Shown here: positions 1 through 64,000 of the stretch, piece by piece
Numbering within the stretch: position 1 is the stretch's first letter
Layout: the number at the start of each line of letters is the position of its first letter
From: Pelagibacterium sp.
GTDB taxonomy: Bacteria; Pseudomonadota; Alphaproteobacteria; Rhizobiales; Devosiaceae
Reading direction: 5' to 3'
DNA: 64,000 nucleotides
Assembly: GCA_002723255.1 (NCBI GenBank)
Contig: PBNW01000013.1
Location: 1-64,000 of the forward strand
Translations under genes and position numbers: made by a program
Notes under the pieces: model-generated
What the model was told of the DNA's origin: nothing
Seen by the model: the letters and a program-made list of their open reading frames with translations, nothing else
Database searches by the model: none

Positions 1-20
1 ATCGTCGGAATAGGGCTTGA

Positions 21-54
21 TCATTGGCGCTGGCCTCCATTCCAGCACCAATGA
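21..54 (-). repeat. Long imperfect stem-loop downstream of the sensor kinase
   Basis: Two 13-base arms (21-33 and 42-54) are complementary apart from one position, which becomes a G-U pair when read on the minus strand. The loop is 8 bases. There is no T-run after it, so it is not a classical terminator by itself. It lies just beyond the terminator-like hairpin at 69-93, downstream of the minus-strand kinase gene. Confidence 0.5.
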
Positions 55-62
55 TGAATCAC

Positions 63-93
63 ATCAAAATCGATTTGGGAATCCCAAACCGAT
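63..93 (-). terminator. Probable terminator of the sensor kinase gene
   Basis: Arms at 69-79 and 83-93 form an 11-base stem (one wobble pair) around a 3-base loop. On the minus strand the stem is followed by a short T-rich stretch. It sits about 20 bases past the stop codon of the minus-strand histidine kinase. Confidence 0.6.
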
Positions 94-114
94 TCAATCA
101 GATCAAGACGCGCT

Positions 115-1638
115 CTAGGAAGCTTCCGAGTAGATCTCAAGCCTGTTGCGCTGCTCGACCACAGGCGCGATGCCTTCCATGACGCGGGCTCGGGGGAAGG
201 TGGCGATCACTTCGGTGCCGAAGCGCAGCTTGGAGAACAGATCGAACCGTCCCTGATGAAGGTCCATGATCTTCTGGACGATGGGCAAACCGAGGCCGGC
301 CCCTTGCTCGGCGGTCTTTTGCGCCAGCGATCCCTGACCGAAAGACGACAAGACGGTTTCGATTTCCTCTTCGGGAATTCCGGGGCCGTTGTCGACCACG
401 GAGATGAATTGCCCGCCATCTGTCGACCGCCCCACGGTCAGAACGATCTTACCCGATTGTGGAGTGAACTTGATGGCGTTCGAGAGAAGGTTGAGGACCA
501 CCTGACGCACGGCGCGCTCGTCGCCCCAGATCTTAGGTAGCGAATCGCCAGCCTCGAACTGAAGATCGACATTCTTGGAACGGGCCCGGATTTCGAGCAT
601 GCGGCGGCAATCGTCGGAAATATCGGCAAGCGAGATGCCCTCTTCGTTGAGCTCGTATTTCCCCGCTTCAATCCGCGACAGGTCGAGCAATTCGTTGATG
701 AGGGTCAAAAGATGCTGCCCGCTGGCGTGAATATCGCCAGCATACTCCTTGTATTGGGGAACTGCGTGAGCTCCCAGCAGTTCCGATTTCAGCACCTCGG
801 AAAATCCGATGATGGCATTGAGCGGCGTGCGCAACTCGTGGCTCATGGTGGCAAGGAAGCGCGACTTGGCAATATTGGCCTGCTCGGCATGCCGACGGGC
901 TTCATCCGACATCGTGCGCGCTTCCTCAAGCTCGAGGATCAGAGCATCTTTTTCCCATTGATGTTCAAGATTGCCGATTTCGGACTTGTAGAGCTGGCGG
1001 GTGAGAAACAGAAAAAAGAAGAACGCCCCGATGGCAACAACCGACATCGCATAATTGAGCGTGCCGCCGCTCCAGATGAGCATGGCGGCCACACTCACGG
1101 TTCCGGGGAACGTGGTCACCAGGGTGGCGCTGGGCAGGGTGCGCGTTGCAACGGCGTTTGCAGCGACTCCGACCAGCAGCATGGCAAAGATGATGATCTG
1201 GATATCCTGCCCGCCGCCGCTGATGGTGAGGACCGGCAGCGTGGCCCAGGACAGACCGGTGATCGTTTCGGCGATGATGAAGGTCTGCGTCCAACGGCGG
1301 GGATTGAATTTGGACGAGCTTTGCTTTCGGAACCGCCGGCAGATCATGGCGATACCGAGATTGGCAACGCCGACGACGCTGGCCCAGAGCGCAGCGATAA
1401 TCGGATCGATCCACAAGATTGCAGCGAGCGAGAGGATGCTCAACAGCACCAGTGTGGGAAGGAGGCTCGTTAGCCGGGCGTTGGCATATTCGGCCAGCAG
1501 TTCATAATCGAAAGTGGCCCGCGTGCCTGAACTTGAGGTCAACTTCTGGCGTGCATCGAGGACGGCACGCTGAACCGTACGGCGCGATTCTCCCCGACGC
1601 GGCGCTTCGGTTGCACGGTTAGGCTGGCTGGACGCCAT
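115..1638 (-). CDS. Membrane sensor histidine kinase, PleC/DivJ/PdhS-like
   Basis: A 507-residue membrane-bound histidine kinase. The N-terminal third (about residues 57-215) contains several hydrophobic segments and no recognisable sensory domain. A coiled linker (about 225-260) leads to a HisKA domain with the H-box MSHELRTPLNAIIGFSE, phospho-acceptor His267. The HATPase domain follows, with N-box NLLSNAIKF, G1 box DNGPGIP and a GLGLPIV segment. The catalytic core resembles the alphaproteobacterial PleC/DivJ/PdhS kinases that feed the DivK/CtrA cell-cycle pathway, but no partner regulator lies beside it. The assignment to that pathway is inference. It is transcribed alone, divergently from lrp, and followed by hairpins at 21-93. 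Confidence 0.85.
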   Translation of the reverse strand: MASSQPNRATEAPRRGESRRTVQRAVLDARQKLTSSSGTRATFDYELLAEYANARLTSLLPTLVLLSILSLAAILWIDPIIAALWASVVGVANLGIAMICRRFRKQSSSKFNPRRWTQTFIIAETITGLSWATLPVLTISGGGQDIQIIIFAMLLVGVAANAVATRTLPSATLVTTFPGTVSVAAMLIWSGGTLNYAMSVVAIGAFFFFLFLTRQLYKSEIGNLEHQWEKDALILELEEARTMSDEARRHAEQANIAKSRFLATMSHELRTPLNAIIGFSEVLKSELLGAHAVPQYKEYAGDIHASGQHLLTLINELLDLSRIEAGKYELNEEGISLADISDDCRRMLEIRARSKNVDLQFEAGDSLPKIWGDERAVRQVVLNLLSNAIKFTPQSGKIVLTVGRSTDGGQFISVVDNGPGIPEEEIETVLSSFGQGSLAQKTAEQGAGLGLPIVQKIMDLHQGRFDLFSKLRFGTEVIATFPRARVMEGIAPVVEQRNRLEIYSEAS

Positions 1639-1964
1639 CGAACTCTCGTTACGCTACTCAACTACTCATCAGGTCAGCATAAAACGGACTAACCTGTACG
1701 CTAGACTCAACGCTAAGCCACGCGTGGTTAACAGGACGTTGAACTGCACCACCCAGTTAGACGCAATTTTCACCATAGTTGACCGGAGCCCCGCTGACTG
1801 GCCGGTTCGAGGGTATGAGGACGGACGGGCCGATGGCTGAGCCCCGGGGGTTGTTTGCCTTGACATGGGCAATGCCGGCACGTCAAATGTCGCGCTGAGG
1901 CGGACGATTTTCCAGAATGCTGGAAATTTTCGTTGATTATAAGAATACTATTTCAGGGGCTTTC
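1639..1964. other. Intergenic region between divergent kinase and lrp genes
   Basis: This 326-base stretch separates two divergent genes and should hold both promoters. The only clear structure I see is the inverted repeat at 1909-1926. A 70-codon frame on the minus strand (1669-1881) shows no protein-like features or ribosome-binding site, and I do not call it. Confidence 0.6.
1909..1926. promoter_or_regulatory. Inverted repeat upstream of lrp, candidate autoregulatory operator
   Basis: The arms TTTCCAG and CTGGAAA are perfectly complementary around a 4-base spacer, in AT-rich flanks about 40 bases before the lrp start codon. Lrp/AsnC proteins commonly bind their own promoters at such imperfect AT-rich palindromes. 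An in-frame ATG at 1917 lies inside the palindrome, which argues for the downstream start at 1965. Confidence 0.45.
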
Positions 1965-2441
1965 ATGGCGCTCGACAAACTCGACCGCAAAATTCTCCAG
2001 CTTTTGCAAAAGGATGCCACGATGCCAGTGGCGGAAATCGGCCGAAAGGTCGGTTTGTCCACCACACCATGCTGGCGCCGCATCCAGAAAATGGAGGAAG
2101 AAGGGGTCATCAAGCGCCGCGTCGCCGTGCTCGATCCCGAAAAGGTCAACGCGGGCGTAACAGTGTTTGTGGCCGTCAAGACAAACGAGCACAACGATGC
2201 GTGGTTGCGCAAGTTTGCCGCCGTCGTCGAGGATTTTACCGAAGTCGTCGAGTTCTACCGCATGAGCGGGGACGTCGATTATCTGCTTCGCGTGGTCGTA
2301 CCGTCCATTCAGGCCTATGACATCTTTTATAAAAAGCTGATCTCCAAAATCGCGCTGTCCGACGTCAGCTCGTCTTTTGCCATGGAGCAGATCAAATATA
2401 CGACGGCCCTGCCGCTCGAGTTCGCGGTCGTGGGGGACTAG
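1965..2441 (+). CDS. Lrp/AsnC family transcriptional regulator
   Basis: A 158-residue regulator of the feast/famine family, the usual length. Residues 1-60 form the winged helix-turn-helix ([11 protein letters not shown] opening, then a helix-turn-helix around [16 protein letters not shown]). The rest is the RAM/AsnC effector and oligomerisation domain ([13 protein letters not shown] motif). I chose ATG 1965 because it gives the canonical N-terminus; the in-frame ATG at 1917 would add 16 residues translated from a palindrome. The effector is probably an amino acid but is not readable from sequence. It stands alone and converges on moaA, sharing the stop-codon bases at 2438-2441. Confidence 0.9.
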
Positions 2442-3451
2442 CCGCCCGTCACGGACATGTGCCGGCCGACGGCCGGGGCAGAGCGGCGCTCGATCACGAA
2501 GTCATGGCCTTTGGGCTTGAGGATCATCGCGCGATCAAGCGCGGCATCGAGCCCGTCCGGGCCGCCCTCGCGCAACGCCGCGCGCAGATCGACCCGATCG
2601 TCCTGTCCAAGGCACATGTAAAGTTGCCCGGTGCAGGTCAGACGCACCCGATTGCAGCTTTCGCAGAAATTGTGGCTCAGCGGAGTAATGAACCCTATGG
2701 TGCCGCCGGTCTGCTCCACCCGCATGTAGCGGGCCGGTCCGCCGGTGCGCTTGGCAATGGGCGTGAGCGTGAAGCGCTCGGCAAGCCGGTCGCGAACCGT
2801 GCGCAGCGACAGGTGAGTGTCGGCACGCTCGAAGGCAACATCGCCGAGCGGCATTTCTTCGATCAGGGTCAATTCGAACCCTTCGGAATGGGCCCACTCG
2901 AGCATGGGCAGGATTTCGTCTTCGTTGACGCTCTTGATCGCCACCATGTTGAGCTTGACCGACAGGCCCGCATCACGCGCCGCATAGATGCCGTCAAGAA
3001 CCTGTGGCAAGCGTCCGCGCCGGGTTATCGCCGCAAACTTTTCGCCATCAAGCGTATCGAGCGAGACATTGACCCGGCGAATGCCCAACTCCGCCAGGCG
3101 CCCGGCATGCTGTGCGAGCTGGCTGCCATTGGTGGTTAGTGTCAACTCCTCGAGCTCGCCTTGCGCCAGATGGCTTTCCGAAAGCGCTTCGATGAGTTTG
3201 ATAATGTCACGGCGAACCAACGGCTCTCCGCCCGTCAGTCGGACCTTGCGAACACCGCGTCTGACAAATGCGCCGATAACCTCCTGGATTTCCTCGAAGC
3301 TGAGCACCTCGCTCTTGGGCAGGAAAACCATGTCTTCGCCCATGCAATAGGTGCAGCGAAAATCGCAGCGGTCGGTCACCGAAACCCTGAGATAGGTGAC
3401 GTGTCTGCCAAAACTGTCGACGAGCGGGCGCTGGGGTACGTGATTGGTCAT
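2438..3451 (-). CDS. moaA: GTP 3',8-cyclase MoaA (molybdenum cofactor biosynthesis)
   Basis: A 337-residue radical-SAM enzyme that catalyses the first step of molybdopterin synthesis, converting GTP to 3',8-cH2GTP with MoaC acting next. The N-terminal cluster motif is Cys29-x3-Cys33-x2-Cys36 (CDFRCTYC). The C-terminal second 4Fe-4S site is visible as [11 protein letters not shown], and the protein ends in the conserved Gly-Gly tail (SVTGG). I chose the start at 3451 ([10 protein letters not shown]) because it matches family length; a longer frame reaches 3565 but would run into the divergent rpiA leader. The stop overlaps the lrp stop in a CTAG shared by both strands. No other moa gene is in the window. 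Confidence 0.95.
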
Positions 3452-3584
3452 CGCAAGAATATAGGCCCTATTGCATGGAGCGAAAACCCGAGTTTCGCAT
3501 CCGATACGACCTGCATCGACCTTGGTAGCGTTGACAGGCGCCGCGAACTGCCGTTCTAGAGGCAAAACCGGGAGATTTCAGAAC

Positions 3585-4289
3585 GTGAGTGAAGACCTCA
3601 AGCGCAAGGCGGCCCAGGCGGCCATGTCCGAAATCCGTTCGGGCATGCGGATCGGGCTCGGCACGGGCTCGACGGCCAAACATTTTGTCGATCTGCTCGG
3701 CGCGGAAGTGGCAAAGGGATTTGAGTGCATCTGCGTGCCGACATCGGAGGTGACTGCGGCGCAGGCGCGCGGACTCGACATTGCTCTGACCACGCTCGAC
3801 GATATCGACCGTCTTGATGTTACGATTGATGGCGCCGACGAGATCGACCGGAACTTCCAGCTCATCAAGGGCGGTGGCGGAGCGTTGCTGCGCGAAAAGA
3901 TCGTGGCAGCGGCCTCGGCGCGCATGATCGTGATTGCCGATGAAACCAAGCTCGTCGATACGCTGGGCGCATACGCCCTGCCGATCGAGGTCAATCTTTT
4001 CGGCCTTGCCGCAACCGAAAGGGCGATCGCTGGCGTGATGGCCCGGTTCGGCGCTCAGGGTGGAAAGGCATTGCGGAAAAGAGCCGACGGTGAGACCTTT
4101 GTGACCGATGGTGGCCACTATATCGTGGACGCATCTTTTGGCCGTATTTCGGACGCAAAAGCTCTCTCTTTGGCACTGCTCGAAATTCCCGGTGTCGTCC
4201 AGCACGGGCTGTTCATCGATTTGTGTTCCGACGCCTATCTTGCTACGCCCGGGGGGACGATCAAGCTCTCCGAGCATGTGAAATCATAA
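3585..4289 (+). CDS. rpiA: Ribose-5-phosphate isomerase A
   Basis: A 234-residue type A isomerase that interconverts ribose 5-phosphate and ribulose 5-phosphate in the non-oxidative pentose phosphate pathway. Family motifs are intact: the phosphate loop [11 protein letters not shown], the catalytic region DGADEID and [12 protein letters not shown]. The start is GTG at 3585, with a GGAG ribosome-binding site about 10 bases upstream; an upstream open frame from 3471 overlaps the divergent moaA promoter and lacks support. The gene is followed after 28 bases by the DUF2059 gene on the same strand, so co-transcription is likely. Confidence 0.95.
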
Positions 4290-4317
4290 CCCGTTTTCGT
4301 AAGGGACCGTACGCACA

Positions 4318-4881
4318 ATGACTTTCCTGCCCACTCTGCGCCGGCTCGCTGCGGCGCTTATTCTGTCCGGCACCGCACTGGTGGCGGCAGCTCCTGCCCA
4401 TGCGCAACAGGAAATTTCACCCGAGCATCTCGCAAAGGCGCGCGAATATGTGGACATGACCGATTCCGCGCAGCTCTATGAACGCACCCTCGTCGAGATG
4501 GGCTTGCGGGTCATGCGCCTGATGATTCAGGAAGACCCGTCATTGCGTGATCCGCTGATCAATGCGCTGCAGACAGTGTATGACGGCTATCTCGTCAATC
4601 GCGATCCGCTCTACAATCAGTTCGCGCGCATCTATGCCATCCGCTTTTCGGTCGAAGAGCTCGAAGAGATTGTGAGCTTTTATGAAACGCCGGTCGGCCA
4701 GAAGCTGCTGAGCCAGAATGCGGGCATCAACGAGGATCTTCAACTGGCACTGGGTGTGTGGAGCCGCAACACGGGCAACGAGTTCCTCTCGCGTGTGCGC
4801 ACTGAACTGCGCAACCAGGGATACAATGCCCCCGAGGTCGAAGCGCCCGCCCCCGAAGAAGAGGAAGCTGCGCCGCAATAA
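4318..4881 (+). CDS. Exported DUF2059 domain protein
   Basis: A 187-residue protein with a clear signal peptide (hydrophobic core LAAALILSGTALVAAA, cleavage after AHA). The mature part is a DUF2059-type helical domain, with the characteristic segment EELEEIVSFYETPVGQKLL. The C-terminus is a short acidic Pro/Ala/Glu tail. DUF2059 proteins are widespread periplasmic proteins of alphaproteobacteria with no settled function, so I do not assign one. It follows rpiA closely and is terminated by the strong hairpin at 4908-4936. Confidence 0.85.
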   Translation: MTFLPTLRRLAAALILSGTALVAAAPAHAQQEISPEHLAKAREYVDMTDSAQLYERTLVEMGLRVMRLMIQEDPSLRDPLINALQTVYDGYLVNRDPLYNQFARIYAIRFSVEELEEIVSFYETPVGQKLLSQNAGINEDLQLALGVWSRNTGNEFLSRVRTELRNQGYNAPEVEAPAPEEEEAAPQ

Positions 4882-4907
4882 GGTCTGGCTCTTCACGGTT
4901 GGTTTAG

Positions 4908-4936
4908 CCCCCGTCCAACAGGACGGGGGTTTTTTT
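4908..4936 (+). terminator. Strong intrinsic terminator after the rpiA-DUF2059 unit
   Basis: A perfect 9-base stem (CCCCCGTCC / GGACGGGGG) with an AACA loop is followed directly by seven T residues. It ends the rpiA-DUF2059 transcript, and gor starts 57 bases later. Confidence 0.9.
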
Positions 4937-4993
4937 GTACGCTACGGACGCCTATATCGTTTCCTCGAAACACAGCAGCGGCGCGGGGTCCCC

Positions 4994-6373
4994 ATGAGCG
5001 AGAAGTTTGATTTGGTCGTTATCGGTGGGGGCTCGGGAGGCGTGCGCGCGGCGCGGGTTTCCGCGCAGCTGGGAGCCAAGGTCGCAATCGTCGAGGAATA
5101 CCGCTACGGCGGCACCTGCGTCATCCGTGGCTGTGTTCCAAAAAAGCTTTTTGTTTACGCATCCCGCTTCGGCGATCTTTTCGACGTGGCCCCGAGCTTT
5201 GGCTGGACCGTCGATGCCTCGTTCGACTGGCCGACCCTTCTGGCCAACAAGGACAAGGAAATCGGCAGGCTCGAAAAAATCTATGAGACGCTGCTTGATG
5301 GTTCTGGCGTGAAAGCCTTCAAGGCTCGCGCCAATGTGACTGGCCCGAATTCGGTTAAGCTATCGACCGGCGAGGAGCTGGAGGCCGAGCGGATTCTGAT
5401 CGCCACCGGCGGTGCTCCGTTCAAGCCCCACATCGAAGGCAGCGACCTGGGCATCACATCGAATGAAGCCTTCCATCTCGAAAAGCTGCCCAGAACGATT
5501 TTGATCGAAGGGGGCGGCTATATCGCTGTGGAGTTTGCGACGATCTTTTCCGGCCTGGGAGTCGACACCACGCTGGTCTATCGCCGGGATAAGATCCTGC
5601 GCGGCTTTGATCATGACGTGCGCGATGGCCTTGAGGACGCGCTGCGGGAACGCGGTGTGCGCATTCGCTACGGCTACCATATCTCACAATTGCGCAAGGA
5701 CGGGGAGGGCGTATGCGTTTCGTTCTCGCATGGCGAGGAAGCGACCTTCGACAAGGTGATGTTTGCCACCGGCCGCCATCCCAATACGAGCCACCTCGGC
5801 CTTGAGGTCGCGGGCGTGCAACTCGACCAGACCGGAGCGGTCGTGGTGGACGAATATTCCCGCTCCTCGGTGCCCTCCATCTATGCGGTCGGGGACGTTA
5901 CCGGTCGGGCGGCTCTGACGCCGGTGGCTATCCGCGAGGGCGCTGCTTTCGCCCAGACGGTCTATAACAACACACCAACCACGGTGCCCTATCATTTGAT
6001 CCCCACCGCGGTGTTTTCCGAGCCCGAGATCGGCACCGTGGGGATGAGCGAGCTGGATGCCGCCGAGCACTACCGTTCGATCGATATCTACATTGCCCGC
6101 TTCCGGCCGATGATGAACACGCTGTCGGACCGACAGGAAAAAATGCTGCTCAAGCTGATCACGGAGACCGATAGTGGCCGGATTTTGGGATGTCACATCC
6201 TTGGCCCGGGGGCCGGTGAGATGATCCAGCTGGTGGCCATCCCGCTCGGGATGGGTGGAACCATGGCCGATTTCAACCACGCCATTGCCGTACACCCCAC
6301 GGCGGCCGAAGAGCTGGTGACCTTCAAATCCCCCAGCTATCGCATGGTCGATGGCGAAAAGCGCAACCCATAG
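4994..6373 (+). CDS. gor: Glutathione-disulfide reductase
   Basis: A 459-residue FAD-dependent pyridine nucleotide-disulfide oxidoreductase that reduces glutathione disulfide with NADPH. It has the N-terminal FAD motif GGGSGG, the redox-active pair Cys42/Cys47 in GGTCVIRGCVPKK, an NAD(P)H-binding domain (IEGGGYIAVEFA), and the C-terminal dimer/active-site segment HPTAAEEL. The RGCVPKK context is the glutathione-reductase form rather than lipoamide dehydrogenase. The start is ATG 4994; a longer open frame runs back through the DUF2059 gene and its terminator and is not credible. It supplies reduced glutathione, relevant to the GFA and Atm1 families encoded further on. Confidence 0.93.
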   Translation: MSEKFDLVVIGGGSGGVRAARVSAQLGAKVAIVEEYRYGGTCVIRGCVPKKLFVYASRFGDLFDVAPSFGWTVDASFDWPTLLANKDKEIGRLEKIYETLLDGSGVKAFKARANVTGPNSVKLSTGEELEAERILIATGGAPFKPHIEGSDLGITSNEAFHLEKLPRTILIEGGGYIAVEFATIFSGLGVDTTLVYRRDKILRGFDHDVRDGLEDALRERGVRIRYGYHISQLRKDGEGVCVSFSHGEEATFDKVMFATGRHPNTSHLGLEVAGVQLDQTGAVVVDEYSRSSVPSIYAVGDVTGRAALTPVAIREGAAFAQTVYNNTPTTVPYHLIPTAVFSEPEIGTVGMSELDAAEHYRSIDIYIARFRPMMNTLSDRQEKMLLKLITETDSGRILGCHILGPGAGEMIQLVAIPLGMGGTMADFNHAIAVHPTAAEELVTFKSPSYRMVDGEKRNP

Positions 6374-6499
6374 ACTTGCGCGTGTCCGCGTCAGCCGTGT
6401 TCGACCATAGAATACTTGGCATGAGGGGCTGTAGTTGGTAAACCGCCGCACCTTCCCGGCTTCTCGGGGAGGCGAACCATCTTTTAAGCGAGTGAAACG
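6374..6499 (+). promoter_or_regulatory. Leader of the DAHP synthase gene, with a hairpin
   Basis: The 126-base gap contains a hairpin (arms 6451-6458 and 6465-6472, one wobble pair) shortly before the DAHP synthase start. Just upstream is a 6-codon frame (ATG 6421, ending in a Trp codon then TAA). The hairpin is not followed directly by a T-run, so an attenuator is only a weak possibility. Otherwise this is ordinary promoter space. Confidence 0.3.
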
Positions 6500-7876
6500 A
6501 TGAGCACGTGGACACCTGACAGTTGGAGGACGAAACCGATCCTGCAGGTCCCGACCTATCCGAGCCAGACAGAGCTTGAATCGGTCGAGGCCCGGCTCGC
6601 CTCGTTTCCCCCCTTGGTTTTTGCAGGCGAGGCACGCGACCTCAAGGCCAATCTGGCCGATGTCGCCGCCGGTCGCGCTTTCCTGTTGCAGGGCGGCGAT
6701 TGCGCCGAAAGCTTTGCCGAGCACCACGCGGACCATATCCGCGATTTCTTCCGCGTTTTCCTGCAGATGGCAGTGGTTCTGACCCATGGTGCATCCAAGC
6801 CCGTGGTCAAGGTCGGCCGAATTGCCGGCCAGTTTGCCAAGCCGCGTTCGGCCGATACCGAGACCATCGACGGCGTGGAACTGCCCTCATACAGGGGCGA
6901 TATCATCAACGGAATCGACTTTACCCCTGAAGCGCGCATCCCGGACCCCAACCGCCAGCTCGAGGCCTACCGGCAGTCGGCGGCGACACTCAATCTGTTG
7001 CGCGCCTTTTCCGCCGGTGGCTTTGCCAATCTCTCGCGCGTGCACGAGTGGACAATGGGCTTCGTCAAGGATTCCAATTGGTTTCCGCGCTATGAGGAAG
7101 TCGCCCAGAAGATCGATGATGCGATAGAGTTTCTCGGCGCGCTTGGATTGAGCCCGGAAAACACGCCTGTGCTGCGCGAAACCAAGTTCTTCACCTCCCA
7201 CGAGGCGCTGCTGCTCGGTTATGAGCAGGCCATGACGCGTCGGGATTCCATCACCAATGACTGGTACGCCACGTCTGGCCATATGATCTGGATTGGCGAT
7301 CGAACCCGCAATCCCGACCATGCTCATGCCGAATATTTCCGCGGCATAAACAACCCCATCGGGGTGAAGTGCGGGCCGTCCATGTCGTCGGATGATCTCA
7401 AGCGGCTAATGGACCTGCTCAATCCCAAGGACGAGCCCGGTCGGCTGACGCTGATCGCGCGGTTTGGCTCGGACAAGGTCGACGAGCATCTGCCGCGTCT
7501 TATCGAAACGGTCAAATCGGAAGGACGTACGGTCGTCTGGTGCTGTGATCCCATGCATGGCAATGTCATAAAGGCATCATCGGGCTACAAAACGCGTCCA
7601 TTCGACCGCATTCTTTCGGAAGTAAAATCGTTCTTCGATATTCACCGGGAAATGGGCACCATCGCTGGCGGCGTGCATGTGGAAATGACGGGCCGCGATG
7701 TCACCGAATGCACCGGCGGCGTATCGGCCGTGACCGAAGCCTCGCTGTCGGATCGCTATCACACCCATTGCGACCCGCGCCTCAACGCCAGCCAGGCACT
7801 CGAGCTGGCCTTCCTGATTGCCGAGGAAATGCACGGCCAACGGACCAATGGCACGGCCAAGGCCGTCGGGTATTGA
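6500..7876 (+). CDS. Class II 3-deoxy-7-phosphoheptulonate (DAHP) synthase
   Basis: A 458-residue class II (plant-type, AroAII) DAHP synthase, the entry enzyme of the shikimate pathway. It condenses phosphoenolpyruvate with erythrose 4-phosphate. Family signatures are present: [10 protein letters not shown] near residue 57, [14 protein letters not shown], the [13 protein letters not shown] block, WCCDPMHGN and [15 protein letters not shown]. Length matches bacterial class II enzymes. It forms its own unit, with a 126-base leader containing a hairpin and a near-perfect terminator at 7901-7936. Feedback control by aromatic amino acids is usual in the family but is not readable here. Confidence 0.95.
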
Positions 7877-7900
7877 CTTGGATTAATACTGTTGTACCGG

Positions 7901-7936
7901 AAAAGGCGCTGTCCGCGGACAGCGCCTTTTGTTTTC
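7901..7936 (+). terminator. Strong intrinsic terminator after DAHP synthase
   Basis: A 30-base perfect palindrome (7901-7930, arms beginning AAAAGGCGCTGTC) gives a 13-base stem, and the T-rich arm runs into TTTTGTTTT. It acts about 25 bases past the stop codon. Confidence 0.9.
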
Positions 7937-8011
7937 CATTTAGCCAACGTTAACCCTAATGGGCTCATAAACAAGATGAACTGAATTGTTTCGCGTCGTT
8001 CGGAGGGCTCA

Positions 8012-8950
8012 ATGTCGCGTCTTCTCACAGGCCTTGCCATGGGCCTCCTGGTTGCTGCCGCAAGTGGGCAGGCGACCGCCGCCGATTGGGGCGTGCAGCC
8101 GGATCCGGTATTCAAGCCGGCCTATCCCGTCGATATGATGCCGCAGGAGGACAGCCTCGATTTCGAGGCGGGGATTCGGTATTTCTATGGCATGGGCGGG
8201 CAGCGGGCCACGATTGCCGGGCAAAACTATGCAGCCGACGACTCCAGTCAATTTCTCGAAGTTCACGGCAAGATCGACGACAATTCTACCAACACCTATG
8301 TTCAAGGCAATCTTGGCTACGCCGCAGCGATAGACAATGCTTACCAGACGCCGACCAGCGGTGGGTTGCAGACGACTACGGCCGGCACAATTGCGTATGG
8401 GGGGGCTGACTTCGGCTATCTGCCCGTCAACACCGAAGGCCTCGCGCTTGGCGGGTTCCTAGGGTATCAGTATCTCAATGAATCCGCTTACATGGGTCGA
8501 TCCGAGTATCTGATGGGATCGGGCGGCGGCAACAGCGACCCCAACTCTCTCGAGGTTCATGGGCTGCGGCTTGGAGCGACGGCCCGTGCCGACCTCAACG
8601 ACGTGTTTGACGTTCGGGTTGATGCTGCAGCCATTCCCTATGCATCGCTGAGCGGGACTTACGGGGCATTTGATCTTGCCTCGATCGATCCGGCCCTGAC
8701 GCAGGGTAATGCCCCACAGATTTCCGGTCATCTCTATGGCGGCGCACTCGAGGCCATGGTTGGCTTCAGGCCACATGAAAATTTCGCAATTAGGGCTGGG
8801 GTGCGCGGCTACTATCTCACCGGCCCTACCGAAACCTATTTCGAGGCGCGCGACCCGGGAGACCCGACCGTGTCACAGGGGTATACGGCCCAAGGCACTA
8901 TGGAGTTGTTCCGCTGGGGGCCCGTCATAGAACTGACCGGCACCTTCTAG
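8012..8950 (+). CDS. Putative outer-membrane beta-barrel protein, function unknown
   Basis: A 312-residue exported protein that I do not recognise at family level. It has a signal peptide (residues 1-24, cleavage near ATA/ADWG). The body shows alternating hydrophobic/polar strands rich in Gly, Tyr and Asn (for example GIRYFYGMGG, LALGGFLGYQYL, FAIRAGVRGYYLTG). The C-terminus ends in Phe (ELTGTF), the usual signal for outer-membrane barrel assembly. The long gaps between strands would suit an 8-12 strand barrel with extended loops. ATG 8012 is preceded by a good GGAGGG site. It is monocistronic, with terminators before and after it. Confidence 0.65.
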   Translation: MSRLLTGLAMGLLVAAASGQATAADWGVQPDPVFKPAYPVDMMPQEDSLDFEAGIRYFYGMGGQRATIAGQNYAADDSSQFLEVHGKIDDNSTNTYVQGNLGYAAAIDNAYQTPTSGGLQTTTAGTIAYGGADFGYLPVNTEGLALGGFLGYQYLNESAYMGRSEYLMGSGGGNSDPNSLEVHGLRLGATARADLNDVFDVRVDAAAIPYASLSGTYGAFDLASIDPALTQGNAPQISGHLYGGALEAMVGFRPHENFAIRAGVRGYYLTGPTETYFEARDPGDPTVSQGYTAQGTMELFRWGPVIELTGTF

Positions 8951-8976
8951 AACGCCAAAATCAAGATTGAGACCAG

Positions 8977-9007
8977 GCCGGGCGCTTTCGCAGCCCGGCT
9001 TTGTCTT
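8977..9007 (+). terminator. Intrinsic terminator after the outer-membrane protein gene
   Basis: GCCGGGC (8977-8983) pairs with GCCCGGC (8993-8999), and the next bases are TTTGTCTT. It lies 27 bases past the stop codon. Confidence 0.7.
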
Positions 9008-9080
9008 GCGCCGCCTTGCTCTCGATCGCTGCGCACTATAAGTCTGGCGCGCTTCTCATGACCGCCGGACATAGAATTTC

Positions 9081-10751
9081 GTGACCGATACGCTCCGCAT
9101 TGCTCTCGCTCAACTGAACCCCAAAGTCGGTGCAATTGCCGAAAACCTCGCCACTGCACGCAGGGCGCTGGCAGAGGCCGAGGCGGCGGGCGCCGACATC
9201 CTGATGTTCACCGAACTCTATCTGACCGGCTATTTCCCAGAGGATTTGCTGTTCAAGCGCCAGTTCGTGACTGAAGCGATGGAAGCTGCGCGGGCCCTGG
9301 CACGCGAAACCAAGGGCCTCAACATCTCCGTGTTGCTGCCAACAATCTGGAGCACCGACGGTAAGCTCTACAACAGCGTTGTTCTGGCCGAGGATGGGGC
9401 GATCATCGACCGCCGGAACAAGGTCGAATTGCCCAATGACGATGTTTTTTATGAAAAGCGCTATTTCACGGCAGGCCAATTGCCGGAGCCGATGACGATC
9501 AGGGGTTTGTCGGTTGGTGTGCCGATCTGCGAGGATGTCTGGCATGAGCCGGTCTGCAAGGCGCTTGCCCAGAGCGGCGCGGAAATCCTGCTCTGCCCCA
9601 ACGGCTCACCTTATTGGCGTAACAAACAGCGGTTGCGGCTCGATCTCGTGCGTCAGCGCGTTGAGGAAACCGGACTGCCGATCCTTTATTCCAACCAGAT
9701 CGGCGGTCAGGACGAACTGGTGTTCGACGGGGCGAGCTTTGGCATCAATGTAGATGGCTCACTCGCCTTTCAGGGCAAGAGTTTCGTGCCCGATATGGTG
9801 ATGTCGGACTGGCGCAAAGGGGAAGGAGGCTGGCATTGCGTTGAGGGACATGTGACCGAACTTGTGCCGGTCAACGAAGCCCCGTGGCACGCCGCAATGC
9901 TCGGTTTGCGCGACTATGTCCATAAGAACGGCTTCAAGTCTGTGGTATTGGGACTGTCGGGCGGCATTGATTCCGCAGTGGTCGCGGCACTGGCCGTCGA
10001 TGCGCTGGGCGCCGAAAACGTTCACTGCCTGATGCTGCCTTATCGCTACACCTCGGAAGCCAGTTTGCGCGACGCCAAGGCGTGCGCGGAAACGCTTGGG
10101 GTGCGCTATGACATCGTGCCGATCGGTGCGCCGGTCGATGCGATCAACGAGAGCCTTGCCGCGGTTTTTGAGGGTCGCGCACCCGATATTACCGAGGAAA
10201 ATCTCCAGTCGCGCATGCGCGGCACCATCCTGATGGCGGTTTCCAACAAGCTCGGTTCGCTGCTGATCACCACGGGCAACAAGTCGGAAATGGCTGTGGG
10301 TTATGCAACGATCTATGGCGATATGAATGGCGACTACAATCCGATCAAGGATATGCCCAAGATGCAGGTCTATGGGCTGGCTGAATGGCGCAATTCCTAT
10401 TATCCCACCGATGTTCGCGGCCCGTCCGGCGTGGTCATTCCGCCCGAAATCATTTCCAAGGCCCCGAGCGCCTAACTGCGACCCGACCAGACCGACCAGG
10501 ATTCGCTGCCGCCATATCCCGTGCTCGACGCGATCATCGAAGCGCTGGTTGAAGATGAGCTTTCTCTGGCCGAAATCGTTGCCAAGGGGTTCGATGCCGA
10601 GTTGGTCAAGCGCATCGAACGGCTGATCTATATCGCCGAGTTCAAGCGTCGCCAGTCCGCGCCTGGCCCCAAGCTTACGCCCAAGGCTTTCGGCATCGGG
10701 CGGAAGTATCCCATCACTTCGGGCTATCGTGACGGGAGTGTCGCCCGATGA
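9081..10751 (+). pseudogene. nadE: NAD+ synthase (glutamine-hydrolysing), interrupted by an in-frame TAA
   Basis: This reading frame encodes a 556-residue glutamine-dependent NAD+ synthase that makes NAD+ from nicotinate adenine dinucleotide, but codon 465 (10473-10475) is TAA. Before the stop lie the nitrilase-type glutaminase domain (FTELYLTGYFPEDL, PICEDVW) and most of the synthetase domain (P-loop LSGGIDSAVV, TTGNKSEMAVGYATIYGD). After it, the frame stays open for 92 codons and carries the conserved tail LRPDQTDQDSLPPY and AFGIGRKYPI, then stops in an ATGA overlap with gltX. Family members read SAELRPDQ here, so the stop fits a single GAA-to-TAA change. A 464-residue product would lack a conserved synthetase loop. 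The start is GTG 9081 with a weak ribosome-binding site. Confidence 0.88.
10473..10475 (+). other. In-frame TAA stop replacing a conserved Glu codon of nadE
   Basis: The local codons read AGC GCC TAA CTG CGA CCC GAC CAG. Translation continues in the same frame with the conserved NadE tail until 10751. The position corresponds to the Glu of the family motif SAELRPDQ. One substitution (G to T) explains it; no frameshift is needed. Confidence 0.9.
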
Positions 10752-12076
10752 GCGTTGTCGTCCGCTACGCGCCATCGCCCACCGGCCGCCTGCATCTGGG
10801 CAATGCGCGCCCGTTGATTCTCAACTGGCTGTTCGCGCGAAAGAACGCCGGAAAATTCATCCTGCGTTTTGATGATACTGATACCGCTCGCTCGACCCAG
10901 GCCTTTGCCGCGGGCATCGAAGCCGATCTTGAATGGCTGAGCATTGTTCCCGAGGTGAAGGTTCGTCAGTCCGACCGACTGCCGCTCTATGATGCCGCAC
11001 GCGAGAGATTGATCGCCGAAGGGCGGCTCTACCCCGCTTATGAAACGGCCGACGAACTCGACCGCAAACGCAAGCGCACCCGGGCTCTGGGGCGCCCGCC
11101 GATCTATGATCGTGCTGCGCTCGACCTGACGGACGAGGACAGGGCAAGGCTTGAGGCCGAGGGCCGCAAGCCGCATTGGCGGTTCCGGCTCGATGGCCGC
11201 GCCGTGGCCTTTGAGGACCTCATCAAGGGCAGCCAGACAGTCAATACCGGTTCCATGTCCGACCCCGTGGTGATCCGCGAGGATGGCAGCTATCTCTACA
11301 CCTTTACCTCGGTGGTCGATGATATCGATATGGGCATTACCCATATCATTCGGGGCGAAGACCACGTTTCCAACACGGGTACGCAGATCGAGCTTTTTGA
11401 AGCGCTCGGCGCGCCCGCCCCGGTTTTCGGCCACCATAATCTTCTGACCGATGCAGAGGGGCATGGGTTTTCCAAAAGGCTGGGTTCGCTCTCGCTGAGC
11501 CAGCTGCGCGAGGATGGTTATGAGCCGTTGGCGGTTGCCATCATGGCGTCGATCACCGGCACGTCGCTGCCGGTCGAACCGTATCCCGATCTCGATGCAA
11601 TTGCCGAAAAGCTCGAGTTCTCGATGATTTCGCACGGGTCGGCGCGCTTTGATCCCGCAGAACTCGAAACCCTCAATGCGCGCATCGTCCATGCAATGGA
11701 TTTTGCCACAGTACGTGAGCGATTGGGCGATATCGGTGGAATGACCCAAGCGGCATGGCTTGCCCTGCGCGACAACGTTTCCCGACTGTCACAACTCGTT
11801 CCGCTCTATGAGGATGTCGTGGTCAACGCCAATCCGATCATTGCAGATGAAGACAGGGACTTCATCTCCCTTGCGCGTGAAACCTTGCCCGACGAGCCCT
11901 GGGACGAAAAGACATGGGGCCAGTGGACCGGCCTTCTCAAGGAAAAATCGGGCCGCAAGGGTAAGGCGCTTTTTCTGCCGCTGCGCTTGGCGTTGACCGG
12001 CAGGCACGAGGGCCCTGAGCTTAAGGCTCTTCTGCCGGTTCTGGGACGTAAGGTGTCTCTGGTCCGACTATCCTGA
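10748..12076 (+). CDS. gltX: Glutamate--tRNA ligase (GltX)
   Basis: A 442-residue class I aminoacyl-tRNA synthetase that charges tRNA(Glu). The HIGH-type motif is PSPTGRLHLGNARP near the N-terminus and the KMSKS-type loop is FSKRLGSLS. The form SKRLGS and the short length resemble the second GluRS of many alphaproteobacteria, so it could be the isoform that charges a subset of Glu/Gln tRNAs. The ATG overlaps the natural nadE stop by 4 bases (ATGA), so translation is probably coupled to nadE. That coupling may be weakened by the premature nadE stop 273 bases upstream. The 3' end overlaps the convergent DUF2865 gene by 56 bases. Confidence 0.93.
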   Translation: MSVVVRYAPSPTGRLHLGNARPLILNWLFARKNAGKFILRFDDTDTARSTQAFAAGIEADLEWLSIVPEVKVRQSDRLPLYDAARERLIAEGRLYPAYETADELDRKRKRTRALGRPPIYDRAALDLTDEDRARLEAEGRKPHWRFRLDGRAVAFEDLIKGSQTVNTGSMSDPVVIREDGSYLYTFTSVVDDIDMGITHIIRGEDHVSNTGTQIELFEALGAPAPVFGHHNLLTDAEGHGFSKRLGSLSLSQLREDGYEPLAVAIMASITGTSLPVEPYPDLDAIAEKLEFSMISHGSARFDPAELETLNARIVHAMDFATVRERLGDIGGMTQAAWLALRDNVSRLSQLVPLYEDVVVNANPIIADEDRDFISLARETLPDEPWDEKTWGQWTGLLKEKSGRKGKALFLPLRLALTGRHEGPELKALLPVLGRKVSLVRLS

Positions 12077-13148
12077 CGTTCTTGTCGCCGAAGGCCACGA
12101 CACGCATATTCGGTCCCTCGAGGTCGGGCTGCGCGAGCATGGGATCGGCAGTGCCATCGGCCCGGGGTCGGGGGCGTGGCAAGGGCACGTAAATCAAGTC
12201 AGCCACGACTGCTTGAGCTTGCTGGGTGCCCCGCGGGTCGGGTTGCGGCAAGGGAAACTCCAGGTCGCCGAAATCGATAATCGCACGCGACTGCTCGCCT
12301 TGATTGTTCAAGGCAATCGTCCCGACCGTTTCGCGCGTCTGGCACGAACAGCTCGTATCGATTTCTTCGCGAAAGCGAAACGCATACGACATTGAACGGT
12401 ATGGCGTGCCGGACAGCGAAATCATGTCTTCGGGCTCTTCCCCCGGATTTCTGTATGAAAACAGGGCAACTTCGGTCCCCGGACACATCTCGTGGCAGCG
12501 AATGGCGTCTTGGGCGACATAGTCGTCGGTGGTGGAAAAGCTGATCGGCCAGTAAAAGCCGTCGCAGGTGCGCACGCAGACCGTGCGACGGGTTTGCTGC
12601 GTACTCCAGGGATTGTAGGAGCCATCGATGTAATCGTATCCGCCACCGAAAATATCGTCGAGCAGGCCGCCCCGCGTTCCCTCATTGCCGAAGGTGACTC
12701 CCGACTGGCCGGTATCACAGCCATATCGTTGATAATCGGCCATGACCTGCTGGTAGTTCTGGGCCAGAGTCTGGCCCTCCTGAGCCATTGAGGTCAGCTG
12801 TTCGACCTGGCTGCGGCCAAGTGTAATGGACTGGGCAATCGATTGGCACTGACCCGATAGCGCCTGCCCGGCATTGAGGAGCTGCTGGCAGCCCGATGCA
12901 ACCCATTGGCTTTCGGCCTGACGCACCTCGACCTGTCGGTTCTGGAGCTCGCGGGCAATGCCGTTAAAACTCTGAAACATCTGGTTGCGCTCGATGCCGC
13001 GCAGGATGGCGGTGATCTGGCCGCAATTCTGATTTTGCGCCATCGCGGCGGACATGTCGCCAAAAACAAAGGCAAGAGAGGCCAGAAGGGCGATCAGCAG
13101 GCGCACCCACCCGGCAAAAGAACAACGAACTGAAATCATACCGTCCAT
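12021..13148 (-). CDS. Exported DUF2865 domain protein
   Basis: A 375-residue secreted protein with a signal peptide (residues about 14-37, ending AMA). After a Gln-rich helical segment (about 40-150) comes the DUF2865 core with the motif VCVRTCDGFYWPISFST and the segments CHEMCPGTEVALFSYRNPGE and TPYRSMSYAFRFRE. Repeated Cys residues suggest periplasmic disulfides. DUF2865 is essentially restricted to Hyphomicrobiales and its function is not known to me. The start at 13148 is not decided; Met4 (13139) is an alternative with similarly weak ribosome-binding sites. The C-terminal coding region overlaps the end of gltX on the opposite strand. Confidence 0.82.
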   Translation of the reverse strand: MDGMISVRCSFAGWVRLLIALLASLAFVFGDMSAAMAQNQNCGQITAILRGIERNQMFQSFNGIARELQNRQVEVRQAESQWVASGCQQLLNAGQALSGQCQSIAQSITLGRSQVEQLTSMAQEGQTLAQNYQQVMADYQRYGCDTGQSGVTFGNEGTRGGLLDDIFGGGYDYIDGSYNPWSTQQTRRTVCVRTCDGFYWPISFSTTDDYVAQDAIRCHEMCPGTEVALFSYRNPGEEPEDMISLSGTPYRSMSYAFRFREEIDTSCSCQTRETVGTIALNNQGEQSRAIIDFGDLEFPLPQPDPRGTQQAQAVVADLIYVPLPRPRPRADGTADPMLAQPDLEGPNMRVVAFGDKNVRIVGPETPYVPEPAEEP

Positions 13149-13272
13149 GTGGTGCCCGCTGCGACCTTTGCGATCCGCTTATCAGGCTTTTGTCTCAACG
13201 CAAGGCTTTAACTGTGCCAAGGTATGGGCCATCTTAGCGGCCAATGCCAATCACTTCCGGTCTTATCCACTC

Positions 13273-14286
13273 ATGAAACTCGCCACGCTGCGCAACGGTC
13301 GTCCCGACGGACATCTGGTTATCGTCTCGAAAGACCTTGCCCGTTTCGCGTCTGCGGGGCGCATAGCCTCCAACCTGCAGGATGCGCTCGACGAGTGGGA
13401 ACGTTGCGCCCCGATTCTCCATGCCGTCAGCGATCAGCTTAACAATGGCGAAATCGCCGGCATGGCGTTCGACCCGCGCGAGGCGTTGGCACCATTGCCT
13501 CGAGCCTACCAGTGGATCGACGGCTCGGGCTATATGGTGCATCTCGACAGGGTCCGCACCCTCAAGGGGAGCCACGACACCGAACTGCAGGACGAACGCC
13601 CCCTGATGTATCAGGGCGGCTCGGACAGTTTCGTTGCGCCCATGGCGCCCATTGTCGTGCCCGAGGACGGGCTCGCTGTCGATTTCGAAGCGGAGGTGGT
13701 GGTCGTCATCGGGCATGTGCTAATGCGCCCGAGCCGGGAGGATGCCAGCGCCGCGATCCGGCTGATCGGAATATGCAATGACGTTTCCCTGCGTAAACTG
13801 GTTCTCAACGACCTCCAGAACGGGTTCGGTTTTTTCCACGCCAAGCCCGCGACCAGTTTCGCCCCGATCTTTGTGACCCCCGACGAGCTGGGCGAGAGCT
13901 GGAAGGACAACCGGCTCCATCTCAAGGTGCGCATTCACGTCAACAACAGTCTTTATGGCCAGCCCAATGCAGGTCGAGACATGCGCTTCGATTTCGCCGA
14001 TCTGATCGTTGCGGCCGCGCAGACGCGCGAACTCGGCGTGGGCACCATCATCGGGTCCGGAACCGTCGCCAACGCCCATGATGAGATATTGCCGCTCAAG
14101 CATGACGGCATAGGTTTTGGCTGCATCGCTGAAGCCAGAACGGCCGAAAAGAGCAAGATCGGCAAGGCTCGCACGCCGTTCCTCGCTCTTGATGACATTG
14201 TGCGGATAAACGCTGTGGACAACGAAAACCGTTCGGTTTTCGGCTCTATCGAGCAATCGGTAAAGCTCTTGGAGTCGGGCAGATAG
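13273..14286 (+). CDS. Fumarylacetoacetate hydrolase (FAH) family protein
   Basis: A 337-residue member of the FAH/2-oxo-hydratase superfamily. It has the N-terminal cap-like extension typical of the 330-340 residue subgroup (MKLATLRNGRPDGHLVIVSKDL), then the FAH fold with metal-site acidic residues in DFEAEVVVVIG and ICNDVSLR, and the GVGTIIGSGTVAN segment. Members cleave C-C bonds of acyl-pyruvate-type compounds; the substrate cannot be read from the sequence. The start is ATG 13273; the longer frame (from 13054) runs through the divergent DUF2865 gene. No other aromatic-degradation gene is adjacent, so pathway membership is open. Confidence 0.88.
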   Translation: MKLATLRNGRPDGHLVIVSKDLARFASAGRIASNLQDALDEWERCAPILHAVSDQLNNGEIAGMAFDPREALAPLPRAYQWIDGSGYMVHLDRVRTLKGSHDTELQDERPLMYQGGSDSFVAPMAPIVVPEDGLAVDFEAEVVVVIGHVLMRPSREDASAAIRLIGICNDVSLRKLVLNDLQNGFGFFHAKPATSFAPIFVTPDELGESWKDNRLHLKVRIHVNNSLYGQPNAGRDMRFDFADLIVAAAQTRELGVGTIIGSGTVANAHDEILPLKHDGIGFGCIAEARTAEKSKIGKARTPFLALDDIVRINAVDNENRSVFGSIEQSVKLLESGR

Positions 14287-14320
14287 TCAGAGCTTACAGG
14301 AGCGCCAAACACGTCAGGTC

Positions 14321-14360
14321 TCGCGGCCGCTAGCGGCTTCCCAGTGCCGACCGGCCGCGA
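14321..14360. repeat. Inverted repeat after the FAH-family gene
   Basis: TCGCGGCCG (14321-14329) and CGGCCGCGA (14352-14360) are perfectly complementary around a 22-base loop. There is no T-run, so it is not a typical terminator. Confidence 0.5.
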
Positions 14361-14510
14361 AAACTTCGCCTCTCTAAAACTTTCCGTGATCGGGATGGTC
14401 GGCGCGATGATACCGTGCCAGTCTAAATCATCGGAACACGGGCAGTGGTTCCGGTTCATCCGCACTCGGATGGAAGTCACTTTCTGACTAAACTCCAAAG
14501 TCTTCGTTCT

Positions 14511-14541
14511 GGGGGTGGCGTGTCGGCGCCGCCCCTATTTT
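14511..14541 (+). terminator. Intrinsic terminator inside the cysS leader region
   Basis: GGGGTGGCG (14512-14520) pairs with CGCCGCCCC (14527-14535) with one G-U pair and a 6-base loop, followed by TATTTT. It is 225 bases past the FAH-family gene and 185 bases before cysS, so it may end upstream transcription or act as an attenuator. Confidence 0.6.
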
Positions 14542-14582
14542 CATGCTTGATTTGGGGTTTGTTCCCGTCCATTGTGCGGCCC

Positions 14583-14633
14583 ATGAAAACCAATGGCCTG
14601 ACCTGCATTATTGGCTGCACCATTATCCGCTAA
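14583..14633 (+). CDS. Candidate 16-residue cysteine-containing leader peptide
   Basis: The frame reads MKTNGLTCIIGCTIIR and stops at TAA 14631-14633. It has two Cys codons (TGC) among 16, in a short frame 93 bases before the cysteinyl-tRNA synthetase start. No convincing Shine-Dalgarno sequence precedes the ATG. Its start region is complementary to 14651-14660. It could be an amino-acid-sensing leader peptide; it could equally be a chance frame. No homologue can be checked here. Confidence 0.3.
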   Translation: MKTNGLTCIIGCTIIR

Positions 14634-14726
14634 CGTAAAGTTGGCGGCGCGGTTTTCATGTTCCCGGCACAAAGGAGTGGACCCGCTGCCAGCAGCGTAA
14701 ACTCTTGCGCCTGGGGACATCACCTT

Positions 14727-16133
14727 ATGCCGTCGCAACTGCCGACCCTGAAGCTTCACAACACGCTCACCCGCACCAAAGAGGACTTTGTCCCCATCAA
14801 TCGGGACAATGTGCGGATGTATGTGTGTGGGCCGACGGTCTATGACTTTGCCCATATCGGCAACGCCCGCCCGGTGATCGTCTTCGATATGATGTTCCGC
14901 CTGCTGCGCCACGTCTATGGTGAAGACCACGTGACCTATGTGCGCAACATCACTGACGTCGACGACAAGATCAACGCCCGCGCTCTGCGCGATTACCCCG
15001 ATCTGCCGCTCAACGAAGCCATCCGCAAGGTGACCGAGAAAACGGCCACCCAGTTCGAAAAGGACGTGGCCGCGCTCGGCTGCTTGCCACCTTCGGTCGA
15101 ACCGCGCGCCACCGAACACATCGGGGGCATGGTCACTATCATCGAACGGCTGGTCGCCAAGGGCCATGCCTATGAGGCTGGCGGCGAGGTGCTGTTTCGC
15201 GTTTCCTCCATGGCCGATTACGGTCAGCTCTCGGGCCGCAATCTCGAAGACAACATCGCCGGCGCCCGCGTCGCTGTTGAAAGTCACAAGGAAAATCCCG
15301 CCGATTTCGTGCTCTGGAAGGCCTCGAGCGAAAATGAGCCGGGCTGGGACAGCCCTTGGGGCCGCGGCCGCCCCGGCTGGCACATTGAATGCTCGGCTAT
15401 GAGCCAAGCCTTTCTGGGTGAAACCTTCGACATTCATGGTGGCGGGCTGGACCTGATCTTCCCCCATCACGAAAACGAAATCGCCCAGTCGCGCTGCGCA
15501 CACGGCACCGAAATGATGGCCAATTACTGGATGCACAACGGCTATCTGCAGCTCGAGGGTCGCAAGATGAGCAAGTCGGAGGGCAATTTCGTCACAATTC
15601 ACGACCTGCTGGAAACAGAGAAATTCGGCGGGCGCAAATGGCCGGGCGAAGTGCTGCGGCTGGCGATGCTGATGACGCACTACCGTGAGCCGATCGATTT
15701 TTCGGTGGCGCGGCTGGAGGAGGCCGAAAACAAGCTGGTGAGTTGGCAGCGCGCTGCACAGGCTGGGAAAGAAACGGCCCCCGACGCATCAACGATTGCC
15801 GAGTTGGCCGATGACCTCAATTTTTCCCGCGCGTCGACAGTTCTGGACGCCATGGCGCGCAAAGCCAACCGGGGGACGGTGTCAGCCGCCCATTGTCTTG
15901 CAGCAACGCTCAAGCTCTTTGGCTTTTCGATCAATAGTCTCCTGAAAAATGACGCTGGCGACTCGTCTGGCATCGAAGATCAGATCGATGCCCGGCTAGG
16001 TGCACTGGCGGCGAAGGACTTTGCTATGGCCGACGCCATCCGCAACAAACTGCTCAAAGATGGCATCCAGTTGATGGACTACAAAGACCCCGAATCCGGC
16101 GAACGCCGCACCAAATGGGAGATCAAGCGATGA
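14727..16133 (+). CDS. cysS: Cysteine--tRNA ligase
   Basis: A 468-residue class I aminoacyl-tRNA synthetase that charges tRNA(Cys). It has the zinc-site/HIGH region ([18 protein letters not shown]), the zinc-ligand blocks GWHIECSAM and [11 protein letters not shown], and the signature loop KMSKSEGN. The C-terminal part is the anticodon-binding helical domain. ATG 14727 gives the normal N-terminus ([21 protein letters not shown]); a longer frame from 14658 adds residues without family similarity. It heads a tightly packed operon: the stop overlaps the first GFA-family gene by four bases (ATGA). Confidence 0.95.
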
Positions 16134-16612
16134 GCGCCATCGAAGCCAGTGAAACCCTGACTGGCGGTTGCCAGTGCGGTGCCGTGCGCTTTGCCACCAA
16201 ACTGGTGGGCCGCGGCTCGATCTGCCATTGCCGCATGTGCCAGAAGGCGTTCGGAAGTTTTTTCGGTCCTCTGGTCACCTCTCATGATGGGCACTGGACG
16301 CGTGGCGAACCCAAATGGTTCCAGTCTTCCGACGCCGCGCGTCGTGCGTTTTGCGGCGAGTGTGGAACGCCGCTGGCCTACGAGACCAAGTTCGGTCTGG
16401 AGTTGGCCATTGGCGCCTTTGACGAACCGGAAAAAGTGCCGCCTGTAATTCAGGTCAATCTGAGCGACAGGACGTCCTTTTTCGAGGACCTGTCCACGCT
16501 GCCGGTGCGCGAGACAACCGATGAATGGCGTGATTTCATGTCGGGTATCCATTCCAACCAGCATCCCGACCACGATACGGAATCCTGGCCGCCAAAGGAG
16601 GATACGCTTTGA
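16130..16612 (+). CDS. GFA/CENP-V family zinc protein, paralogue 1 of 3
   Basis: A 160-residue protein of the glutathione-dependent formaldehyde-activating enzyme (GFA)/CENP-V fold. The Cys zinc-ligand motifs are complete: [10 protein letters not shown] (about residue 13), [13 protein letters not shown] and FCGECGTPL. It ends with the tail [10 protein letters not shown] that all three tandem paralogues share. Gfa of Paracoccus was proposed to promote S-hydroxymethylglutathione formation, but most family members have no proven activity, so the substrate is open. ATG 16130 overlaps the cysS stop (ATGA), and its own stop overlaps the TTG start of the next copy. Confidence 0.87.
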
Positions 16613-17109
16613 ACCGCATCGATATGGAGGTCAGCGGTGGCTGCCAGTGTGGCGCCGTGCGCTATCATTCCACCCAGATGCTCGACAATTCGCATCTTTG
16701 CCATTGCCGCATGTGCCAGAAGGCGTCGGGAAGCATTTTCGCCGGGCTCGTCGCAGCACCCGATGATACATTGGTATGGACCCGCGGCAAGCCGGCGATC
16801 TGGCGCAGTTCGGAGAATGTGGAACGCGGTTTTTGCGCCAATTGCGGCACGCCGCTGTTCTATCACGACGTCAACAATGGCCGTACCAACCTCATGATCG
16901 GTTCGCTCGATAATCCGAGCGCGTTCCCGCCAGGTGCCAATACCGGCACGGAAGGGGCGGTGTCGTGGTTTGAAACGATCACGTCCATAGAAGATGGTGG
17001 TGCGACCGAGACCGACCGGGAGGCCTGGGCTTCGGCCATCAAGGCTACCAACCACCAGCATCCCGATCACGACACGCCCGATTGGCAGGCCAGGCCGAGG
17101 CAGCAATGA
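16609..17109 (+). CDS. GFA/CENP-V family zinc protein, paralogue 2 of 3
   Basis: A 166-residue GFA-family protein with intact motifs [23 protein letters not shown] and FCANCGTPL, and the shared tail QHPDHDTPDW. I chose the TTG at 16609 because a strong AAAGGAGG ribosome-binding site ends about 7 bases before it, and the TTGA overlaps the stop of paralogue 1. ATG 16624 is a weaker alternative. The divergence from its neighbours in the substrate-facing middle (residues about 55-130) suggests that the copies differ in ligand preference rather than being recent duplicates. Confidence 0.86.
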   Translation: MNRIDMEVSGGCQCGAVRYHSTQMLDNSHLCHCRMCQKASGSIFAGLVAAPDDTLVWTRGKPAIWRSSENVERGFCANCGTPLFYHDVNNGRTNLMIGSLDNPSAFPPGANTGTEGAVSWFETITSIEDGGATETDREAWASAIKATNHQHPDHDTPDWQARPRQQ

Positions 17110-17573
17110 GCCAAGTTCACACCGGAGGCTGTCAGTGCGGCGCCATACGGTTTCGGGTCACCGGTCCGGTGATCGATACATCGATCTGTCATTGCCGTAT
17201 GTGCCAGAAAGCAACCGGCGGTCTGTTCGGCGCCTATGTGGCCGTTGAAAACACCTTTCTTGAATGGACGCGTGGAGAGCCCTCCCGCTTTCAAAGCTCG
17301 TCGGTGGCCAAGCGCGGCTTCTGTCCGTCCTGTGGCGCGCCGCTGACCTTTGAATGGGCCGAAAATCGAACGGCGCTGGCCATAGGCTGCTTTGATGTGC
17401 CCGAGGACTTCGCATTCGACGTGGCCTATGCCAGCGAAAAGATGCATCCCACGATTTCAAGTCTGCCACTTGTCCCAGCCAGCCCCTTGGCCGATACGCC
17501 CGAGGCTGAGTCAGCCTACGCCTCGATGAAGAGTTTTCAGCATCCAGACCACGATACTGACCATTGGCCATAA
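17106..17573 (+). CDS. GFA/CENP-V family zinc protein, paralogue 3 of 3
   Basis: A 155-residue GFA-family protein with motifs [23 protein letters not shown] and FCPSCGAPL, and the shared tail QHPDHDTDHW. ATG 17106 overlaps the stop of paralogue 2 (ATGA), so all three are translationally chained behind cysS. Thirteen bases after its stop comes the VOC gene. It is the shortest copy and ends directly after the conserved tail. Confidence 0.86.
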   Translation: MSQVHTGGCQCGAIRFRVTGPVIDTSICHCRMCQKATGGLFGAYVAVENTFLEWTRGEPSRFQSSSVAKRGFCPSCGAPLTFEWAENRTALAIGCFDVPEDFAFDVAYASEKMHPTISSLPLVPASPLADTPEAESAYASMKSFQHPDHDTDHWP

Positions 17574-17585
17574 GGGAGGAGCCAT

Positions 17586-17966
17586 ATGAGCATGATCGAC
17601 CATTTCGGATTGACGGTCGCCGATTATCGGGCATCACGGGATTTCTACGATTCCGTTCTTGCGACGCTGGGCTATGGACGGCTGCGGGAATTTGAAATTC
17701 CCGGTGGCATGATCGCTGGCTTTGGCGAGGAAAAGCCCGAATTCTGGATCCAGTCGGGTGGGCGTTGCACGGGCAGGCTCCATATTGCGTTCGCTGCAAA
17801 ATCGCGGGCAGATGTGGAGGCTTTTTATAGAACAGCGCTCGACGCAGGCGGCCGCGACAACGGTGCTCCCGGTGTTCGCGAAGTATACCACCCCGATTAT
17901 TACGGCGCCTTCGTTTTCGACCCGGACGGCCACAACATCGAAGCGGTCTGTCACGCGCCCACCTGA
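17586..17966 (+). CDS. VOC family (glyoxalase/bleomycin-resistance fold) protein
   Basis: A 126-residue single-domain vicinal-oxygen-chelate protein. It opens with MIDHFGLTVADYRASRDFYDSVL and closes with FVFDPDGHNIEAVCH, the usual paired beta-alpha-beta halves with putative metal ligands His6 and Glu near residue 119. The family includes glyoxalase I, dioxygenases and antibiotic-binding proteins; the enzyme activity is not readable. A strong GGGAGGAG site precedes ATG 17586. Its place beside GFA proteins makes a glutathione-linked aldehyde role tempting, but that is inference. Confidence 0.85.
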   Translation: MSMIDHFGLTVADYRASRDFYDSVLATLGYGRLREFEIPGGMIAGFGEEKPEFWIQSGGRCTGRLHIAFAAKSRADVEAFYRTALDAGGRDNGAPGVREVYHPDYYGAFVFDPDGHNIEAVCHAPT

Positions 17967-17992
17967 CATTTTTCAAGAAGTATCGACCTCAC

Positions 17993-19579
17993 ATGACCAA
18001 AGAACGCCTTTATCTCTTCGACACCACCCTGCGAGACGGTGCCCAGACGACCGGTATCGAATTCTCACTCGAGGATAAGATTGCCATCGCCCGGCTTCTC
18101 GACGGGTTGGGTATCGATTACGTCGAAGGAGGGTATCCCGGGGCCAACGTGGTCGATACCGCGTTCTTTTCTGAAAAACGGACGGAAAACGCCGATTTCG
18201 TTGCCTTTGGCATGACCAAGCGGGCAGGGCGGTCGGTCGAGAACGATCCGGGTATTGCCGATCTTGTCGGGTCGAGCGCCGATGCTGTCTGCTACGTCTC
18301 GAAGGCCTGGGACCATCAGGTCAAACTGGCTTTGGGTATTTCAACCAGAGAAAATCTCAAGGGCCTCGCCGAAAGCGTTCAGGCTGCGACGGACGCCGGC
18401 AAGCAAGCCTTTGTCGATTGTGAGCACTTCTTCGATGGATACAACGCCAATCGCGCCTACGCGCTCGACTGCGTCAAGACAGCCCTTGATGCGGGCGCAC
18501 GCTGGATCGTCCTGTGCGATACGAATGGCGGCACGATGCCCTCCGAGATCGAAGAGATCGTGGCCGACGTCCTGACCATCGCCCCTGGCGACAAACTCGG
18601 CATCCATGCTCATGATGATACGGGGCAGGCAGTGGCCAACTCGCTGGCAGCGGTCAGGGCCGGCGTGCGGCAGATCCAGGGCACCCTCAATGGCCTCGGC
18701 GAGCGGTGCGGCAACGCCAATCTGGTAACCCTGATTCCCACGCTGGTGCTCAAACCTGTGTTTTCCCAGCGCTTCGATACGGGCGTGACGGCTGAAAAGC
18801 TCGAGACATTGACCCGTGTTTCGCGCGCGTTCGATGAAATTCTCAATCGCGGACCCAACAGGCAGGCACCCTATGTTGGTGCCTCGGCGTTTGCCACCAA
18901 GGCGGGAATCCACGCCTCCGCAATTGCCAAGGACCCGACGACCTATGAGCACGTTGTCCCCGAAAGTGTCGGCAACGAACGGCTCATCATGGTGTCTCAG
19001 CAGGCCGGAAAATCCAATCTGCTGACCACCCTGAAGCGGTTCGGCATCGAAATGGCCAAGGATGATCCCCGCCTCGACAAGTTGCTGCGGCAGGTCAAGG
19101 AGCGCGAAGCCCGCGGCTATTCCTACGACGGAGCAGAGGCGTCGTTTTTTATGCTGGCCCACAAGATGTTGGGAACGCTGCCGAAATTCTTTGATGTAAC
19201 GAGCTATCGCTCGGCGATCGAACGCCGCCATAACGCCAGGGGTGAAATGGTCACCGTGAGTGAGGCGGTGGTCAAGATTGATGTGGAGGGCGAAATTCTC
19301 ATGTCGGTTGCCGAAGGAAACGGTCCCATCAACGCGCTCGATCTGGCCATGCGTAAAGATTTGGGGAAGTATTCGAACCGGATCGACGATCTCGAACTCG
19401 TTGATTTCAAGGTGCGTATCCTGGACGGCGGCACGGGCGCGGTCACCCGTGTGCTGATAGAAAGTCGGGACGATACCGGCGAGCGGTGGTTCACCGTTGG
19501 CGTGTCGCCCAACATCATTGATGCCTCCTTCGAGGCCCTGTATGAGTCGTTCACCTATAAGTTGATGAAGACGGCCTAG
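17993..19579 (+). CDS. cimA: (R)-citramalate synthase
   Basis: A 528-residue enzyme of the isopropylmalate/homocitrate synthase superfamily. It condenses pyruvate with acetyl-CoA to citramalate for isoleucine synthesis independent of threonine. The TIM-barrel start LFDTTLRDGAQTTGIEFSLEDK, the metal site GIHAHDDTGQAVANSL and the GTLNGLGERCGNANL motif are present, with a C-terminal LeuA-type regulatory domain (about 400-525). GAQTTGIEFS and overall length match the CimA subgroup rather than LeuA. It is the last gene of the cysS-GFA-VOC run, 26 bases after the VOC gene. The C-terminal domain usually mediates feedback inhibition by isoleucine. Confidence 0.92.
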   Translation: MTKERLYLFDTTLRDGAQTTGIEFSLEDKIAIARLLDGLGIDYVEGGYPGANVVDTAFFSEKRTENADFVAFGMTKRAGRSVENDPGIADLVGSSADAVCYVSKAWDHQVKLALGISTRENLKGLAESVQAATDAGKQAFVDCEHFFDGYNANRAYALDCVKTALDAGARWIVLCDTNGGTMPSEIEEIVADVLTIAPGDKLGIHAHDDTGQAVANSLAAVRAGVRQIQGTLNGLGERCGNANLVTLIPTLVLKPVFSQRFDTGVTAEKLETLTRVSRAFDEILNRGPNRQAPYVGASAFATKAGIHASAIAKDPTTYEHVVPESVGNERLIMVSQQAGKSNLLTTLKRFGIEMAKDDPRLDKLLRQVKEREARGYSYDGAEASFFMLAHKMLGTLPKFFDVTSYRSAIERRHNARGEMVTVSEAVVKIDVEGEILMSVAEGNGPINALDLAMRKDLGKYSNRIDDLELVDFKVRILDGGTGAVTRVLIESRDDTGERWFTVGVSPNIIDASFEALYESFTYKLMKTA

Positions 19580-19664
19580 CCGTTATAGTTCAAAAGACTG
19601 TTTCGCAGCTACGAATCGCAGACATGGCCGATGCGGCGGCCGGGAAACATTTACGGAGGCTCCA

Positions 19665-21839
19665 CTGGCCCGTCCCATCTCTCCCATCGTTCTCGCAGTC
19701 GGCGCCGCCGCAGCGACGGTCATCGTCACAATAGGCGTGATCGCCGGTCCGGGTACGATTGCCTGCCTTCAGCGCGGTGACTTCCCAATTTGCATGAGCG
19801 AGACGTTCTTTGGCGGATCGGCCGCGACAACTGGTGATGGTGAGACAGCACGGGAACTTGCCAGCGGCCCCGTGGAAGAGCAGGCATCACCTGATGCTGA
19901 GACCAGTGAAGCGGCGGATGCGGCGGGGAGCCAGGAGACAGCGACCAGCGTTTCAGAGGCTGTAATGCCCGCCTTCGGCCTCGTTCGTGTCGAACCCGAC
20001 GGTTCCGCAGTTATTGCCGGCAGCGCGACGCCATCCGGCGAAGTCCGTATTTTTGCCAATGAGGACCAGATCGGGGCCGAGACGGCGCAGACCTCAGGCG
20101 ACTTTGCCTTCGTGACCGACGCTCCGCTGCCGACGGGCGGTGTCGAATTGCGCATTCTCGATGTTGAAACGGACCGGTTTGCCGACACGTCGGTTATCGT
20201 TGTCGTTCAGGACGACCGAACCAGCGAACCTCTGGTCATCGCATCGGCGCCGGGCGAGGCGAGCGAAATATTGCAGGGGCTCGATAACCCGACGGTTGCA
20301 GCGGCCGAACAACAAGCTGTGCCGGAGTCGCCAGAGCCCGAAACAAGCCCGGAGACCCTGGCGGTTGCCGAAGCCGATATGGAAAGCCCGCAAGCCGATC
20401 CGCCCGCCCCGAATGCAGCGGAGCCGGACGTCGAAATGACTGCCGATCAGGACGCGGATGGCCAAACGGCAGCGGATGAAGCGCTTGAAGCTCCTGGTGA
20501 GGCGGGAAATGAGCAAGAAGAGAGCCCCGCTTCCAATATCGAAGCGAATGAGGCGGAACCCAGCCAGGAAACCGCAATTGCTGCGCCTATGACTGCCCCG
20601 CTACAGCAGACTGAATCGGTTGAGGAGCAGTCCGCCCTTGCGCCTCAGGAGCAGCCTGCTCCTGTGCCCGCCACCACACCGATGCAAGACGAAGAGACGA
20701 CCTCGCCCGACGAAACAGCGCCTCAGGACGAAGGTGATGTTGTCGAGGATGCGCCGGCGCCTGTGGCTGTAGCCGCGGCGGATGAGCCTGCTCCACCGGC
20801 TCAAGAGCCGGTACCTTCGACCGAAGGTCAAGAGCCAGTGCCAGCCGACCGGCCTGCCAATGTCACGCCGCCGCTGGCCGAATCCGATGATGCCGAGACG
20901 GTGGTTGCAGCCGAAGAAGACGCTGCTGTACCGGCTGTCGAGCCCGATTCAGCGCCATCTGGCGAAGAGCCATCCGACGGAGCGGCAGCGGCTGTTTCAG
21001 AGCCTGCTGAAGACCTCGAAAGTCCTGCCCCTGCGCAACCAGCCGTCGGCGCGCCTCCTCAGCAGACATTTGCCGCACCAACCATCGACGCGGTGGAAAT
21101 AGATGGGGATCGCAATTTCTTTGCCGGTGCGGGTGAAGATGGACTGAGTGTTCGGCTCTACGTCGATAACGCCATCGTGGGTTCGACCGAAGTCAGCGAT
21201 GGCCGGTGGCTCATTGAAGCGATCGATGTACTCGATCAGGAAAACCAGCGCATTCGGATCGATATGCTTGCCGAGGATGGCTCGGTGGTTGGGCGCGCCG
21301 AGGTCGATTTCATCCTCGAACTTCCTGAGGCTGTTGACGAAGACATTGTCGTGGCTGAACAGCGCGAAACCGAGACCGTTGGCGCCAGCCCCGCGCAGAG
21401 CCAGGAAGCAGACCTGTCGGCCAGGGGGGATGTCGAGACGCCAGATGCTCCAGAACCCGTCACCTCCGACGCAGCAGAACCGCCCGCGCCAACGGCCGAA
21501 CCGGCCCAGAGCGCGGAACCGGCTGAGACGGTCGAGCCGACGGGATCAGGCGAGCTCGCCGAACCTGCTGAAACGGTTGAACCTGCCATTCCGACATTGG
21601 TTGGCGTGAGCGACGGAAATCGAACGGCAACGGGATTGGCAATCATCCGGCAGGGCGACAATCTGTGGACCATCGCGCGTCGGGTCTATGGCGAAGGCAT
21701 TCGGTATACTCAGATATTCGAGGCCAACACCGATCAGATCCGCAATCCCGACCTCATCTATCCGGGTCAGGTCTTTGACCTCCCGGGCACCGATGAAGTT
21801 ATCGGAGAGGCGGACGACGCTGCCTCCTCCCGGCAATGA
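19665..21839 (+). CDS. Large acidic LysM-domain envelope protein with probable CTG start
   Basis: A 724-residue protein (if started at 19665) with an N-terminal hydrophobic anchor (about residues 6-30). It has a first Ig-like strand domain (FGLVRVEPDGSAVIAGSATPSGEV), about 300 residues of Pro/Ala/Glu-rich acidic low complexity, a second Ig-like domain (DAVEIDGDRNFFAGAGEDG), another acidic stretch, and a C-terminal LysM (QGDNLWTIARRVYGEGIRY ... YPGQVFDLP) that binds peptidoglycan. Similar proteins are common in Hyphomicrobiales. No ATG, GTG or TTG exists in frame before GTG 19737, which would delete most of the anchor and has no ribosome-binding site. CTG 19665 has GGAGG five bases upstream. 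Confidence 0.8.
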   Translation: MARPISPIVLAVGAAAATVIVTIGVIAGPGTIACLQRGDFPICMSETFFGGSAATTGDGETARELASGPVEEQASPDAETSEAADAAGSQETATSVSEAVMPAFGLVRVEPDGSAVIAGSATPSGEVRIFANEDQIGAETAQTSGDFAFVTDAPLPTGGVELRILDVETDRFADTSVIVVVQDDRTSEPLVIASAPGEASEILQGLDNPTVAAAEQQAVPESPEPETSPETLAVAEADMESPQADPPAPNAAEPDVEMTADQDADGQTAADEALEAPGEAGNEQEESPASNIEANEAEPSQETAIAAPMTAPLQQTESVEEQSALAPQEQPAPVPATTPMQDEETTSPDETAPQDEGDVVEDAPAPVAVAAADEPAPPAQEPVPSTEGQEPVPADRPANVTPPLAESDDAETVVAAEEDAAVPAVEPDSAPSGEEPSDGAAAAVSEPAEDLESPAPAQPAVGAPPQQTFAAPTIDAVEIDGDRNFFAGAGEDGLSVRLYVDNAIVGSTEVSDGRWLIEAIDVLDQENQRIRIDMLAEDGSVVGRAEVDFILELPEAVDEDIVVAEQRETETVGASPAQSQEADLSARGDVETPDAPEPVTSDAAEPPAPTAEPAQSAEPAETVEPTGSGELAEPAETVEPAIPTLVGVSDGNRTATGLAIIRQGDNLWTIARRVYGEGIRYTQIFEANTDQIRNPDLIYPGQVFDLPGTDEVIGEADDAASSRQ

Positions 21840-21914
21840 TCGTTTGTGCGGGGAGATGAAATTCTCCGCTCAGCTCCCGCTGGTGCTGGCTTGCACCGGT
21901 ACCGCATTTCCTCT

Positions 21915-21930
21915 ATCGTTAAATTACGAT
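21915..21930. promoter_or_regulatory. Inverted repeat at the ArsR gene, candidate self-operator
   Basis: ATCGT and ACGAT are perfectly complementary around a 6-base AT spacer, 14 bases before the chosen start of the ArsR-family gene. ArsR proteins usually repress their own operon from a short imperfect palindrome at this position. Confidence 0.45.
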
Positions 21931-21943
21931 GGAAGCTGCAGTC

Positions 21944-22270
21944 ATGCATGAAGACGATATTGCTATATTGATGCGGGCCCTGGGGCATCCTGTTCGGCTG
22001 GAGATTTTGCGTATTCTGGCGAAGCGCGCCGAAAATTGCTGTTGCAACGATGTGACCGACTGTCTTTCACTGGCGCAAAGCACCGTTTCCCAACACCTCA
22101 AGGTCTTGCTCGATGCGGGCATAATCGAACGCCGTGCACAGGGCACCCGCAACAATTATTGCGTTCGGACAGATCGGCTCACGGCGTTCAATCGGGCGGT
22201 GGGCGACTATGTCGCCGGGTTGGATGCGTCAGGCCTGCTCTGTGACCGCCAGCCGGCTCAAGCGTCCTGA
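21944..22270 (+). CDS. ArsR/SmtB family metalloregulator with Cys cluster
   Basis: A 108-residue winged-helix repressor. The helix-turn-helix is SLAQSTVSQHLKVLLDAGI. Directly before the recognition helix is ENCCCNDVTDC, a Cys-rich version of the metal/thiol-sensing alpha3 site seen in arsenic- and cadmium-responsive ArsR proteins. ATG 21944 has GGAAG 8 bases upstream; the in-frame ATG 21929 lies in the palindrome and has no ribosome-binding site. It precedes the Atm1-type exporter by 54 bases, so it probably controls that gene in response to a thiophilic metal, metalloid or thiol stress (inference). Confidence 0.88.
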   Translation: MHEDDIAILMRALGHPVRLEILRILAKRAENCCCNDVTDCLSLAQSTVSQHLKVLLDAGIIERRAQGTRNNYCVRTDRLTAFNRAVGDYVAGLDASGLLCDRQPAQAS

Positions 22271-22324
22271 ATCTGTCTCTGGCGGTTCCGATAGCCGTCC
22301 CTCCTCTATACCGGAGCATTTTTG

Positions 22325-24211
22325 ATGGCCAAGGCGCCCAGATCAACCGTCAGCGCCGACGAAGGCGCTTTGCTTTCCACGATTCGCAACCTTTGGGACT
22401 ATATATGGCCCGCCGATCGACCGGACCTGCGGATGCGGGCTTTACTTGCAATCGGCGCTCTGTTGCTGGCGAAGGTAGCGAGTACGCTGGTTCCGTTTGC
22501 CTATAAGGGTATCATCGACACGCTGGATAGTTCCGGGCCTGAAACCGCGGTCCTGCTCGGGCTCTCTGTGCCCATCATCCTCGTTGTTGCCTATGGCATC
22601 GGCCAGATCGTCGATACCGGATTCCAGCAATTGCGGGACATTCTGTTCGCCTCGGTGGGGCAGAATGCCGTGCGCCAGCTCGCCTACCGCACATTTACCC
22701 ATGTGCACCGCCTTTCGCTGCGCTTTCATTTGCAGCGCAAGACCGGCGGGTTGAGCCGGGTCATCGAGCGCGGCACCAAGGGCATTGAGACCATAGTGCG
22801 TTTCACCATGCTCAACACGGCCCCGACGCTTGTCGAGTTCGTGATTGTCGGTGTGATCTTCGGCTGGCTGTTTGGCATCGCCTATGTGCTGGTCCTTGCC
22901 TCTGTCGTGGTTCTCTACATGGTTTTTACCGTGCGCGCTTCGAACTGGCGCATCGCCATCCGCCGGGACATGAACGAGAGTGATACGGACGCGAACGCCA
23001 AGGCGATTGACAGCCTGCTCAACTTCGAGACGGTCAAGTATTTCGGCAACGAGGATCTCGAGGCGAGCCGTTTCGACAAGGCCATGTCCGGCTACGAGCG
23101 CGCCGCCATTCGCATCTGGACCTCGCTGGGCTGGCTCAATTTCGGGCAGGGGGTCATCTTCTGGATCGGGATGATTACCCTTTCGGTCATGTCAGCGCTT
23201 GGCGTGATGAGCGGCGATTTGACCGTGGGTGATTTCGTGCTCCTCAACACTTTCATGATGCAAATTTACAGGCCGCTCAACCAGATCGGATTTGTTTATC
23301 GCGAGATACGCCAGGGCCTGGCCGACATTGAAGCCATGTTCATTCTGCTCGATCAAAATCCGGAGATCGAGGACAAGCCGGACGCGAACCAGCTTGAAAT
23401 CAGCGGGCCGGTCCTTTCTTTTGAGGACGTCTATTTCCACTACGACCCGGACCGTCCCATACTCAAGGGTGTGAGCTTTGAGGTGCCGGCGGGCAAGACC
23501 ATCGCTGTCGTGGGGCCCTCGGGCGCGGGCAAGTCGACGATTTCGCGGCTGATCTATCGCTTTTACGATGTGATTTCAGGCCGGGTCGCGATCGATGGAC
23601 AGGATGTCAGGGACGTGACCCAGGCTTCACTTCGTGCCGCTATTGGCATGGTGCCTCAGGATACCGTGTTGTTTAACGACACAATTGCCTACAACATTCG
23701 CTATGGCCGCCCCGACGCCACCGACGAGGAGGTGCGGGAGGCGGCGCGGATGGCGCAGATCGGCGATTTCATTGACAGTCTGCCTAATGGGTATGAAACG
23801 CAGGTTGGTGAGCGCGGCCTCAAGCTTTCGGGCGGCGAAAAACAGCGCGTGGCGATTGCCCGCACAATTCTCAAGGCGCCACCCATACTGATACTCGATG
23901 AGGCGACCTCGGCGCTTGATACCCATACCGAGCGCGAGATCCAGTCCGCGCTTGATACGGTCGCCAGGGGACGGACTACGCTTGTCATAGCGCATCGGTT
24001 GTCGACCGTCGTCGATGCCGACGAAATCATCGTGTTGCGCGATGGCGTGATCGCCGAGCGTGGCAGGCATAATGAGCTTCTGGCCAGCAATGGCCTTTAT
24101 GCCCAGATGTGGAACCGCCAGCGTGAGGCCGCCGAAGCCAGCGAGCGTCTTCGGGCAGCTCAGGAAGATCCCGACGGGTTTGTCGTGCGAAAGCCTTCCG
24201 AACAGCTGTAG
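22325..24211 (+). CDS. Atm1-type (ABCB7-like) ABC half-transporter
   Basis: A 628-residue half-transporter with one transmembrane domain (about 40-320, including SVGQNAVRQLAYRTFTHVHRLSLRFH and RKTGGLSRVIERGTKGIE) and one nucleotide-binding domain: Walker A VGPSGAGKST, signature LSGGEKQRVAIART, Walker B LILDEATSALD and switch His in IAHRLS. The transmembrane sequence is characteristic of the Atm1/NaAtm1 group, which exports glutathione conjugates or polysulfides and confers heavy-metal tolerance in bacteria. It acts as a homodimer in the inner membrane. The start is ATG 22325. An adjacent ArsR regulator supports a stress-export role. It is terminated by the bidirectional hairpin at 24215-24244. 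Confidence 0.9.
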   Translation: MAKAPRSTVSADEGALLSTIRNLWDYIWPADRPDLRMRALLAIGALLLAKVASTLVPFAYKGIIDTLDSSGPETAVLLGLSVPIILVVAYGIGQIVDTGFQQLRDILFASVGQNAVRQLAYRTFTHVHRLSLRFHLQRKTGGLSRVIERGTKGIETIVRFTMLNTAPTLVEFVIVGVIFGWLFGIAYVLVLASVVVLYMVFTVRASNWRIAIRRDMNESDTDANAKAIDSLLNFETVKYFGNEDLEASRFDKAMSGYERAAIRIWTSLGWLNFGQGVIFWIGMITLSVMSALGVMSGDLTVGDFVLLNTFMMQIYRPLNQIGFVYREIRQGLADIEAMFILLDQNPEIEDKPDANQLEISGPVLSFEDVYFHYDPDRPILKGVSFEVPAGKTIAVVGPSGAGKSTISRLIYRFYDVISGRVAIDGQDVRDVTQASLRAAIGMVPQDTVLFNDTIAYNIRYGRPDATDEEVREAARMAQIGDFIDSLPNGYETQVGERGLKLSGGEKQRVAIARTILKAPPILILDEATSALDTHTEREIQSALDTVARGRTTLVIAHRLSTVVDADEIIVLRDGVIAERGRHNELLASNGLYAQMWNRQREAAEASERLRAAQEDPDGFVVRKPSEQL

Positions 24212-24214
24212 AAT

Positions 24215-24244
24215 AAAAAAGGCCCCGCACTGGCGGGGCCTTTT
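24215..24244. terminator. Bidirectional terminator between atm1-like and RND genes
   Basis: GGCCCCGC (24221-24228) and GCGGGGCC (24233-24240) form a perfect 8-base stem with an ACTG loop. It is flanked by six A on the left and four T on the right, so it can terminate both convergent transcripts. Confidence 0.9.
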
Positions 24245-24245
24245 G

Positions 24246-27200
24246 CTATTCGGCTGCGGGCCGTCTGGAAAGAACCGTGACGCCATTCTCGTTGCGCTCG
24301 ATCAGTTCTGTATCCTTGGTGACAATGTGTCGGGACGCGTCATCGCCGGCGACCTCGATCGCCATGCCGTCAAAGCCGGCAGGCATAGCGTCATTGGCCC
24401 TGCGCCCACGAACCCAATTGAACACGCTGCCGACCTGACCCTTGATGACCTTCGGTGCTGTAATCATCACAGGTACCATGATCAGTGTGAGGGCGGTCGA
24501 GAAGAACAGCCCACTCACCAGGGCGGCCGAAAGGTGGATGAACCACGAACCCGCAATGCCGCCAACGACGATTTCACGCCGCAGGAAGTCGAACTCGACG
24601 TTGGCCCACATGGGAATAACACCCAGAGCAGTCAGGAACGCGGTGAGCAGAACCGGACGGACGCGTTGCGCTGCCGTAAGCAGCATTGCCGTGACCGGCT
24701 CGACCTGTTGCCCGCGGTTGTACTCGTTATAGGTATCGATCAGAACGATGCCGTTCTTGACCACGATACCGGCGAGCGCCACCACCCCGAGCCCGGTCAT
24801 GATGGCCGAAAAGCTCATACCCGTTGCCAGCATGCCCAAAAGGACACCGGCGACCGACATGAACACGGTCGAGAGTGTTACGAACACCTGATAGAAGCTG
24901 TTGTACTCGAGCAGCAGGATCAGGAAGATCAGGAACAATGCGGCACCGAACGCCTGACCGATAAACGCGTTGGCGTCGCCCATCTGCTCTTCGGCACCGC
25001 CGAAGGCAAAGGTAATGCCATCGGGCCATTCCTGGCCGTCCAGCCAGGCCTGCAACTCGGCCACCCGGGTAGCGGGATAGACACCTTCGGGCAGATTGAC
25101 CAGATTGGCTGCAATCGGCATTACATAGACCTGATTGCGCCGCTCGATATTGGCGACCTTGGGTACGGCCTGGCGCTCAATGAAGTTGGAAACCGGCACC
25201 ATCCCCTGCGATGTGGCAATCCGCATGGAATCGAGCGCATCCAGCGTGCGTTCATCCTCGGGAAGGCGGACCTTGATGTCGAGTTCATCCCCCGTTTCCT
25301 GATCGCGATAGGTGCCCAGATTGACGCCCGATGTGACAAGTTGCAGGTAGGGCGCCAGCTCGCGCACCCCGATGCCGTATCGAGCTGCTTCCAGGCGATC
25401 CACGGTAACCTGCCAGTCGATCCCCGGTGAGGGGCGACCGTCCTCGATATCGGCGGTATTGGGTAGCTCGGTCTCCAGATAGTCGCGGATGCGTTCAACG
25501 GTCGGCGCCAGCGTGTCGTAGTTGGTGCTTTCCACGCGCATGTTGATGTCTTTGCCGGCCGGAGGACCGCTCTCGGTGGCAAGGACCTGAACCTGCAGAC
25601 CGGAAATGTCGGCAACGCGCTCACGGATATCGGTAAAGATTTCCTCGGCCGGCACCCGGTTGTTATAATCAACGAGCTGAAGCTGGAAATTGCCGATGGT
25701 ATCGGGTGGCATGGTGCCCATCGCGCCGGTCGTACCGAATTGCATGATGATGTCACGGATGCCGTGAACCTCCATCAATTCGTCTTCCACCTCGACAAGC
25801 ATGTCACGAACTTCCTGCGGCGAATAATTGCCCCGGGCCACCACGGCGACGGTTGCATATTCAGGCTCGGAAGCCGGGAACGCCTCGGTTCCGGTGGGGT
25901 TGGCGGCATAGGCGAAAAACACGCCGAACACGATACCGAAACCAACCAGAAGCGTTGGGATTGGCCATCGCAGGAGAACTGACATCATGCGCACGTAAAG
26001 CCCGGTCGGTCCCTTTACCTTCTTGGGGTGGAACTTCTCGGGGTACATGACGATATCGGCTTGTTCCTTGCGCTCGGGATCGACATGGCTCGAGGCAATG
26101 GCCGCGCCGATAACCGGCATGAAGATCAGGGCCGAAACGAACGATGCGGACATAACGACAATCACGATCGTGGGAAGATCGGTCATGAATTTGCCGATGA
26201 TACCGGGCCAGAACAGCAAGGGCACAAATGCGGCAAGCGTCGTTGCCGTTGCACCGATCACCGGTATGAACATCTTGTGCATCGCCTGAATGAAGGCTTC
26301 CTTCTTGGAGACACCTTCCTGCAGCTTTCGCTCTGCATATTCGACGACCACCACGGGGTCGTCGACCAGGACGCCCACAGCAATAACCAGCCCGAACATG
26401 ACCATCATGTTGATGGTCATCCCGGTCATCTGCATGTAGAGAAATGCGATCATGAACGACAGCGGGATCGACATGCCGATCATGAACGCCGCACGCACAC
26501 CCAAGACCGCGATACAGGTTATCAGCACCAGCGCGACGGCCGTCAGGACCGCAGCTTCGAGCGACCGGAACAGGCCGAGCGTCGTTTCTGCCTGATCGAG
26601 AAAGAAGCTGTGCCCAACGCCCTGCGGCCAGTTGGCGGCAGTCTCCTCGGTCAACGCCCGAACGCTGTCCGAGACTTCGATAATGTTGGTGCCCGCTTTC
26701 TTGCTCACCCCAAGGATCAGGGCAGGGGATCCGTTGACATTGGTGTATTCGGTTGCGTCTTCGAGCGTGCGCGTGACGTTTGCTATATCGCCGAATGTGA
26801 CGACATTGTTCCCATCCGTTTTGATGGGAAGCTCAAAGACATCCTGCGCACTGGTGATCAGGCCGGGCACTTCAACGCTGAAAGAACCCTGACCCGTGTT
26901 GATCGTGCCGCCGGCGACAACGAGGTTGTTGCGGGCCAGTGCATCGAACAGCTGGTTGGCCGTGAGGTTGTAGGCCTCCAGGCGCATCAAATCGATTGTC
27001 ACCTCGACCACTTCGTCGCGCGCGCCCGACAAGGTGACTTCGCGCACCGCGCCAATACCCTCTAGAGCCGTCTGGAGTTCTTCGGCGCGGCGGACGAGCT
27101 CGCGTTCGGGCACATCGCCATAAACGGCCACCGAGATGATCGGGAACCCAACCATGTCGATTTCGTTCACCGTCGGATCGCTGGCATCATCGGGCAGGTT

Positions 27201-27554
27201 GGACCTGATGGCATCCATACGGGCACGGGTGTCGATCAGCGCCTGGTCCGTTTCGACATTGGCACCGAATTCGAGGATGACCGAGGCGTGGCCGGTGGTC
27301 GAAGTCGATGTCATGTTCACCAGGCCGTCCAGCCCGTTGAGTTCTTCTTCGGCGGGCTTGGCCAGAAGGTTTTCGGCATCGCGAGGCGATACCCCGGTCT
27401 GGCTTATCGAGACATAGAGGTACGGGACATCGATGGCCGGAAAGCTCTCCTTGGGCAGAACCGAGTAGGAGAGCCCGCCAGCGAGCAACAGCAGCGCCAT
27501 GATTGTCATCACGACGCGGGGCATGCGCAGGATGCGCTCGATGAAGCTGGTCAT
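24246..27554 (-). CDS. RND efflux pump inner-membrane permease (HAE family)
   Basis: An 1102-residue resistance-nodulation-division transporter, slightly longer than AcrB-type pumps. It begins MTSFIERILRMPRVVMTIMALLLL, with TM1 and a first large periplasmic loop (about 40-330). A TM2-TM6 block follows with the proton-relay motif IAVGVLVDDPVVVVEYAERK (the double Asp in TM4 is intact). The second loop (about 540-850) leads to the TM8-TM12 block with GVVALAGIVVKNGIVLIDTYNE. The substrate is not predictable from sequence. It is translated by ATGA overlap from the adaptor gene, and no outer-membrane channel gene lies here, so a TolC-like partner must be elsewhere. Confidence 0.93.
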   Translation of the reverse strand: MTSFIERILRMPRVVMTIMALLLLAGGLSYSVLPKESFPAIDVPYLYVSISQTGVSPRDAENLLAKPAEEELNGLDGLVNMTSTSTTGHASVILEFGANVETDQALIDTRARMDAIRSNLPDDASDPTVNEIDMVGFPIISVAVYGDVPERELVRRAEELQTALEGIGAVREVTLSGARDEVVEVTIDLMRLEAYNLTANQLFDALARNNLVVAGGTINTGQGSFSVEVPGLITSAQDVFELPIKTDGNNVVTFGDIANVTRTLEDATEYTNVNGSPALILGVSKKAGTNIIEVSDSVRALTEETAANWPQGVGHSFFLDQAETTLGLFRSLEAAVLTAVALVLITCIAVLGVRAAFMIGMSIPLSFMIAFLYMQMTGMTINMMVMFGLVIAVGVLVDDPVVVVEYAERKLQEGVSKKEAFIQAMHKMFIPVIGATATTLAAFVPLLFWPGIIGKFMTDLPTIVIVVMSASFVSALIFMPVIGAAIASSHVDPERKEQADIVMYPEKFHPKKVKGPTGLYVRMMSVLLRWPIPTLLVGFGIVFGVFFAYAANPTGTEAFPASEPEYATVAVVARGNYSPQEVRDMLVEVEDELMEVHGIRDIIMQFGTTGAMGTMPPDTIGNFQLQLVDYNNRVPAEEIFTDIRERVADISGLQVQVLATESGPPAGKDINMRVESTNYDTLAPTVERIRDYLETELPNTADIEDGRPSPGIDWQVTVDRLEAARYGIGVRELAPYLQLVTSGVNLGTYRDQETGDELDIKVRLPEDERTLDALDSMRIATSQGMVPVSNFIERQAVPKVANIERRNQVYVMPIAANLVNLPEGVYPATRVAELQAWLDGQEWPDGITFAFGGAEEQMGDANAFIGQAFGAALFLIFLILLLEYNSFYQVFVTLSTVFMSVAGVLLGMLATGMSFSAIMTGLGVVALAGIVVKNGIVLIDTYNEYNRGQQVEPVTAMLLTAAQRVRPVLLTAFLTALGVIPMWANVEFDFLRREIVVGGIAGSWFIHLSAALVSGLFFSTALTLIMVPVMITAPKVIKGQVGSVFNWVRGRRANDAMPAGFDGMAIEVAGDDASRHIVTKDTELIERNENGVTVLSRRPAAE

Positions 27555-28840
27555 GCAGGTGCGCCTTCTTCAGAGGTACCCGTGGTATCATCCGAGACAG
27601 CTTCCTGCCCGGTTTGCACGGTCTGCCCATCGATCACGAATTCCTGGCCGATGGTAATGATGTCAATGGATTGGGGCAGCCCGGTTACCCAAACGCCGTC
27701 CCTGGTGTCTGAAACGATTGTAACGGCAGTAAAGGCGACTATGCCGTCCTGAACGGACTTTACGCCCAAGACGCCCTCATCGTTCAATGTCAGAACCGAC
27801 TGAGGCAACAGATGCCCCGGCATCGATCCCATATTGACCGTTGCGGTGGCCGTAACGCCTTCGCGGATCGAAAAGTCGGGGTTGTCGAACTCGATTTCGA
27901 CCGGGAAAGACCGTGTCGCGTCGTCCGCACTGGCCGCCACATATGTCACTTCACCGGTAGCTTCCTGATTGGTCACCGTGTGCAATGTTGCAACAAGTCC
28001 CGTCCGGGCCAGCGTAATATTGGCTTCAGCGACCGACCCCGAGAAGACGATGGGATCGAGTTGAACGATTGTCGCGCATACACCGCCCTGCGAGAGCATG
28101 GAACCGCGCGTCGCGATGGGCGCCTGAACCAGCCCCGAGACCTCGGCTACGATTTCCGTACGATCCAGTTCGGCCCGGGCGTTGTCGAGCGCGGCCTGAG
28201 CCGAAGAAACCTGCGCTTCGGCGCCGGCCAGAGCGACCTGAACCGAATTTGCCGTATTGGCCGGTGCCAGGCCCCGTTCGCGCAGCGAAGTGTTGGTTTC
28301 AAGGTCGAGTTGCGCCTGGGCAAGCCCGGCTTCCGCCTGCGCAAGAGCGGCTTCGGCTTGAGCGACCGCCGCGGCGCGTGTTCCGGGCGCCAGTGAGCAC
28401 AAAAGATCACCGGCTTCCACCTGGTCACCCTTCTCGACGTGGACCGTTTCCACCACCGCCGCGGTTTCGGCGACCGCCGAAACATTGGCTGCTGCCGTCG
28501 TCCTGCCGCGCAGCTTGACTTCAATCGGCATTTGCTGGAGCTCGAATGTCTGTGTGCGAACCGATACCGAGGCACCCGAAGCGCCGTTCGTCTCGGCCAC
28601 CCGCTCGGCAACCGTCATCCGGGCCTCTTCGACTTCCTCCTCGGAATGTTCGGGAAGCACGCCGGCCTCAGCCAACGCCGTCGAAATTGGGCCATGATCA
28701 TCGCCTTCAATCAGGCCGATAATCGAGCGTTCGCCGTTTCCAGGGCCCTGTCCGCCCATCACGAACGACCCGGTGCCCAGCCAAATGGCGGCGCCGGCAA
28801 GAATGAAAAGTGACAAACCGAAAGATTTAAGAAATTGCAT
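27551..28840 (-). CDS. RND efflux periplasmic adaptor (membrane fusion protein)
   Basis: A 429-residue adaptor linking the RND permease to an outer-membrane channel. The N-terminus has a membrane/signal segment (LSLFILAGAAIWLGTG). The lipoyl halves flank a coiled-coil hairpin rich in Ala/Glu/Gln (about 170-230: AVAQAEAALAQAEAGLAQAQ), followed by beta-barrel and membrane-proximal domains. An unusual insert (about residues 25-80, acidic) precedes the first lipoyl half. ATG 28840 has an AGAGGGCG site; an upstream extension to 28906 overlaps the PadR gene and is not supported. Thirteen bases separate it from padR. Confidence 0.9.
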   Translation of the reverse strand: MQFLKSFGLSLFILAGAAIWLGTGSFVMGGQGPGNGERSIIGLIEGDDHGPISTALAEAGVLPEHSEEEVEEARMTVAERVAETNGASGASVSVRTQTFELQQMPIEVKLRGRTTAAANVSAVAETAAVVETVHVEKGDQVEAGDLLCSLAPGTRAAAVAQAEAALAQAEAGLAQAQLDLETNTSLRERGLAPANTANSVQVALAGAEAQVSSAQAALDNARAELDRTEIVAEVSGLVQAPIATRGSMLSQGGVCATIVQLDPIVFSGSVAEANITLARTGLVATLHTVTNQEATGEVTYVAASADDATRSFPVEIEFDNPDFSIREGVTATATVNMGSMPGHLLPQSVLTLNDEGVLGVKSVQDGIVAFTAVTIVSDTRDGVWVTGLPQSIDIITIGQEFVIDGQTVQTGQEAVSDDTTGTSEEGAPA

Positions 28841-28853
28841 TAAACAGCGCCCT

Positions 28854-29426
28854 CTATTCTGCTGCTTGCTGCCCGAGGCGCGCTTGATTTGGTCGCGCTG
28901 AGGCAATTAAGGCATTCATGTGGGTATGGAGATGCCGATGCGCAACTTCAAGGCAGGTTATGCCATGGCCGATCACCCATGCGTCGTTGGCATGGCTCGT
29001 GTCGTCACAGGAGTCGGCCTGCCGTTGCAGCTCTTTGAGCTCGGCAATCTGGGAATCGAGATAGGCGAGCCTGTCCTCGATACGTGATCTGACCAGATCG
29101 GCATCAAGCAGGTGCGCAAAACGGGCAAAAAGCAGGAAAGGGCTGCGAAAGATATCGTCTCCCAAAGGTTCATGCAGCGCATCACAGAAAGCAGTCCGGC
29201 CGGTCTCGGTAATGGAATAGATTTTTTTGGATGGCTTTCCATCCTGATGCTCTATCCGCGAGGTTACGAGCCCATCGTCTTCGAGCTTGGCGAGCGCGGG
29301 ATAGATCGAGCCGAAGCTGGCCTCGACGAAATAAGCGCCGCCGCCTTCGGTACAAAGCTTTCGAATTTCATAGCCGCTCGCATCCTGAGTATAGAGGAAG
29401 GAGAGGCATAGGGTGCGAACGTTCAT
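28854..29426 (-). CDS. PadR family transcriptional regulator of the RND pump
   Basis: A 190-residue PadR regulator. The N-terminal winged helix has the family opening MNVRTLCLSFLYTQDASGYEIRKL and GSIYPALAKLEDDGLVTSR. The C-terminal helical part (about 105-180, Vir-like) serves dimerisation. It is first in an operon padR-adaptor-permease, the arrangement of many self-regulating efflux systems. An inverted repeat at 29436-29460, 10 bases before the start codon, is a good operator candidate. The ligand is probably a pump substrate but is unknown. Confidence 0.9.
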   Translation of the reverse strand: MNVRTLCLSFLYTQDASGYEIRKLCTEGGGAYFVEASFGSIYPALAKLEDDGLVTSRIEHQDGKPSKKIYSITETGRTAFCDALHEPLGDDIFRSPFLLFARFAHLLDADLVRSRIEDRLAYLDSQIAELKELQRQADSCDDTSHANDAWVIGHGITCLEVAHRHLHTHMNALIASARPNQARLGQQAAE

Positions 29427-29435
29427 GTTCTATCA

Positions 29436-29460
29436 ATCATATGCTGAACGAGAATATGAT
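29436..29460. promoter_or_regulatory. Inverted repeat upstream of padR, candidate PadR operator
   Basis: ATCATAT (29436-29442) and ATATGAT (29454-29460) are perfect complements with an 11-base spacer, in an AT-rich pocket immediately before the padR start codon. The 18-base centre-to-centre spacing of the arms fits a dimeric winged-helix repressor. Confidence 0.5.
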
Positions 29461-29567
29461 GGCGCTATATATTAAGCCGCCGCGCTTGCCAAGATATACG
29501 ACGAAGAGTCGCACCTCGATCAGTTCGTGTACGATGAAAGTTCTTACGCTCGAATGAGAAAACGGCG

Positions 29568-30431
29568 TTAATCGATGCTTATGTCGAGCCCGAGGTCCAG
29601 CGGGACCGATGCACTTGTGATCCGGCTGGTCGAGATGTAGTCGACGCCGGTCCGGGCGATGGCGGCAACGCGTTCAAGCGTAACATTGCCCGAAGCCTCC
29701 AGCTTGGACCGTCCTGCCGTGATGGCAACGGCCCGGGCCAGTGTGTCTTGATCCATATTGTCAAGAAGGATCGCGGCCACACCGGCGTCCAGCGCATGCT
29801 GGAGCTGGTCGAGCGTATCGACTTCGACTTCAATCGCGACAAGATGACCGGCAAAGGCTCGAGCAGCCGCTATCGCCGCAGATACGCCGCCAGCGACGGC
29901 AATATGGTTGTCCTTGATGAGGATGGCATCGTTCAGACCGAAGCGATGATTGTGGCCGCCGCCACAGCGGACGGCATATTTTTCCAGTGCTCGTAGGCCC
30001 GGCGTCGTTTTTCGCGTGCAGCAGATGTGGGCGTTGGTTCCCTTGGTCTCGAGCACGAAGTCTCGTGTCAGAGTTGCGATGCCACTCAAATGGGTCAGAA
30101 AATTGAGCGCGGTGCGCTCGGCTGCCAGCAGATTGCGCGCATTGCCGCGCACCTCAAGAATGGCCTCTCCCGCCGCGACCATGGAGCCATCGGCAACAAA
30201 TCTTGTTGTGTCCAGGCCCGGTCCGATCAGCGAAAAAGCGGCAATCGCGCACTCGAGCCCGCAAATCACGCCGACGCCGCGCGCATTGATGGTCGCGACC
30301 GCCTTTGCGTCCGGGCCGATCGTTGCCTGGGAGGTGATGTCGCCCGCCTCTCCCAGATCTTCAAGAAATGCAGCTTTGACGGCCCGCTCGATAATATGGG
30401 GGGGCATGGCGGGAAGATAAGCGCGCATCAT
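29568..30431 (-). CDS. nadC: Nicotinate-nucleotide diphosphorylase (quinolinate phosphoribosyltransferase)
   Basis: A 287-residue type II phosphoribosyltransferase that converts quinolinate and PRPP to nicotinate mononucleotide in de novo NAD synthesis. Motifs are intact: EDLGEAGDITSQA, ERTALNFLTHLSGIAT, CTRKTTPGLRALEKYAVRCGGGHNHRFGL and IKDNHI, with the C-terminal ASGNVT and GVDYIS blocks. Start ATG 30431 overlaps the lldD stop (ATGA); a second Met follows at once. The longer frame to 30623 is antisense-free but lies inside lldD and is not credible. It produces the precursor used downstream by NadE, whose gene is damaged in this window. Confidence 0.94.
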   Translation of the reverse strand: MMRAYLPAMPPHIIERAVKAAFLEDLGEAGDITSQATIGPDAKAVATINARGVGVICGLECAIAAFSLIGPGLDTTRFVADGSMVAAGEAILEVRGNARNLLAAERTALNFLTHLSGIATLTRDFVLETKGTNAHICCTRKTTPGLRALEKYAVRCGGGHNHRFGLNDAILIKDNHIAVAGGVSAAIAAARAFAGHLVAIEVEVDTLDQLQHALDAGVAAILLDNMDQDTLARAVAITAGRSKLEASGNVTLERVAAIARTGVDYISTSRITSASVPLDLGLDISID

Positions 30432-31588
30432 GATGAAAAGACACCCGGATTTATAAGATTGTGTTCGCCCACATTGCGGATGTCCCGCTCCCCGCAAAGC
30501 GCCATGGTAACGTCGAGTTCCCTGCGGATGATATCGAGCGCCTGTTCGACCCCTGTTTCGCCGCCGGCGCCAAGACCATAGAGCCAGGGGCGTCCAATAT
30601 AGACGCCCTTGGCGCCCAGGCACAGTGCTCGCATGACGTCCTGACCCGAGCGGATGCCACCATCCATATGAACTTCGATTTTGTCTCCCACGGCTTCAAT
30701 GATGCCAGGCAGGGCCGCTATGGACGATGGTGCGCCGTCCAGTTGTCGTCCGCCATGATTGGATACGATGATCGCGTCCGCGCCCGAAGCGGCCGCCATG
30801 CGCGCATCTTCGGCGTCCATGATGCCCTTTAATATCAGCTTCCCGCCCCAGCGCTCCTTGATCCATTCGATATCGGACCAATTGAGCTTGGGGTCGAATT
30901 GCTCGGCCGTCCACGAAGCCAGAGAAGAAACGTCGCCAACATTATCGGCATGGCCCACGATATTGCGGAAGGTATGACGTCGTGTTCTGAGCATCGACAG
31001 GCACCATTGCGGCCGGGAGGCCAATTGCCAGATGGTGTTGAGATTCACACGGGGAGGGGCCGAAAGTCCGTTGCGCGCGTCCTTGTGCCGTTGCCCCAGG
31101 ATTTGCAGATCGAGCGTCAGGACCAGGGCCGAACAATTGGCGGCTTTGGCTCTGTCGATCAGATTATACATGAATTGCCGGTCGCGCATCACATAGAGCT
31201 GGAACCAGAACGGGGCACCGTCGGTAGCCTCTGCAACGTCCTCGATCGAGCAGATGCTCATCGTTGATAAAGTGAACGGTATGCCGAAAGCGCGCGCCAC
31301 TTTGGCGCCGAGAATTTCACCGTCGGGGTGCTGCATACCCCCAAAACCGGTGGGCGCTATGGCGACAGGCATCGCGACGTCTTGCCCGATCATTGTCGAG
31401 GCCAGCGAGCGATTGGTCATGTCGACGGCAACACGCTGGCGAAACTTTATTTTAGCAAAGTCTGCTTCGTTGGCGAAGTAGGTGCTTTGGGTCCACGATC
31501 CGGAATCGGCATAGTCGAAAAACATCCGAGGTACGCGTCGCTTCGCACGTGCCTTCAGCTCTTCAATTGTCTGCGCCGTAAACCCCAT
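30428..31588 (-). CDS. lldD: FMN-dependent alpha-hydroxy-acid dehydrogenase, LldD-like
   Basis: A 386-residue flavoenzyme of the L-lactate dehydrogenase/glycolate oxidase family, probably oxidising L-lactate to pyruvate and passing electrons to quinone. The conserved N-terminus (RRVPRMFFDYADSGSWTQST), the FMN site (APTGFGGMQHPDGE), the catalytic Lys/His region (LILKGIMDAEDARMA ... IVSNHGGRQLDG) and the phosphate-binding MDGGIRSGQDVMRALCLGA are all present. ATG 31588 is preceded by a purine-rich GGGAGAGGCGGGG stretch; GTG/ATG options up to 31609 are less likely. It is translationally coupled to nadC. Confidence 0.88.
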   Translation of the reverse strand: MGFTAQTIEELKARAKRRVPRMFFDYADSGSWTQSTYFANEADFAKIKFRQRVAVDMTNRSLASTMIGQDVAMPVAIAPTGFGGMQHPDGEILGAKVARAFGIPFTLSTMSICSIEDVAEATDGAPFWFQLYVMRDRQFMYNLIDRAKAANCSALVLTLDLQILGQRHKDARNGLSAPPRVNLNTIWQLASRPQWCLSMLRTRRHTFRNIVGHADNVGDVSSLASWTAEQFDPKLNWSDIEWIKERWGGKLILKGIMDAEDARMAAASGADAIIVSNHGGRQLDGAPSSIAALPGIIEAVGDKIEVHMDGGIRSGQDVMRALCLGAKGVYIGRPWLYGLGAGGETGVEQALDIIRRELDVTMALCGERDIRNVGEHNLINPGVFSS

Positions 31589-31692
31589 TCGCCCCGCCTC
31601 TCCCACCATTGAGCATCTTTATGCACTCAATAGCGGGACACAAGGTCAGGGAAAAGCGTCATTATGCCAAATGCCAACCGAACCGACTGGGG

Positions 31693-31839
31693 TCAGTTGC
31701 CCTCGACGGACAGGCCCTGGTCGTTGAGTTCGATTTGAACACCGTCAGGCTGGGATTCCTGTTGGTAGGCGTAAATGGCAAGGCCGATAACCACAACGAC
31801 CAGAGCGCCAAGCAGAAGATAAAGCGTATTGCGGCTCAT
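31693..31839 (-). CDS. 48-residue single-span membrane protein
   Basis: A small gene encoding MSRNTLYLLLGALVVVVIGL and a 28-residue tail. Residues 5-24 form one transmembrane helix and the tail (residues 25-48) is acidic/polar (GVQIELNDQGLSVEGN). ATG 31839 has a clear TGGAG site with a 6-base gap. I recall near-identical small proteins being common in Hyphomicrobiales, always unassigned. It lies alone between lldD and the GGDEF-EAL gene. Function unknown. Confidence 0.75.
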   Translation of the reverse strand: MSRNTLYLLLGALVVVVIGLAIYAYQQESQPDGVQIELNDQGLSVEGN

Positions 31840-32046
31840 CAAATTCTCCAAAAAATGCTTAAGCAAGAAAGACATTGAATGCAGGCATGAAACGCGGAAC
31901 CCGCCACTCGGTTCCGTAACCGGCGATTAACCGACTGGCGGCGTTCAGTGTGAAATCCGCAAATTCACCAACAGGATTCATTCTTGTTTCAGGGGTGCGC
32001 CCCATGATGCCCGACCAGTTTTGGGGACGGTTTGGGGGACGAGTGG

Positions 32047-34170
32047 ATGCCGGATGGCAAGGGGATGAGCAATACGCATGCGGTGGATGCGGCTCTGGAG
32101 TCCATGCCCTATGGGTTGTGCGTCTGGAGCGAAAATCTGACGCTCGAATTGTTCAATTCCCGCTACGCCTGGACATTCGGTCTGCCACCCGACGCGCTTG
32201 CAGCGGGCATGACGCTCCGCGATTGCTGCCGGGCGGTAATCGATGCCGGAAATTATTTCGGCTACAGCGTCGACGAGCTCCACGAAGCGATGCTGGGCCG
32301 ATTCGAACGGCAAAAGCGTCGCGAGACACCCATTCAATATGAGCAGCATCTTCGTGATCGTACGATCCGCACCACCTATACTGGTCGGCATGGGACGGGC
32401 TGGATGGTTACTCACGAGGACATCACCGATGCGCACGATCATCTGACGGCACTTTCCAAACGTGAAGCCGATCTGGCCCGACAGGCGGTTCGCTTCGAAA
32501 CCGCCGTCGACAATATGGCCCACGGGCTGTGCATGATCGATGCAGATCACAAGCTGGTTATCTGCAACGCCAATTACGCAATGCTTTATGATCTTCCCCA
32601 GGGCCTGCAACAGCCCGGAACCTTGCTGACAGACATTCTCGATTATCGCTTCGAGAACGGCATGCGTCCCAAGGATGGGCCCATGGCCTTTCTTCAGCGT
32701 CGCGTGCAAACGATTACTGATCGAAAGCGCAGCGTGGATATTTGCGAGTTCGAGAATGGCCAGATCATTTCGCTGGTGCATCAGCCAATGGAAGATGGTG
32801 GCTGGGTCGAAACCCATCAGGACATCACCGAGCAGCGGCGGTCCGAGGCACGCATTCACCACTTGGCCCGCCACGATGCCTTGACCGATCTGCCCAATCG
32901 CACGCTGTTTGCCGAAGAAATGGCTATGGCGGAATCCCGCATACGTCGCGGTGAAACCATGGCAGTGCTGTGCTTCGACCTCGACCACTTCAAGATCATC
33001 AACGATACGCTCGGACACGGCGTGGGCGATGCGGTTCTCAAGGAAGTCGCGATACGGATCAACCACGCAAAGCGGGAACATGAATGCGCGGCCCGGCTGG
33101 GTGGCGATGAATTCTCCATGCTGGCCGGCCCGCTCAAGAGCCCAAACGATGCCGCCGCTCTCGCCGAGCGCCTGATTGCTTCGATCGGCCAGCCTATGGA
33201 AATAGAGGGACATCGTGTCATTATAGGCACGTCGATCGGCATTGCGGTCGCACCCACCGATGGCGCGAATGGCGAGACGCTGATGAAAAATGCCGACCTC
33301 GCCCTGTATCGCGCCAAGAGCGATGGCCGAGGCAATTATCGCTTTTTCGAAAAGGGCATGGACGCGGCCATGCAGCATCGTCGCGCCATCGAAAGCGGAC
33401 TTAAGCTGGGGCTGACCCGCGACGAATTCAGGCTGGTTTTCCAGCCACTCATGGACTTGGAGAGCAACCGGATTTCATGCATGGAAGCCCTGTTGCGCTG
33501 GGAACACTCGGAGATGGGCTTCATCTCACCGGTTGAGTTCATCCCCGTGGCCGAGGAAATCGGATTTATCGTGCAACTGGGAGAATGGGTGCTCAAACAG
33601 GCTTGCCTGACAGCGGCCACCTGGCCCGCCAATATCCGTGTCGCAGTCAATCTTTCGTCGGTGCAATTCAAGAGCCATCGGCTGCTGGAATGCGTGCAGC
33701 GCGCACTGGAAGAAGCGGGCCTGCCGGCAAGCCGCCTCGAACTTGAGATAACGGAATCCGTGCTGCTCAGCGATTCCGATCAGACCCTGGAAACCCTCCA
33801 CGCCCTGCGCGCCATGGGTATCCGCATTTCAATGGACGATTTCGGAACTGGCTATTCCTCGCTTTCATACCTGCGCGCCTTTCCATTCGACAAGATCAAG
33901 ATCGACCGCTCTTTCATCGAAGACGTCGGATCCACCGACGCCAACTTCGAGATCATCAAGGCTGTTATCGCTTTGGGGCGCAGCCTGGGCATGGCAACGA
34001 CAGCCGAGGGCGTCGAAACCGAAGCCCAACTCGATGCTGTTCGCTCGCACGGATGTGACGAGATTCAGGGCTTCCTGTTCTCAAGGCCCCTCCCGGCAAG
34101 AGATGCGCTTGAGTTGATCACGCGGCTCACTCCCAGGAAGACTGAGCCAAAACTGAGCGCGACCAGCTAG
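32047..34170 (+). CDS. PAS-GGDEF-EAL protein (cyclic-di-GMP metabolism)
   Basis: A 707-residue cytoplasmic protein. Two PAS-like modules (about 10-130 and 145-275; both contain MPYGLCVW/MAHGLCMID-type openings, and the 'PAS-7'-like form is typical of alphaproteobacteria) precede a GGDEF domain (RLGGDEF) and an EAL domain (EALLRW, DDFGTGYSSLSYL, EGVETEAQ). Both catalytic signatures are complete, so it may make or degrade c-di-GMP. The inhibitory I-site is degenerate: REHE replaces RxxD five residues before GGDEF. ATG 32047 follows a GGGGGA site. No membrane span is visible. Confidence 0.9.
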   Translation: MPDGKGMSNTHAVDAALESMPYGLCVWSENLTLELFNSRYAWTFGLPPDALAAGMTLRDCCRAVIDAGNYFGYSVDELHEAMLGRFERQKRRETPIQYEQHLRDRTIRTTYTGRHGTGWMVTHEDITDAHDHLTALSKREADLARQAVRFETAVDNMAHGLCMIDADHKLVICNANYAMLYDLPQGLQQPGTLLTDILDYRFENGMRPKDGPMAFLQRRVQTITDRKRSVDICEFENGQIISLVHQPMEDGGWVETHQDITEQRRSEARIHHLARHDALTDLPNRTLFAEEMAMAESRIRRGETMAVLCFDLDHFKIINDTLGHGVGDAVLKEVAIRINHAKREHECAARLGGDEFSMLAGPLKSPNDAAALAERLIASIGQPMEIEGHRVIIGTSIGIAVAPTDGANGETLMKNADLALYRAKSDGRGNYRFFEKGMDAAMQHRRAIESGLKLGLTRDEFRLVFQPLMDLESNRISCMEALLRWEHSEMGFISPVEFIPVAEEIGFIVQLGEWVLKQACLTAATWPANIRVAVNLSSVQFKSHRLLECVQRALEEAGLPASRLELEITESVLLSDSDQTLETLHALRAMGIRISMDDFGTGYSSLSYLRAFPFDKIKIDRSFIEDVGSTDANFEIIKAVIALGRSLGMATTAEGVETEAQLDAVRSHGCDEIQGFLFSRPLPARDALELITRLTPRKTEPKLSATS

Positions 34171-34171
34171 C

Positions 34172-35431
34172 CTATCTCGGAACCGTTCCCGCAAACCGAT
34201 CCATTGCGAAAGGGGTAATGTCGATTGCCGGTTTTTCCCCGGTCATGGCTTGGGCCAGCAGGTGCCCGGTGGCCGGGCCCAGCGTAAAGCCGTGGTGGGC
34301 GTGGCCTATACCCACCCACAGGCCACGATGCTTTGGCGCTGGCCCGATGATCGGCATCATGTCGGGGGTGCAGGGGCGGGCCCCTTTCCAGGGCTGCGGA
34401 TCGAGCCGCTCACCGAGCGGGAAAAGTGCCCGTGCCTTGGCTTCGGCGCGGCCAAGCTGGATGGGGGTGGGCGCTGCATCGCGCAGCGCAAACTCGGCCC
34501 CGGTGGTAAGACGAACCCCTTTTTCCATCGGCGCCAGACAATACCCGATTTCCGCATCGATCAGCCAGTTGTTCAGGATCGCACCATCCTGGGTGCCGTA
34601 ATGCATGTGGTAGCCGCGCTTGACAAACAGCGGCAGCCGATACCCGAGCGGCTCGAGAACTTCGGGCGCCCAGGGGCCAAGTGTGACAACGACTTCGGGC
34701 GCGCTATAACGGGTATCTGCGACCGTGACGGACCAGTTGTTGCCGTCCTGTTCGAGTCCCGACGCCTCTCCGCCAAGAAACTGGCCGCCCATCGATTTGT
34801 ACAATTCGAAATACTTGGCAACCAGAGCGCCCGGATTGCGGATTGTCCATGGATCGGTCCAGTGGATCGCCCCCGCAAGCCGTTCCGTAAAGTCAGGCTC
34901 TATCCGGGCCATTTCGGTGCCATCGACCACCTTGTGATTGATGCCATAGAGCTCGAGATCCTTTTTTGCCTTTGCCGCCTCGGCCTTGAGTTTCTCGTCG
35001 GTCCTGAACGCCAGATACCAACCCTTCCTGATGACCAGGTCCTCGGCGCCAGAGGCTGTGATGAGGTCGGAATGTTCCTCGATCGACCGGGCGATCAGAG
35101 GTGCGTAGCTCCTGACCACATGGCTGTAGTGACCGGGTGACGATTTCCACCAATAGCGCATAAGGGCAGGCGTGACGCGGGGCAGGGCAAACGGATCGTA
35201 GCGTGCGGCGGTCGAAAGGTGCAGCCCCACCTGCATCAATGTTGCCAGATCGCGCGGGAAGGCGTGAGGACGAACCCCCTCGCGCTGGATGATGCCGGCA
35301 TTGCCGAACGAGGTTTCCCGGCCCGGCTCGCTCTTGTCGATGAGCAACACGCTTCGACCGCGCCGAAGCAGGTGAATTGCGGTCGATACGCCGACGATAC
35401 CGGCGCCGATGACGATGACGTCCTGAGCCAT
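34172..35431 (-). CDS. FAD-dependent oxidoreductase, D-amino-acid dehydrogenase-like
   Basis: A 419-residue DadA/DAO-type flavoprotein. It has the N-terminal Rossmann motif VIVIGAGIVGVSTAIHLLRRG, the FAD-binding ETSFGNAGI segment and the C-terminal GIGHAHHGFTLGPATGHLLA closing loop. DadA-type enzymes oxidatively deaminate D-amino acids and feed electrons to the respiratory chain. ATG 35431 gives the canonical start; a longer frame to 35614 overlaps yejA. It lies 55 bases after yejA on the same strand, so peptide uptake and D-amino-acid use may be linked (inference). It converges on the GGDEF-EAL gene with one base between stops. Confidence 0.85.
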   Translation of the reverse strand: MAQDVIVIGAGIVGVSTAIHLLRRGRSVLLIDKSEPGRETSFGNAGIIQREGVRPHAFPRDLATLMQVGLHLSTAARYDPFALPRVTPALMRYWWKSSPGHYSHVVRSYAPLIARSIEEHSDLITASGAEDLVIRKGWYLAFRTDEKLKAEAAKAKKDLELYGINHKVVDGTEMARIEPDFTERLAGAIHWTDPWTIRNPGALVAKYFELYKSMGGQFLGGEASGLEQDGNNWSVTVADTRYSAPEVVVTLGPWAPEVLEPLGYRLPLFVKRGYHMHYGTQDGAILNNWLIDAEIGYCLAPMEKGVRLTTGAEFALRDAAPTPIQLGRAEAKARALFPLGERLDPQPWKGARPCTPDMMPIIGPAPKHRGLWVGIGHAHHGFTLGPATGHLLAQAMTGEKPAIDITPFAMDRFAGTVPR

Positions 35432-35486
35432 GGTCAGACTTTCCAAAGCTTGTGTTTGATGACCTGCGCGGCGCGGGTCATTCCAA

Positions 35487-37340
35487 TTATTGGGAATTGC
35501 CGCCGGTCGCAGCCGCCTTTTCCTCATCCCACCACCAGACATCGGGAAAACCGATTGAGAATTCGGGCAGGGTTTGGGGATGGCTGAACCGGTCCCAGCG
35601 TGCTGTGCGGGCATAAGTGATCGTATAGCTGGGCACCACGTTGTTCATCGCCAGCAAGACCCGGTCAAGGGCATGGGTGGCTGCAACCAGGGTTTCGCGG
35701 TCCGGCGCCAGAACGATTCTGTCGATCAGCGCGTCGACACCCGGATCGGAGATGCCCGCATAGTTGCGCGAACCGAGTTCATCGACCGATGAAGAGCCCC
35801 AGAAATAGCGCTGCTCATTTCCGGGAGAGAGCGATTGCGCCCAGCGCGTATAGATCACGTCATAATCGAACGAGCGCACGAGATTTGTGTATTGAGGCGT
35901 ATCGACGACCCGCAGGGTCACATTGGCGCCGATCGCGTTTAGATTTTCGGCCCAGTGCAAGGCCACCGGTTCGATGGTGTTGTCGTAAGAGAGAATTTCG
36001 AAGCTGAACTGCTCGCCATTGGCATCGACCAACTGCGTCCCATCGAGCGTGTATCCTGCCTCATTGAACAGCCTCAGCGCTTCCTGCAAATTGTCGCGAA
36101 GAGCTTGCTCGGTGCCCCCTGTGGGATTGGTAAAGCGCGCATCGAACACCGAGGCTGGAATGAGGTCCCGCACCTCCTCGAGAATTTCAAGCTCGAGACC
36201 TGCTGGCGGGCCGTCAGGTGCGGCGAGGTCAGTGCCGAAGAAATAGGAATCGATGCGCTGATACTGCTCGTAAAACAGCGTCCGGTTCAATTCCTGGAAA
36301 TCGAAAGCGTAATTGAGCGCCTCACGAACCCGCGGGTCCTGAAATTTCTCCCGGCGCTGATTGGGCACGAAGCCCCACATCACGCCGGAGGCATTGTATC
36401 CGTTTTCGAAGGTCTCGAGCACGACACGCTCTTCATTGACGGCCGGGAAGTCATAGCCCGTGGCCCAGCGCCGCGCGATATTTTCGGTCCACCAGTCGAA
36501 CTCATCGGCCTTGAAGGCTTCGAACATGACTGTTGTGTCGCGGAAGTATTCAATGCGGTACTCGTCGAAATTGGACATTCCCACATTGACCGGTTCATCT
36601 GCGCCCCAATAGTCGGGATCGCGTGTGAAGGTCACCGTTCTACCGGCATCGAAGCTGGAGAGGGCATAGGCGCCAGATCCCATTGGCAATTCGAGAGTTG
36701 AGGCGCCGATGTCGCGGGGCTCGCCCTGCGCATTCTCCCCCTCCCACCAATGCCTGGGCAGCACCAGAAGTTGCCCCATGATGTAAGGCAACTCGCGGTT
36801 GCCAGTCTCGCTGAAATAGAACGTGATCTCGCTTTCGCCGGTGATCTCGGCATCGTCGACCGAGGCGTAATATTCCGAATAGATGGGAGAAATCTCCACC
36901 ACCTGCTCAAAGCTCCAGAGCACATCTTCGGCCGTGACGGGTTCGCCGTCCTGCCAGTGCGCGCGCGGATTGAGCCGAAAGGTTACGGAAGAAAAATCCT
37001 CAGGATAGCGCAAGGCTTCTGCCAGCAATCCGTAGGAAACCGAGCTCTCATCTGAACTGGGCGTCATGAGCGTCTCGTAGACGAGCCCCAGTCCGGTGGC
37101 CGTCTCCCCCTGCGACAGAATTGGATTGAAGGTATCGAACCCGCCAAGGGCTGAAAGCCGGACCGTTCCGCCCTTGGGCGCATCGGGATTGACGTAGTCG
37201 AACATCTCGAAGCCGGCTTCGTATTTGGGTGTGCCATCGAGAGCGACGGCGTGCACCCAGCCCTCTTCCTCCTGTGCAAATGCCGTGGTCGAAAGCGGCA
37301 AGGTGGCGAGTAGCGCAGCGGCAACAACAAAGGTCTTCAT
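35487..37340 (-). CDS. yejA: Periplasmic oligopeptide-binding protein, YejA-like
   Basis: A 617-residue family 5 extracellular solute-binding protein with a signal peptide (MKTFVVAAALLATLPLSTTAFA). The mature start WVHAVALDGTPKYEAGFEMFDYVNPDAPKGG and the overall length are typical of YejA, which binds oligopeptides (and microcin C in enteric bacteria). It serves the YejBEF transporter encoded upstream on the same strand. In this operon yejA lies after yejF, across a 142-base gap with two hairpins, instead of leading the operon as in E. coli. The hairpins may stabilise or separate the transcripts. Confidence 0.9.
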   Translation of the reverse strand: MKTFVVAAALLATLPLSTTAFAQEEEGWVHAVALDGTPKYEAGFEMFDYVNPDAPKGGTVRLSALGGFDTFNPILSQGETATGLGLVYETLMTPSSDESSVSYGLLAEALRYPEDFSSVTFRLNPRAHWQDGEPVTAEDVLWSFEQVVEISPIYSEYYASVDDAEITGESEITFYFSETGNRELPYIMGQLLVLPRHWWEGENAQGEPRDIGASTLELPMGSGAYALSSFDAGRTVTFTRDPDYWGADEPVNVGMSNFDEYRIEYFRDTTVMFEAFKADEFDWWTENIARRWATGYDFPAVNEERVVLETFENGYNASGVMWGFVPNQRREKFQDPRVREALNYAFDFQELNRTLFYEQYQRIDSYFFGTDLAAPDGPPAGLELEILEEVRDLIPASVFDARFTNPTGGTEQALRDNLQEALRLFNEAGYTLDGTQLVDANGEQFSFEILSYDNTIEPVALHWAENLNAIGANVTLRVVDTPQYTNLVRSFDYDVIYTRWAQSLSPGNEQRYFWGSSSVDELGSRNYAGISDPGVDALIDRIVLAPDRETLVAATHALDRVLLAMNNVVPSYTITYARTARWDRFSHPQTLPEFSIGFPDVWWWDEEKAAATGGNSQ

Positions 37341-37398
37341 GGCTTTGATCCCCTCTCAAGGCGAAGGTGGTTTCGTGTCGATCTTAGTGTGCTTTGTC

Positions 37399-37419
37399 CA
37401 AAAGTGGATACCACTTTTG
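37399..37419. repeat. Perfect palindrome of a dispersed Hyphomicrobiales type
   Basis: CAAAAGTGG and CCACTTTTG are separated by ATA. Very similar CAAAAGTGG-type palindromes are scattered between genes in rhizobial genomes. It lies between yejF and yejA and is followed by a second hairpin at 37438-37456. Confidence 0.6.
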
Positions 37420-37437
37420 CGGGAGCGGGCCATGCGC

Positions 37438-37456
37438 GGCGCAAGTTTCATGCGCC
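37438..37456. repeat. Second hairpin in the yejF-yejA gap
   Basis: GGCGCA and TGCGCC pair around a 7-base loop. Together with the palindrome at 37399-37419 it makes a paired-hairpin element of the kind found in dispersed intergenic repeats. Confidence 0.5.
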
Positions 37457-37482
37457 ACGGCGATGGCGGGCGCGATAATATT

Positions 37483-39090
37483 TCATTGGATGGCCACATC
37501 GAGTGCGGCCGCCAGCAGCGTACGCGTGTAGGGGTGCTCGGGCGCGGCAAACAATGTCTCGGTTTCAGCCCGTTCCACGATCTTTCCATCCTGCATCACG
37601 ATGATCGCGTTGGCGATCGCCCGCACAACCTTCAGATTGTGCGAAATAAAGACATAGGTCAGCCCATGCTGCGCCTGCAGGTCGCGCAGGAGCTTGACGA
37701 TTTGCGCCTGAACGCTCATGTCGAGCGCCGATGTCGGCTCGTCCAATACGATGAATTTGGGCTCGAGGATCAGCGCTCGGGCAATGGCGACCCGTTGGCG
37801 CTGCCCGCCGGAAAATTCGTGCGGATAGCGATGCCGCATTTCCGGCTCCAGCCCGACTTCGGTCAGCACAGCCCTGACCTTCTCGTCCCGCTCCCGAGCC
37901 TTGATGCGTGGGAAATGGACGGCCAGGCCTTCGGCGATGATGTCGCCAACACTCATGCGCGGCGAAAGCGAGCCGTAGGGATCCTGAAAGACCACCTGCA
38001 TATCGGCGCGATAGTCCCGCATTGCACGCGACTTCTTTCCTGCGATGTCGTCGCCCAGGAAAACGATCCGTCCCTCCGATGAAATCAGGCGGAGCATGGC
38101 GAGCCCCAGCGTGGTTTTTCCCGATCCGGACTCTCCCACCACGCCAAGCGTTTCGCCGCGCCTGACGACCAGATCGACCCCGTCGACGGCCTTGATATGA
38201 CCGACGGTCCGCTTGAACAGCCCGCGCTTTACGGGAAACCAGACCTTGAGGTCACTCACTGCCATAACCGGCTTGCCAATCATGGCGACACCTGGCTCCA
38301 TGCCGGATAATTCGGACGAAAGCAGGTGTTTGGTATAGGCATGCTGGGGCTGGGCAAACAGCGTTTCGGTATCGGCTCTCTCGACGATTTCGCCATTTTG
38401 CATCACGCAGACCTTGTCGGCCATCCGGCGCACGATCCCGAGGTCGTGGGTGATGAACAGCATGGCCATGCCCATCCGCCGTTGCACCGATTTGAGCAGA
38501 TCGAGAATTTGTGCCTGCACTGTTACATCGAGCGCGGTTGTCGGTTCATCGGCAATAAGCAAGGCGGGTTCGCAAGCCAGCGCCATGGCAATCATCACTC
38601 TCTGGCGCTGGCCACCCGATAGCTGATGCGGGAAAGACGCGAGGCGCGTTTGAGGCTCAGGAATGCCCACAGCATCAAGAAGTTCCAGCACGCGTTTGCG
38701 TGCTGCGCTCCGACCCAGCCCTTGATGCACGGACAGCACTTCGCTGACCTGTCGCTCGATGGTGTGGAGCGGATTGAGCGAACTCATCGGCTCCTGGTAA
38801 ATCATCGAAATCTCATTGCCGCGCACGGTGCGGAGCAACTTGTCGCCCGCCGTAAGCAGATCGGTGTCCTTGAACAGAATCTGGCCCTTGGGATGGGACG
38901 CTGAAGGGTAGGGCAGCAGCCGCAACACCGACAATGCGGTTACCGATTTGCCCGACCCCGATTCCCCAACCAGTGCCAGCGTTTCCCCCGGTGCGATGTC
39001 GAAGCTGACGTCCCGCACGGCATCGATCCGCCTTTCCCCCAACTGGAAGGAAACATCGAGATTGCGGATGGAAAGCATCGGATCGGTCAT
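37483..39090 (-). CDS. yejF: Oligopeptide ABC transporter double ATPase, YejF-like
   Basis: A 535-residue fusion of two ABC ATPase domains. Domain 1 (about 5-255) has Walker [14 protein letters not shown], signature [12 protein letters not shown] and Walker [13 protein letters not shown]. Domain 2 (about 280-530) has [25 protein letters not shown] and [12 protein letters not shown]. Each ends with the peptide-transport oligopeptide extension. It powers the YejBE permease. ATG 39090 begins 4 bases after the yejE stop, and a longer frame to 39147 overlaps yejE. Confidence 0.92.
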
Positions 39091-39094
39091 GCCA

Positions 39095-40189
39095 TCACCC
39101 GAACGTCTTGCGTGGATCGAAAGCGTCGCGCACCGCTTCTCCGGCAAAGACCAGAAGACTCAGCATCACCGAAATCACCGCGAACCCGGTCAATCCAAGC
39201 CAGGGTGCCTGAAGGTTGTTCTTGCCCTGCGCCAGAAGTTCCCCAAGCGAGGGAGAGCCCGGGGGCAGACCGAACCCCAGAAAATCGAGCGCCGTCAGTG
39301 TCGTGATCGATCCGCCAAGAATGAAGGGCACGAAGGTAACGGTTGCGACCATGGCATTGGGCAAGAGGTGCCGGAACATGATCGTCCGATTGCCTACCCC
39401 CAACGCACGGGCGGCGTTGACATATTCGAAGTTTCGCCCGCGCAGGAATTCCGCACGCACCACCCCGACCAGGGCAACCCAGGAAAACAGCAGCAGGATG
39501 ATGAGCAGCACCCAGAAGCTCGGGGCGATGACACTCGAAATGATGAGCAGCAGGTAGAGCGAGGGGATCGAGGTCCAGATTTCGATAAAGCGCTGAAACA
39601 GCAAATCCGTCCAGCCGCCGAAATAGCCCTGCACCGCTCCCGCCACGATCCCGACCACCGAAGACAGGATGGTCAGCGTCAGCCCGAACAGCACCGAAAT
39701 GCGGAACCCGTAGATCAGCCGCGCCAGCACATCGCGCCCCTGATCGTCAGTGCCCAGAACGTGCATGTTGCCGAAAATACACCCCGGATCGTCAACGCCT
39801 TGACGATAGCGCGCGCAGTTTTCCTCTTCGCTCATCAGCCAGCTCGGTGGCGTTGGCGCTGGACCGGGCAGGGCGGTATCGACCGTACGATGGGAAAACC
39901 GGAACAGCGGCCAGAGCGCCCACCCGTGCTCTTCGATCTCGTTCTGGATCACCGAAGATCGATATTGCGTCACCGCCAGAAACCCGCCGAATTTGCTTTC
40001 GGGATAATCGATCACCACAGGAAATAGCAGTTCGCCCTGATAGGAGACGAGCAGCGGCTTGTCGTTGCTGATGGCTTCGGCAAAAAGGGTGGCGATCACA
40101 AGGATCAGGAATATCCAGAACGAGATATATCCGCGCCTGTTGCGACGGAAATTGGCAAGCCTACGCTGGTTTATCGACGAGATGGCCAA
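39095..40189 (-). CDS. yejE: Oligopeptide ABC transporter permease, YejE-like
   Basis: A 364-residue DppC-type permease. It has the N-terminal NQRRLANFRRNRRGYISFWIF segment characteristic of YejE, one membrane span, a periplasmic domain of about 110 residues, then the five-span core with the EAA loop (ARALGVGNRTIMFRHLLPNA). I chose TTG 40189, 7 bases after GAGAGG; TTG 40195, which overlaps the yejB stop, and GTG 40234 are alternatives. It forms a heterodimer with YejB. Confidence 0.9.
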   Translation of the reverse strand: MAISSINQRRLANFRRNRRGYISFWIFLILVIATLFAEAISNDKPLLVSYQGELLFPVVIDYPESKFGGFLAVTQYRSSVIQNEIEEHGWALWPLFRFSHRTVDTALPGPAPTPPSWLMSEEENCARYRQGVDDPGCIFGNMHVLGTDDQGRDVLARLIYGFRISVLFGLTLTILSSVVGIVAGAVQGYFGGWTDLLFQRFIEIWTSIPSLYLLLIISSVIAPSFWVLLIILLLFSWVALVGVVRAEFLRGRNFEYVNAARALGVGNRTIMFRHLLPNAMVATVTFVPFILGGSITTLTALDFLGFGLPPGSPSLGELLAQGKNNLQAPWLGLTGFAVISVMLSLLVFAGEAVRDAFDPRKTFG

Positions 40190-40191
40190 GC

Positions 40192-41316
40192 TCAAACCTC
40201 TCGCGACTCGAAATCGATGCGCGGGTCGATCCACATATAGGTGAGATCGGAAATCAGGCCCAGAACCAGGCCCACAAGCGAGAAGATGTAGAGTGTGGCA
40301 AAGATCACCGGATAGTCACGCGTCACGACCGACTGAAAGCCGAGTAGGCCGAGGCCGTCGAGCGAGAAGATCGTCTCGATCAGCAGCGACCCGCCAAAGA
40401 ACGCGCCCACGAATGCCCCGGGAAAGCCGGCAATCACGATCAGCATCGCATTGCGGAAAACATGGCCATAGAGCACCCGGTTCTCGGTCAGACCCTTGGC
40501 ACGGGCGGTGACGACGTATTGCTTGCGGATCTCATCGAGAAACGAATTCTTGACCAGCAGGGTCGATGTCGCAAAGGCCCCCACGGCCATCGCTGCGATG
40601 GGCAGGACGAGATGCCAGGCATAGTCGAGGATCTGCTGATACCAGGGCATCGATGCAAATCCTGATGAAGTCAGTCCCCGCAATGGAAAGAGCGACCAGA
40701 AGCTCCCGCCAGCGAACAGTACGATCAGAAGAATGGCGAACAAAAAGCCTGGAATGGCGTAGCCGATAATGACCACGCCCGAGGTCCAGACATCGAAACG
40801 CGACCCGTCCCGTACCGCCTTGGCAATCCCCAGCGGTATGGAGATGCCGTACGAAATCAGCATCATCCAGAACCCGAGCGAAATCGACACTGGCATCTTT
40901 TCGACCACCAGATCGATCACCGAAATGTCCCGGTAGTACGACTCCCCGAAATCGAACCGCAGAAAATCCCAGATCATCGAAAAGAACCGCTCGAGCGGCG
41001 GCTTGTCAAAACCATACTGGGCTTCTAGTTGTGCGATGAAGTCCGGCGGAAGGCCGCGTGCGCCGCGATATACGCCTTGCGGCTCACTATCCGAACTGCT
41101 GGCCGCGCTGTTGTCGAGACCACTCTGACCGGAAAAATCGCCCTGCGCCGTTCCGGTAATGCGCGACAATGCGGAAACGTCAGTTCCCGAGTATTGCGCA
41201 ATCGCCTGTTCCACCGGCCCGCCCGGTGCAAACTGGATGACGAGAAACGACACCACCATGATCCCGAATACCGTCGGTATCATCAAAAGCAGGCGTCGCA
41301 GGATATAGGCGGCCAT
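40192..41316 (-). CDS. yejB: Oligopeptide ABC transporter permease, YejB-like
   Basis: A 374-residue DppB-type permease starting MAAYILRRLLLMIPTVFGIM. It contains a family insert (about 45-85, Ser/Asp-rich) before the PPDFIAQLEAQYGFDKP region, then the inner-membrane core with the EAA loop (TARAKGLTENRVLYGHVFRNAM). It is the first gene of yejBEFA. ATG 41316 is chosen over the upstream 41376 because it gives the canonical N-terminus. The gap to the response-regulator gene is 96 bases, so an own promoter is possible. Confidence 0.92.
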   Translation of the reverse strand: MAAYILRRLLLMIPTVFGIMVVSFLVIQFAPGGPVEQAIAQYSGTDVSALSRITGTAQGDFSGQSGLDNSAASSSDSEPQGVYRGARGLPPDFIAQLEAQYGFDKPPLERFFSMIWDFLRFDFGESYYRDISVIDLVVEKMPVSISLGFWMMLISYGISIPLGIAKAVRDGSRFDVWTSGVVIIGYAIPGFLFAILLIVLFAGGSFWSLFPLRGLTSSGFASMPWYQQILDYAWHLVLPIAAMAVGAFATSTLLVKNSFLDEIRKQYVVTARAKGLTENRVLYGHVFRNAMLIVIAGFPGAFVGAFFGGSLLIETIFSLDGLGLLGFQSVVTRDYPVIFATLYIFSLVGLVLGLISDLTYMWIDPRIDFESREV

Positions 41317-41412
41317 AGGCGGTCCAGGTGAGCGAGTCAGATGCCCGACCATGTCGGTTTTGTTACCGATGGCCAAGTGCTTTGTGTGCCGGGTGCGGTC
41401 ACGACTTCGCGG

Positions 41413-42054
41413 TTATCCTCCCACGAGCCCATTCTCGATGGCGTAGCGCGTCAGCCCGGCGGTGGTGGCAATGCCGAGCTTTTTCTTGATGTTCTTGCGG
41501 TGCGTTTCGACCGTCCGGGCAGAAATATCGAGGGTTGCCGCCACGTCCTTGTTGGATTTTCCCGCCGCAATCAGCAGCAGGATCGCCTGTTCGCGAGTCG
41601 TCAGCGCCTTGCTCTTTTGGGCTTTGTCGCCGCGCTCGAGCAACACATCGGAGACGCCGGTAGAAAAAAACGTTCCGCCCGCCGCCACAGTCTCTATGGC
41701 TTCGATGATCTCCTCGGTCGAAACGTCCTTGAGGATGTAGCCCGAGGCGCCATACATCACCGATGTCGAGATGTACTCGCGGCTGTCATGCATCGAAAGC
41801 ATCAACAATTTGGTCGCCGCGGATTGTTCCTTAAACAACTCTATCGCGTCCAGACCGTTGAGCTCGGGCATGTTGATGTCCATGAGAACCACGTCCGGTT
41901 CGTCCTTGCGAGCGATGTCGAGGGCGGCGCGTGCACTGAGCGCAGCGCCCACCACGTCGATATGGTCGTAAGTTTCCAGAATGGCCTTGAGCCCGTCGAG
42001 CACCAGGGGGTGATTGTCGACGAGGAGGACCTTGATGGGTTTGGGAACGCTCAT
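41413..42054 (-). CDS. NarL/FixJ-type response regulator
   Basis: A 213-residue regulator with an N-terminal receiver domain (phospho-acceptor Asp59 in VVLMDINMPE, Lys in LKDVS) and a C-terminal LuxR-type helix-turn-helix (LTTREQAILLLIAAGKSNKDVAATLDISARTVETH motif region). The start overlaps the upstream kinase stop (ATGA), so the pair is stoichiometrically coupled. The divergent neighbour is a TakP-like TRAP transporter, the likely target. A 16-base motif shared by both TRAP promoters is a candidate binding site. Confidence 0.92.
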   Translation of the reverse strand: MSVPKPIKVLLVDNHPLVLDGLKAILETYDHIDVVGAALSARAALDIARKDEPDVVLMDINMPELNGLDAIELFKEQSAATKLLMLSMHDSREYISTSVMYGASGYILKDVSTEEIIEAIETVAAGGTFFSTGVSDVLLERGDKAQKSKALTTREQAILLLIAAGKSNKDVAATLDISARTVETHRKNIKKKLGIATTAGLTRYAIENGLVGG

Positions 42055-43427
42055 GCGACCTCGGCAAGCTTTGACTGGCGGATGAACACGGATTTGGGAA
42101 GAGTGGCCCTGAGCGTCGTGCCGTTGGGGGAGGGTTCTACCAGCATTGTGCCGCCGAAGTGCGCCATGCGCTCTGCCATGTTGCGCAGGCCCAATCCGCG
42201 TTTTGTGCCCGTATCGCGCGAAAAGCCCTTGCCGTTGTCGACAATGACCATCTGGACACGACCGTGTGGGCTCGACAAGGCGAGCGTGACTTCGCTGGCG
42301 TTGGCATGGCGGTCGATATTGTTCAGCGCCTCCTGGGCCACACGATAAAGTGCTGTACGGGCCTCGGGCAGAAGCATGTTCTTGAACGCAACAGCCTCGA
42401 GCGTGACCTTGATCCCCGTGCGCTCGGCGAAATTGTGTGTCAGAGCCTCGAGCGCCGCTGAAAGCCCCAGATCGTCGAGGGCGCCTGGACGCAGATCGTG
42501 ACTGAGACGCCGTACTTCCTTGATCGCCCCGTTGAGCGCATCGGCGCCCTTGCCGATGGCGTCCGAGGCACCGTCGGCGCCATTCTCCACCTTTCGCCTC
42601 GCCAGGTCGATGGCGTAGCGCACACCGATCAGGATTTGCGAGATGCCGTCATGAAGCTCGCGCGCGATGCGGGTGCGCTCCTCTTCCTGCGTATCGATGA
42701 CGCGCTGGGTCAATTCCTTGAGCTTGCTGTCCGCCAACCGGCGTTCGTGGAGGTTGAGCACCATCCAGCTCCCGAACACCAGCAGCACCGCAGGGACCGC
42801 GATAAGGACGATCGTAAAGAAGGTTGAATTGATCGTGTTGCGGAGGTCTTCGTGGGCGGCGGCGGTCTGGGCGAAGACATCGTCGAGATAGACGCCGGTG
42901 CCCAGCATCCATTCCCATTTATCCAGGCCAACGGCAAAAGAGACCTTCTCGGCAATGGTTCCGGCCGACGGTTTTTCCCACAGATAGGAATGGAGCCCTC
43001 CGCCCTCCTTGGCCTTTTCGATCAGATTGTAGATCACCCGATCGCCATTGGGGTCGGTCAGGTTCAGCCAGTTCTGGCCGGGCCGGTATGTCTGCCTGGG
43101 GTGAACGATATTTACGCCGTCATAGTCATAAACGAAAAAGTATCCGTCCTCGCCGTAATCGAGCGCGTTGAGGATGGCCTTGACCTGGGACTTTGCCGCT
43201 TCATCGTCCGGCTCCGCGTCGTGATAAATGCCATCGATTGCCGACAATGCCATGTTGGTCAGGTTAAGCAGCTCGTCCTGTTTGGCCTGGACCATATTGC
43301 GCTCGAACGTATCAATGCTCGCGCGCGCCAGGCTGGCCGACTGCCATGTCACCAGCCAGGTTATGGCAACGATGGCAAGGATCAGCGGAACGATGGCGAG
43401 CGCCAGAATCTGGTGCCTGAACTGCAT
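42051..43427 (-). CDS. Cache-domain sensor histidine kinase (HisKA_3)
   Basis: A 458-residue membrane kinase. TM1 is residues 8-28, and a periplasmic single-Cache domain follows (about 35-195, with GEDGYFFVYDYDG ... HP and SYLWEKP). TM2 is about 203-225. The NarX-type dimerisation domain has His259 in ERTRIARELHDGISQIL and a HATPase (VAQEALNNIDRHA, DNGKGF, GLGLRNMAERM). Single-Cache domains of this type bind small carboxylates such as pyruvate or lactate in some kinases. ATG 43427 follows GGAGGAGAG; the open frame further upstream is shared promoter space. Confidence 0.9.
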   Translation of the reverse strand: MQFRHQILALAIVPLILAIVAITWLVTWQSASLARASIDTFERNMVQAKQDELLNLTNMALSAIDGIYHDAEPDDEAAKSQVKAILNALDYGEDGYFFVYDYDGVNIVHPRQTYRPGQNWLNLTDPNGDRVIYNLIEKAKEGGGLHSYLWEKPSAGTIAEKVSFAVGLDKWEWMLGTGVYLDDVFAQTAAAHEDLRNTINSTFFTIVLIAVPAVLLVFGSWMVLNLHERRLADSKLKELTQRVIDTQEEERTRIARELHDGISQILIGVRYAIDLARRKVENGADGASDAIGKGADALNGAIKEVRRLSHDLRPGALDDLGLSAALEALTHNFAERTGIKVTLEAVAFKNMLLPEARTALYRVAQEALNNIDRHANASEVTLALSSPHGRVQMVIVDNGKGFSRDTGTKRGLGLRNMAERMAHFGGTMLVEPSPNGTTLRATLPKSVFIRQSKLAEVA

Positions 43428-43510
43428 TGGTAAAACTCTCCTCCAACCGGATCGTTGGCCGGCCACGGGCGATTGTAGCCGATAGCGCGCGCGTCCATTA
43501 TCATCTACTG

Positions 43511-43526
43511 CGTAAAACTGGGTAGC
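43511..43526. promoter_or_regulatory. 16-base motif, copy 1, in the kinase/takP divergent promoter region
   Basis: CGTAAAACTGGGTAGC lies 84 bases before the kinase start codon and 172 bases before the takP-like start codon. An identical copy at 47008-47023 lies upstream of the dctQM genes. Read on the minus strand it contains TACCCAG, close to the NarL-type heptamer TACYYMT. Confidence 0.5.
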
Positions 43527-43698
43527 CTTTGTGAATAAAGCAGGTAACCTGAGGAACCGGGCCCTCGACGGAGGCAGGCAAATGCAGTCTTTTTTGCCCT
43601 GCGCTTCGAAGATGCGCTCGAAAAAACGGTGGCAGCTCTCGAAGTGCAGCCTTTTAACCGTTTCTATCCGGTGCAAAATGCACCATTGGGAGGATTTT

Positions 43699-44802
43699 AT
43701 GGAAAGACGCGACTTCTTCAAGAAGGCCGGCGCGGCGACCGCAGGTGTCGCAGCGGCAGCCACAACGCTGGCTGCGCCGGCAATCGCTCAAGGCAATATC
43801 ACCTGGCGTATGGTCACTACCTGGCCCAAAAATTTTCCCGGCCTGGGCGTTGGCGCGCAGCGCCTCGCCGATCGGATCACCGCCGCTTCGGGTGGGCGTC
43901 TGTCGATTCAGGTCTTTGCTGCTGGTGAAATGGTTCCGGGTCTTCAGGCGCTCGATGCCGTCATCGACGGTTCGGCGGAGATGAGCCACGGCGCCGCCTA
44001 CTACTGGCAGAACAAGAGCCAGGGCCTGTCGTTTTTCACTGGCGTTCCCTACGGCATGACCAACCGCGAACTCGCCGCATGGGTTCGCCACATGGGCGGC
44101 CAGGAAATCTGGGACGACATCTACGACCAGTTCGGCGTTCAGGGCTTCCTCTCGGGTGACACCGGTACACAGGCCGGCGGCTGGTTCCGCAACGAGTTGA
44201 CCGGCGTCGCCGACGTCCAGGGGCTGCGTTTCCGCACTCCCGGCCTCGGTGGCCAGGTCTGGGAAAAGCTTGGCGCCTCGGTTACCAATCTGGCTGCCGG
44301 CGACATCTTCGCCGCACTGCAGAACGGTACGCTCGATGCGGCCGAATTCGTTGGCCCCTATAACGATCTTGCGCTTGGCTTCTACCAGATCGCCAAGAAC
44401 TATTACTTCCCCAGCTTTATCGAGCCGGGACTGGCGACCGAGCTGGTGGTCGACAAGGCCAAGTATCAGGAACTGCCGCAGGATCTGCAGGAACTCGTCA
44501 AGTTCGTCTGTCAGGCCGAATATGACGAAGTCGCATCCGACTTCGCCGCCAACGACCCGCGTGCCCTTCAGACGCTGGTCAACGACCACGGCGTTACGGT
44601 GCGCCAGTTCCCTGAGGAAATCATGGAAGCCGGCGCTCTCGCGGCCAAGGAGATCCTTACCGACATCCGTGACAATGGCGACGAGCTCACCAAGCGCGTT
44701 GCAGAAAGCTATGTCGAGGCCTTCAACATCGTCCGCCAGAAGACCGACGGCACCGACTCGCTCTTCCTGCGGGCCCGCGAGCAATATTTTACGCTCGACT
44801 GA
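43699..44802 (+). CDS. TRAP transporter substrate-binding protein, TakP-like
   Basis: A 367-residue periplasmic binding protein with a twin-arginine-type signal (MERRDFFKKAG ... AAPAIAQ). It closely resembles Rhodobacter TakP, which binds pyruvate and other 2-oxoacids with a metal ion. Shared features include GEMVPGLQALDAV, GGWFRNEL, VADVQGLRFR, AAGDIFAALQNGTLDAAEFVGPYND and the Tyr-rich KNYYFPSF. ATG 43699 has GGGAGG 8 bases upstream. It is encoded divergently from its membrane subunits, DctM and DctQ at 44947-46894 on the opposite strand. Confidence 0.92.
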   Translation: MERRDFFKKAGAATAGVAAAATTLAAPAIAQGNITWRMVTTWPKNFPGLGVGAQRLADRITAASGGRLSIQVFAAGEMVPGLQALDAVIDGSAEMSHGAAYYWQNKSQGLSFFTGVPYGMTNRELAAWVRHMGGQEIWDDIYDQFGVQGFLSGDTGTQAGGWFRNELTGVADVQGLRFRTPGLGGQVWEKLGASVTNLAAGDIFAALQNGTLDAAEFVGPYNDLALGFYQIAKNYYFPSFIEPGLATELVVDKAKYQELPQDLQELVKFVCQAEYDEVASDFAANDPRALQTLVNDHGVTVRQFPEEIMEAGALAAKEILTDIRDNGDELTKRVAESYVEAFNIVRQKTDGTDSLFLRAREQYFTLD

Positions 44803-44826
44803 TCCCCTCTATAGCCTCAAGCATCA

Positions 44827-44856
44827 GGGTCCGGACCTCGGTTCGGACCCTTTTTT
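44827..44856 (+). terminator. Intrinsic terminator after the takP-like gene
   Basis: An 11-base stem (44827-44837 with 44840-44850, one G-U pair) is followed by six T residues. Confidence 0.88.
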
Positions 44857-44885
44857 GTCGGGGCGCTCCAGAGATGCGGATGCTG

Positions 44886-44924
44886 CCAAAACGAAGGGCC
44901 CGCCGACCGTGTCGACGGGCCCTT
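44886..44924 (-). terminator. Intrinsic terminator after dctM on the minus strand
   Basis: AAGGGCCCG (44894-44902) and CGGGCCCTT (44916-44924) form a perfect 9-base stem. Read on the minus strand the stem is followed by CGTTTTGG, 20-odd bases past the dctM stop. Confidence 0.65.
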
Positions 44925-44946
44925 GGACTCGATCGGTTCGCCCCAA

Positions 44947-46332
44947 TCAGTTGACTGACGGCAACCATGTAATCAACTGCGGGAAAATGAACAGCAAGGC
45001 TATCGCCAAAATTTGCAGCCCCACGAAGGGAAGTGCACCGCGATAGATCATGCCGGTCGTCACCCTGCTTGGCGCGACCCCCCGCAAGTAGAATAGAGAG
45101 AACCCGAAAGGCGGCGTCATGAAGCTGGTCTGCAGGTTCACGCCCACCATCACACCGAGCCAGATCGGATCTATGCCGAGCGCCAGAAGGATCGGCGCAG
45201 TGATCGGTATGATGATGAAGATGATCTCGAACGTGTCGAGAATGAACCCGAGCACGAACATGATAAGCATGACAACGATCATCGCCCCGATGGCTCCGCC
45301 CGGAAGATTGGCCAGGAACTCGTGCACAAGATTGTCGCCGCCCATGACGCGGAACACGATGGAGAAGACCGAAGCGCCAAACAGGATAATGAAGATCATC
45401 GAGGTGATTGTTGCCGTAGCCATGGCGGCATCGCGCAAAACCCTGAATGAAAGCCGCCAGCGCAACGCAGCCAGAATCGTTGCGCCCACAGCCCCCACCG
45501 AGCCTGCCTCGGTCGGCGTGGCTATGCCGGTGAGGATGGAGCCGAGCACAAGAAGAATAAGAAGCAGGGGCGGGACCAGCGCAACGACCACATCCTTGAC
45601 GATGCCCTTGCGGTCTTCCTCGGTCATGGGAGTTGCCGGGCAACTTTCCGGTTCGGTGATCGCCTTGTAGATCATAAAGCAGATGTAGAGCCCGACCAGC
45701 ATCAGGCCGGGAATGAACGCGCCGGCGAAAAGGTCGCCCACGGTTACGGGCACGGGCGCAAAGTTGCCCTGCTCCATCTGCACCTGTGCATTGATCGATG
45801 AGAGCATGTCGCCCATGAAGATCAATACGGTCGAGGGCGGAATGATCTGTCCCAGCGTGCCGGACGCGCAGATCACACCCGAAGCAAGCTTGGGGTCATA
45901 TTTCGCCCGCAGCATGGCCGGCAGCGATATGAGCCCCATGGTGACCACTGTTGCCCCCACGACACCGGTGGAGGCCGCCAGCAATGCGCCTACGACAATG
46001 ACCGAAATGCCGAGCCCGCCGCGAAGGCGGCCAAACAGCTTGCCCATGGTCAGCAGCAGCTGCTCGGCAATCTTGGACTTCTCAAGCATCACGCCCATGA
46101 AGATAAACAGCGGCACCGCCACCAGTACTTCATTGGTCATGTAGCCGATATACCGGCCCATGAGGTTACCCATGTTCGAGAAGTCGAACACGCCGAAGAA
46201 ATAACCGATCACGCCAAAGATCAGCGATGTGCCCGCCAGCGTGAAGGCTACTGGAAAGCCCAGCAGCAGAAAGCCGATGACGCCGAAAAAGAGGAGGCCC
46301 GCGAGAACCTCACCAATCAGAATGCTAGACAA
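44947..46332 (-). CDS. TRAP transporter large permease (DctM)
   Basis: A 461-residue inner-membrane protein with about 12-13 membrane spans. It is the ion-driven transport subunit of a TRAP system. It opens with LLFFGVIGFLLLGFPVAFTLAG and contains the DctM hallmarks GVVGATVVTMGLISLPAMLRAKYDPKLASGVICASGTLGQIIPPS and GIDPIWLGVMVGVNLQTSFMTPPFGFSLFYLRG in pieces. The size matches the TakM/mannitol-type branch with a central insert (QVQMEQGNFAPVPVTVGD). It overlaps the dctQ stop by 8 bases. Confidence 0.93.
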   Translation of the reverse strand: MSSILIGEVLAGLLFFGVIGFLLLGFPVAFTLAGTSLIFGVIGYFFGVFDFSNMGNLMGRYIGYMTNEVLVAVPLFIFMGVMLEKSKIAEQLLLTMGKLFGRLRGGLGISVIVVGALLAASTGVVGATVVTMGLISLPAMLRAKYDPKLASGVICASGTLGQIIPPSTVLIFMGDMLSSINAQVQMEQGNFAPVPVTVGDLFAGAFIPGLMLVGLYICFMIYKAITEPESCPATPMTEEDRKGIVKDVVVALVPPLLLILLVLGSILTGIATPTEAGSVGAVGATILAALRWRLSFRVLRDAAMATATITSMIFIILFGASVFSIVFRVMGGDNLVHEFLANLPGGAIGAMIVVMLIMFVLGFILDTFEIIFIIIPITAPILLALGIDPIWLGVMVGVNLQTSFMTPPFGFSLFYLRGVAPSRVTTGMIYRGALPFVGLQILAIALLFIFPQLITWLPSVN

Positions 46333-46894
46333 CTGGCGTCTCCTCGTCGGTCTCGACCTTGTAGCGGTACAACGGAGGAAGCAGGTCTTCCTTGTCGGCG
46401 AGCACCAGGATGGCGCGCGCGACCATCGCTACTCCTTGCAAACCGACCAGAGCGGCAAAAACCAGAATGAAAGTCTTGAGAACAAACAGTCCCGGCATAC
46501 CACCGATGTTCTGGGATGCCTCGAAAAAGCTCCAGGAGCGCATCACATAGATCCAGCCCCAGTTCCAGACGACGTACATGAACGGAAGCAGGAAGATGAC
46601 GACACCGACGATGTCGAGCAGGGCCTTCCGTTTGGTCGAGGCCGGCCGGTAGAAGATATCCACCCTTACGTGATCGTCACGGAACAGTGCGAACCCGGCA
46701 ATCGCCGTGAACATCGCACCGCTCAGCCAGACATAAAGGTCCTGCATCCACAGAAAGGTCGTGTTGAAAATGTATCGCTGGACAACCACCGCAAAACAGA
46801 TGGCGACAACGCCAACCGCCAGCCATGAAACGACGGTGCCGACGAGCCGGTTCAAGCCACCAATGGCCTGAACAGCTAAAGCGAGCGCGCGCAT
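46325..46894 (-). CDS. TRAP transporter small permease (DctQ)
   Basis: A 189-residue membrane protein with four predicted spans, the accessory subunit that joins DctM. It has the DctQ-type region VQRYIFNTTFLWMQDLYVWLSGAMFTAIAG and FRDDHVRVDIFYRPAS. ATG 46894 has a strong GGGAGGAGGAG site; the longer open frame to 47146 runs into the PAP2 gene and is not credible. It is the first gene of the dctQM unit. The shared 16-base motif lies 114 bases upstream. Confidence 0.92.
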   Translation of the reverse strand: MRALALAVQAIGGLNRLVGTVVSWLAVGVVAICFAVVVQRYIFNTTFLWMQDLYVWLSGAMFTAIAGFALFRDDHVRVDIFYRPASTKRKALLDIVGVVIFLLPFMYVVWNWGWIYVMRSWSFFEASQNIGGMPGLFVLKTFILVFAALVGLQGVAMVARAILVLADKEDLLPPLYRYKVETDEETPVV

Positions 46895-47007
46895 TTCGCT
46901 CCTCCTCCCACGGAAGGGTTTTGTTTTTATCGATAGTACCGCTAGTTCGCGTGCAGGCAAACAGCAAGCAATCGCCGAACCGGATTCGCAAAAACGGTAC
47001 TTTTGCC

Positions 47008-47023
47008 CGTAAAACTGGGTAGC
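47008..47023. promoter_or_regulatory. 16-base motif, copy 2, upstream of dctQM
   Basis: CGTAAAACTGGGTAGC is identical to 43511-43526 and lies in the 133-base gap between PAP2 and dctQ. Both copies read in the same orientation relative to their minus-strand gene (kinase and dctQ). Confidence 0.5.
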
Positions 47024-47027
47024 AAGG

Positions 47028-47750
47028 TCAGACGACACCCCGGCGGCGAAGCAGGGAGGCGAGAGCGGTTGCTGCGAGGGCCCATGCTGCCCCCAGCGCC
47101 CAACCGGCGACAACGTCGCTCGGGTAGTGAACGCCCAGAAGGACACGGGAGGTGCCGACCAGTATCGTCAGAACGATGGCGACGCCGTAAAAGAATATCT
47201 TTTCCCGCCATCGCTCCGATAGTCTCGCCAGCAGCGCGCCGAGCGTGAGATAGGTTACGGCGGAGATCATCGAGTGCCCGCTGGGAAAACTGGCCGACAA
47301 TTCCCCCGCCACCGCCGAGAATTCTGGCCTGGGCCGGTCGAAAAATTCCTTGAGCAGATCGGAAAGCAACGCGCCGCTGATGACCGCGCCGGCAACGAGG
47401 ACCGCCACAGCCGCACGGCGTGTGAGCAGCAGATAGATCACGACGCTGGAAACGACGATCGTCAGAACCGAGAAGCTGCCGAGTGCAGTGATATCGCGCA
47501 CGGCCTCCTGAAACTGGAATGACCCGATCATCTGGTTGGGGTCGCCCGGAACCCTGAATATCTCGAGAATGGCGATGTCGATCTCGTGGGTTTCTCCATC
47601 ACTCACTTCATCGGCGACTTCGAGAAACGCAAAGACCAGAGCGGCGGCAATGCCGATGGCGATCAATACCGCCTGCTCGGCGAAAACGAAATCGCGCACG
47701 CGCTTAAGCCGGCTGGATGAGAAGTGCTGCTTGAAAAATCCGGGCAACAT
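47028..47750 (-). CDS. PAP2 superfamily membrane phosphatase
   Basis: A 240-residue membrane protein with about five spans and the three-part PAP2 active site: KEFFDRPRP, the PSGH motif in SFPSGHSM, and SRVLLGVHYPSD. Such enzymes remove phosphate from undecaprenyl diphosphate, phosphatidic acid or related lipids at the outer face of the inner membrane. ATG 47750 has a GGAGATT site; a further Met at 47780 is less likely. It stands alone between dctQ and the diguanylate cyclase. Confidence 0.9.
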   Translation of the reverse strand: MLPGFFKQHFSSSRLKRVRDFVFAEQAVLIAIGIAAALVFAFLEVADEVSDGETHEIDIAILEIFRVPGDPNQMIGSFQFQEAVRDITALGSFSVLTIVVSSVVIYLLLTRRAAVAVLVAGAVISGALLSDLLKEFFDRPRPEFSAVAGELSASFPSGHSMISAVTYLTLGALLARLSERWREKIFFYGVAIVLTILVGTSRVLLGVHYPSDVVAGWALGAAWALAATALASLLRRRGVV

Positions 47751-47929
47751 GGAATCTCCGAAGGGCGGTTGAATGGCCATAAGGGCGTGGCAGCGGTACC
47801 GAATTTTTCCGGTCGATCACAGTAAAAACCGGTATTTTAACGATTTGTATAACGCCGGTTGCACGAAGAGCGGGGTAGGGCATAATCACTGCGGGGGCTC
47901 CGACAACGACCGAGAGGTTTCTGCGTAGC

Positions 47930-49795
47930 GTGTCCGAAATCTGGCAACCCCTCATTGCCAACCTGGCGGTCGTCGCCCTGTTTTCCTCCATTTGGTCTCT
48001 GGCGTCCGATTGGCTGGACAAGCAGCGTTGGATCATTCGCAAGCTGTGCATCGGACTTCTGGTCGGCAGCGCAGCCGTTTCCACGATGCTTTTGACCGTC
48101 GAGATCGTGCCGGGCGTAGTTTACGACCTCAGGACCTGCGTTGTGGCGGTCGGTGCGTTCTTTAGCGGCCCGGTTGTGGCCATCATTGCCATTCTCATGT
48201 CCGGAGCGTTCCGACTGCTGGAAGGCGGGGCAGGGGTCGGGCTGGCCTTTTTCCATCTGGGTACCGCCGCTCTTGTGGGACTTGGCGTTCGTTCAGCGGC
48301 GCGCTCTCCTTTGCCCAATCCGTTCTGGATCGTGTTGTTGGCCGCCGCCATGGCCCTGCTTTTGCTGCTGGTTGTTTTCCTGCTGACACGGGTTGTCAGC
48401 CTGGAGGAGGCCAGGGATCTTGTTGTGCCTGGTACGGTCCTGACGCTTTTGGCAACCCTCATGATGGGGTTCACCATACTTGCCGCCCGCCGGGCCGGCT
48501 ACGACCGGTCCATTCTGCGGGCGGCCCTCGCTCAGGCCCCTGAATTCCTCTACGTCAAGGACACCGATGGTCGGTTTCTCACGGTCAACGAAGCGGTGGC
48601 CCATCACCATGGATATTCCGAGCCGGCGGAAATGATCGGCAGGTCAGATTTCGATACTACCGATCGGGCGCGGGCTGAAGAACTCCATGAGCAGGAACGC
48701 GCCATCATGGAGAGCCGGACCGCACTGCTTGATTTTGAGGAAGAGGTGGTCGACAACTCCGGGCAGTGGCGCTGGTACAAAACCTCGAAGGTCCCCCTGA
48801 CCGGCAAGGATGGCCGGATTGTCGGGCTGGCGGGGATGACCGTCGATACAACGGCTGTTAAAAAACTCGAACGCGAACTGACCGAAAGTCGCGACCGTCT
48901 CTCGCTGGCCATGTCCGAAATGAGCGACGGCCTCGCGCTGTTTGATCGCAACGGGTATCTCGTCTTTTGCAACGACCAGTATCGGGACGCGTTTCCGCGG
49001 TCGGCGCATGCACGCGTGCCGGGCAGGCACATCAACGAAATCCTGCTCGAATGCGCACGCGCAGGCGAACAGCTCGGTATTCCCGAAGACGATATCGAGG
49101 GTTGGGCCGAACGGGTCGGCAGCCTGCTTCGCGTGCCCAATGTGGTGACCGTCGAACTGTTCAATGGCACCTATCTTCAACTGCGCAACCAGCCGGCCAG
49201 CAACGATGCCGCAGTGGTCATTGTTACCGATGTGACGGATCTCAAACTGGCAGAACGCGCTCTCCTCGAAGCCAATGCCGATCTGTCCCGGCAGGCATCG
49301 ACTGACCCACTGACCGGGCTCGCCAATCGGCGGGTGTTCGATGAGGTGCTGGAGCGCGACATGGCGCGGTGCGGACGCGCCGGGACGCCGCTCAGCCTCG
49401 TTCTACTCGATGTGGATCGCTTCAAGCATTTCAACGACGTGTACGGCCATCAGGCTGGCGATCGCTGCCTCATTTTGGTGGCGAACGCCATAAAGACCAG
49501 TCTGCTCCGCCCGTCCGACCTTGCCGCGCGGTATGGCGGCGAAGAATTTGCAATCATCCTGCCTGATACCGATCTGACCGGCGCCCGGGCTGTGGCTGAG
49601 CGCATTCGCAATGCAATTGCTGAGGCGAGTGCCGACGATCCAGGCGGTGCGGTTACTGCCAGCCTCGGTGTGGCGGAATACGATCTGTCAAAAGGGCCAA
49701 CGACACCCGAGGGCCTGGTTCGCCGTGCCGATGGCGCCCTTTACTCGGCCAAGGCGGCGGGGCGCAACAAGGTGATGGCGGCGGCAGCTGAATAG
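47930..49795 (+). CDS. Membrane PAS-PAS-GGDEF diguanylate cyclase
   Basis: A 621-residue protein. The N-terminus is a six-span 5TM/LYT-like membrane domain (about 1-195, with TCVVAVGAFFSGPVVAIIAILMSGAFRLLEGG in segments). Two PAS domains follow (about 200-320, containing FLYVKDTDGRFLTVN and QWRWYKTSKVPL; and 335-455, containing SDGLALFDRNGYLVFCN). The C-terminal GGDEF domain carries the active form RYGGEEF and an intact inhibitory I-site RPSD five residues before it. It should synthesise c-di-GMP with product feedback. The start is GTG 47930, with GAGAGG about 12 bases upstream. Its ligand is unknown. Confidence 0.9.
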   Translation: MSEIWQPLIANLAVVALFSSIWSLASDWLDKQRWIIRKLCIGLLVGSAAVSTMLLTVEIVPGVVYDLRTCVVAVGAFFSGPVVAIIAILMSGAFRLLEGGAGVGLAFFHLGTAALVGLGVRSAARSPLPNPFWIVLLAAAMALLLLLVVFLLTRVVSLEEARDLVVPGTVLTLLATLMMGFTILAARRAGYDRSILRAALAQAPEFLYVKDTDGRFLTVNEAVAHHHGYSEPAEMIGRSDFDTTDRARAEELHEQERAIMESRTALLDFEEEVVDNSGQWRWYKTSKVPLTGKDGRIVGLAGMTVDTTAVKKLERELTESRDRLSLAMSEMSDGLALFDRNGYLVFCNDQYRDAFPRSAHARVPGRHINEILLECARAGEQLGIPEDDIEGWAERVGSLLRVPNVVTVELFNGTYLQLRNQPASNDAAVVIVTDVTDLKLAERALLEANADLSRQASTDPLTGLANRRVFDEVLERDMARCGRAGTPLSLVLLDVDRFKHFNDVYGHQAGDRCLILVANAIKTSLLRPSDLAARYGGEEFAIILPDTDLTGARAVAERIRNAIAEASADDPGGAVTASLGVAEYDLSKGPTTPEGLVRRADGALYSAKAAGRNKVMAAAAE

Positions 49796-49829
49796 GCGAA
49801 CCGGACCGAAACGTTAAGTTTCAGGTTTT

Positions 49830-49851
49830 TGATTGCAAAAAAATGCAATCA
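49830..49851. promoter_or_regulatory. Perfect inverted repeat upstream of the sulfide operon, candidate BigR operator
   Basis: TGATTGCA and TGCAATCA are separated by six A residues, 51 bases before the Blh start codon. BigR/SqrR-type persulfide sensors repress such operons from AT-rich palindromes overlapping the promoter. Confidence 0.6.
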
Positions 49852-49901
49852 TTATTATCTAGGAGGGTAGTTGATATCTGACCGTCCAGGAAAACCTGCC
49901 T

Positions 49902-50780
49902 ATGTCTGCAAGACCCGAAGTCACCGGATTTTTTGAACCGCGCACATTTTCTATCCAGTATGTGGTCGCCGACCCGGAAACCGGGAAGTGCGCCATTATA
50001 GATCCGGTTCTCGACTACGATGAAAAATCCGGCTGCACAGGCACCGTTCAGGCCGACAAATTGCTCGCCTTCATCGAGGGCAAGGGGTACGAGCTCGAAT
50101 GGATACTGGACACCCACCCCCATGCCGATCATTTCTCTGCGGCCCAGTACCTCAAGGAAAAAACTGGCGTAAAAACCGCAATTGGCGAAAAGGTCGTCGA
50201 TGTCCAGAAGCTCTGGAAGGGTATCTATAACTGGCCCGATTTCAGGGCCGACGGTAGTCAGTGGGACAAGCTGTTCGCCGATGGCGAAGAGTTCACTGTC
50301 GGCAACATTTCGGCAAGGGTGATGTTTTCACCGGGACACACATTGGCGTCCATCACCTATGTGATCGGCGATGCCGCTTTTGTTCACGATACGCTGTTCA
50401 TGCCCGATAGTGGCACGGCCCGGGCCGATTTTCCTGGCGGAAGTTCGCAAGCGCTCTGGAATTCGATCCAGGCCATTCTGGCCCTGCCCGAAGAGACCCG
50501 CGTTTTTACTGGCCACGATTACCAGCCCGGTGGCCGTGAACCGCGCTGGGAATCGACGGTAGCAGAGCAGAAGGGCACCAACATTCACATGTCGAAATGC
50601 AAGTCCATGGATGCTTTCAAGGCGGTTCGGGACGCTCGCGACAAGACCCTTCCCATGCCAAAACTGATCCTGCACGCCCTGCAGATCAATACCAATGGCG
50701 GGCGGCTGCCCGAACCTGAATCGAATGGCAGGCGCTATCTCAAGATCCCGCTCGACGCGTTGGGAGGCGCTCCATGGTGA
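49902..50780 (+). CDS. blh: Blh/ETHE1-type persulfide dioxygenase (metallo-beta-lactamase fold)
   Basis: A 292-residue metallo-beta-lactamase-fold enzyme. Metal-site motifs are THPHADHFSAA, FSPGHTLASI and HDTLFMPDSGTARADFPGG, with FTGHDYQPGGR near the C-terminal third. These match the sulfur dioxygenase (ETHE1/Blh) group that oxidises glutathione persulfide to sulfite. In Agrobacterium and Xylella, blh is part of the BigR-repressed sulfide-detoxification operon, as here. Its stop overlaps the bigR start by 7 bases. Confidence 0.92.
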   Translation: MSARPEVTGFFEPRTFSIQYVVADPETGKCAIIDPVLDYDEKSGCTGTVQADKLLAFIEGKGYELEWILDTHPHADHFSAAQYLKEKTGVKTAIGEKVVDVQKLWKGIYNWPDFRADGSQWDKLFADGEEFTVGNISARVMFSPGHTLASITYVIGDAAFVHDTLFMPDSGTARADFPGGSSQALWNSIQAILALPEETRVFTGHDYQPGGREPRWESTVAEQKGTNIHMSKCKSMDAFKAVRDARDKTLPMPKLILHALQINTNGGRLPEPESNGRRYLKIPLDALGGAPW

Positions 50781-51112
50781 TCGCAACCGGGACACAAGAG
50801 CTCGCCTCCCAGACGAGGGTCATAAAGAGCAGGGTCGACGAAGCGACCGCATTTCTCAAGAAACTGGCGAACCGGGACCGTCTGCTCGTTGTATGCGCGC
50901 TGGTCGAGGGTGAGCGTAGCGTGCGTGAGCTCGAGGGTCTGCTCGATATCCGGCAGCCCGGCCTTTCCCAGCAACTCGCCGAACTGCGCAGCGCCGGCAT
51001 GATCGAGGGCCGCAAGGACGGCAAGGCCGTTTTTTACCGGCTGGCCGACCCCAGGGCAAAAGCAATCGTGTCCACCATGTACGACCTGTTCTGCGGGCCG
51101 GATGCACAATGA
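50774..51112 (+). CDS. bigR: BigR/SqrR-type persulfide-sensing ArsR regulator
   Basis: A 112-residue ArsR-family repressor. The helix-turn-helix is DIRQPGLSQQLAELRSAGMIE. Two Cys stand at positions 41 (VVCALVEGE) and 107 (LFCGPD), matching the pair that forms a tetrasulfide link in SqrR/BigR upon reaction with sulfane sulfur. This is a strong sign of persulfide sensing rather than metal sensing. ATG 50774 has GGGAGG 6 bases before it. It should repress its own operon from the palindrome at 49830-49851. Confidence 0.9.
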   Translation: MVIATGTQELASQTRVIKSRVDEATAFLKKLANRDRLLVVCALVEGERSVRELEGLLDIRQPGLSQQLAELRSAGMIEGRKDGKAVFYRLADPRAKAIVSTMYDLFCGPDAQ

Positions 51113-51151
51113 TCTTCCTCCCTTTGTCCTAAGTCTATCAAGGTATATTCG

Positions 51152-51580
51152 ATGACCGAATTCACTCCACTGCTCTCGCTGTTTGGCGGGGCGCTGATCG
51201 GGCTGGCATCCGTTCTGCTCATGGCGCTCCACGGCCGCGTTGCGGGCATGACCGGCATTCTTTCCGCTGTCATTCCCCCAATGGGCGCCGATTGGGGTTG
51301 GCGGGCGGCATTTCTTGGCGGCGCCATTGTCGCCCCGATCACTATCGTTGCCATTTTCGGCGATGTCGTCAGTTTCCATAGCCCGGTCCCCGCGCCCTGG
51401 CTGATTGTCGGCGGGCTTATCGTAGGCGTCGGGGTCTATTTCGGCTCTGGCTGCACCTCGGGGCATGGCGTTTGCGGCATTGCCCGTCTCTCGCCACGTT
51501 CAATCGTGGCCACCGTCGTTTTTATGGCCTCAACCGCCGCGACGGTATTTGTCATTCGCCACATACTCGGAGGTCTGTGA
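51152..51580 (+). CDS. YeeE/YedE family sulfur-transport-like membrane protein
   Basis: A 142-residue membrane protein with about four spans. It carries the family signature GSGCTSGHGVCGIARLSPRS, in which the Cys residues are thought to relay sulfur in thiosulfate transporters (TsuA/YeeE). The split form with two half-size proteins is typical of bigR operons (PmpA/PmpB type). Its stop overlaps the next gene by one base (TGATG), so the two halves are probably made together and may form one channel. Confidence 0.9.
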   Translation: MTEFTPLLSLFGGALIGLASVLLMALHGRVAGMTGILSAVIPPMGADWGWRAAFLGGAIVAPITIVAIFGDVVSFHSPVPAPWLIVGGLIVGVGVYFGSGCTSGHGVCGIARLSPRSIVATVVFMASTAATVFVIRHILGGL

Positions 51581-52023
51581 TGCGCAGGATTGTTTTTGCC
51601 GGCCTTATTGGGCTGATCTTTGGCTCCGGGATCGCGGTTTCGGGCATGGCCAACCCAGCCAAGGTTCTCAATTTCTTCGACTTTGCCGGTAGTTGGGATC
51701 CGTCCCTGGCTCTGGTCATGGGTGGCGCTCTGGCCGTGACCGCCATCGGATACTTCTTCGTCCTCAAGCGACCCGCGCCAGTCTTTGACAAGACCTTCCA
51801 TCTGCCGACGTCAAGGGAGATCGACCTGCCACTGGTGGCCGGCTCGGTGATCTTCGGCATTGGCTGGGGAATTACGGGGTTTTGTCCCGGAGGCTCGATT
51901 CCGGCGCTTGGCCTCGGAGAGCCCGACGCCTTCATTTTCGTTGCCGCGATGATTGGCGGCATCGTGCTGGCGCGCAGCGCGCGCCAGTTTCTGACCAACC
52001 GTGAACCCCAGACCGCGAGGTAA
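51580..52023 (+). CDS. YeeE/YedE family protein, second half (DUF6691-like)
   Basis: A 147-residue membrane protein with about four spans and the motif GWGITGFCPGGSIPALGLG, the counterpart of the Cys motif in the preceding gene. The start ATG 51580 overlaps the upstream stop. It is the second half of the YeeE-like pair in the sulfide operon. The transported sulfur species (thiosulfate, sulfite or other) cannot be read from sequence. Confidence 0.9.
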   Translation: MRRIVFAGLIGLIFGSGIAVSGMANPAKVLNFFDFAGSWDPSLALVMGGALAVTAIGYFFVLKRPAPVFDKTFHLPTSREIDLPLVAGSVIFGIGWGITGFCPGGSIPALGLGEPDAFIFVAAMIGGIVLARSARQFLTNREPQTAR

Positions 52024-52028
52024 TTTCC

Positions 52029-52355
52029 ATGAACATCAAGAAGATAGACGACCGTTTTTCAATCACGGGCCAGATTATGCCCGCCGACATCGAAGCGCTC
52101 AAGGATATGGGGTTTGTAGGCATCGTGTGCGCTCGTCCCGATGAGGAAGAGCCGGGTCAGCCAAGCTTTGCCCAGATCGAGGCCGCCGCGCGAACCGCAG
52201 GACTTGTGGCCTTTCACGTACCGGTATCCGGCCCACTGACGGAGGGCCAGATCATCCGCTTTCACGAGGCAATGGCCAATATCGAGGGGCCTGTTCTCGG
52301 CTATTGCCGCTCGGGTGCCCGTGCCGGCAGTCTTTACGCCACGCTCGACCAATAG
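52029..52355 (+). CDS. DUF442/TIGR01244 sulfur-transferase-like protein
   Basis: A 108-residue protein of the phosphatase/rhodanese-like DUF442 family. The active-site loop is GYCRSGARAGSLYA, with one catalytic Cys. In many species this domain is fused to Blh; here it is a separate gene of the same operon, which supports a role in moving persulfide sulfur. It starts 5 bases after the YeeE-like gene and ends 5 bases before the SulP gene. Confidence 0.9.
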   Translation: MNIKKIDDRFSITGQIMPADIEALKDMGFVGIVCARPDEEEPGQPSFAQIEAAARTAGLVAFHVPVSGPLTEGQIIRFHEAMANIEGPVLGYCRSGARAGSLYATLDQ

Positions 52356-52360
52356 GGCGC

Positions 52361-54082
52361 ATGGACATGGTTGAAAGATACGTCCCCATTCTCAATTGGG
52401 GCAGGCGGTATTCGCGGGACAAGTTCGGTCGTGATTTTCTGGCTGCGGTGATCGTTACGATCATGCTGATCCCACAATCGCTTGCTTACGCGCTGCTGGC
52501 CGGATTGCCGCCGGAAGTCGGGCTCTATGCCTCCATCCTGCCGCTTGTGGCCTATGGCGTTTTCGGCTCTTCGACATCGCTGGCCGTCGGCCCTGTCGCT
52601 GTCGTCTCGCTAATGACGGCGGCGGCCATCGGGCGCATCGCACAGGAAGGAACTGCCGATTATGCCAGTGCAGCCATAGTGCTCGCTCTGCTCTCTGGCG
52701 GCATCCTTACCCTTATGGGACTATTCCGTTTGGGCTTTATCGCCAATTTCCTCTCTCATCCGGTGATCTCCGGCTTCATCACCGCGTCGGGCCTGATCAT
52801 TGCGACGAGCCAGGTCGGGGGTCTGCTTGGCATTTCCAGCACGGGCCATGCCATGCCCGAATTGCTGGCCTCTCTTGCCGGGCATCTTGAACAGTTCAAT
52901 CCCTATACATTTGCGGTGGGCGCGGCTTCGCTTGCAGCCTTGGTCTGGGTGCGGACGGGCATGAAGAGGACGCTGGTTTCGGTGGGTCTGCCTTCGACAA
53001 TCGCTACTCTTGCCGTTCGGGCCGCGCCCGTGGTTGTGGTACTGCTGGCCATTGCAGCCTCCGCGGCCTTCGATCTCGGTACAAAAGGGGTGGCTCTGGT
53101 CGGCGAGGTGCCGCAGGGCATCCCCTTGTTGTCGCTTCCCGATCTTGATCTCGATATTGTCAGCGCCCTGATCGTTCCTGCCTTTATCATTTCAATTGTC
53201 GGTTTCGTGGAGTCGATTTCGGTAGCCCAGACCCTTGCCGCCAAAAAACGCGAGCGCATCGATCCCGATCAGGAACTTGTGGGGCTTGGCGCAGCCAATA
53301 TCGCATCGGCCTTCGGTTCGGGATTTCCGGTGACCGGCGGCTTTGCGCGCTCGGTGGTCAACCACGACGCCGGGGCGGTAACCCCGGCGGCTGGAATGTT
53401 CACCGCGGTCGGAATTGCCCTTGCAACGCTCTTGCTGACCCCGTTTCTGGCACTCTTGCCCAAGGCGACGCTAGCTGCGACGATTGTCGTGGCGGTGCTG
53501 GCGCTGGTCGATTTCTCGATCTTGAAAAAATCCTGGAGCTATTCAAAAGCCGATTTTGCAGCCGTTGCGACAACCCTTGCAGGGACACTGATCTTCGGAG
53601 TGGAAACCGGTATCTCCCTTGGTGTTGCGGCCTCGGTGCTGGTGTTTTTCTACCGCAGTTCGCGTCCTCATATGGCGATTGTTGGCCGGGTACCGGGAAC
53701 CGAGCATTTCCGCAATATCAACCGCCATGACGTTCGGACCGATCCGCATATTCTGGCGCTGCGGGTCGATGAGAGCCTCTATTTTGCCAATGCGCGCTAT
53801 CTCGAAGAGCGGATTGCACGCGAGATTTCCGGCAGACCGGGCATAACGCAGGTCATCTTGATGTGTCCGGCGGTCAATGCAATCGACATGTCGGCGCTTG
53901 AAAGCCTCGAAGCGATCAATATTCGCCTCAAGGAACAAGGCATTGGCCTCAACCTTTCCGAGGTCAAGGGGCCAGTGATGGATCGGCTCAAACGCTCCGA
54001 TTTCCTCGACCATCTCAACGGCAGGGTTTTCCTGAGCCATCACGACGCCGTGGACGCATTGTCGGTCAGTCCCGTCCCCTGA
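52361..54082 (+). CDS. SulP family anion transporter with STAS domain
   Basis: A 573-residue SLC26/SulP protein. The membrane domain (about 20-420) contains [44 protein letters not shown] and [24 protein letters not shown] regions. The C-terminal STAS domain (about 455-565) includes [19 protein letters not shown] and [16 protein letters not shown]. As last gene of the sulfide operon it probably moves sulfate or sulfite produced by Blh, though SulP proteins also carry bicarbonate or dicarboxylates. ATG 52361 or 52367 are both possible. Its 3' end overlaps cobM by 17 bases on the opposite strand. Confidence 0.9.
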
Positions 54083-54824
54083 ACCGGCGCTGATAGGCTG
54101 GATCATATAGTGCGCTGTCGGAAAATCCTTCTGCGGCAAGGGTTTGGCCAACGAAAATGATCGCTGTCCGCTCTATGGGGTCGGTGGCGACCTTGCCGGC
54201 AATATCGCCCAGCGTGCCCCGGACAATTCTTTCGGAATCCCAACTCGCCCAGACGACGATGGCAACCGGGCAATCGGCGCCGTAAAGCGGGGTAAGTTCG
54301 GCAACGATGTCATCGAGCGCATGGATGGCCAGATGGATGGCGAGGGTGGCGCCGCTGGCGCCGAAATTGGCAAGCGTTTCCCGCTCCGGCATCGCAGAGG
54401 CGCGGCCGGAAACCCGGGTCAGAACAAGGCTTTGCGCGAGCGCCGGCTTCGTCAGTTCCTGGCCCAGCGCCGCTGCTGCCGCGGCAAAGGCCGGAACGCC
54501 GGGGGTGAGGGTATAGGGGATGGAACGAGCTTTGAGCCGTCGGATCTGTTCGGCGACGGCGCTCCACATGGACAGATCGCCCGAATGCAGGCGTGCGACG
54601 TCGAGACCGGCGGCGTGGGCGGCGAGATATTCGGCCTCGATCTCATCGAGCGAGAGGGGGGCGGTATCGACCAGACGGGCATCTTTGGGGCACCAGTCGA
54701 GCAGGTCTTTTGGGACAATCGAACCGGCATAAAGGCATACAGGACAACGGCTTAGGATGTCGCGACCGCGCACCGTGATAAGGTCCGCCGCGCCGGGACC
54801 GGCGCCTATGAAATGGACGCTCAT
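54066..54824 (-). CDS. cobM: Precorrin-4 C11-methyltransferase
   Basis: A 252-residue SAM-dependent uroporphyrinogen/precorrin methyltransferase. It has the opening [18 protein letters not shown], the SGDLSMWSA substrate loop, the [15 protein letters not shown] motif and the C-terminal [10 protein letters not shown]. It methylates C11 of precorrin-4 to give precorrin-5 in the oxygen-dependent cobalamin route. ATG 54824 overlaps the cobL stop (ATGA). It is the last gene of the cluster and converges on the SulP gene. Confidence 0.94.
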
Positions 54825-56032
54825 TTGACCCACACCCATTGGGTGACCGGCATGGCGGGGCGCCAGCCGCTCATGGTGCCCAGCGGTTCGGCGCGGGCGA
54901 CCTGGATGCGGGCAAGACTGCCGCCCATCTGCTGATGAAGTAGCGCCAAAAGCGCTTCCATTTCTAAGGTTACTGCGTTGGCGACCAAACGGCCACCGGG
55001 TTTGAGAGCCGCGATCGCGGCATCGACGACGCCATCGTCGGTTCCGCCGCCCCCGATAAAAATCGCATCGGGTTGTTCAATTTTTTCAAGGACTTGCGGC
55101 GCGCGTCCGACTCTGATTGTCAGCCCCGGAACGCCCATGAGGGCCGCATTGTCCGCAATGCGGGCACTGCGTACGGGATCGGCCTCAATGGCGATGGCTG
55201 AAAGCGAGGGGTCCGACAGCATCCATTCGATACCGACCGAACCCGAACCCGCCCCTATATCCCACAACATTTCGCCACGACGCGGCGCAAGGGCGGAAAG
55301 GGTCAGTGCCCGGATCTCGCGCTTGGTGATCTGCCCGTCATGGCCGAACCAATCATCGGGCAGGCCGGGCGTGAGCGGAACAATACGCGCATTTTCGTCC
55401 GCGAGGATATCTATTGCCAGAACATTGAGTGGACTGATGTTTTCGATATCGAATGACTGCGCGAGGGTGGTGCGAACCCTCTCGTGCGGTCCGCCCAGGG
55501 CGTCGAGAACCGTTACCGCGCTGCGGCCAAACCCTGCTTCGGTCAAAAGCCCGGAAATCCGGGCAGGTTCGGTCTCGTCGGAGGTCAGGGCGAGGATTTT
55601 CCGGCCCGGATGCAGGTGCGGCAGCACCAGCTCAATTGGGCGTCCATGCAGAGATAATGTGGTCACGTCCTGCAGCGGCCAGCCCATGCGGGCGGCGGCG
55701 AGGGAGAACGAGGAAGGGCTTGTAACTACAAGCATTTCTGCCGCCGGAATGCGGCGGGCCAGAGTAGCGCCGATGCCGTAATGAAACGGATCGCCACTGG
55801 CCAGCACGCAGACGCGTTTGCGGCCGCGCAACCGGGCGACTTCTTCGATCGAGGTTTCGATCGGGCTTTGCCAGCGGCGCTGTTCGGCAAGGTTCATGTT
55901 GCGCACGAGGCGCAGATGCCGCTCGCCGCCAAACACCACTTCCGCATTGGCAATCAACGACTTGGTGAGATCGGTGAGACCGTCGAGCCCGTCTTCTCCT
56001 ATGCCGACGATGGTGAGCCAGCGGTCAGCCAT
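54821..56032 (-). CDS. cobL: Precorrin-6B C5,15-methyltransferase (decarboxylating)
   Basis: A 403-residue fusion. The N-terminal CbiE-like methyltransferase (about 1-200: [34 protein letters not shown]) is joined to a C-terminal CbiT-like Rossmann methyltransferase/decarboxylase (about 215-400: [32 protein letters not shown]). It methylates C5 and C15 of precorrin-6B and removes the C12 acetate carboxyl, giving precorrin-8X. Overlaps: 8 bases with cobJ and 4 with cobM. It needs precorrin-6B from CobK, which is not encoded in this window. Confidence 0.94.
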
Positions 56033-56786
56033 GTTCGGGCACCCAGCGCGGTGTGTAAACGAGATCGGGCTTTTCGGGGCGCTCGATCACCCGTGTGAGG
56101 GCATTGCCGATGATGAGGCAAGTGGACATGTCGATGGTCTCGGCCTTAACCTCGGAGAGCGCCTGATGCCCAATGGACCCTCGGTGCACTCCCACGCCAC
56201 GCCCAATCGACACCACCGTTTCAGAGGGCAGAACTTCGCGCAGGATTTCAAGCGCCTTGCCCAGTTGCCAGGGCCGCGATTTCGAGATGGGGTTGTAAAA
56301 TGCGATAGCAAAACCGGCGCCGGCGGCGGCGCGGATGCGCTTTTCGATGATCGCCCACGGCTTGAGATTGTCCGAAAGCGAAATGGCACAAAAATCATTG
56401 CCCAACGGAGCGCCGATCCGGGCCGCTGTTGCCAGCATGGCGGTGACGCCGGGGACGATGATAAGTTCGATGCCACGCCACTCGGGTGCGCCTGTGTCGA
56501 TTGCCTCGCAGACCGCGGAGGCCATTGCAAAGACCCCCGGATCGCCGCCTGAAACCATCGCGACCGTGTTTCCCTCCGTGGCCAGCGCAAGCGCTGCGCG
56601 GGCGCGGTCGAGTTCCTCGCGGTTGTCCGAGGGCACGGCGACCTGATCGGGCGTCAAGTTCAGCCGCTCGATATAGGGCTTGTAGCCGAAGAAATGGCTC
56701 GATGCGGCAATGGCCGCCTGCGCCTCGAGCGTGATCTGCTCGGGACTGCCCGGACCCGTGCCGATGACGTACAGCGTGCCGCTCAT
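56025..56786 (-). CDS. cobJ: Precorrin-3B C17-methyltransferase
   Basis: A 253-residue precorrin methyltransferase that performs methylation at C17 with ring contraction. Motifs: LYVIGTGPGSPEQITLEA, VSGGDPGVFAMASAVCEA, VPGVTAMLATAARIGAPLG and the closing MSTCLIIGN. It acts on the product of CobG. Its start overlaps the cobI stop by 4 bases. Confidence 0.94.
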   Translation of the reverse strand: MSGTLYVIGTGPGSPEQITLEAQAAIAASSHFFGYKPYIERLNLTPDQVAVPSDNREELDRARAALALATEGNTVAMVSGGDPGVFAMASAVCEAIDTGAPEWRGIELIIVPGVTAMLATAARIGAPLGNDFCAISLSDNLKPWAIIEKRIRAAAGAGFAIAFYNPISKSRPWQLGKALEILREVLPSETVVSIGRGVGVHRGSIGHQALSEVKAETIDMSTCLIIGNALTRVIERPEKPDLVYTPRWVPEHG

Positions 56787-57517
56787 GGGCGCGCCTTCCA
56801 GCCGGGAACCAGGATCTGGCTGAAATAGGGGGCGGGGCTATCGTCACGGTCCTTAAGCGGCAGGACGACTGCATTGTCCATGGTGCCGCGCTCGACATAG
56901 ATGGCGCTGTCGAATTTGCCGGCGGCTTTGAGCGCCTCGCGGATTTTGGGCAGATTGCGGCCGACCTTCATGATGACGGCACTATCGGTCGAGCCGAGAC
57001 GGGTTTGAAGGTCGGTAAGATCGAGCGTTCCGGGCAGCACGGTGAAAATATCGTCGCCCTGCATGAGCGGCACGCCAGCCTGCGACCAGCAACCCGAAAG
57101 CGAGGTGACGCCCGCGATAACCTCTGTGGGGTAGGCGGGGGCAAGGCGCACATGGATGTGCATGTAGGAGCCGTAAAAGAACGGATCGCCTTCCGAGAGC
57201 ACGGCGACTGTCTTGCCCTGATCGAGATGGTGGGCGATGTGCAGCGCCGCATCGTCAAAGAACGCAGCGATCTGACTCTTGTAGCTTTGATCGTGCCGAT
57301 GCACTTCGGTGGTCACCGGATATTCCAGCGGCAGTTCGGTGGCATTTTCGGGCCAGTGGGGCGCGACGATGGCGCGGGCATTGCCGGGGCGGCCCCGCTT
57401 AAGGAAATGGGCCACGACATCGGCATCGAGAATGGCGCGCACGGCCTTGAGGGTCAAAAGCTCGGGATCACCTGGTCCCGTGCCCACCCCGATCAGTCTG
57501 CCTGTGGTCTGGCTCAT
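56783..57517 (-). CDS. cobI: Precorrin-2 C20-methyltransferase
   Basis: A 244-residue methyltransferase with LIGVGTGPGDPELLTLKAV, VLSEGDPFFYGSYMHIH, GVTSLSGCWSQAG and VIMKVGRNLPKI, all typical of CobI/CbiL. It commits precorrin-2 to cobalamin by methylating C20. ATGA overlaps join it to cobH upstream and cobJ downstream. Confidence 0.94.
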   Translation of the reverse strand: MSQTTGRLIGVGTGPGDPELLTLKAVRAILDADVVAHFLKRGRPGNARAIVAPHWPENATELPLEYPVTTEVHRHDQSYKSQIAAFFDDAALHIAHHLDQGKTVAVLSEGDPFFYGSYMHIHVRLAPAYPTEVIAGVTSLSGCWSQAGVPLMQGDDIFTVLPGTLDLTDLQTRLGSTDSAVIMKVGRNLPKIREALKAAGKFDSAIYVERGTMDNAVVLPLKDRDDSPAPYFSQILVPGWKARP

Positions 57518-58146
57518 ATGCCGGGCCTCGCAAGCGCATTGAGCGCGGCGGCGGTCATGGCGCTTCCGCCAAGACGGCCTTCGACGATGGCGAAAGGAAC
57601 GCCGTAGGAATTGTCCTTAAGTGCCTGTTTTGACTCTGCTGCGCCCACGAACCCGACCGGCATACCGATGATGGCAGCAGGTTTGGGCGCACCGTCGCGG
57701 AGCAGTTCGAGAAGGTGAAACAGCGCGGTCGGCGCGTTGCCGATGGCAACGACCGAGCCTTCGATACGCGGCAGCCAGATGTGGATGGCGGCAGCGGAGC
57801 GGGTGTTACCGTGGTCCTGCGCCAGAAACGGCGTCTCGATATTGTTGATCTCGCAAACCACTTCATTGTCCGCCGGCAGGCGAGCGCGGGTGACGCCGCG
57901 CGCCACCATTTCGGCATCCGTGAAAATGGGCTTGCCGCGTTCGAGCGCGCCGCGCGCCGCTTCGACAAAACCGGGGGCGAAATGGAAATGGTTGGCGGCC
58001 TCTACCATGCCACAGGCGTGAATCATGCGAACGGCGAGTTCGGCCTCGGCGGGCGAGAAGCGCGAAAGGTCGGCTTCGGTGCGGATGGTGGCGAAGGACT
58101 GGCGGTAAATCTCCTGTCCGTCGCGGATATAGTCATATTGCGTCAT
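57514..58146 (-). CDS. cobH: Precorrin-8X methylmutase
   Basis: A 210-residue mutase that moves the C11 methyl to C12 to form hydrogenobyrinate. The catalytic His43 is present in MIHACGMVE, with the conserved PIFTDAEMVARGV, HGNTRSAAA, GNAPTALFHLLEL and GMPVGFVGAAESK blocks. Its start overlaps the cobG stop by one base, and its stop overlaps the cobI start by four. Confidence 0.95.
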   Translation of the reverse strand: MTQYDYIRDGQEIYRQSFATIRTEADLSRFSPAEAELAVRMIHACGMVEAANHFHFAPGFVEAARGALERGKPIFTDAEMVARGVTRARLPADNEVVCEINNIETPFLAQDHGNTRSAAAIHIWLPRIEGSVVAIGNAPTALFHLLELLRDGAPKPAAIIGMPVGFVGAAESKQALKDNSYGVPFAIVEGRLGGSAMTAAALNALARPGI

Positions 58147-59405
58147 TACTGCCCCAGCCGGCCAAGAACCGAAAGCGTCGTCTCGCCGGGCTGGCGAGTA
58201 TCGCGGATTCGATCGGCCAAAGAAACGATGCCGGTTTCAATAGCGGCAGGATCGAGCGTTGCAAGTGGTTTGGCGTCGGGTGCGCGGTAAAGCGTCAATT
58301 GGCTGCCATCGAGCACAATGCCCGGACGGCCAGCATGGGGACAGCCCTTGGCACAGGTGGAAACGTGAATGTGGAACGATCCGTCGATCAGTTCAGGTGC
58401 GGCGGAATAAAATCCCTGCGCCAGTTCGGCAGCCTGAATGACTCCCGCGTCGGTATCTTCGGCGCCCGAGCAGATCGAGAGTTTCACCCCGGTTGCATCG
58501 GGCCGGGTCCAGTAGCCCACGCGGGCAAGGGCCGGAGCGAGGGCGCGCAGGGTCGAGGTATCGAACCCGACAAGAACGAGCGAGCGGTCCGGCGCCGTGC
58601 GCGCTTCCGCCACGCCCTGTTCGGCCATGATCTGGGCCAGATCGCGAACCTGGCGCGCGCGCACCTGGCCAAAGGGCAGACCGACGCGCAGCGCCGGGGC
58701 ATGGTCCGAAAGGCTCAGGGGGCCGACCATGTAGCTCGATGGACGGACGCTGGAATGGTCAAGCGGGCGGAGATTTTTGATTTTTGCTGCAAGCGGGAGA
58801 GACGCGATATCGCTGGCCCGGGCCCGCGGGCCTTCGGCCTGAAGCGCTTCGAGGATGACCGCAACGGCGGCGGGAATGTCGGTTTCGTCGAGTTCGCCCA
58901 GCGTGTCGGTGCCCAATTCGAGCGCCCACCCGTCGGGGCGGGCGATGAGCCGGATATCGGCTTTGAGGCCATCGAGCAGGACCTGTCCGCCGGTGACAAG
59001 CACGATGGAAAGCTTTGGCGAAAGCGAGCCGTGGGCGAGCGCATCGTTGCAGACGGCGCGCAGGGCGCGGGCCAGCGGGCGCGGATCGGCCATGGCCTTG
59101 GGATCGTCGCCGGCCAGCGGGGATGTTTCGATGGCAGGCGCGGGCTGGGCGGCGATACCGGCATTGGCAAGCGCGTCGCGAAAGGGAGCGGCCGACGATT
59201 CGGAAAGCCCGCGCACCTGCAGATTGCCTCGCGCCGTGACCTCGATCAGCCCGTTGCCGTGCGTGTCCGCCGCGTCGGCCAGCGCCGTGAGCTGGTCGGG
59301 CGAAAGCCCTGTTTCAGGGCGAAAGCGGGCGAGCAGGCCATCGGCCACCGCCATGGGGTTTTCTAGGGTCGGGCAGGCGCCGCGCGGTGCTGGAGATGCT
59401 GTCAT
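58146..59405 (-). CDS. cobG: Precorrin-3B synthase (oxygen-dependent monooxygenase)
   Basis: A 419-residue protein of the nitrite/sulfite reductase fold that hydroxylates precorrin-3A with O2, the hallmark of the aerobic pathway. The N-terminal RGACPTLENPM and GLIEVTARGNLQVRGL segments and the C-terminal iron-sulfur Cys set (SICSGAEDTDAGVI, HVSTCAKGCPHAGRPGI) are intact. ATG 59405 gives the normal start; the open frame upstream to 59675 is antisense to nothing but lies within the end of cobF in another frame and lacks similarity. It is 64 bases after cobF. Confidence 0.92.
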   Translation of the reverse strand: MTASPAPRGACPTLENPMAVADGLLARFRPETGLSPDQLTALADAADTHGNGLIEVTARGNLQVRGLSESSAAPFRDALANAGIAAQPAPAIETSPLAGDDPKAMADPRPLARALRAVCNDALAHGSLSPKLSIVLVTGGQVLLDGLKADIRLIARPDGWALELGTDTLGELDETDIPAAVAVILEALQAEGPRARASDIASLPLAAKIKNLRPLDHSSVRPSSYMVGPLSLSDHAPALRVGLPFGQVRARQVRDLAQIMAEQGVAEARTAPDRSLVLVGFDTSTLRALAPALARVGYWTRPDATGVKLSICSGAEDTDAGVIQAAELAQGFYSAAPELIDGSFHIHVSTCAKGCPHAGRPGIVLDGSQLTLYRAPDAKPLATLDPAAIETGIVSLADRIRDTRQPGETTLSVLGRLGQ

Positions 59406-59469
59406 GTGCGTCTCATAGCAAGCGCAGGCGGGGCGAGATAGGGGTTGGCGGGACTTTGCGGCGGCCCTG

Positions 59470-60219
59470 TCAGGTCCGCCGCAGCAAATAGATGTCCATG
59501 ATCCAGCCGTGCCGGGCGCGGGCGGCATCGCGGGCCGCCGAAATCTGGTCGCGAACGTCAAGAAGCGGGCCTTCGATGAGGAGCTGGTCGCCCATCCCGG
59601 CATAGGCGGCCCAATAGATATGAAGGCCGGTTGGGTCGATGCTGGCATAGGTCTTGTTGCCGTCGAGCATAACAACGACCGTATCGGACCCCTCGGGCCA
59701 GCCCGCCGCGAGCTTGCGCCCCGTGGTGATGGTCACTGGGTTGCCGATGGTGTTGAGGGGGATGGTAAAAGCCGCGGTCAGCGCGGCAATTGCCGTGATG
59801 CCGGGGATGACCTCGATGGTAAAGGCGAGATCGGACTTTGCCTTGACCGATTCCAGGATGCGCAGCGTACTGTCGTAGAGGCCGGGATCGCCCCAGACCA
59901 GGAGGGCGCCGATGGCGTCTTCGGGGGCTTTGGCGAACATTTCGATATAGCTTTGGGCGATCAGATCGTGCCAGTCGAGCACCCGTTGGGTGTAGTCGCC
60001 GATGGCCTCGTTGCGGGCCGAAATGGGGTATTCGACAAGTTCGTAAGGGCGCGAGATGTAGCGCTCGCAGATGGTTGTGCGGATCGCGGCCAGCGCCGAT
60101 TTCTCTTCGCCCTTGGTAGGAATAAAGATCACATCTGTCCGATTGAGCGCTGCGATGGCCTGCATGCTCAGATGCTCGGGATTGCCAGTGCCAATGCCGA
60201 TAACGAAGAGTTTTTTCAT
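59470..60219 (-). CDS. cobF: Precorrin-6A synthase (deacetylating)
   Basis: A 249-residue methyltransferase that adds the C1 methyl and releases acetate in the aerobic pathway. Motifs: FVIGIGTGNPEHLSMQAI, VWGDPGLYDSTLRIL, IPGITAIAALTAAFTIPLN and the C-terminal RDAARARHGWIMDIYLLRR. It is the first gene of the cob unit, reading away from nspC. I looked for a cobalamin riboswitch in its leader (60220-60412) and saw no B12-box-like sequence. Confidence 0.93.
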   Translation of the reverse strand: MKKLFVIGIGTGNPEHLSMQAIAALNRTDVIFIPTKGEEKSALAAIRTTICERYISRPYELVEYPISARNEAIGDYTQRVLDWHDLIAQSYIEMFAKAPEDAIGALLVWGDPGLYDSTLRILESVKAKSDLAFTIEVIPGITAIAALTAAFTIPLNTIGNPVTITTGRKLAAGWPEGSDTVVVMLDGNKTYASIDPTGLHIYWAAYAGMGDQLLIEGPLLDVRDQISAARDAARARHGWIMDIYLLRRT

Positions 60220-60234
60220 GGCGCGCTATAGACC

Positions 60235-60312
60235 ATGAGATTGCCCGCCGGAAAAGACTCTGAAAATTTTCCGGGTGAGGACTTGTGTCCGGAACCTCCA
60301 ATCGCTAAATGA
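60235..60312 (+). CDS. Candidate 25-residue leader peptide before nspC
   Basis: An ATG frame beginning MRLPAGKDSENF and ending PEPPIAK, stopping 7 bases before the terminator. It holds consecutive Pro codons and a Pro-rich end, as some ribosome-stalling leader peptides do. Against it: no clear Shine-Dalgarno site, and only about 42% G or C at third positions, far below the genes around it. It could be a chance frame within an RNA leader. Confidence 0.3.
   Translation: MRLPAGKDSENFPGEDLCPEPPIAK
60248..60274. repeat. Inverted repeat in the cobF-nspC gap
   Basis: CCGGAAAA (60248-60255) and TTTTCCGG (60267-60274) are perfectly complementary around 11 bases. It could be a hairpin in the nspC leader RNA or an operator between the two divergent promoters. 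Confidence 0.55.
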
Positions 60313-60319
60313 GCCGTCT

Positions 60320-60348
60320 TCCGCGTGTCGTCCGGCGCGGATTTTTTT
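60320..60348 (+). terminator. Intrinsic terminator (attenuator) in the nspC leader
   Basis: TCCGCG (60320-60325) pairs with CGCGGA (60336-60341) around a 10-base loop, and seven T residues follow at once. It is 65 bases before the nspC start codon and downstream of the divergent promoter region. Confidence 0.72.
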
Positions 60349-60412
60349 ATGGCCTTAAGGCTGATCGCTTTCATCCCCACCCTTGGGGACCAAGGAGGTT
60401 CGAACGCAAGAA

Positions 60413-61519
60413 TTGACGCTACAGACACCTTACTATCTGCTCGACAAATCGGTACTTCTCCGAAATCTGGAAAAAATATCGTATTTGCGTCAGGCTTCCG
60501 GCGTCAAATGCGTGCTTGCGCTCAAGGCCTTCGCGACATGGTCGGTGTTCGACATCATGAGCGAACATATGGACGGCACGACCTCCTCATCGCTCAATGA
60601 AGTCAAGCTCGGCCGTGAAAAATTCGGCGGGGAGACCCACGCCTATTCGGTGGCCTGGGCCGACCACGAGATCGATGAGGCGATCAACAACTGCGACAAG
60701 ATCATCTTCAATTCGGTCAACCAGCTCGAACGCTATGCCGACAAGGCAAAGGCGCAGGGCAAGAAGATCGGGCTGCGGCTCAATCCGGGCGTGTCCCATT
60801 CTCACTTCATCCTCGCCGATCCGGCGCGGCCGTTTTCGCGGCTGGGCGAGTGGGACATGGAGCGGGTCAACCCCGTGCTCGACCGCATTTCGGGCGTGAT
60901 GTTCCACTTCAACTGTGAGAACGATGAGTACGACAGCCTTGATATGCTGCTCAAGACCATCGAGGACCGTTACGGCGAAATTCTGCATGATCTGGAATGG
61001 GTTAGTCTTGGCGGCGGAATCCGTTTCACAAACCCCGATTATCCGATCGACAAGCTCGCCGCGCGGCTGCGGGAAATGAGCGAGCGCTTTGGTGTCCAGC
61101 TCTATCTGGAGCCGGGCGAGGCCTCGGTCACCGGATCGACCACGCTCGAAGTATCCGTGCTGGACGTCGTCTATAACGGCAAGCACGTCGCTATCGTTGA
61201 CTCGTCGACCGAAGCGCATATGCTCGATCTGCTGACCTATAGCGAATACACGAATGTAGCCCCCAATACGGGGCCCTACACATATATTGTCTGCGGCAAA
61301 ACTTGCCTTGCCGGAGACATTTTTGGAGAGTTCCAGTTCGAGACCGAACTCAAGGCTGGGGACCGCATCTCGTTCCTCGATGCCGGCGGTTACACCATGG
61401 TCAAGAAGAACTGGTTCAACGGGGTCCAGATGCCGTCTATCGCGGTACGTCACCTGGACGGGCAAGTGGAACTTGTAAAAGAGTTCACGTTTGAGGACTA
61501 CGCGCAGAGCCTGTCGTAA
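60413..61519 (+). CDS. nspC: Carboxynorspermidine decarboxylase
   Basis: A 368-residue alanine-racemase-fold (type III) PLP decarboxylase that turns carboxy(nor)spermidine into (nor)spermidine. It opens QTPYYLLDKSVLLRNLEKI. The PLP-binding Lys is in LALKAFATWSVF, followed by DGTTSSSLNEVKLG, GLRLNPGVSHS, WVSLGGGIRF, EPGEASVTGSTTLE and CGKTCLAGDIFG. I take TTG 60413 as start because it gives the usual N-terminus; the AAGGAGG site ends 14 bases upstream, which is long, and TTG 60383 has no such site. Its partner CASDH follows after 72 bases. Confidence 0.92.
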   Translation: MTLQTPYYLLDKSVLLRNLEKISYLRQASGVKCVLALKAFATWSVFDIMSEHMDGTTSSSLNEVKLGREKFGGETHAYSVAWADHEIDEAINNCDKIIFNSVNQLERYADKAKAQGKKIGLRLNPGVSHSHFILADPARPFSRLGEWDMERVNPVLDRISGVMFHFNCENDEYDSLDMLLKTIEDRYGEILHDLEWVSLGGGIRFTNPDYPIDKLAARLREMSERFGVQLYLEPGEASVTGSTTLEVSVLDVVYNGKHVAIVDSSTEAHMLDLLTYSEYTNVAPNTGPYTYIVCGKTCLAGDIFGEFQFETELKAGDRISFLDAGGYTMVKKNWFNGVQMPSIAVRHLDGQVELVKEFTFEDYAQSLS

Positions 61520-61591
61520 CCTGGGGTGAGATCCCGATTTCGAACAGCGTGCGTAGCTTGGTTCAACCTCTGAAAAGGTGTTTCGTGAAAA

Positions 61592-62884
61592 TTGAAAAAG
61601 AACGTGCTGATTATCGGTGCTGGAGGTGTGGCGCAGGTCGTCGCCCATAAGGCTGCAATGGCAAATGACGTGCTGGGCGACATCCATATCGCGTCGCGCA
61701 CGCCGGACAAATGCCAGGCCATCGTTTCGAGCGTGCTCGAAAAGAAGTCCCTCAAAAAGCCCGGTGTTATCGAAGCCCATTGTCTCGATGCGCTCGATAT
61801 CGACGCGACCAAGGCGCTGATCGCCAAGACACGGTCGCAGATCGTCATCAATGTCGGCTCCGCCTTCATCAACATGAGCGTGCTCGAGGCGTGCATCCAA
61901 ACGGGTGTGGCCTATATCGACACGGCCATCCATGAAGAGCCCGAAAAGATTTGTGAGACGCCGCCCTGGTACGGCAATTACGAATGGAAGCGGCGCGAGC
62001 GGTGCGAGAAGGCCGGCGTGACGGCAATTCTGGGCGCCGGGTTCGATCCCGGTGTCGTCAATGCCTATGCGGCGCTGGCGGTGGACGAGTATTTCGACAC
62101 TGTCGATTCAATCGATATCATCGACATCAACGCCGGGTCGCACGGCAAGTATTTCGCCACCAATTTCGACCCGGAAATCAACTTCCGCGAATTTACCGGC
62201 GTGGTCTATTCCTGGCAGGACAGCCAGTGGCAGACCAACAAGATGTTCGAGGTTTCGCGCACCGACGATCTGCCGGTCGTGGGCTCGCACACCTCTTACC
62301 TGTCCGGCCATGACGAGATCCATTCGCTTTCACGCAATCTCGACGTTCCCGATATCCGCTTCTGGATGGGGTTCGGCGAGCACTACATCAACGTCTTTAC
62401 GGTGCTCAATTCACTCGGCCTGCTCTCCGAGCAGCCTGTGACAACGGCCGAAGGGCTCGAAGTGGTGCCGCTCAAGGTGGTCAAGGCCGTGCTGCCCGAT
62501 CCGTCATCGCTGGCGCCCAATTACGAGGGCAAGACCTGCATCGGAGATCTGGTGAAGGGCAAGAAAGACGGTGAGGACCGCGAGGTCTTCATCTACAACG
62601 TCGCCGACCACAAGGAAGCGTTCAACGAGGTGGGCAGCCAGGGCATTTCCTATACGGCCGGCGTTCCGCCGGTGGCCGCTGCGATCCTTGTCGCCAAGGG
62701 CACATGGGATTGCCACAAGATGGTCAATGTCGAGGAACTGCCGCCGCAGCCCTTCCTGGGCCTGCTCAACGAGATGGGGCTTCAGACCTCGATCCGAGAC
62801 GAGAAGGGCGAACGCGATCTCTCTTTCGATGGCTGGACACCGCCTGCGGCGGCCATTGCCGGCAAGGTTGCCAGCAAGCGCTGA
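61592..62884 (+). CDS. Carboxynorspermidine/carboxyspermidine dehydrogenase (saccharopine dehydrogenase family)
   Basis: A 430-residue NAD(P)-dependent enzyme that couples putrescine or diaminopropane with aspartate semialdehyde to make carboxy(nor)spermidine, the substrate of NspC. It has the Rossmann motif VLIIGAGGVAQVVAHKAA, the HEEPEKICETPPWYGNYEW block and GAGFDPGVVNAYAA. An in-frame TGA at 61586-61588 leaves TTG 61592 as the only usual start codon fitting the N-terminus KKNVLIIGAGG. The AAAAGGTG site is about 12 bases upstream and would fit GTG 61585 in another frame better. It ends at the strong terminator 62906-62933. Confidence 0.92.
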   Translation: MKKNVLIIGAGGVAQVVAHKAAMANDVLGDIHIASRTPDKCQAIVSSVLEKKSLKKPGVIEAHCLDALDIDATKALIAKTRSQIVINVGSAFINMSVLEACIQTGVAYIDTAIHEEPEKICETPPWYGNYEWKRRERCEKAGVTAILGAGFDPGVVNAYAALAVDEYFDTVDSIDIIDINAGSHGKYFATNFDPEINFREFTGVVYSWQDSQWQTNKMFEVSRTDDLPVVGSHTSYLSGHDEIHSLSRNLDVPDIRFWMGFGEHYINVFTVLNSLGLLSEQPVTTAEGLEVVPLKVVKAVLPDPSSLAPNYEGKTCIGDLVKGKKDGEDREVFIYNVADHKEAFNEVGSQGISYTAGVPPVAAAILVAKGTWDCHKMVNVEELPPQPFLGLLNEMGLQTSIRDEKGERDLSFDGWTPPAAAIAGKVASKR

Positions 62885-62905
62885 CATTGCAAGACGCACG
62901 ATCGG

Positions 62906-62933
62906 AAAGGGCTCGCTTCGGCGGGCCCTTTTG
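62906..62933 (+). terminator. Strong intrinsic terminator after the spermidine genes
   Basis: AAAGGGCTCGC (62906-62916) pairs with GCGGGCCCTTT (62921-62931), with one G-U pair and a stable TTCG tetraloop, followed by further T. Confidence 0.88.
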
Positions 62934-63127
62934 GTTTGAAGGGACCAAAGTGCTTTTGCCCAGCTTGAGCGAAGGAGCAGGCCGCTTATGACACCCAGCC
63001 GAATGATCGGTTGGGCAAGGGGGGTGTCGCCGCTTGTGACTGGTTGGTGGGCAAAATACGCCTATTGTCGGGGCATCGGGTATTGTGGATGCGATAATGG
63101 CAGGCAAATGCTGGAAAGGACGTGGCC

Positions 63128-63928
63128 ATGAATGAAATGGTAACCAGCCCGCCGCCCCGCTCGGGCATCGTGCAGTCGATCGATCGTGCCATGTCCATCC
63201 TCGAAGTTCTGGGTGAGGACGAGGAAGGTTACCGGCTGACCGATCTTGCCAAGCGCACCGGCCTTTCGGTTTCCACAGTACACCGGCTTTTGACAACGCT
63301 CGAACAGCGCCGCTTTGTGCAGTTCGACCGCTCCGATGGCATGTGGCACGTCGGACGCGGTGCGTTCACCGTCGGCTCGGCGTTCGTGCGCCAGCGCAAT
63401 TTCGTGGCACCAGCCTTGCCGCTTCTGCGTCGCCTGCGCGACCAGACCCGCGAAACGGTCAATCTCGGCATAGTTGATGACGGGGAGGTCGTGGTGCTGA
63501 CCCAGGTGGAAAGCCGGGAAATTATGCGCGCCATCACCAGGGTCGGGGGCAGGGCGCCCGTGGTCAATTCAGGCATGGGCAAGGCGATCCTCGCCAGCTA
63601 TCCCGACGCCGACATCGATGCGGCAATTTCACGACACGGTCTGCACAAGGTGACGGAAAAATCGATAACGCGGCCGGTGCAGTTGCACGCCGACATCGCT
63701 GCCATCCGCGAGCGCGGCTATGCGCTGGACGATGAGGAGTTCGTGACCGGGCTCCGATGCGCGGCGGCGGTGGTCTATAACGCACAGGCCGAAGCGCTGT
63801 GTGCCATTTCGATTTCAGGGCTTGCGGTGCGCGTCAGTGACGAACGTCTGCATGTGCTTGGACGCTTGATCGCCGAGGCGGCCAAGGAGTTGACAATTAC
63901 TCTGGGCGGGCAGTCACCGGGACGGTGA
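63128..63928 (+). CDS. IclR family transcriptional regulator
   Basis: A 266-residue regulator. The N-terminal winged helix-turn-helix (about 20-80) includes SIDRAMSILEVLGEDEEGYRLTDLAKRTGLSVSTVHRLL in segments, and the C-terminal GAF-like effector domain (about 90-260) includes NSGMGKAILASYPD, GYALDDEEFVTGLRCAAAVV and CAISISGLAVRV. ATG 63128 is 7 bases after AAGGA; the GTG at 63122 is too close to it. The genes it controls probably lie beyond the right edge of the window. Family members sense small acids such as glyoxylate or aromatic acids; the ligand here is unknown. Confidence 0.92.
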   Translation: MNEMVTSPPPRSGIVQSIDRAMSILEVLGEDEEGYRLTDLAKRTGLSVSTVHRLLTTLEQRRFVQFDRSDGMWHVGRGAFTVGSAFVRQRNFVAPALPLLRRLRDQTRETVNLGIVDDGEVVVLTQVESREIMRAITRVGGRAPVVNSGMGKAILASYPDADIDAAISRHGLHKVTEKSITRPVQLHADIAAIRERGYALDDEEFVTGLRCAAAVVYNAQAEALCAISISGLAVRVSDERLHVLGRLIAEAAKELTITLGGQSPGR

Positions 63929-64000
63929 TATACACGCGACCGGATTTGTTTGGGGCAAAGCCTTGGCTGGGTCCGGCAATAAATGCCGAAATGACAGAAT

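Follow-up and report, generated by a model that had tools for sequence, protein, structure and literature searches.

An in-frame TAA codon in nadE of a Pelagibacterium-like draft genome as a probable base error of the consensus

The gene for glutamine-dependent NAD+ synthase (nadE) is interrupted by a single in-frame TAA codon in the stretch of DNA analyzed here (64,000 nucleotides, referred to below as the window). Together with a TGA codon inside leuS of the same draft genome, this TAA very probably reflects base errors in the draft consensus, because a second normally needed, single-copy gene is cut in the same way with a different stop codon. The nadE stop is most likely not a new biological feature. 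Instead, the consensus of this fragmented draft would be wrong at one base of codon 465, neither stop would be present in the DNA of the cell, and the living organism would carry an intact nadE and make a normal glutamine-dependent NAD+ synthase. Sequencing error was one of several options listed in the initial annotation of the window, and it is the one that gains support from the isolated nonsense codon in leuS.

The window covers the opening 64 kb of contig 13 in draft G000, which comprises 3.02 Mb in 80 contigs and is 84.44% complete and 0.13% contaminated; for the remaining 11 genomes in the genus, completeness is 92-100%, and the lower quality of this draft was counted in favor of a base error. 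The nearest named loci to nadE belong to Pelagibacterium, with 83-85% protein identity, and closer genomes within the same genus reach 94-95%. Judged from these similarities, the source organism appears to be Pelagibacterium-like, from a family that we take to be Devosiaceae.

Table 1. Features of the nadE locus in the window
Feature	Position	Strand	Remarks
nadE, glutamine-dependent NAD+ synthase	9081..10751	+	CN_hydrolase and NAD_synthase domains; 557 codons, one internal stop
nadE head, 464 codons, upstream of the stop	9081..10472	+	Glutaminase domain plus roughly three quarters of the synthetase domain
In-frame TAA, codon 465 of nadE	10473..10475	+	Glu in relatives
nadE tail, 91 sense codons, C-terminus of the synthetase	10476..10748	+	Conserved
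Next ORF, gltX (name from the initial annotation), 442 codons	10748..12076	+	Starts within the ATGA overlap

The description of the locus in the initial annotation held up in every structural point (Table 1). Codon 465 is indeed TAA in the assembled sequence. The reading frame, which begins with GTG at 9081, continues intact beyond this codon through the 91 sense codons of a conserved tail to a TGA at 10749-10751, and the proposed ATGA overlap is found where the ATG of gltX at 10748 overlaps this TGA; the identical four-base overlap with the next ORF occurs in the related genomes G008 and G009. In the NCBIfam model for NAD+ synthase (NF010588), the head matches positions 2-457 and the tail positions 459-544 of 546 (tail E-value 5e-37), while in Pfam NAD_synthase (PF02540, length 242) the corresponding stretches are 4-179 and 181-241. 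Because the model coordinates adjoin across the stop, there is no frame shift and about one position is lost. The N-terminus contains the CN_hydrolase (glutaminase) domain PF00795 (1.6e-28, residues 6-231), but no single open frame holds a complete NAD_synthase domain, as PF02540 is split by the stop; read across it, the domain scores 251 bits with one TAA inside. The truncated product of 464 residues would, as previously proposed, lose part of the synthetase domain, namely PF02540 181-241, and a head lacking the last quarter of that domain would very probably be inactive. When nadE is translated with X at the stop, it aligns through this position with its two best solved relatives, 4f4h and 5kha, each of which carries Glu there. 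The TAA lies outside any homopolymer, which was counted against the base-error reading.

A glutamate at codon 465 had been expected from the initial annotation, and the comparison with close relatives that it proposed bears this out. Every relative locus examined has a Glu codon at the site (109 of 109: GAA in 67, GAG in 41, and GAG again in L031), with the 109 loci made up of 29 from a search of 61 genomes and the best 80 of 581 relatives; some organisms are present twice. GAA is the codon in the three closest relatives. Among the 61 genomes searched, the window's genome has a nadE frame of 466 codons and G036 has no nadE match, while in the 59 others the frames range from 558 to 657 codons. 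When the window was compared with G009, G011 and G008, nadE was, among the rows listed, the sole gene judged to be internally stopped; the other flagged rows were, by eye, frames on the antisense strand or stretches reaching upstream beyond a start codon. One could imagine that the enzyme has become split, with the 464-residue part cooperating with a C-terminal part made by re-initiation, and an in-frame GTG does occur after 15 codons beyond the stop. A restart at this GTG would drop 15 residues that align with 4f4h and 5kha, and none of the 59 other genomes has a nadE split at codon 465, which leaves this arrangement with next to no likelihood.

The conservation of the tail places a limit on the age of the lesion. 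Against G011 and against G009 the nadE tail shows 2 nonsynonymous and 34 synonymous differences (dN 0.010, dS 0.769) and the head has a dN of 0.029-0.030 and a dS of 0.779, the two comparisons being near-identical in their figures and not independent of one another. Measured against these two genomes, the stop is an isolated lesion flanked to the left and right by constrained sequence. The tail is also more constrained than the head in comparison with G008 (dN 0.022 versus 0.055), but not in comparison with the more distant G001, where its dN of 0.098 exceeds the 0.075 of the head. By a simple neutral reckoning, if selection on the tail had lapsed over more than about 5% of the path, nonsynonymous changes above the upper bound of 7.2 would be expected, and a real stop would therefore be younger than about 5% of the path to the two closest relatives. 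Because the tail is constrained against these relatives, the stop would have to be either very young or not real. The first of these, a genuine and very recent nonsense mutation in some or all of the sampled cells (from a lineage that is dying out or a population that is mixed, the intact allele being present elsewhere in it), would fit the single-base change and a tail without decay against the closest relatives, and bacterial genomes commonly contain genuine interruptions (45 of the 73 genes resequenced in the M. smegmatis work discussed below; PMC1852416). It is nevertheless unlikely, as nadE is the sole NAD synthase found and leuS is also cut in the same draft; alleles of this kind should be rare and would not be expected to dominate the consensus twice.

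The evidence that carries the most weight comes from this second gene. leuS is normally indispensable to cells. Its single match over the family cut-off in the draft contains one in-frame TGA (L173:10008-10010; contig C70 of G000, minus strand), with positions 1-74 of TIGR00396 matched before the TGA and 76-841 after it and the frame intact on both sides. All 11 other genomes of the leuS search have TGG at this position. Another normally indispensable gene in the same assembly is thus similarly hit. NAD synthetase is described as essential in M. tuberculosis (PMC10470730), and both nadE and leuS would presumably be indispensable in the source organism. If both were truly cut, UAA and UGA would both have to be suppressed, as the two lesions would otherwise be hard to reconcile with a living cell. 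Below the cut-off, the leuS search also returned three weak hits, in G040, G006 and G003, each with one stop inside the matched stretch, and these seem to be other synthetases whose start is spanned by the match.

A third case was found in an EcoAI-type hsdR gene near a contig end, where a TGA stands at codon 12 of the likely frame (L184:841-843; contig C7 of G000, minus strand). Downstream of the stop, the model is matched from position 8 onward, and the piece upstream is too short for the family scan. The gene is probably cut by the in-frame TGA, with a later start being possible, and hsdR-type genes are often genuinely broken. The odds given to a base error rest on leuS, so they are unchanged by the hsdR case being just probable.

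These cases emerged from a sample of 837 kb of the draft (28%, window included), in which stops with coding sequence in the same frame on both sides were sought. A first scan by codon usage covered 454 kb of the draft and 240 kb from relatives and gave 41 and 13 stops with coding-like flanks, respectively, the nadE stop being one of the 41. From these 41, nine pairs picked by eye were passed through a family scan, and leuS was the sole pair of the nine with one family on both sides. The stops at L171:10975 and in L168 and L163 lay between two different families; those at L171:4246, L166:1419 and in L172 had a family match on one side only, and L161 and L177 had none on either side. Under a strict penalty, a Viterbi scan did not flag any stop, that of nadE included, and the penalty was then relaxed. 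The relaxed scan, which recovered 212 of 400 planted stops and missed about half, returned 10 stops and 17 frame changes in the 837 kb of the draft, 7 stops and 16 frame changes in 480 kb of G009, a relative in a single contig, and no stops and 8 frame changes in 160 kb of G011 and G008. The frame changes within the window, at 30440 and 46325, fall in overlaps of adjacent ORFs.

Among the ten stops in the draft, nadE and leuS are clear and the hsdR-type gene is probable. Three others (in L182, L195 and L198) are followed directly by Met and are junctions between genes, a fourth (L171:1466) sits between two different families and is likewise a gene junction, and the remaining ones (L166:10980 and two in L176) have a family match on one side only. 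None of the seven stops flagged in the 480 kb of G009 was accepted, five having Met directly after the stop and two lacking a family match on either side; a count of zero versus 1.7 expected at the draft's rate gives a P of 0.18 and is not significant alone. If all three cases were errors, the substitution rate would be about 2.8e-4 per base (95% range 0.6e-4 to 8e-4), and nadE and leuS alone would give 1.8e-4 (0.2e-4 to 6.7e-4). The rate implied by the three cases is high, which counts against the base-error reading, as does the yield of two clear cases and one probable case only in 837 kb.

The initial annotation had also raised the possibility of a second NAD+ synthase or of an ochre suppressor. 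The genome search that it called for favored neither, having found only guaA besides nadE and no UUA-anticodon tRNA in a draft that is 84.44% complete. In the search for a synthase, PF02540 was the query; a weak second match to nadE on contig C15 is a nitrilase-type amidase, whose best model, below the cut-off, is NF043013 (deaminated glutathione amidase). A bypass starting from nicotinamide was rejected as well, since the sole PF04095 protein in the draft is a nicotinate phosphoribosyltransferase, and the nicotinate phosphoribosyltransferase route still needs NadE. That nadE is dead and NAD is obtained from a second synthase, from a nicotinamide salvage that bypasses NadE or by uptake is accordingly very improbable, even if a missing gene could sit in a gap of the incomplete draft: in addition to the lack of another NAD_synthase-family gene and of a nicotinamide phosphoribosyltransferase among the genes found, the conservation of the tail speaks against an old loss, and the stop in leuS would be left unexplained.

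The draft has 34 tRNA genes, of which 33 have sense anticodons. The last, a tRNA-like gene on the minus strand of contig C54 (L159:98-172), has a two-letter anticodon call; it has a low score of 42.8 bits and an odd anticodon loop and is left unnamed by ARAGORN. As a UAA suppressor it was dismissed, its anticodon loop holding TGC by eye and not TTA. Trp, Ile, Asn and Cys tRNAs are likewise missing from the 34 genes; the tRNA set of the draft is incomplete, in keeping with the incomplete draft. With perhaps a sixth of the genome lacking from the draft, the absence of a second synthase and of a UUA-anticodon tRNA is not proof. The release factor genes prfB and prfA are both close to full length, being matched over 13-352 of 353 and 8-359 of 361, respectively, and no stops occur inside the matched parts of either.

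These observations bear on the proposal that the stop is real and is read through, either by a suppressor tRNA absent from the draft or by weak termination, yielding some full-length NadE. The constrained tail would be expected under such a mechanism, the draft is incomplete, no Trp tRNA is among the 34, which leaves room for one that reads UGA, and a stop in leuS would be just as tolerable under general readthrough. Against this, two different stop codons would have to be suppressed, no UUA-anticodon tRNA is seen, prfA and prfB are nearly complete and free of stops where matched, no examined relative has a stop at the nadE or the leuS site, and only ten stops were flagged in 837 kb, of which three were accepted and four lie at gene junctions. 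Readthrough of the nadE stop is consequently a very unlikely explanation, and a general readthrough of real UAA and UGA codons in these needed genes, supplying full-length enzymes at a low level, is if anything even less likely. True readthrough, which had also been named in the initial annotation, thus has little in its favor. Should the stops be real after all, they would constitute a remarkable case of tolerated readthrough.

With a base error as the preferred reading, the case serves as a warning. Where a fragmented draft shows a clean stop in a gene that is normally essential, a base error is the first candidate, and a quick way of weighing it is to see whether another essential gene in that assembly carries a like lesion. 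The case also provides a rough error rate for the draft, in which such errors split gene annotations.

Our literature search found nothing for metagenome-assembled genomes on stop codons within essential genes, and none of the papers listed for Pelagibacterium and nadE was, by title, on an interruption of nadE. Precedents for coding sequences interrupted through sequencing errors come from Mycobacterium smegmatis and Vibrio fischeri. In M. smegmatis, 73 interrupted genes were resequenced and 28 proved to be sequencing errors, the other 45 being genuine, and genuine nonsense codons are reported from Vibrio fischeri as well, in a paper that cites 1-100 errors per 100 kb as the range suggested for genome sequences (PMC1852416; PMC2330054). 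As far as these accounts describe them, the interrupted genes of both species resemble nadE in being conserved genes with one apparent lesion and intact flanks. They differ in that the M. smegmatis errors were not miscalls, owing to the design of that search (PMC1852416), and the lesion here is a substitution in the assembled consensus. Despite this mixed precedent an error is favored, because nadE and leuS are not normally dispensable.

Stop readthrough in bacteria, whether suppressed or programmed, involves an in-frame stop with conserved coding sequence beyond it. nadE shares both of these features, but here the stop is absent in relatives, no UUA-reading tRNA is found, and the stop codons differ between the genes. 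The closest likeness is to NadE itself as known from NF010588 and the solved relatives 4f4h, 5kha and 3n05: the domain order, length and sequence are the same, two relatives share the overlap with the next gene, and the difference is the internal TAA at codon 465 of the gene in the window.
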